Shown piece after piece: positions 1-14,700 of a stretch of DNA of 14,700 nucleotides. The notes beneath the pieces are model-generated. The model did not search any database, was not told the DNA's origin, and saw only the letters and a program-made list of their open reading frames with translations. The stretch comes from Bacteroidetes bacterium UBA4408 (GTDB lineage: Bacteria > Bacteroidota > Bacteroidia > UBA4408). Positions within the stretch are counted from its first letter, which is position 1, and every line of letters begins with the position of its first letter. The position numbers and the translations under genes are program-made. The stretch lies in assembly GCA_002389785.1 (NCBI GenBank), contig DGQS01000139.1, forward strand, positions 1-14,700, given 5' to 3'.

Positions 1-38
1 ATGGCACAGTTAGCCGAGTGAAGTTTGTAGTGAAGTAA
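1..38 (+). CDS. 3' end of a gene for a T9SS-sorted secreted protein (partial)
   Basis: Reading from base 3, the last codons give GTVSRVKFVVK followed by TAA at 36-38. The two bases before them (AT) fit an Asn or Asp codon, so the tail would read N/D-G-T-V-S-R-V-K-F-V-V-K. Bacteroidota type A sorting domains (Por_Secre_tail) typically end in a short 'NG-x-V-x-x-x-K-F-V-x-x' beta-strand like this, which directs export through the type IX system and anchoring at the cell surface. Only 11 residues are visible, so the rest of the protein is unknown. A strong hairpin terminator just downstream supports a real gene end here. The family call is inference from the tail; the frame and stop are seen directly. 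Confidence 0.6.
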   Translation, partial: GTVSRVKFVVK

Positions 39-62
39 TTCGCAACACATAATTAACGCTCA

Positions 63-109
63 AATTAAAAGGGCGCTCCGGAGTAAAACACGGAGCGCCC
101 TTTTTAATT
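63..109. terminator. Strong intrinsic terminator, possibly bidirectional
   Basis: A perfect 10-base-pair GC-rich stem (GGGCGCTCCG at 71-80 pairing with CGGAGCGCCC at 91-100) encloses a 10-base loop. It is followed by TTTTT and preceded by AAAA, and the flanking AT bases (63-70 with 102-109) can extend the stem. It starts 32 bases after the stop codon of the upstream partial gene and so ends that transcript. With A and T tracts on both sides it could also act on minus-strand transcripts leaving the kinase gene. Confidence 0.88.
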
Positions 110-116
110 AATTTTA

Positions 117-411
117 TGCCTCATCCTGAAAAAGGTTGACACAAAGTTGACTTATATGATAAACACTAAGGAAAAGGATTATTTCAAAAGGACAAAAGGA
201 ATACAGTTGGGCATTCAAACTTCAGCTTCTTGATGAAGTAGAAAGAAATACTCATAAACCAAACCGGATCCGAAAAAACCAAGTTCATCAGCCAAATCAG
301 ATTTCCTTTTCTAGATTCTAATAACAAGTCGATTTCAATTATGTTATAATGATTTTAAAGAAAGGAATGTTAGCGGACAACCATTTTATGATTATTGAGA
401 AAAGGAGGTAA
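117..411 (+). mobile_element. Decayed remnant of an IS3-like insertion sequence
   Basis: The stretch opens with TGCCTCATCCTGAAAAAGG and runs on into TTGACACAAAGTTGAC (117-151). I recognise this as resembling the outer ends of Bacteroidota IS elements, which read TGTCAACC-TTTTTCAGGA on the other strand. An OrfA-like start follows at 156, at the short distance usual for IS3 ends. A further scrap at 367-411 (reading MLADNHFMIIEKRR then stop) vaguely resembles the 'L-x-D-N-x-L-L-I-x-K-R-R' stretch early in OrfB. No catalytic DDE region and no partner inverted repeat are visible, so most of the element would be deleted. Family assignment is from memory of such elements; a repeat search of the host genome for intact copies would settle it. 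Confidence 0.4.
156..321 (+). pseudogene. Frameshifted N-terminal fragment of an IS3-type OrfA transposase
   Basis: An ATG at 156 opens a frame reading MINTKEKDYFKRTKG, which meets two stops at 231-236. Moving to the frame that starts around 205 gives YSWAFKLQLLDEVERN and onward to a TAA at 319. Joined, the pieces give the pattern 'K-R-T-K-x-Y-S-x-A-F-K-L-Q-x-x-x-E-V-E', which is how many Bacteroidota IS3-family OrfA proteins begin, just before their helix-turn-helix. A one- or two-base indel near 198-205 explains the shift. The frame after about residue 30 (HKPNRIRKNQ onward) no longer looks like OrfA, so the copy is also truncated or rearranged. It cannot make a functional transposase. Confidence 0.5.
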
Positions 412-437
412 TTTATTTGAGGAATTTTTAAACAAGT

Positions 438-452
438 ATTCATTCAATGAAT
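438..452. repeat. Short inverted repeat downstream of the kinase gene
   Basis: ATTCATT at 438-444 and AATGAAT at 446-452 are perfect inverted arms around a single central base. The repeat lies 20 bases beyond the stop codon of the minus-strand kinase gene. It could be a weak AT-rich transcription end, but there is no good U tract after it, and a one-base loop would force the inner pairs open. The GC-rich hairpin at 63-109 is a better final stop for that transcript. Confidence 0.3.
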
Positions 453-471
453 TGACGAAAACTTTACCATC

Positions 472-3400
472 TTAATCCAATATAAGAAGTTGAATTGTAA
501 CCGAGGTACCAACGCCAACTTCACTTTCAAGACTAAGAGTGCCTTTTATAAATTCCAACAATTCACCAATGATAATGTAGCCTAAACCATTTCCATGATC
601 GCCGGTTACCGGCATAATACTATGACCAGAAACTTTAGTCACAATAGAAAGGATTCGTGCTTTTTGTTCTTTTTTCATACCACTGCCGTTGTCTTTAACA
701 GTAAAGGAATAGCCGGTAGGAGTGAAACCTCCAATTATTTCAATACTGCCATTTTCGGTGAATTTACAAGCATTAGAAATAAGATTGTGAAGCACAATTG
801 ATAAGATTGTAGCGTCCGACTTAATGATATCTTCTTCAGATATTGAAACGGTGATTTGTGATTTTTTTGATGCTGCTATTTCAATAAATTGATCACTTAT
901 TTCTTCAACAAATGCAGCAACTGCAATATTGCCCTTGTTAATTGTGATACGCTTGTTTTGATGCTTAATCCAGCTCAAAATATTTTGTGCATTATCACGA
1001 AGTTTTTGGGTAGTGTTCTTTATATCTGCCAACACAGACTGCATATTTTCATAGTCGAGTTGGGTGTTTTTACGCGCACTTTTTTGTGCAACAACGGTTA
1101 TAAAATTTAATGGTGTAATTATATCATGAGCTATTATCGAAATGAGTTTATCCTTAACACTCACCGATTGTTTGAGCTCATCATTTGCTTTTATTAACTC
1201 AGCTGTTCTTTGCTGCACACTTAATTCCAAAGCTTTGTTTCGTTTGTTAATATTGAATGCATATATACGTGCTACAATAAAGGTGAATAAAGCTGCTAAT
1301 AAAATACATCCCAGCAAAAACCAAATTGTTTCGTAGTATTTTTTTTCAACGACAAAAGGTATTGAAGTAACTATAAAATCATTCGGATTTAAACCACTGC
1401 GCTTACGTAGTTTAAAAACATAGTTACCCGAAGAAAGGTTTGAAAAGGAAAAACTATTTTGATTACTCGTTAAGCGCAACCATTGTTTCGAATAACCTTC
1501 AAGTTTATATTCAAGCATTAAATTATCGGATGTTCCCCAGAAAGGGGTTGAAAAATCTATTCGCACTAAACGACAATTACTTGGAATTACATTCAGCTTA
1601 GATTGTATTTGTAAACTGTCATCCGCATATATTCCATCAATGTATACAGCAGATGAAAAATCAGGATTATTTATTTCGGAAGGCTTAAACCATACCAAAC
1701 CTTCACCATTAGGAAGCGAAGTATAGCCATTTTTTAAGGTAATATAGGAAGGAACACAGCCACCATTAAATTCAGGACTGGCAATGCCCTCCTCTTCTCC
1801 ATAATGTAAATAACTTACAGCATAGGTAGTATCATAAAAATATTTTTCAAGATCAGCAAAGCGTGTTTTGTAAATTCCATTGCTGGTTGCTATCCAGGTA
1901 TAACCTGCCGAATCATTCACAAAAAGATAGGCTTGTTGCAAATAATGATTGGCATCTTGAGGCATTTTACGCGTGATACCATCCTTGTAAAAATAATATC
2001 CACGACCAAATGTACTAATCATCAAAAAGTCTTTGTAAACAATAAAACTGTATGGATATTTTTGATATAATTCTTTTATTGTATCTAAATCTTGTGTGAT
2101 AGGATCGTACTCAAATAGTCCGGTATAATTGCAAACTAGAAGTTTATTATTTTTCCACCTCATCAGTTGAAAAATATTGGAATTTGAATTGTTATTTTCC
2201 AGTTCTTTAACAATTCTCAACGTGTCATTTTTTACATAACCTATACTTTGTGTGCAACCTACCCAAATAGAGTCACCCTCCTCGTAAAAGCACAATACCA
2301 ATTCGTTTTTTGGATTGAAAATAGTTTTAACTTCCTTCGACCTTGGATTGTATCGTTTTAAAATTCGCTCATTTTTCATATACCACAGCCAACCCGATTT
2401 ATCACGAAATACATTTTCCGAATAATTTCTATCCAAATTCAAGGAACTTTTTCGACCGCCCTCCTTGGTAAACTCTCTACCCCAATCAGTATAAACAGTA
2501 TTGCTGTCAATATCGAGTTGGAAGTAATATGAATTGTTTGTACCTCTTTCAGGATTGGGATAGGTTAAAAATTTGAACTTTTGCTCCCTAAAAACAAAAA
2601 GTCCCCTGCTATCGGTTGCCACTAAAAGTAGTTCATCTTTGGGATGGTAAATAAGAGAGGTAACCAAGCAGTTTTGTGGTATTTCACTGGTAAGAAGCTT
2701 GGTTTTAACAAGGTTGGGCGCCGATGCATCGGTTTTTAATTCAAACAAACTGTTTTCAAACAATAAACAACTGGAAGAGGTTGAATAATCCCAAAAAGTA
2801 TTACTGAGTAATTCGGGATGGTTTTTAAAGAGTACAGAAGTGGCTAAATCTCCGATTAAGTTGCAAGGTATTACTTTCCATAAATTTATATCAATTCGAT
2901 AGATTTGATTGTTGGCAGTGAAAAAATAAATCTGATTATTAATGCCAATGAAATGTGTAGGAGAATAGGATTGCAAATCAAGACTTCGTTTGAGTTGTGT
3001 AAAATGGTAATATCCTACACCTGTTTTTGTTCGAATTACTGCGTCTTCACCAGTTATAGGAAAAACTGTTAATGGGGGATAATGCCAATTTCTATCTCGT
3101 TTTGTATTAAAGTGGGGTGTTGTTGCATTTAAGTAATACGATTTACTTGGAAGTGTTCCTTTTAGCGTAAAATAGTTTATTGAATTTACGGGCCCTTTTC
3201 TAAGGCTGATTATTTTTTGGTTTTTAATTTCAAAAACGGTTCCACTGACATCCCATGCCAGCAATTCTTGTTGAGTTGTTTTGTTTATTGAAAAGCTTGA
3301 GTAAGGAACTGAACTTGTCGTATAATTACGAAAATTAAAACCATCAAATCGTAACAAACCGTTGCTATAACTTATCCACAAAAAGCCAGCACTATCAAAT

Positions 3401-3537
3401 TGAAGCGATTGTAAATTATTTTCGGGCAAGCCATTTTTTGTAGTGTAATTAGTAATGTAGTACTTGTTTTGCGCCACTGAACAAAAAAAGCATAACTGCA
3501 AATACACTATAAAACCAAAGTGTTTTAAGCTTTTCAT
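472..3537 (-). CDS. Propeller-type sensor histidine kinase, partner of the adjacent response regulator
   Basis: A 1021-residue membrane sensor kinase. Residues 1-23 form a signal peptide ending SVAQ. Residues 24-630 are a periplasmic beta-propeller region long enough for about two seven-bladed propellers, with Reg_prop-like motifs at 48-66 (DSAGFLWISYSNG), 379-385 (DKSGWLW) and 542-548 (DSAGYTW). A Y_Y_Y-type beta-sandwich covers about 631-730, one membrane span 737-758, and a coiled segment then leads to the HisKA domain. The predicted phospho-accepting histidine is His804 in IIAHDIITPLN. The HATPase domain shows the N box with Asn922 (HNLISNACKF), G1 at 949-953 (DNGSG) and G2 at 982-986 (GNGLG). 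The protein ends right after the HATPase, so it lacks the receiver and AraC-type domains of true hybrid systems. Its ATG overlaps the regulator's stop codon by ATGA, indicating coupled translation. The ligand is unknown. Confidence 0.95.
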   Translation of the reverse strand: MKSLKHFGFIVYLQLCFFCSVAQNKYYITNYTTKNGLPENNLQSLQFDSAGFLWISYSNGLLRFDGFNFRNYTTSSVPYSSFSINKTTQQELLAWDVSGTVFEIKNQKIISLRKGPVNSINYFTLKGTLPSKSYYLNATTPHFNTKRDRNWHYPPLTVFPITGEDAVIRTKTGVGYYHFTQLKRSLDLQSYSPTHFIGINNQIYFFTANNQIYRIDINLWKVIPCNLIGDLATSVLFKNHPELLSNTFWDYSTSSSCLLFENSLFELKTDASAPNLVKTKLLTSEIPQNCLVTSLIYHPKDELLLVATDSRGLFVFREQKFKFLTYPNPERGTNNSYYFQLDIDSNTVYTDWGREFTKEGGRKSSLNLDRNYSENVFRDKSGWLWYMKNERILKRYNPRSKEVKTIFNPKNELVLCFYEEGDSIWVGCTQSIGYVKNDTLRIVKELENNNSNSNIFQLMRWKNNKLLVCNYTGLFEYDPITQDLDTIKELYQKYPYSFIVYKDFLMISTFGRGYYFYKDGITRKMPQDANHYLQQAYLFVNDSAGYTWIATSNGIYKTRFADLEKYFYDTTYAVSYLHYGEEEGIASPEFNGGCVPSYITLKNGYTSLPNGEGLVWFKPSEINNPDFSSAVYIDGIYADDSLQIQSKLNVIPSNCRLVRIDFSTPFWGTSDNLMLEYKLEGYSKQWLRLTSNQNSFSFSNLSSGNYVFKLRKRSGLNPNDFIVTSIPFVVEKKYYETIWFLLGCILLAALFTFIVARIYAFNINKRNKALELSVQQRTAELIKANDELKQSVSVKDKLISIIAHDIITPLNFITVVAQKSARKNTQLDYENMQSVLADIKNTTQKLRDNAQNILSWIKHQNKRITINKGNIAVAAFVEEISDQFIEIAASKKSQITVSISEEDIIKSDATILSIVLHNLISNACKFTENGSIEIIGGFTPTGYSFTVKDNGSGMKKEQKARILSIVTKVSGHSIMPVTGDHGNGLGYIIIGELLEFIKGTLSLESEVGVGTSVTIQLLILD

Positions 3538-4172
3538 CCGGCAATTTCAAAATTGTACAAATTCGCCATATTTTGTAAATCTATGATGTTTGATACACCT
3601 AATTTATCAAATAAACGAGCTTTAAATGTGGTAACCGTATTGGACTTTACACTTAATTTTATTCCAATTTCTTTAATACTAAGTCCTTTTAATAAATAAT
3701 TCAACACTTCCAATTCACGGTCGCTGAGCTGTTTAAAGGGGTTGGTATCCAGTGATTTCGTTTTCAAATCAGCATTTCTAAGCATCTGTAACTCTGGACT
3801 CACGTAATTTTTACCGGCTAGAAAAAGCTCCAAAGCAATTAACACTTCCGATTCGGGACTTTGTTTTTTTAAGAAACCATTTGCTCCAAGACGTAATACT
3901 GGTTTTGCAAAAATTTCTTCTGGGCTCATGGTGTAAATTAAAATAAAAACATCCGGAAATTCGCTTCTAAGGTTGTTAAGTATTTCCATTACATTCCCAT
4001 CCTGTAATTGCATATCAAGTATGAGATGGCTAATTTCATTCACTTTAACCAAATCTTGAATTCCTTTGCAGGTTTCAGTTTCAAAGAGTTCAATCTTGCC
4101 GAAATGCGTGTCTAATAAAAACTTTAATCCTCTTCGTATAATTACATGGTCATCCGCAATTAATAGTTTCAT
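3534..4172 (-). CDS. NarL/FixJ-family response regulator (REC plus LuxR-type HTH)
   Basis: A 212-residue cytoplasmic regulator. The receiver domain (1-120) has the acidic pair Asp7-Asp8 (LLIADDH), the predicted phosphorylation site Asp53 (LILDMQLQDG), Thr81 and Lys103 (GFLKK). The DNA-binding domain at about 146-205 carries the LuxR/NarL pattern: LSDRELEVLNYLLKGLS, then IKEIGIKLSVKSNTV and the helix ending KLGVS. Phosphotransfer from the kinase encoded immediately downstream would be expected to promote dimerisation and DNA binding. This is the first gene of a two-gene operon, and its stop codon overlaps the kinase start (3534-3537). Length and motifs are normal for the family. No clear -7/-33 promoter could be picked out upstream on this strand. 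Targets are not stated by the sequence; the divergent giant gene is the nearest candidate. Confidence 0.96.
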   Translation of the reverse strand: MKLLIADDHVIIRRGLKFLLDTHFGKIELFETETCKGIQDLVKVNEISHLILDMQLQDGNVMEILNNLRSEFPDVFILIYTMSPEEIFAKPVLRLGANGFLKKQSPESEVLIALELFLAGKNYVSPELQMLRNADLKTKSLDTNPFKQLSDRELEVLNYLLKGLSIKEIGIKLSVKSNTVTTFKARLFDKLGVSNIIDLQNMANLYNFEIAG

Positions 4173-4394
4173 TTTCGGGCTGTTTAGGAATTTATTTTGT
4201 TGATGCTAAATTAGTTTTTTTAAGAAATGTAGATTAAAAGAATAAAAAGCTATGGATTTTTTCATTGATACTTACCTTTACATGTGTTATCAAGAATTCT
4301 AAATGACAGATTTTCGTTTTTATTATTTCCAAATAAAAATTAGCAATGGATATTTTGATATTTCAATGATTTACTAGCAGTATATGGGAAATAG

Positions 4395-4436
4395 TTAATT
4401 TAGAAATTAATTATATCGAAATTTCTCTCCGATATA
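4395..4436. promoter_or_regulatory. Two adjacent inverted repeats, candidate operator
   Basis: TTAATTT (4395-4401) and AAATTAA (4404-4410) are perfect 7-base arms around AG. Immediately after, TATATCG (4412-4418) and CGATATA (4430-4436) are perfect 7-base arms around 11 bases, putting the half-site centres 18 bases apart. The second pair includes CG within an AT-rich background, which makes chance less likely than for the first. Dimeric regulators such as LuxR/NarL proteins bind inverted half-sites, so the divergent regulator is a candidate binder. This is inference only, and AT-rich palindromes arise easily. Confidence 0.35.
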
Positions 4437-4593
4437 TTACGGTAACATGGGTGGAAATAAATTGAATTCCTGCACTTTGTAGTCTTAAAAATGGGCAAAA
4501 GGAGCCCCCTAATTTCATCCCTAATATTTTACCACTCATCGATTTTGTGGGCCTTGTAGGGTTTCCCTTACAGTTCTATTTGAATTCTAAATA

Positions 4594-4601
4594 TAGATTT
4601 G
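4594..4601 (+). promoter_or_regulatory. Candidate -7 element of the giant gene promoter
   Basis: TAGATTTG matches the Bacteroidota -7 consensus TAnnTTTG exactly. Transcription would start near 4608 and leave a leader of about 70 bases before the ATG at 4680. A clean -33 TTTG at the usual distance (about 19 bases upstream) is not present: the nearest TTTG (4579-4582) is too close, and TTTC at 4562-4565 is only a weak match. The leader lacks a Shine-Dalgarno site and is A-rich instead. Confidence 0.5.
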
Positions 4602-4679
4602 TAGTAAGCACAATTCACGCTTAAAATTTCAATTATTTGCATAAGTAAACCTAAAAACAAACAATAAAATAAATTAATC

Positions 4680-7600
4680 ATGAGTAAGAGCTACACTACA
4701 TTTCAACGAATCAAACAGCTAAAAAACCTTTTAGCTATTTTGTTTTTAATTTTCTCACTATGTGTCGGTAATTTACAGGCTCAGGTAACGGTGAGTCCTG
4801 GCGTGGGAGGTCCTTACGCAACCGTAAATGCAGCTTTTGCAGCAATTAATGCAGGTACTCATACAGGAGCGGTTACCATTGCAATCTCAGCAAACACAAC
4901 TGAGCCAGCCGCACCAACCGTTTTGGCTGCTAGTGGTGTGGGTGCTGCTAACTATAGTAGTATAACGATTTACCCAACCGCAGCAAGTGTTGTAGTAGCA
5001 GGTGCAAGCACTGCTACTAATGGTGTTTTAGTATTTAACGGAGCCGATAATATTACCATTAATGGTAATTTGAATAATGGGTCTGGTACAACAAGAAATC
5101 TCACTATCCAAAATACACCTGCATTAGTAACAACAGCGCATAGTGTGTTGTGGTTTCAAGGAACTGCAACCGCTCCTGCTTTAGGATGTACCAATATAGT
5201 TGTAAAAAACACTAACATTCAAGGTAACGGAAACTTGGCAGGAACAAGTGGAACTACAACTTATTCAACAGGTATCGTTTTTGTTGGTACTACAGCAGCG
5301 TCCTCAACCACTCTTGGAGCAAATCACGATAACATTACAATTAGTAATAATTTAATAAAGAGAGTTACTAATGGAATTCACATGGGAAATGCAATAGCTA
5401 CTCCTATCACCAATTTAATAATTCAAGATAATGAAATTGGTTCTGCAGTAGCTGCTGAGGCTGTTTACTATCGCGGTATGTGGTTAAGCAATATTTCTGG
5501 TGCTATTATTCGTAGAAACCATGTTTTTAATATAATCCCAACACTTTCTACCCAAACTTTAGATAGAATGGGTATCGAAATAACAGGTACAGGTAGTGTT
5601 AATTGTTTGATTGAAAGAAACCAAATTCATGGATTGGCAACTTATAGTACAAGCGGTTATGGTGGTTATGGAATAAATATCAATGGTGGAAATAATCATA
5701 CAATAGTAAACAACTTGGTTTATGATATCCAAGGATATGGATGGACTACACAAGCTAATTGCCCGGAAGGTATAAGATTATCAGCAGGCACTGGACATAA
5801 AGTTTATTACAACTCTGTTCACCTATATGGACAATTAACTGGAACAACAACTCGATATTCGGCTGCATTTGTTGTAGCTGCCACAACAGTTACAGGTATT
5901 GATGTAAGAAATAATATTTTCAGCAATCAAATGACTGCACCCAACTCAACAACAACTGAAAATATGGTGATGTGGTTCGCTGCTTCATATAATTTTGCTA
6001 CAGCTGGAAATACCATTAATAATAATGGACTTTTCCTTACCCCATCTTCTGCAAATCATATACTTGGGAAGGTCGGTACAACAGCAGGAACTGGAAATTC
6101 TACCTCGATAGGTGCATGGCAATTAGCTTCAACTGGTGATGCTAATTCGGTTCCTTTAATCGCTTCGGTTGCTCCATTCACTTCAAATACAAATCTTACA
6201 ATTCCAACCTCCACTAATACATCACTTGAATCGGGAGGTATTGCAATAGCATCCTTAGGATTACCTAATACAGATTATATCGGAACAAATCGCCCTGCCG
6301 GCACAGGAACTGCACCGGATATAGGAGCATATGAATTTGAAGGTGTTGCTGCGGGATGTAATTCTGCTCCTTCAAATGGAGGTTCTGCTAGTATTAGTGC
6401 TGGAACTGCTTGTTTGGGAGGTACAGTTATACTTAGTGCCACCGGGTATACAAGTGATTTAGGCATAACCTATCAATGGACTCAAGCTTCTGCAGTTGGA
6501 GGTCCCTATACGCCAGTGCCAGGAAGAACAAACCCAAGCGGATTTACTACCGACCCATTAACCGTTTCAACTTTTTACAGATTAGAGGTTACCTGCAGTA
6601 ATACTAGTCAAACAACAGTATCAAATGTTGTAAATGTTTCTGTATATGACCCACAATTAACAGGTACCAATAGCCCTCAAAATTTGTGTGGAACGGGAAG
6701 CCTTAATTTTACGGCGAGTGTTTCAAGTGCTGTATCAGCCAACTGGTATACAGCAGCTAGTGGAGGAACACCTATTCATACAGGTCTTTCATTTACCACT
6801 CCCGTAATTTCTACAACAACCAATTATTGGGTAGCTGCTACCTCTGGTGGTTCTACTAGTAATGTTAGTAAACTTGCACCAGAAGTTGCGTCAACAGGGA
6901 CAGTACTAACAACTTATGGACAAGATTTTACTGTTACAACAGCGTTTGTATTAAATAGTATTCAGGTATTTTCAACAACAGGTACTTCAATAACTGTAGC
7001 GCTTTATAGTGCTGGAGGTACAACACAACTTATGTCAACAGGCCCTGTTGCAGTTACTGCAGGAACTTCACCAACGATTAATCTTGGATGGTCAATTGCA
7101 CCTGGAACTTACCGATTGTGTGCTCCAGGAATGACTGGCAATTTTATTCGTGACAATACAGGTGTAACTTATCCGTTCTCACTCACCGGTATTGGTACCA
7201 TGAATGGATTCGTTTCTTCAATTACCGGGTCTGTAACTACCTCAAGTAGTTATTATTTTTTATACAATTGGTCTGTAACTACAGGTTGTGAAAGCGCCCG
7301 TACAATGGTCACTGCAAATGTAACATCAGCCCCAACAATTAATCCAAGTTCACCATTGACCTTGGTTTGTAGTGGCGGTAGTACAACTTTAAATGTTAGT
7401 AGTACCAATGATCCGAATTATACTTATACATGGAACCCTGGTAATTTAGCCGGTGCTTCCGTAAATGTAAGTCCTACTACGACTACTACCTATACTGTTA
7501 CGGCATTGGATAATTCAGCCGGTCTATATGCCGGTTGTACTACCCTTAATACCCTTCAAATTATTGCACAACCAGCATCCGCTACAATTTCTGGAACACC

Positions 7601-10600
7601 GGAAGGATTTTGTGTGACTGGTGGAAGTGCTACCTTGTCATTAAATCCTTCAACTGGATATCCTGCGAATTCATTACAATGGCAGGATTCACCAAACAAT
7701 TCTGTATTTACAGATATTGTAGGTGCCACTTCTGCAAGTTACATTACTCCAACCATTTCTGCAACGACCTATTATAAAGCTTTAATTAAAAATGGGAACA
7801 ATGTAACATGTATTGAGCCAACTTATGAATTGGCAGTAAATAACCCAATTATCACTGGTACCACTCCTGCAAGTCGTTGTGGAACTGGTACTGTTCAATT
7901 GGGTGCATCTGTTTCAGGAGCTGTTTCTGCAAATTGGTATGCTGCTGCTTCAGGCGGTGCAGCTATTGGAAGTGGAACTACTTTTACTACCCCAATAATA
8001 AATGCTACAACTACCTATTATGCGGCTGCAACTGCCGGTGGCTCAACTGCTTCAACTGCACTAGCTACTTTACCATCCGGTCCTTCATCTGGTGCTGGAA
8101 CTACCAACTTTGGGTTGGTTTTTGACGTTACGGCTCCATTTACGCTTTATTCAGTTGTTGTTTATCCAGTTGCTGCTTCGGCTAATACAGCAGGAACAGT
8201 AACTATTGATGTAGTAAATGGTTCAGGTACAGTATTGCATACAGCAACAGTAAATGTAATCGGTAACCCTATAGCTTCGGTTACACCACAAACAGTAACA
8301 TTAAACTTTAACATAGTACCGGGTACAAATTACAAATTGAGACCCGGCTCTCGCAGCGCTTCTATTACAGGACTTGCATTTGGGCCTACAGCCTCTGCTC
8401 CTCCGGGAGCTAATTACGGGTATCCATTTGTTGTGCCGGGAGTTTTGTCAATAACATCAAGTACTCTTACTGCAACTCCAACTAATACCCCACGTTTAGA
8501 TTTATATTATTACTTTTTTAACTGGCAAATTAGCACCGGATGTGAAAGTGCACGTCAACCAGTAATTGCCACAGTAACACCTGCACCGGCAATAACTGTT
8601 AATGCTTCAGCTACTGCAATTTGCCCTGGAGGGACTGCTGACATTAGCGTTCAAAGTGTGAATGATCCAGATTATACTTATACTTGGACTTCCAGCCCTG
8701 CCGGATTCACTGCCAATGGTCCTGGACCACATACTGTTTCACCTTCCATTACTACTAAATACTATGTGAATGCAGTTGACAACAGTGCTGGACCTAATCA
8801 GAATTGTGCCATGATTGATAGTATTACAATTACAAATGGGGGGCCATTGGTAGCCGGTACCATTTCGGCAGGACAAAGTGATTTCTGTGTCTCAGGTTCT
8901 ACAACTTTAACATTAACTGGGGCTTCAGGTGGTACTAAACAATGGCAAGTTTCAACTGTAAGTGCTTCAGGTCCTTGGACAAATATTGGTTCAGGTGCAA
9001 ACACTTTGGCTACTGGAACAATTAGTCAAACTAGTTATTATCAAGTTTCATTAAGTTGCAATGCTTCAACTGTTTTCTCAAATGTTATAACCTTAACAGT
9101 TAATAATCCGCAAATTACTGGAACTACGCCTGGTACAAGATGTGGACCCGGTTCAGTTACAATCGGAGCAACAGCCTCGCAGGGAGTTGTAAATTGGTTT
9201 GCAAATGCTTCAGGAGGTAGTTCACTAGCAACTGGAAATACCTATTCGCCTAATGTAAATTCCACAACCACCTATTATGCATCTGCAATTACAGGAGCTG
9301 GCGGTACGTCTACAGTTGGTGCACCAAATAATGGACAAACGTCAGGTTATACTTTAGAAGCAGGTTTATTTTTTAATGCTTTATCCGATTTTAATTTGCA
9401 AGGAGTTTATGTATACCCTGTTGGAACCGGAGCAGGAACTGTTGATATTGCAGTTATGAATGCATCTTCAGTTGTTATTTTAACTACAACAGTTAATTTA
9501 GTTGGAACAGCAGCACCAGGAATTAAAACTTATGTTCCTTTAAATTGGAACATAACTACTGGAACTGGATACAGTTTGGTAATGCTTCAAAGAACAGGAT
9601 TGGTAGCAAATTTAGTTAGAGATCCTGCGGCAAACATTACTGGAGGAGGGTTTCCATTTACGCTACCTGGAGTAATATCAATTACTTCCGGCAAGTGTTG
9701 TCCTTCAGCTACATCTACTTCTTATTATTATTTCTACGATTGGAAAATTGCTACCGGTTGTGAGGGTGTTCGTGTTCCAGTCTTAGCTACAGTAACCGCA
9801 CCACCGGCCGTAACAGTTTCATCAACTTATCCGGCTGTTTGTAATGGTGGTAGCACAACATTAAATGTAACTAGCCCCAATGATCCGAATTATTCCTATT
9901 CTTGGACGTCTGTTCCTGCCGGATTTACAGCCTCAACTGCCGGACCACATGTAGTAACTCCAACAGTAACAACAAAGTATTTACTTACTGCAACTGATAA
10001 TTCTGCAGGTATTAATGCAGGTTGTGTTGCAAATGATAGTATTACAGTAGTTTATAGCAGTGGTTCACCAACTGCAGGTACTATAACTGCTTCACCTACA
10101 GAAATTTGTGTTTCAGGTACATCAACACTTACTGTAACTGGTGCTAGTGGCGGTGCAATACAATGGAAGGAATCTACTGTTAGTGCTTCAGGACCATGGA
10201 CAAATGTAGGTACTGGTGCCACTACTTATTCAACAGGAACGCTTACCCAAACTAGATATTATCAAACTGAAACAAGTTGCAGTGGCACTACAGTGTCATC
10301 TGCTACTCAAACCATTACTGTAAACAACCCAAGCGTAATAAGCACTACACCTGGATCAAGAATTGCAACCGGTTCGGTGCAACTTGGTGCTACTGTATCT
10401 GCTGGAGCAACAGCAAATTGGTATACCGCAGTAAGTGGTGGAACTTCTATTGGTAGCGGATCTCCTTTTAATACACCGGTTATTGCTTCTACAACCAACT
10501 ATTATGTAGCTGCTTCCTCGGGAGGTGGTACTGCGTATACCGGTAAACCAAGTATGGAACTCTCTGCTACTACAGGTGGTGGACTAACTAGTTATACAAT

Positions 10601-13600
10601 TTTTGATGCTCTTTCAAATTTCGTTTTGGAAACTGTAGATGTATATCCTTATGGTGCTACCGACGGTGCTCCAGGAACAGTAACAGTAGAACTAAGAAAC
10701 TCTGCCGGAACATCACTGATGACACAAGTTGTCAATGTAATCGCTCATAGTTCAACTGCACTTAGTGTTCCTCAAACAATAACATTGAATTTTCCCATTA
10801 CTCCGGGAACAGGTTATCGTTTGGGAGTAGCGTCTTGGACAGGCGGTGTTACCAATATGTATCGCAATGACAATGGTGTTTATCCTTATACAGTGCCGGG
10901 AGTAATTAGCATAACAGGTTCTTCAATCGCATCTCCTCCTTATGTTTACTTTTATTATAATTGGCGAGTTACTACGGGATGTGAAAGTGCTAGAACCATG
11001 GTTACAGCAACTGTAAATCCTGCACCTTTAGATGCAAGTATAGCTCTGGTTTCGCCAGTTAATCCGGCAAATGCTGGAAATAATACCGTTAGTGTTAATA
11101 TCACAAACAACAGCTCTTCCGACCCAATTACCAGTTTAAGCTTATCGTATACCGATTTTACAACAACTAATACTGAAAGTTTCACCGGATTAAATATTCC
11201 AGCCGGTTCAACTCAATTGGTAACATTTGTAACACCATATTTTGCTGCTAACGGTTTTAGTTTTCAAGCATCTATTCAAACTGTTAACGGTGTAGTTGAT
11301 TATAGTCAAGCAAATGATGTTACACCAACTCAAAATTTCTGTGTTAGTTTGAATGGAACTTACACTATTAATAGTGCTGCACCTACTTCAGGTACTAATT
11401 TTAACAACTTAAATGATGTAGCTTTTGCACTTTCTTGTGGGGTATCTGGTCCGGTAGTCTTTAATTTACTGTCATCTTACAATGCTCAAGTCACAATTCC
11501 ACCGATAGTTGGTGCATCAGCTGTTAATACAATTACATTTAATGGAAATGGAAATGTATTGACATTTGCAGCTACAGTAAGTTCAGCTCCGCATACTCTT
11601 GCTTTAAATGGAGCCGATTACCTGCGCTTTAATGACTTAGTTATTGAAGGAACAGGCGCAACTTACGCTATGGTGTGTCACTTATGGAATGGGGCAGACA
11701 ATAATACATTTACAAATTGTACATTTAATGCTCCGGCAAACGGGACTTCAACTACACAGGTACCTTTCTCAATTAGCGGATCTGCTACTAGTGCAACTGC
11801 TACTGGTGTTAGTGGTAATAACAACATCGTTACCGGTTGTACAATGTTTAGTGGGTATTATAACACTACACTTATTGGTGCAAGTGGTACTCCAAATACG
11901 GGTAATCAAATTATAAATTGCAATATTCTCGATCAGAATTTTTATGGAATTTATAATTCTTATCAAAATGGAGCAATTATCAGAGGAAATAATTTATCTC
12001 GACCAACGCGTACTACCTTGAATACCTATTATGGGATTTATTTAACAACCGGATGTACCAACATGTTAGTTGAAAAAAACAGGATTCATGATACCTATGC
12101 CGCGGGTGTTGCCACAACAGGTACAACATATAATATTTATTGTACCATAGATGCAACAGCTGGTAACGAGAACAAATTCTTCAATAACCTTATTTCAAAT
12201 ATAAATTTTGCAGGAACCATTTATGGAATGTATATGTCGGGTTCTGATTATTGGAAAGCATACCATAATACAATTTCACTCGATCAAACAACTGCAAGTG
12301 GAACAACTACTACTTATGGAATTTATGCAACCGGGACTGTAAACTACGACGTTCGAAACAACATTGTTTATATTACCAGAGGCGGAACCGGAACCAAATA
12401 TTGTGTTTACTATAGTACACCGGCAGCTGCTACAAGTAATACAAATGATTTATTTATGAATTCCAGTGGAGGCACAAATAGTATTGGGTATAATGGAACA
12501 GCCTATGCCACACTTTCGGCATGGCAGGCGGCAAACCCAACTTTCGACCAATTATCGGTTTCTGTTGATCCATCTTTCTCAAATCCGCTTGGTGGAAATT
12601 ATTCGCCAAATGAACCTATTTTAAATGGAATAGGATCCAATTTAGGTATTATTGATGATATTATAGGTACAGCAAGAACAATAAACCCTGACCCTGGAGC
12701 TTTTGAATTCGGTATAGCTACCGCACCTCCTTCTTGTGCCAATGTTTCTGTTTCAAATGCCACTTGCATTACTGCAACAACCCTTAGTTGGCCTTTCGCT
12801 GCTGGTTATCCATCAGGTTATAATATCTACCTTGGTACCGATGGAGGCGGCGTTACTGCACCAATAGGATTACTTTCCGGTTTTAATATTGGTAATTTAA
12901 CAAGCACAGTACTTCCAACATTATTGCCAAATACATTGTATTATTATATGGTTGAACCATTTAATTCAATGGGAGTAGCTACCGGATGCACAATTGGTTC
13001 ATTTATGTCAGGTGCAAATGTCATTCAAACACCGACACAATCGGCCAGTTCGTATACCGAAACTATGGACAATAACGTAACACCACCTGCATTACCTTGT
13101 GGAATGACCTCTTCGAACGAAAACTTCCCTGCAGATGCATTTACCTGGTATACTGCAAGTGGAGCTGCAAATGCTCACGCAGGTACTCGTTATTTACGTA
13201 TCGATAAAAATACCAACAACACTACTGCTAAAGACGATTGGTTCTACAGTGCTCCAATGAATTTAACCGGTGGTAAATTGTACCGTATTTATTTCTGGCA
13301 CCGCGTAGGAACTGCAGGAAGCGAGAACTTTGAAGTTTTCTTAAGCAACAGCAACGATGCAGCAACCATGTTAACTACTTCAGCAGTATTTAACGGAACA
13401 AGTAATTTGTTGACTTACAAACTGGATTCCTCAGCCGATATTTTACCTCCATTTAGCGGTATTTATTATTACGGTATTCATGCCAATGGTGCTGCCAATG
13501 GCCGAAGTTTGTATATGGACGATATTCAAGTGAAACAAATACCTGTTGCAGCTATGGATCCTGCATCTTGTATCACTGTTCCAAGCTTGTACGATCAGTT

Positions 13601-14700
13601 ATTAGTACAACCGGTTTATCAGGCTCAAGATTACAAATTCAAAATTGAGAACCTTGCAAACAGCTTTAGTTATGAGTATACTCGTAACTTACCAATTCCT
13701 GATTTCCGCTTGAAGTGGGCGCCTGGAGTAACGTATGATTTATCATACGATGTATCGGTATCATACAAAAAGAACAATGTATGGAGCCCTTATGGACCAC
13801 CTTGCGTTGTAACCATGGGCCCTTTCCCAACTACTCAATTACGTGGTGCATCTTGTGGAGCAACCCTCACCGATTTGTATACTCCATTGTACATTGACTC
13901 AGTAGGTGGAGCGAACGATTACGAATACAGAATTGTACAAAATACCTTGGCATACGACCATACTTGGATGCGTGGTGCTCCGGTATTAGACTACCGTTTA
14001 TATTGGGCATATCAAACATCGCCACTATTGGTGGAACGTGTACAATTTGGATTTACTTACGATGTACAAGTGCGTGCTTTAGTTGGACGTACCGGACCGG
14101 CACAAGGAAACTTACCGGGAACATTGGGAACCTTTGGACCGGTTTGTACAGTAACTTTGAGTGGTCAACCACAAACCCAACTTGTAGCAGCACCTGGACC
14201 ACAGCAATCCTGCGGTAAAACGTTAACCAACATTACCGATCAAATATTCTGTATTCCTGTGGTAGGAGCAAGCAATTATCGCTATACTGCTGTAAATGCT
14301 GCCTTAGGTTACAATGCAACTGCTGATCGTAATTCAACCTTAAATGATTTCCGATTAAACTGGTTACCAACCGTTGGCGGAGTAGGATTACGTTATGGAA
14401 CCACTTACGACATCACCGTTCAAAACAATGTAGGTGGAGTATGGAGCACAGCAGGAGCAATGTGTCAGGTAACTACTCCTGCACAGCCGCTTACTCAATT
14501 GCAACCGGCGTATTGCTTGTATACTTTACCAACCTTTAGTACACCAATTTACTGCAACGCAGTACCTGCTGCTACTAACTACCGTTACCGCATCACAGAT
14601 GTTGCAACCAGCGGAGCTACATACACTAAGATCATTGACCGTAATGCACCATCAACCGATTTCCGATTTACTTGGACATTGGTATGCTGCGGCGGATTGA
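4680..14700 (+). CDS. Giant modular T9SS-type surface protein (3' end beyond the window)
   Basis: A single frame of 3340 codons runs from ATG 4680 to the window edge with no stop; I read every line in frame. The start is fixed by the signal peptide (about residues 1-35: Lys/Arg-rich, then LLAILFLIFSLCVG, cleavage near LQAQ-V). Domain order: beta-helix 1 (36-554), Ig-like (560-655), four supermodules (656-2114), CARDB-like (2115-2214), beta-helix 2 (2221-2678), fibronectin III-like (2683-2780), jelly roll (2781-2955), C-terminal repeats (2961 onward). The supermodules are rich in Thr, Ser, Gly and Ala, as expected of stalk-like adhesins. Such proteins cross the outer membrane by the type IX system; a C-terminal sorting domain is expected but lies outside the window. 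Likely roles are attachment, gliding or matrix building, but no binding partner can be read from the sequence. The end of the last visible codon run is VCCGGL. Confidence 0.93.
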   Translation, partial: MSKSYTTFQRIKQLKNLLAILFLIFSLCVGNLQAQVTVSPGVGGPYATVNAAFAAINAGTHTGAVTIAISANTTEPAAPTVLAASGVGAANYSSITIYPTAASVVVAGASTATNGVLVFNGADNITINGNLNNGSGTTRNLTIQNTPALVTTAHSVLWFQGTATAPALGCTNIVVKNTNIQGNGNLAGTSGTTTYSTGIVFVGTTAASSTTLGANHDNITISNNLIKRVTNGIHMGNAIATPITNLIIQDNEIGSAVAAEAVYYRGMWLSNISGAIIRRNHVFNIIPTLSTQTLDRMGIEITGTGSVNCLIERNQIHGLATYSTSGYGGYGININGGNNHTIVNNLVYDIQGYGWTTQANCPEGIRLSAGTGHKVYYNSVHLYGQLTGTTTRYSAAFVVAATTVTGIDVRNNIFSNQMTAPNSTTTENMVMWFAASYNFATAGNTINNNGLFLTPSSANHILGKVGTTAGTGNSTSIGAWQLASTGDANSVPLIASVAPFTSNTNLTIPTSTNTSLESGGIAIASLGLPNTDYIGTNRPAGTGTAPDIGAYEFEGVAAGCNSAPSNGGSASISAGTACLGGTVILSATGYTSDLGITYQWTQASAVGGPYTPVPGRTNPSGFTTDPLTVSTFYRLEVTCSNTSQTTVSNVVNVSVYDPQLTGTNSPQNLCGTGSLNFTASVSSAVSANWYTAASGGTPIHTGLSFTTPVISTTTNYWVAATSGGSTSNVSKLAPEVASTGTVLTTYGQDFTVTTAFVLNSIQVFSTTGTSITVALYSAGGTTQLMSTGPVAVTAGTSPTINLGWSIAPGTYRLCAPGMTGNFIRDNTGVTYPFSLTGIGTMNGFVSSITGSVTTSSSYYFLYNWSVTTGCESARTMVTANVTSAPTINPSSPLTLVCSGGSTTLNVSSTNDPNYTYTWNPGNLAGASVNVSPTTTTTYTVTALDNSAGLYAGCTTLNTLQIIAQPASATISGTPEGFCVTGGSATLSLNPSTGYPANSLQWQDSPNNSVFTDIVGATSASYITPTISATTYYKALIKNGNNVTCIEPTYELAVNNPIITGTTPASRCGTGTVQLGASVSGAVSANWYAAASGGAAIGSGTTFTTPIINATTTYYAAATAGGSTASTALATLPSGPSSGAGTTNFGLVFDVTAPFTLYSVVVYPVAASANTAGTVTIDVVNGSGTVLHTATVNVIGNPIASVTPQTVTLNFNIVPGTNYKLRPGSRSASITGLAFGPTASAPPGANYGYPFVVPGVLSITSSTLTATPTNTPRLDLYYYFFNWQISTGCESARQPVIATVTPAPAITVNASATAICPGGTADISVQSVNDPDYTYTWTSSPAGFTANGPGPHTVSPSITTKYYVNAVDNSAGPNQNCAMIDSITITNGGPLVAGTISAGQSDFCVSGSTTLTLTGASGGTKQWQVSTVSASGPWTNIGSGANTLATGTISQTSYYQVSLSCNASTVFSNVITLTVNNPQITGTTPGTRCGPGSVTIGATASQGVVNWFANASGGSSLATGNTYSPNVNSTTTYYASAITGAGGTSTVGAPNNGQTSGYTLEAGLFFNALSDFNLQGVYVYPVGTGAGTVDIAVMNASSVVILTTTVNLVGTAAPGIKTYVPLNWNITTGTGYSLVMLQRTGLVANLVRDPAANITGGGFPFTLPGVISITSGKCCPSATSTSYYYFYDWKIATGCEGVRVPVLATVTAPPAVTVSSTYPAVCNGGSTTLNVTSPNDPNYSYSWTSVPAGFTASTAGPHVVTPTVTTKYLLTATDNSAGINAGCVANDSITVVYSSGSPTAGTITASPTEICVSGTSTLTVTGASGGAIQWKESTVSASGPWTNVGTGATTYSTGTLTQTRYYQTETSCSGTTVSSATQTITVNNPSVISTTPGSRIATGSVQLGATVSAGATANWYTAVSGGTSIGSGSPFNTPVIASTTNYYVAASSGGGTAYTGKPSMELSATTGGGLTSYTIFDALSNFVLETVDVYPYGATDGAPGTVTVELRNSAGTSLMTQVVNVIAHSSTALSVPQTITLNFPITPGTGYRLGVASWTGGVTNMYRNDNGVYPYTVPGVISITGSSIASPPYVYFYYNWRVTTGCESARTMVTATVNPAPLDASIALVSPVNPANAGNNTVSVNITNNSSSDPITSLSLSYTDFTTTNTESFTGLNIPAGSTQLVTFVTPYFAANGFSFQASIQTVNGVVDYSQANDVTPTQNFCVSLNGTYTINSAAPTSGTNFNNLNDVAFALSCGVSGPVVFNLLSSYNAQVTIPPIVGASAVNTITFNGNGNVLTFAATVSSAPHTLALNGADYLRFNDLVIEGTGATYAMVCHLWNGADNNTFTNCTFNAPANGTSTTQVPFSISGSATSATATGVSGNNNIVTGCTMFSGYYNTTLIGASGTPNTGNQIINCNILDQNFYGIYNSYQNGAIIRGNNLSRPTRTTLNTYYGIYLTTGCTNMLVEKNRIHDTYAAGVATTGTTYNIYCTIDATAGNENKFFNNLISNINFAGTIYGMYMSGSDYWKAYHNTISLDQTTASGTTTTYGIYATGTVNYDVRNNIVYITRGGTGTKYCVYYSTPAAATSNTNDLFMNSSGGTNSIGYNGTAYATLSAWQAANPTFDQLSVSVDPSFSNPLGGNYSPNEPILNGIGSNLGIIDDIIGTARTINPDPGAFEFGIATAPPSCANVSVSNATCITATTLSWPFAAGYPSGYNIYLGTDGGGVTAPIGLLSGFNIGNLTSTVLPTLLPNTLYYYMVEPFNSMGVATGCTIGSFMSGANVIQTPTQSASSYTETMDNNVTPPALPCGMTSSNENFPADAFTWYTASGAANAHAGTRYLRIDKNTNNTTAKDDWFYSAPMNLTGGKLYRIYFWHRVGTAGSENFEVFLSNSNDAATMLTTSAVFNGTSNLLTYKLDSSADILPPFSGIYYYGIHANGAANGRSLYMDDIQVKQIPVAAMDPASCITVPSLYDQLLVQPVYQAQDYKFKIENLANSFSYEYTRNLPIPDFRLKWAPGVTYDLSYDVSVSYKKNNVWSPYGPPCVVTMGPFPTTQLRGASCGATLTDLYTPLYIDSVGGANDYEYRIVQNTLAYDHTWMRGAPVLDYRLYWAYQTSPLLVERVQFGFTYDVQVRALVGRTGPAQGNLPGTLGTFGPVCTVTLSGQPQTQLVAAPGPQQSCGKTLTNITDQIFCIPVVGASNYRYTAVNAALGYNATADRNSTLNDFRLNWLPTVGGVGLRYGTTYDITVQNNVGGVWSTAGAMCQVTTPAQPLTQLQPAYCLYTLPTFSTPIYCNAVPAATNYRYRITDVATSGATYTKIIDRNAPSTDFRFTWTLVCCGGL
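4785..6341 (+). other. Protein domain: right-handed beta-helix 1
   Basis: Residues 36-554 of the giant protein. It opens with GGPYATVNAAFAAINAG, the usual cap of Bacteroidota beta-helix surface proteins, and closes with DIGAYEFEG, the usual end. Between them, Asn-containing rung motifs recur about every 31 residues: ERNQIHG (codons from 5613), VNNLVYD (5706), YYNSVHLYG (5805), DVRNNIFS (5901). Beta-helices of this kind often bind or cut polysaccharide, but I see no lyase or hydrolase signature, so a structural or sugar-binding role is the safer reading. Confidence 0.8.
6645..11018 (+). repeat. Four tandem copies of a ~400-residue Ig-type supermodule
   Basis: Units begin at 6645, 7839, 9102 and 10323, giving lengths of 398, 421 and 407 residues plus a shortened fourth unit of about 232 residues. 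Each full unit has the order: first part of an Ig_7-like domain (x-C-G-x-G-S/T-V, then NWY/F and TTxYY), an inserted beta-sandwich of roughly 130-170 residues containing 'PF-x-x-x-G-V-x-S-I-T' near its end, the closing Ig strand with TGCESAR, then two further Ig-like domains. The first of those carries NDPNYTYTW-type and DNSAG motifs; the second carries FCV-[ST]-G and QW. The fourth unit stops after TGCESAR and lacks the two extra Ig domains. Copies are clearly related in protein but diverged in DNA, so the duplications are old. Confidence 0.85.
11022..11322 (+). other. Protein domain: CARDB-like beta-sandwich
   Basis: Residues about 2115-2214 of the giant protein. The pattern ASIALVSPVNPANAGNNTVS, then NITNNSSSDPITS and IPAGSTQLVTF, fits the CARDB / adhesion-type fold seen in many secreted bacterial proteins (opening strand, 'N-x-x-N-x-S/G', then 'I-x-A-G-x-x-x'). 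It sits exactly between the last supermodule and beta-helix 2 and probably acts as a spacer. The family call is moderate; the sequence alone does not exclude another Ig-like fold. Confidence 0.5.
11340..12713 (+). other. Protein domain: right-handed beta-helix 2
   Basis: Residues 2221-2678. It begins with CVSLNGTYTINSAAPTSGTN and a 'NLNDVAFAL' cap, then LNGADYLRFNDLVIEG, which parallels FNGADNITINGN in beta-helix 1. The rung motifs VEKNRIHD (from 12069), FFNNLIS (12177), YHNTISLD (12261) and DVRNNIVY (12348) come in the same order as in beta-helix 1. The domain ends with DPGAFEFG, parallel to DIGAYEFEG. It is followed by a fibronectin-like domain. No catalytic signature is visible. Confidence 0.78.
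12726..13019 (+). other. Protein domain: fibronectin type III-like
   Basis: Residues 2683-2780. The sequence runs CANVSVSNATCITATTLSW, GYNIYLGTDGG and LLPNTLYYYMVEPFNSMG, which has the fibronectin III arrangement: Trp in the B strand, 'G-Y-x-I-Y' in the C strand, and 'L-x-P-N-T-x-Y-Y-x-x-x-P-x-N' near the F strand. Four cysteines could pair. This is a common linker domain before C-terminal jelly rolls in Bacteroidota secreted proteins. Confidence 0.7.
13020..13544 (+). other. Protein domain: choice-of-anchor J-type jelly roll
   Basis: Residues 2781-2955. Visible marks are SYTETMDNNVTPPALPCGM at the start (the 'F-x-E-x-M/F-D' opening), FTWYTASGAANAHAGTRYL, DDWFYSAPMNLTGGKLYRI with FWHRVG, and the closing LYMDDIQVK. 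This is the pattern of the MAM-like or choice-of-anchor J jelly roll ('D-D-W-L/F-x-S-P-x-I-x-L' to 'x-x-D-D-I-x-V'). These domains usually sit in the C-terminal third of T9SS cargo and may bind carbohydrate or calcium. Confidence 0.72.
13560..14700 (+). repeat. C-terminal repeats marked by D-[FY]-R-[LF]-x-W (four seen, last cut off)
   Basis: Repeat starts are near 13560, 13830, 14169 and 14490. The key motif appears as DFRLKW (codons from 13701), DYRLYW (13989), DFRLNW (14346) and DFRFTW (14658), spaced 96, 119 and 104 codons apart. Each of the first three ends with 'Y-D-[VI]-x-V' and then '[WF]-x-x-x-G-x-x-C-x-V-T'. Repeats two to four open with 'T-Q-L' followed by a cysteine. The fourth is cut by the window edge. 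Similar repeats in Bacteroidota cargo precede the type IX sorting tail. Their molecular role is not known to me. Confidence 0.8.

What the first reader, a model, noticed from the sequence alone, without database searches (positions are those of the whole stretch)
6645..11018. Nested domain architecture: a beta-sandwich appears inserted into each Ig_7-like domain
In ordinary Ig_7-type domains the strand ending 'TTxYYVxAT' runs straight into 'GCxSxRxxVTATV'. Here all four copies have roughly 130-170 extra residues between those two halves, with their own conserved marks ('PF/PY...PGVISIT...YYYxYNW'). The conserved cysteine in the first half (residues 670, 1067, 1488) would pair with the one in TGCESAR (870, 1288, 1694) across the insertion. 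This would give a knobbed fibre: an Ig stalk with a lobe projecting from every second or third domain. I know of no named domain for the inserted part.
Basis: partly seen in the sequence, partly recalled or inferred. Interest (0 to 1): 0.7.

Follow-up and report, generated by a model that had tools for sequence, protein, structure and literature searches.

The report
Swappable lobes plugged into Ig stalk
A giant bacterial surface protein carries a separate folded lobe inside every third immunoglobulin-like domain of its stalk, and relatives hold different lobes in the same slot, which looks like a modular way for these bacteria to display and exchange binding parts.

The parts
4680..14699 (+). 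Giant surface-protein ORF (3340 aa, cut by the contig end): hydrophobic signal-like N-terminus, first repeat region (beta-helix inferred), Ig stalk with four lobes, second beta-helix, C-terminal repeats
   Evidence: ORF; Ig_7 E 1.5e-53, 9 stretches; Beta_helix E 0.0011, below cut-off, in 11343-12749 only
6645..6842 (+). Unit 1, host Ig_7 first part (aa 656-721, with Cys 670)
6843..7286 (+). Unit 1, inserted lobe (aa 722-869, type A)
   Evidence: no Pfam match over cut-off
7287..7331 (+). Unit 1, host last strand (aa 870-884, with Cys 870, CESARTMVTANV)
7332..7835 (+). Two ordinary Ig-like spacer domains (aa 885-1052)
   Evidence: first: Ig_2 E 0.0028, below cut-off; second: no Pfam match; weak hit of the first-half profile, E 0.092; two domains inferred from length and motifs
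7836..8033 (+). Unit 2, host Ig_7 first part (aa 1053-1118, with Cys 1067)
   Evidence: modelled
8034..8540 (+). Unit 2, inserted lobe (aa 1119-1287, type A)
8541..8585 (+). Unit 2, host last strand (aa 1288-1302, with Cys 1288)
8586..9098 (+). Two ordinary Ig-like spacer domains (aa 1303-1473)
   Evidence: first: Ig_7 E 1.2e-7, over cut-off; second: no match
9099..9290 (+). Unit 3, host Ig_7 first part (aa 1474-1537, with Cys 1488)
9291..9758 (+). Unit 3, inserted lobe (aa 1538-1693, type A; has a Cys-Cys pair at 1673-1674)
9759..9803 (+). Unit 3, host last strand (aa 1694-1708, CEGVRVPVLATV)
9804..10316 (+). Two ordinary Ig-like spacer domains (aa 1709-1879)
   Evidence: first: Ig_7 E 1.1e-6, over cut-off; second: no match; weak hit E 0.42
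10317..10517 (+). Unit 4, host Ig_7 first part (aa 1880-1946; Ile replaces the first Cys)
10518..10979 (+). Unit 4, inserted lobe (aa 1947-2100, type A), about 92% identical to the lobe in relative P0004 although the host parts are 54% and 53%
10980..11024 (+). Unit 4, host last strand (aa 2101-2115, CESARTMVTATV)

Best explanation
The stalk of this giant surface protein is a repeating triplet of Ig domains. The Ig_7 member of each triplet is a socket: its chain leaves after the next-to-last strand, folds a separate beta-sandwich lobe of 148-169 residues, returns along an extended strand, and completes the same Ig with its last strand. The two strands that leave and return form a short ribbon on which the lobe sits, so both lobe ends lie together and the far side is free (inferred from strand lengths in the two models). 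The lobe does not disturb the stalk period, so lobes of different families can be exchanged in the same socket, and relatives show such exchange. Inferred steps: the protein is exported and anchored by the type IX secretion system, the stalk extends from the cell, and the four lobes bind targets, most plausibly glycans, while the Ig domains serve as spacer and mount.
Confidence: 0.8

Rival explanations
1. Two consecutive separate domains: a complete Ig followed by an independent beta-sandwich whose own last strand is TGCESARxxVTATV.
For: Pfam's best stretch for Ig_7 stops at profile position 69-72 of 84 in all four units, so a profile search alone would suggest a near-complete Ig followed by something else.
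Against: The overlay needs both ends of the model to fill one 84-residue GhpA Ig; ordinary Ig_7 domains carry the same strand straight after the F strand (874 cases); other guests (type B, GEVED, lamin-tail-like) end at the same strand.
Confidence: 0.03
2. The lobes are structural decorations (spacers, shields or stiffeners of a stalk or bundle), not binding domains.
For: Type A is found almost only nested (of 25 fetched loci outside the window, 22 by profile, 2 more by eye, 1 not), with a period tied to the stalk; no lobe of the window matches a named binding family over its cut-off.
Against: Guests of different families occupy the same socket and are exchanged between hosts, which a pure spacer would not need; type B also stands alone behind signal-like N-termini and overlays carbohydrate-related domains; in RTX adhesins the domains projected from split Ig domains bind ligands (PMC12077191, passages read).
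Confidence: 0.25
3. Lobe differences between near-identical hosts come from fast diversifying change in place, not from exchange of cassettes.
For: 22 of 25 between-protein pairs with hosts at 80% or more have lobes at 79% or more, and a lobe under pressure from ligands or grazers could diverge quickly.
Against: Divergent lobes have close matches in dissimilar hosts: P0050 lobe 77% to P0015 (host 34%); window unit 1 lobe 88% to P0023 (host 52%) while its best host match has a 28% lobe; Chryseobacterium L047 lobe 78% to Chitinophagaceae L033 (host 38%). Guests of different family in 80% identical hosts are hard to explain by point change.
Confidence: 0.12

Closest known systems
Split Ig-like domains of RTX adhesins (FrhA, AhLap, MpIBP; PMC10865825 and PMC12077191, passages read)
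   Same: An Ig-like domain discontinuous in sequence lets a whole second domain bud out, with both of its ends on the stalk side; Ig extender domains lie between; the projected domain is the binding part there.
   Different: RTX adhesins with RTX beta-rolls and a type I secretion signal. In the AhLap structure 9CSE the chain goes into the ligand-binding domain from the first strand of the split domain; here it leaves before the last strand of an Ig_7 domain. Here the slot recurs every third domain and holds several guest families.
GhpA, grappling-hook protein of Aureispira (9flp, 9fls, 9flw and others; PDB titles only; the paper is not held)
   Same: Uninterrupted Ig domains overlay the host Ig of the window (1.6-1.9 A), sequence profile E 1.1e-7, and Ig domains recur in threes, near 249 residues in 8 of 11 intervals.
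   Different: The GhpA Ig domains aligned here are uninterrupted; whether GhpA carries lobes elsewhere was not tested.
PHR domains (BTBD2, MYCBP2)
   Different: 14% identity; no PHR family among the 17 matched by 52 lobes at E 0.05; eukaryotic, intracellular context (recalled).
Carbohydrate esterases and their CBM (7tog, 7toj, 7tok) and the Cwp84 lectin-like domain (4ci7)
   Different: Not the window's own lobe type; 6-10% identity; no sugar-binding site identified; a phage tail-tip protein (9d93) overlays equally well.
Ultralong cattle antibody CDR H3 knobs (recalled, no call)
   Same: A folded knob on a two-stranded stem between the last two strands of an Ig.
   Different: Small disulfide-bonded knob in an antibody; no common origin is suggested.

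Membership tests
Pfam Ig_7 (PF19081) | Profile score over the curated cut-off | tested here: met
   4 of 4 window units, 47.0-53.7 bits against 27.3; 73 of 73 aligned units (4 window, 69 others) match at E up to 1
Pfam Ig_7 (PF19081) | Last strand present and completing the Ig fold | tested here: met
   Present after 148-169 inserted residues and overlaid with the first part on one GhpA Ig (unit 2 only)
Split Ig-like domain unit of RTX adhesins | Ig fold completed on both sides of a second folded domain | tested here: met
Split Ig-like domain unit of RTX adhesins | Same exit point (from the first strand, as in 9CSE) | tested here: not met
   Exit is before the last strand (9CSE as described in PMC12077191); so it works like one but is not filed as one
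Split Ig-like domain unit of RTX adhesins | RTX beta-roll and type I secretion | tested here: inconclusive
   Window C-terminus is cut off; relatives P0004 and P0006 list the T9SS sorting domain PF18962 instead
Split Ig-like domain unit of RTX adhesins | Projected domain binds a ligand | not testable with these tools
   needs binding assays
PHR domain | Sequence profile match | tested here: not met
   Not among the 17 Pfam families matched by 52 lobes at E up to 0.05
PHR domain | Fold | tested here: met
DUF4082 (PF13313) | Sequence profile match | tested here: inconclusive
   9 of 52 lobes at E up to 0.05, best 4.1e-5; not among the matches of the four window lobes
T9SS cargo | C-terminal sorting domain | tested here: inconclusive
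   Cut off in the window; PF18962 listed for P0004, P0006 and others; T9SS markers present in the genome
GhpA-like triplet Ig filament | Three-Ig repeat of about 249 residues | tested here: met
   250, 252, 251 net of lobes; GhpA: 8 of 11 hand-picked intervals 244-251

The most novel reading that the evidence does not exclude
Ig_7 stalks of Bacteroidota are a general plug-in display system: a fixed three-Ig lattice with one socket per triplet, into which lobes of unrelated families are plugged and exchanged as cassettes between sockets, proteins and lineages, giving each strain its own ordered set of binding heads on one fibre.
Probability: 0.5. Interest if true: 0.8.

Novelty: new variant of a known kind. 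Interest (0 to 1): 0.64.

Why it matters
Profile searches read such proteins as broken Ig repeats with nameless gaps. Knowing that the gap is a socket lets one cut out the lobes correctly, name them and test what they bind. A three-domain period like that of a solved filament gives a structural template for a large, poorly annotated class of surface protein. Exchange of lobes between conserved hosts would explain how such bacteria change surface specificity while keeping the stalk, and it predicts that targets follow the lobe rather than the stalk.

Tried and rejected
Pfam and PDB-sequence searches with lobes alone and NCBIfam with whole units gave no family over its cut-off for the window's lobes. 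The strong-looking WD-40 matches rest on a motif of about 22 residues repeated in propeller proteins; no single stretch passed on its own, so they were discarded. Unit 4 alone against the PDB gave only chance matches.

A first cut of nested units by regular expression kept 109 of 263 aligned stretches and dropped 154, many of them real nested units with a variant motif or another guest; only its cysteine table is used as a cross-check (102 both, 7 second only, 0 first only). One search counts the first cysteine if any C lies within four columns of its alignment column; one search counts any C in the first 20 residues and in a 13-residue tail.

In one search, 11 of 322 long gaps (clusters of 3, 3, 2, 2, 1) are complete Ig_7 domains followed by another domain and were set aside after inspection; some type B and C lengths are too short because the last-strand pattern hit inside the lobe (for example L019, P0034, P0029). 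Alignment A2 uses 66 of the 79 loci: eight were not entered, two had stops in the unit (L044, L057) and three were left out as redundant or short. A viral-contig scan confirmed no relative.

Literature: none of the 20 papers listed of 125 is about PF19081. The listings (8 of 8; 15 of 24; 12 of 16; 15 of 48), seen as titles and starts of abstracts, showed no report of nested Ig_7 domains. Most subscription journals, including the GhpA paper, are not held.

Proportions of guest types are biased: the proteins were collected with a type A unit. Absence from the second-look structure lists is not used as evidence.

Full report
WHAT WAS CLAIMED AND WHAT IS THERE. The window is a contig of an incomplete genome (71% complete, 259 contigs). 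The 79 named loci kept of 528 relatives of its unit all bear Bacteroidota names. An ORF starts at 4680 and runs off the contig (3340 aa). Its residues 560-2116 are a stalk of Ig-like domains. In four places an Ig_7 first half is followed by 148, 169, 156 and 154 residues of other sequence before the conserved C-x-[SG]-x-R strand. The fourth copy has Ile where the first cysteine should be.

EMPTY AND FILLED SOCKETS. A profile of the first half found 1511 copies in 494 open frames from 119 database proteins, the window and fetched loci. A last-strand motif followed in 1227: within 0-9 residues in 874, at 130-199 residues in 304, and elsewhere in 49; 284 had none in reach. Ordinary Ig_7 domains show the same two cysteines: both in 528 of 573 scored, first only in 34, second only in 11. 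In nested units both occur in 62 of 73 and the second alone in 11. The pair is thus an Ig_7 feature kept across the lobe, which fits a disulfide, but the losses are not coupled and no distance could be measured.

A FIXED PERIOD. Successive units in the window start 398, 421 and 407 residues apart. Less the lobe, that is 250, 252 and 251. Over 142 intervals in the window and the database proteins the net spacing has a median of 257, and 124 of 142 lie in 230-275; it is alike after type A (257, n=104) and type B lobes (258, n=30). GhpA's Ig domains, located by a seven-sequence Ig_7 profile with mostly weak single-domain scores, recur in threes: of 11 intervals between starts that I picked by hand, 8 are 244-251 and the others 259, 264 and 179. 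The best-aligned GhpA domains start at 2063, 2313, 2561, 3070, 3570 and 3831, mostly near multiples of 250 apart. So the stalk looks like a triplet lattice from which the lobe hangs without changing it. In the window the first spacer of two of the three pairs is Ig_7 over cut-off; the other spacers are weak or undetected by Pfam, so the second spacer as an Ig domain rests on length and motifs.

TYPE A IS NEARLY ALWAYS A GUEST, TYPE B IS NOT. A lobe-only profile found type A in 25 of 395 genomes of the phylum. Outside the window, 25 fetched loci hold a match at E below 1e-6: 22 have the Ig first half upstream by profile, 2 by eye, and 1 does not; three weaker matches look like chance. Of 18 type B matches, 4 are nested and 14 are not, several sitting right behind a signal-like N-terminus.

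LOBES MOVE. Among 249 type A units, identity of hosts and identity of lobes between proteins correlate at r 0.135; the two halves of the host correlate at 0.43 and the two halves of the lobe at 0.67. Of 195 units with a foreign lobe match above 60%, the same unit is also the best host match in 51. P0082 and P0050 agree closely before the lobe, have 97% identical hosts, only 35% identical lobes, and agree again right after it. The P0050 lobe is 77% identical to one in P0015 whose host is 34% identical. In L052, two successive units have 80% identical hosts, one with lobe A and one with lobe B. A Chryseobacterium lobe (L047) is 78% identical to a Chitinophagaceae lobe (L033) in a 38% identical host. 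Each of the four window units has different best partners for host and lobe, though with consensus-like hosts a best host match says little. Against exchange as a rule: of 25 between-protein pairs with hosts at 80% or more, 3 have lobes below 60% and 22 at 79% or more; several of the 25 appear to be one locus fetched twice.

THE WINDOW'S OWN RELATIVES. Compared with P0006 the first repeat region is 94% and the C-terminal region 91% identical, yet the stalk between is rebuilt: P0006 and P0004 have two nested units, not four. The unit 4 lobe is 92% identical to P0004 while its host parts are 54% and 53%. Low identities elsewhere in that alignment partly reflect parts without counterpart.

WHAT IT DOES. 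T9SS export is inferred: the genome has 150 matches to the sorting domain (150 of 188 candidates scored) and SprA, and relatives carry the sorting domain, but the window protein's end is missing. Ligand binding is inferred from the 'split Ig-like domain' units of RTX adhesins, where such domains project ligand-binding domains away from the stalk (passages of PMC12077191 and PMC10865825), and from weak likeness of the lobes to galactose-binding and carbohydrate-related folds; phage tail proteins overlay as well, so this likeness is not specific.

NOVELTY. The principle, a domain budding from a split Ig, is in print for RTX adhesins. I found no report of it for Ig_7 or T9SS proteins, of this socket, of the shared three-Ig period, or of exchange of guests in the listings; the library lacks most subscription journals. 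I file it as a new variant of a known kind.

Noticed in passing
window 472-4172, minus strand: Divergent from the giant gene: a histidine kinase with a large N-terminal part and a LuxR-type response regulator, overlapping by four bases; a two-component pair that might regulate the surface protein (role not tested).
   Followed up: no
window 4785-6353 and 12735-14699 compared with P0006: Ends of the protein are 91-94% identical to relative P0006 while the stalk between has been rebuilt (2 nested units instead of 4), i.e. a hypervariable middle between conserved ends.
   Followed up: partly
window 13557-14699: C-terminal repeats with a D-[YF]-R-[LF]-x-W motif and no Pfam match at E 0.1.
   Followed up: no
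L113, L114, L117, L122, L124: Type B lobe stands alone directly behind a signal-like N-terminus in other proteins of the phylum; no Pfam family matched the one type B sequence scanned.
   Followed up: partly
window 9696-9701 (aa 1673-1674), L047 and L033 lobes: A vicinal Cys-Cys in the unit 3 lobe recurs in the lobes of L047 and L033, perhaps a loop cross-link or metal site.
   Followed up: no
own genome G000: At least 150 matches to the T9SS sorting domain in an incomplete 2.65 Mb genome, a very large exported repertoire.
   Followed up: no
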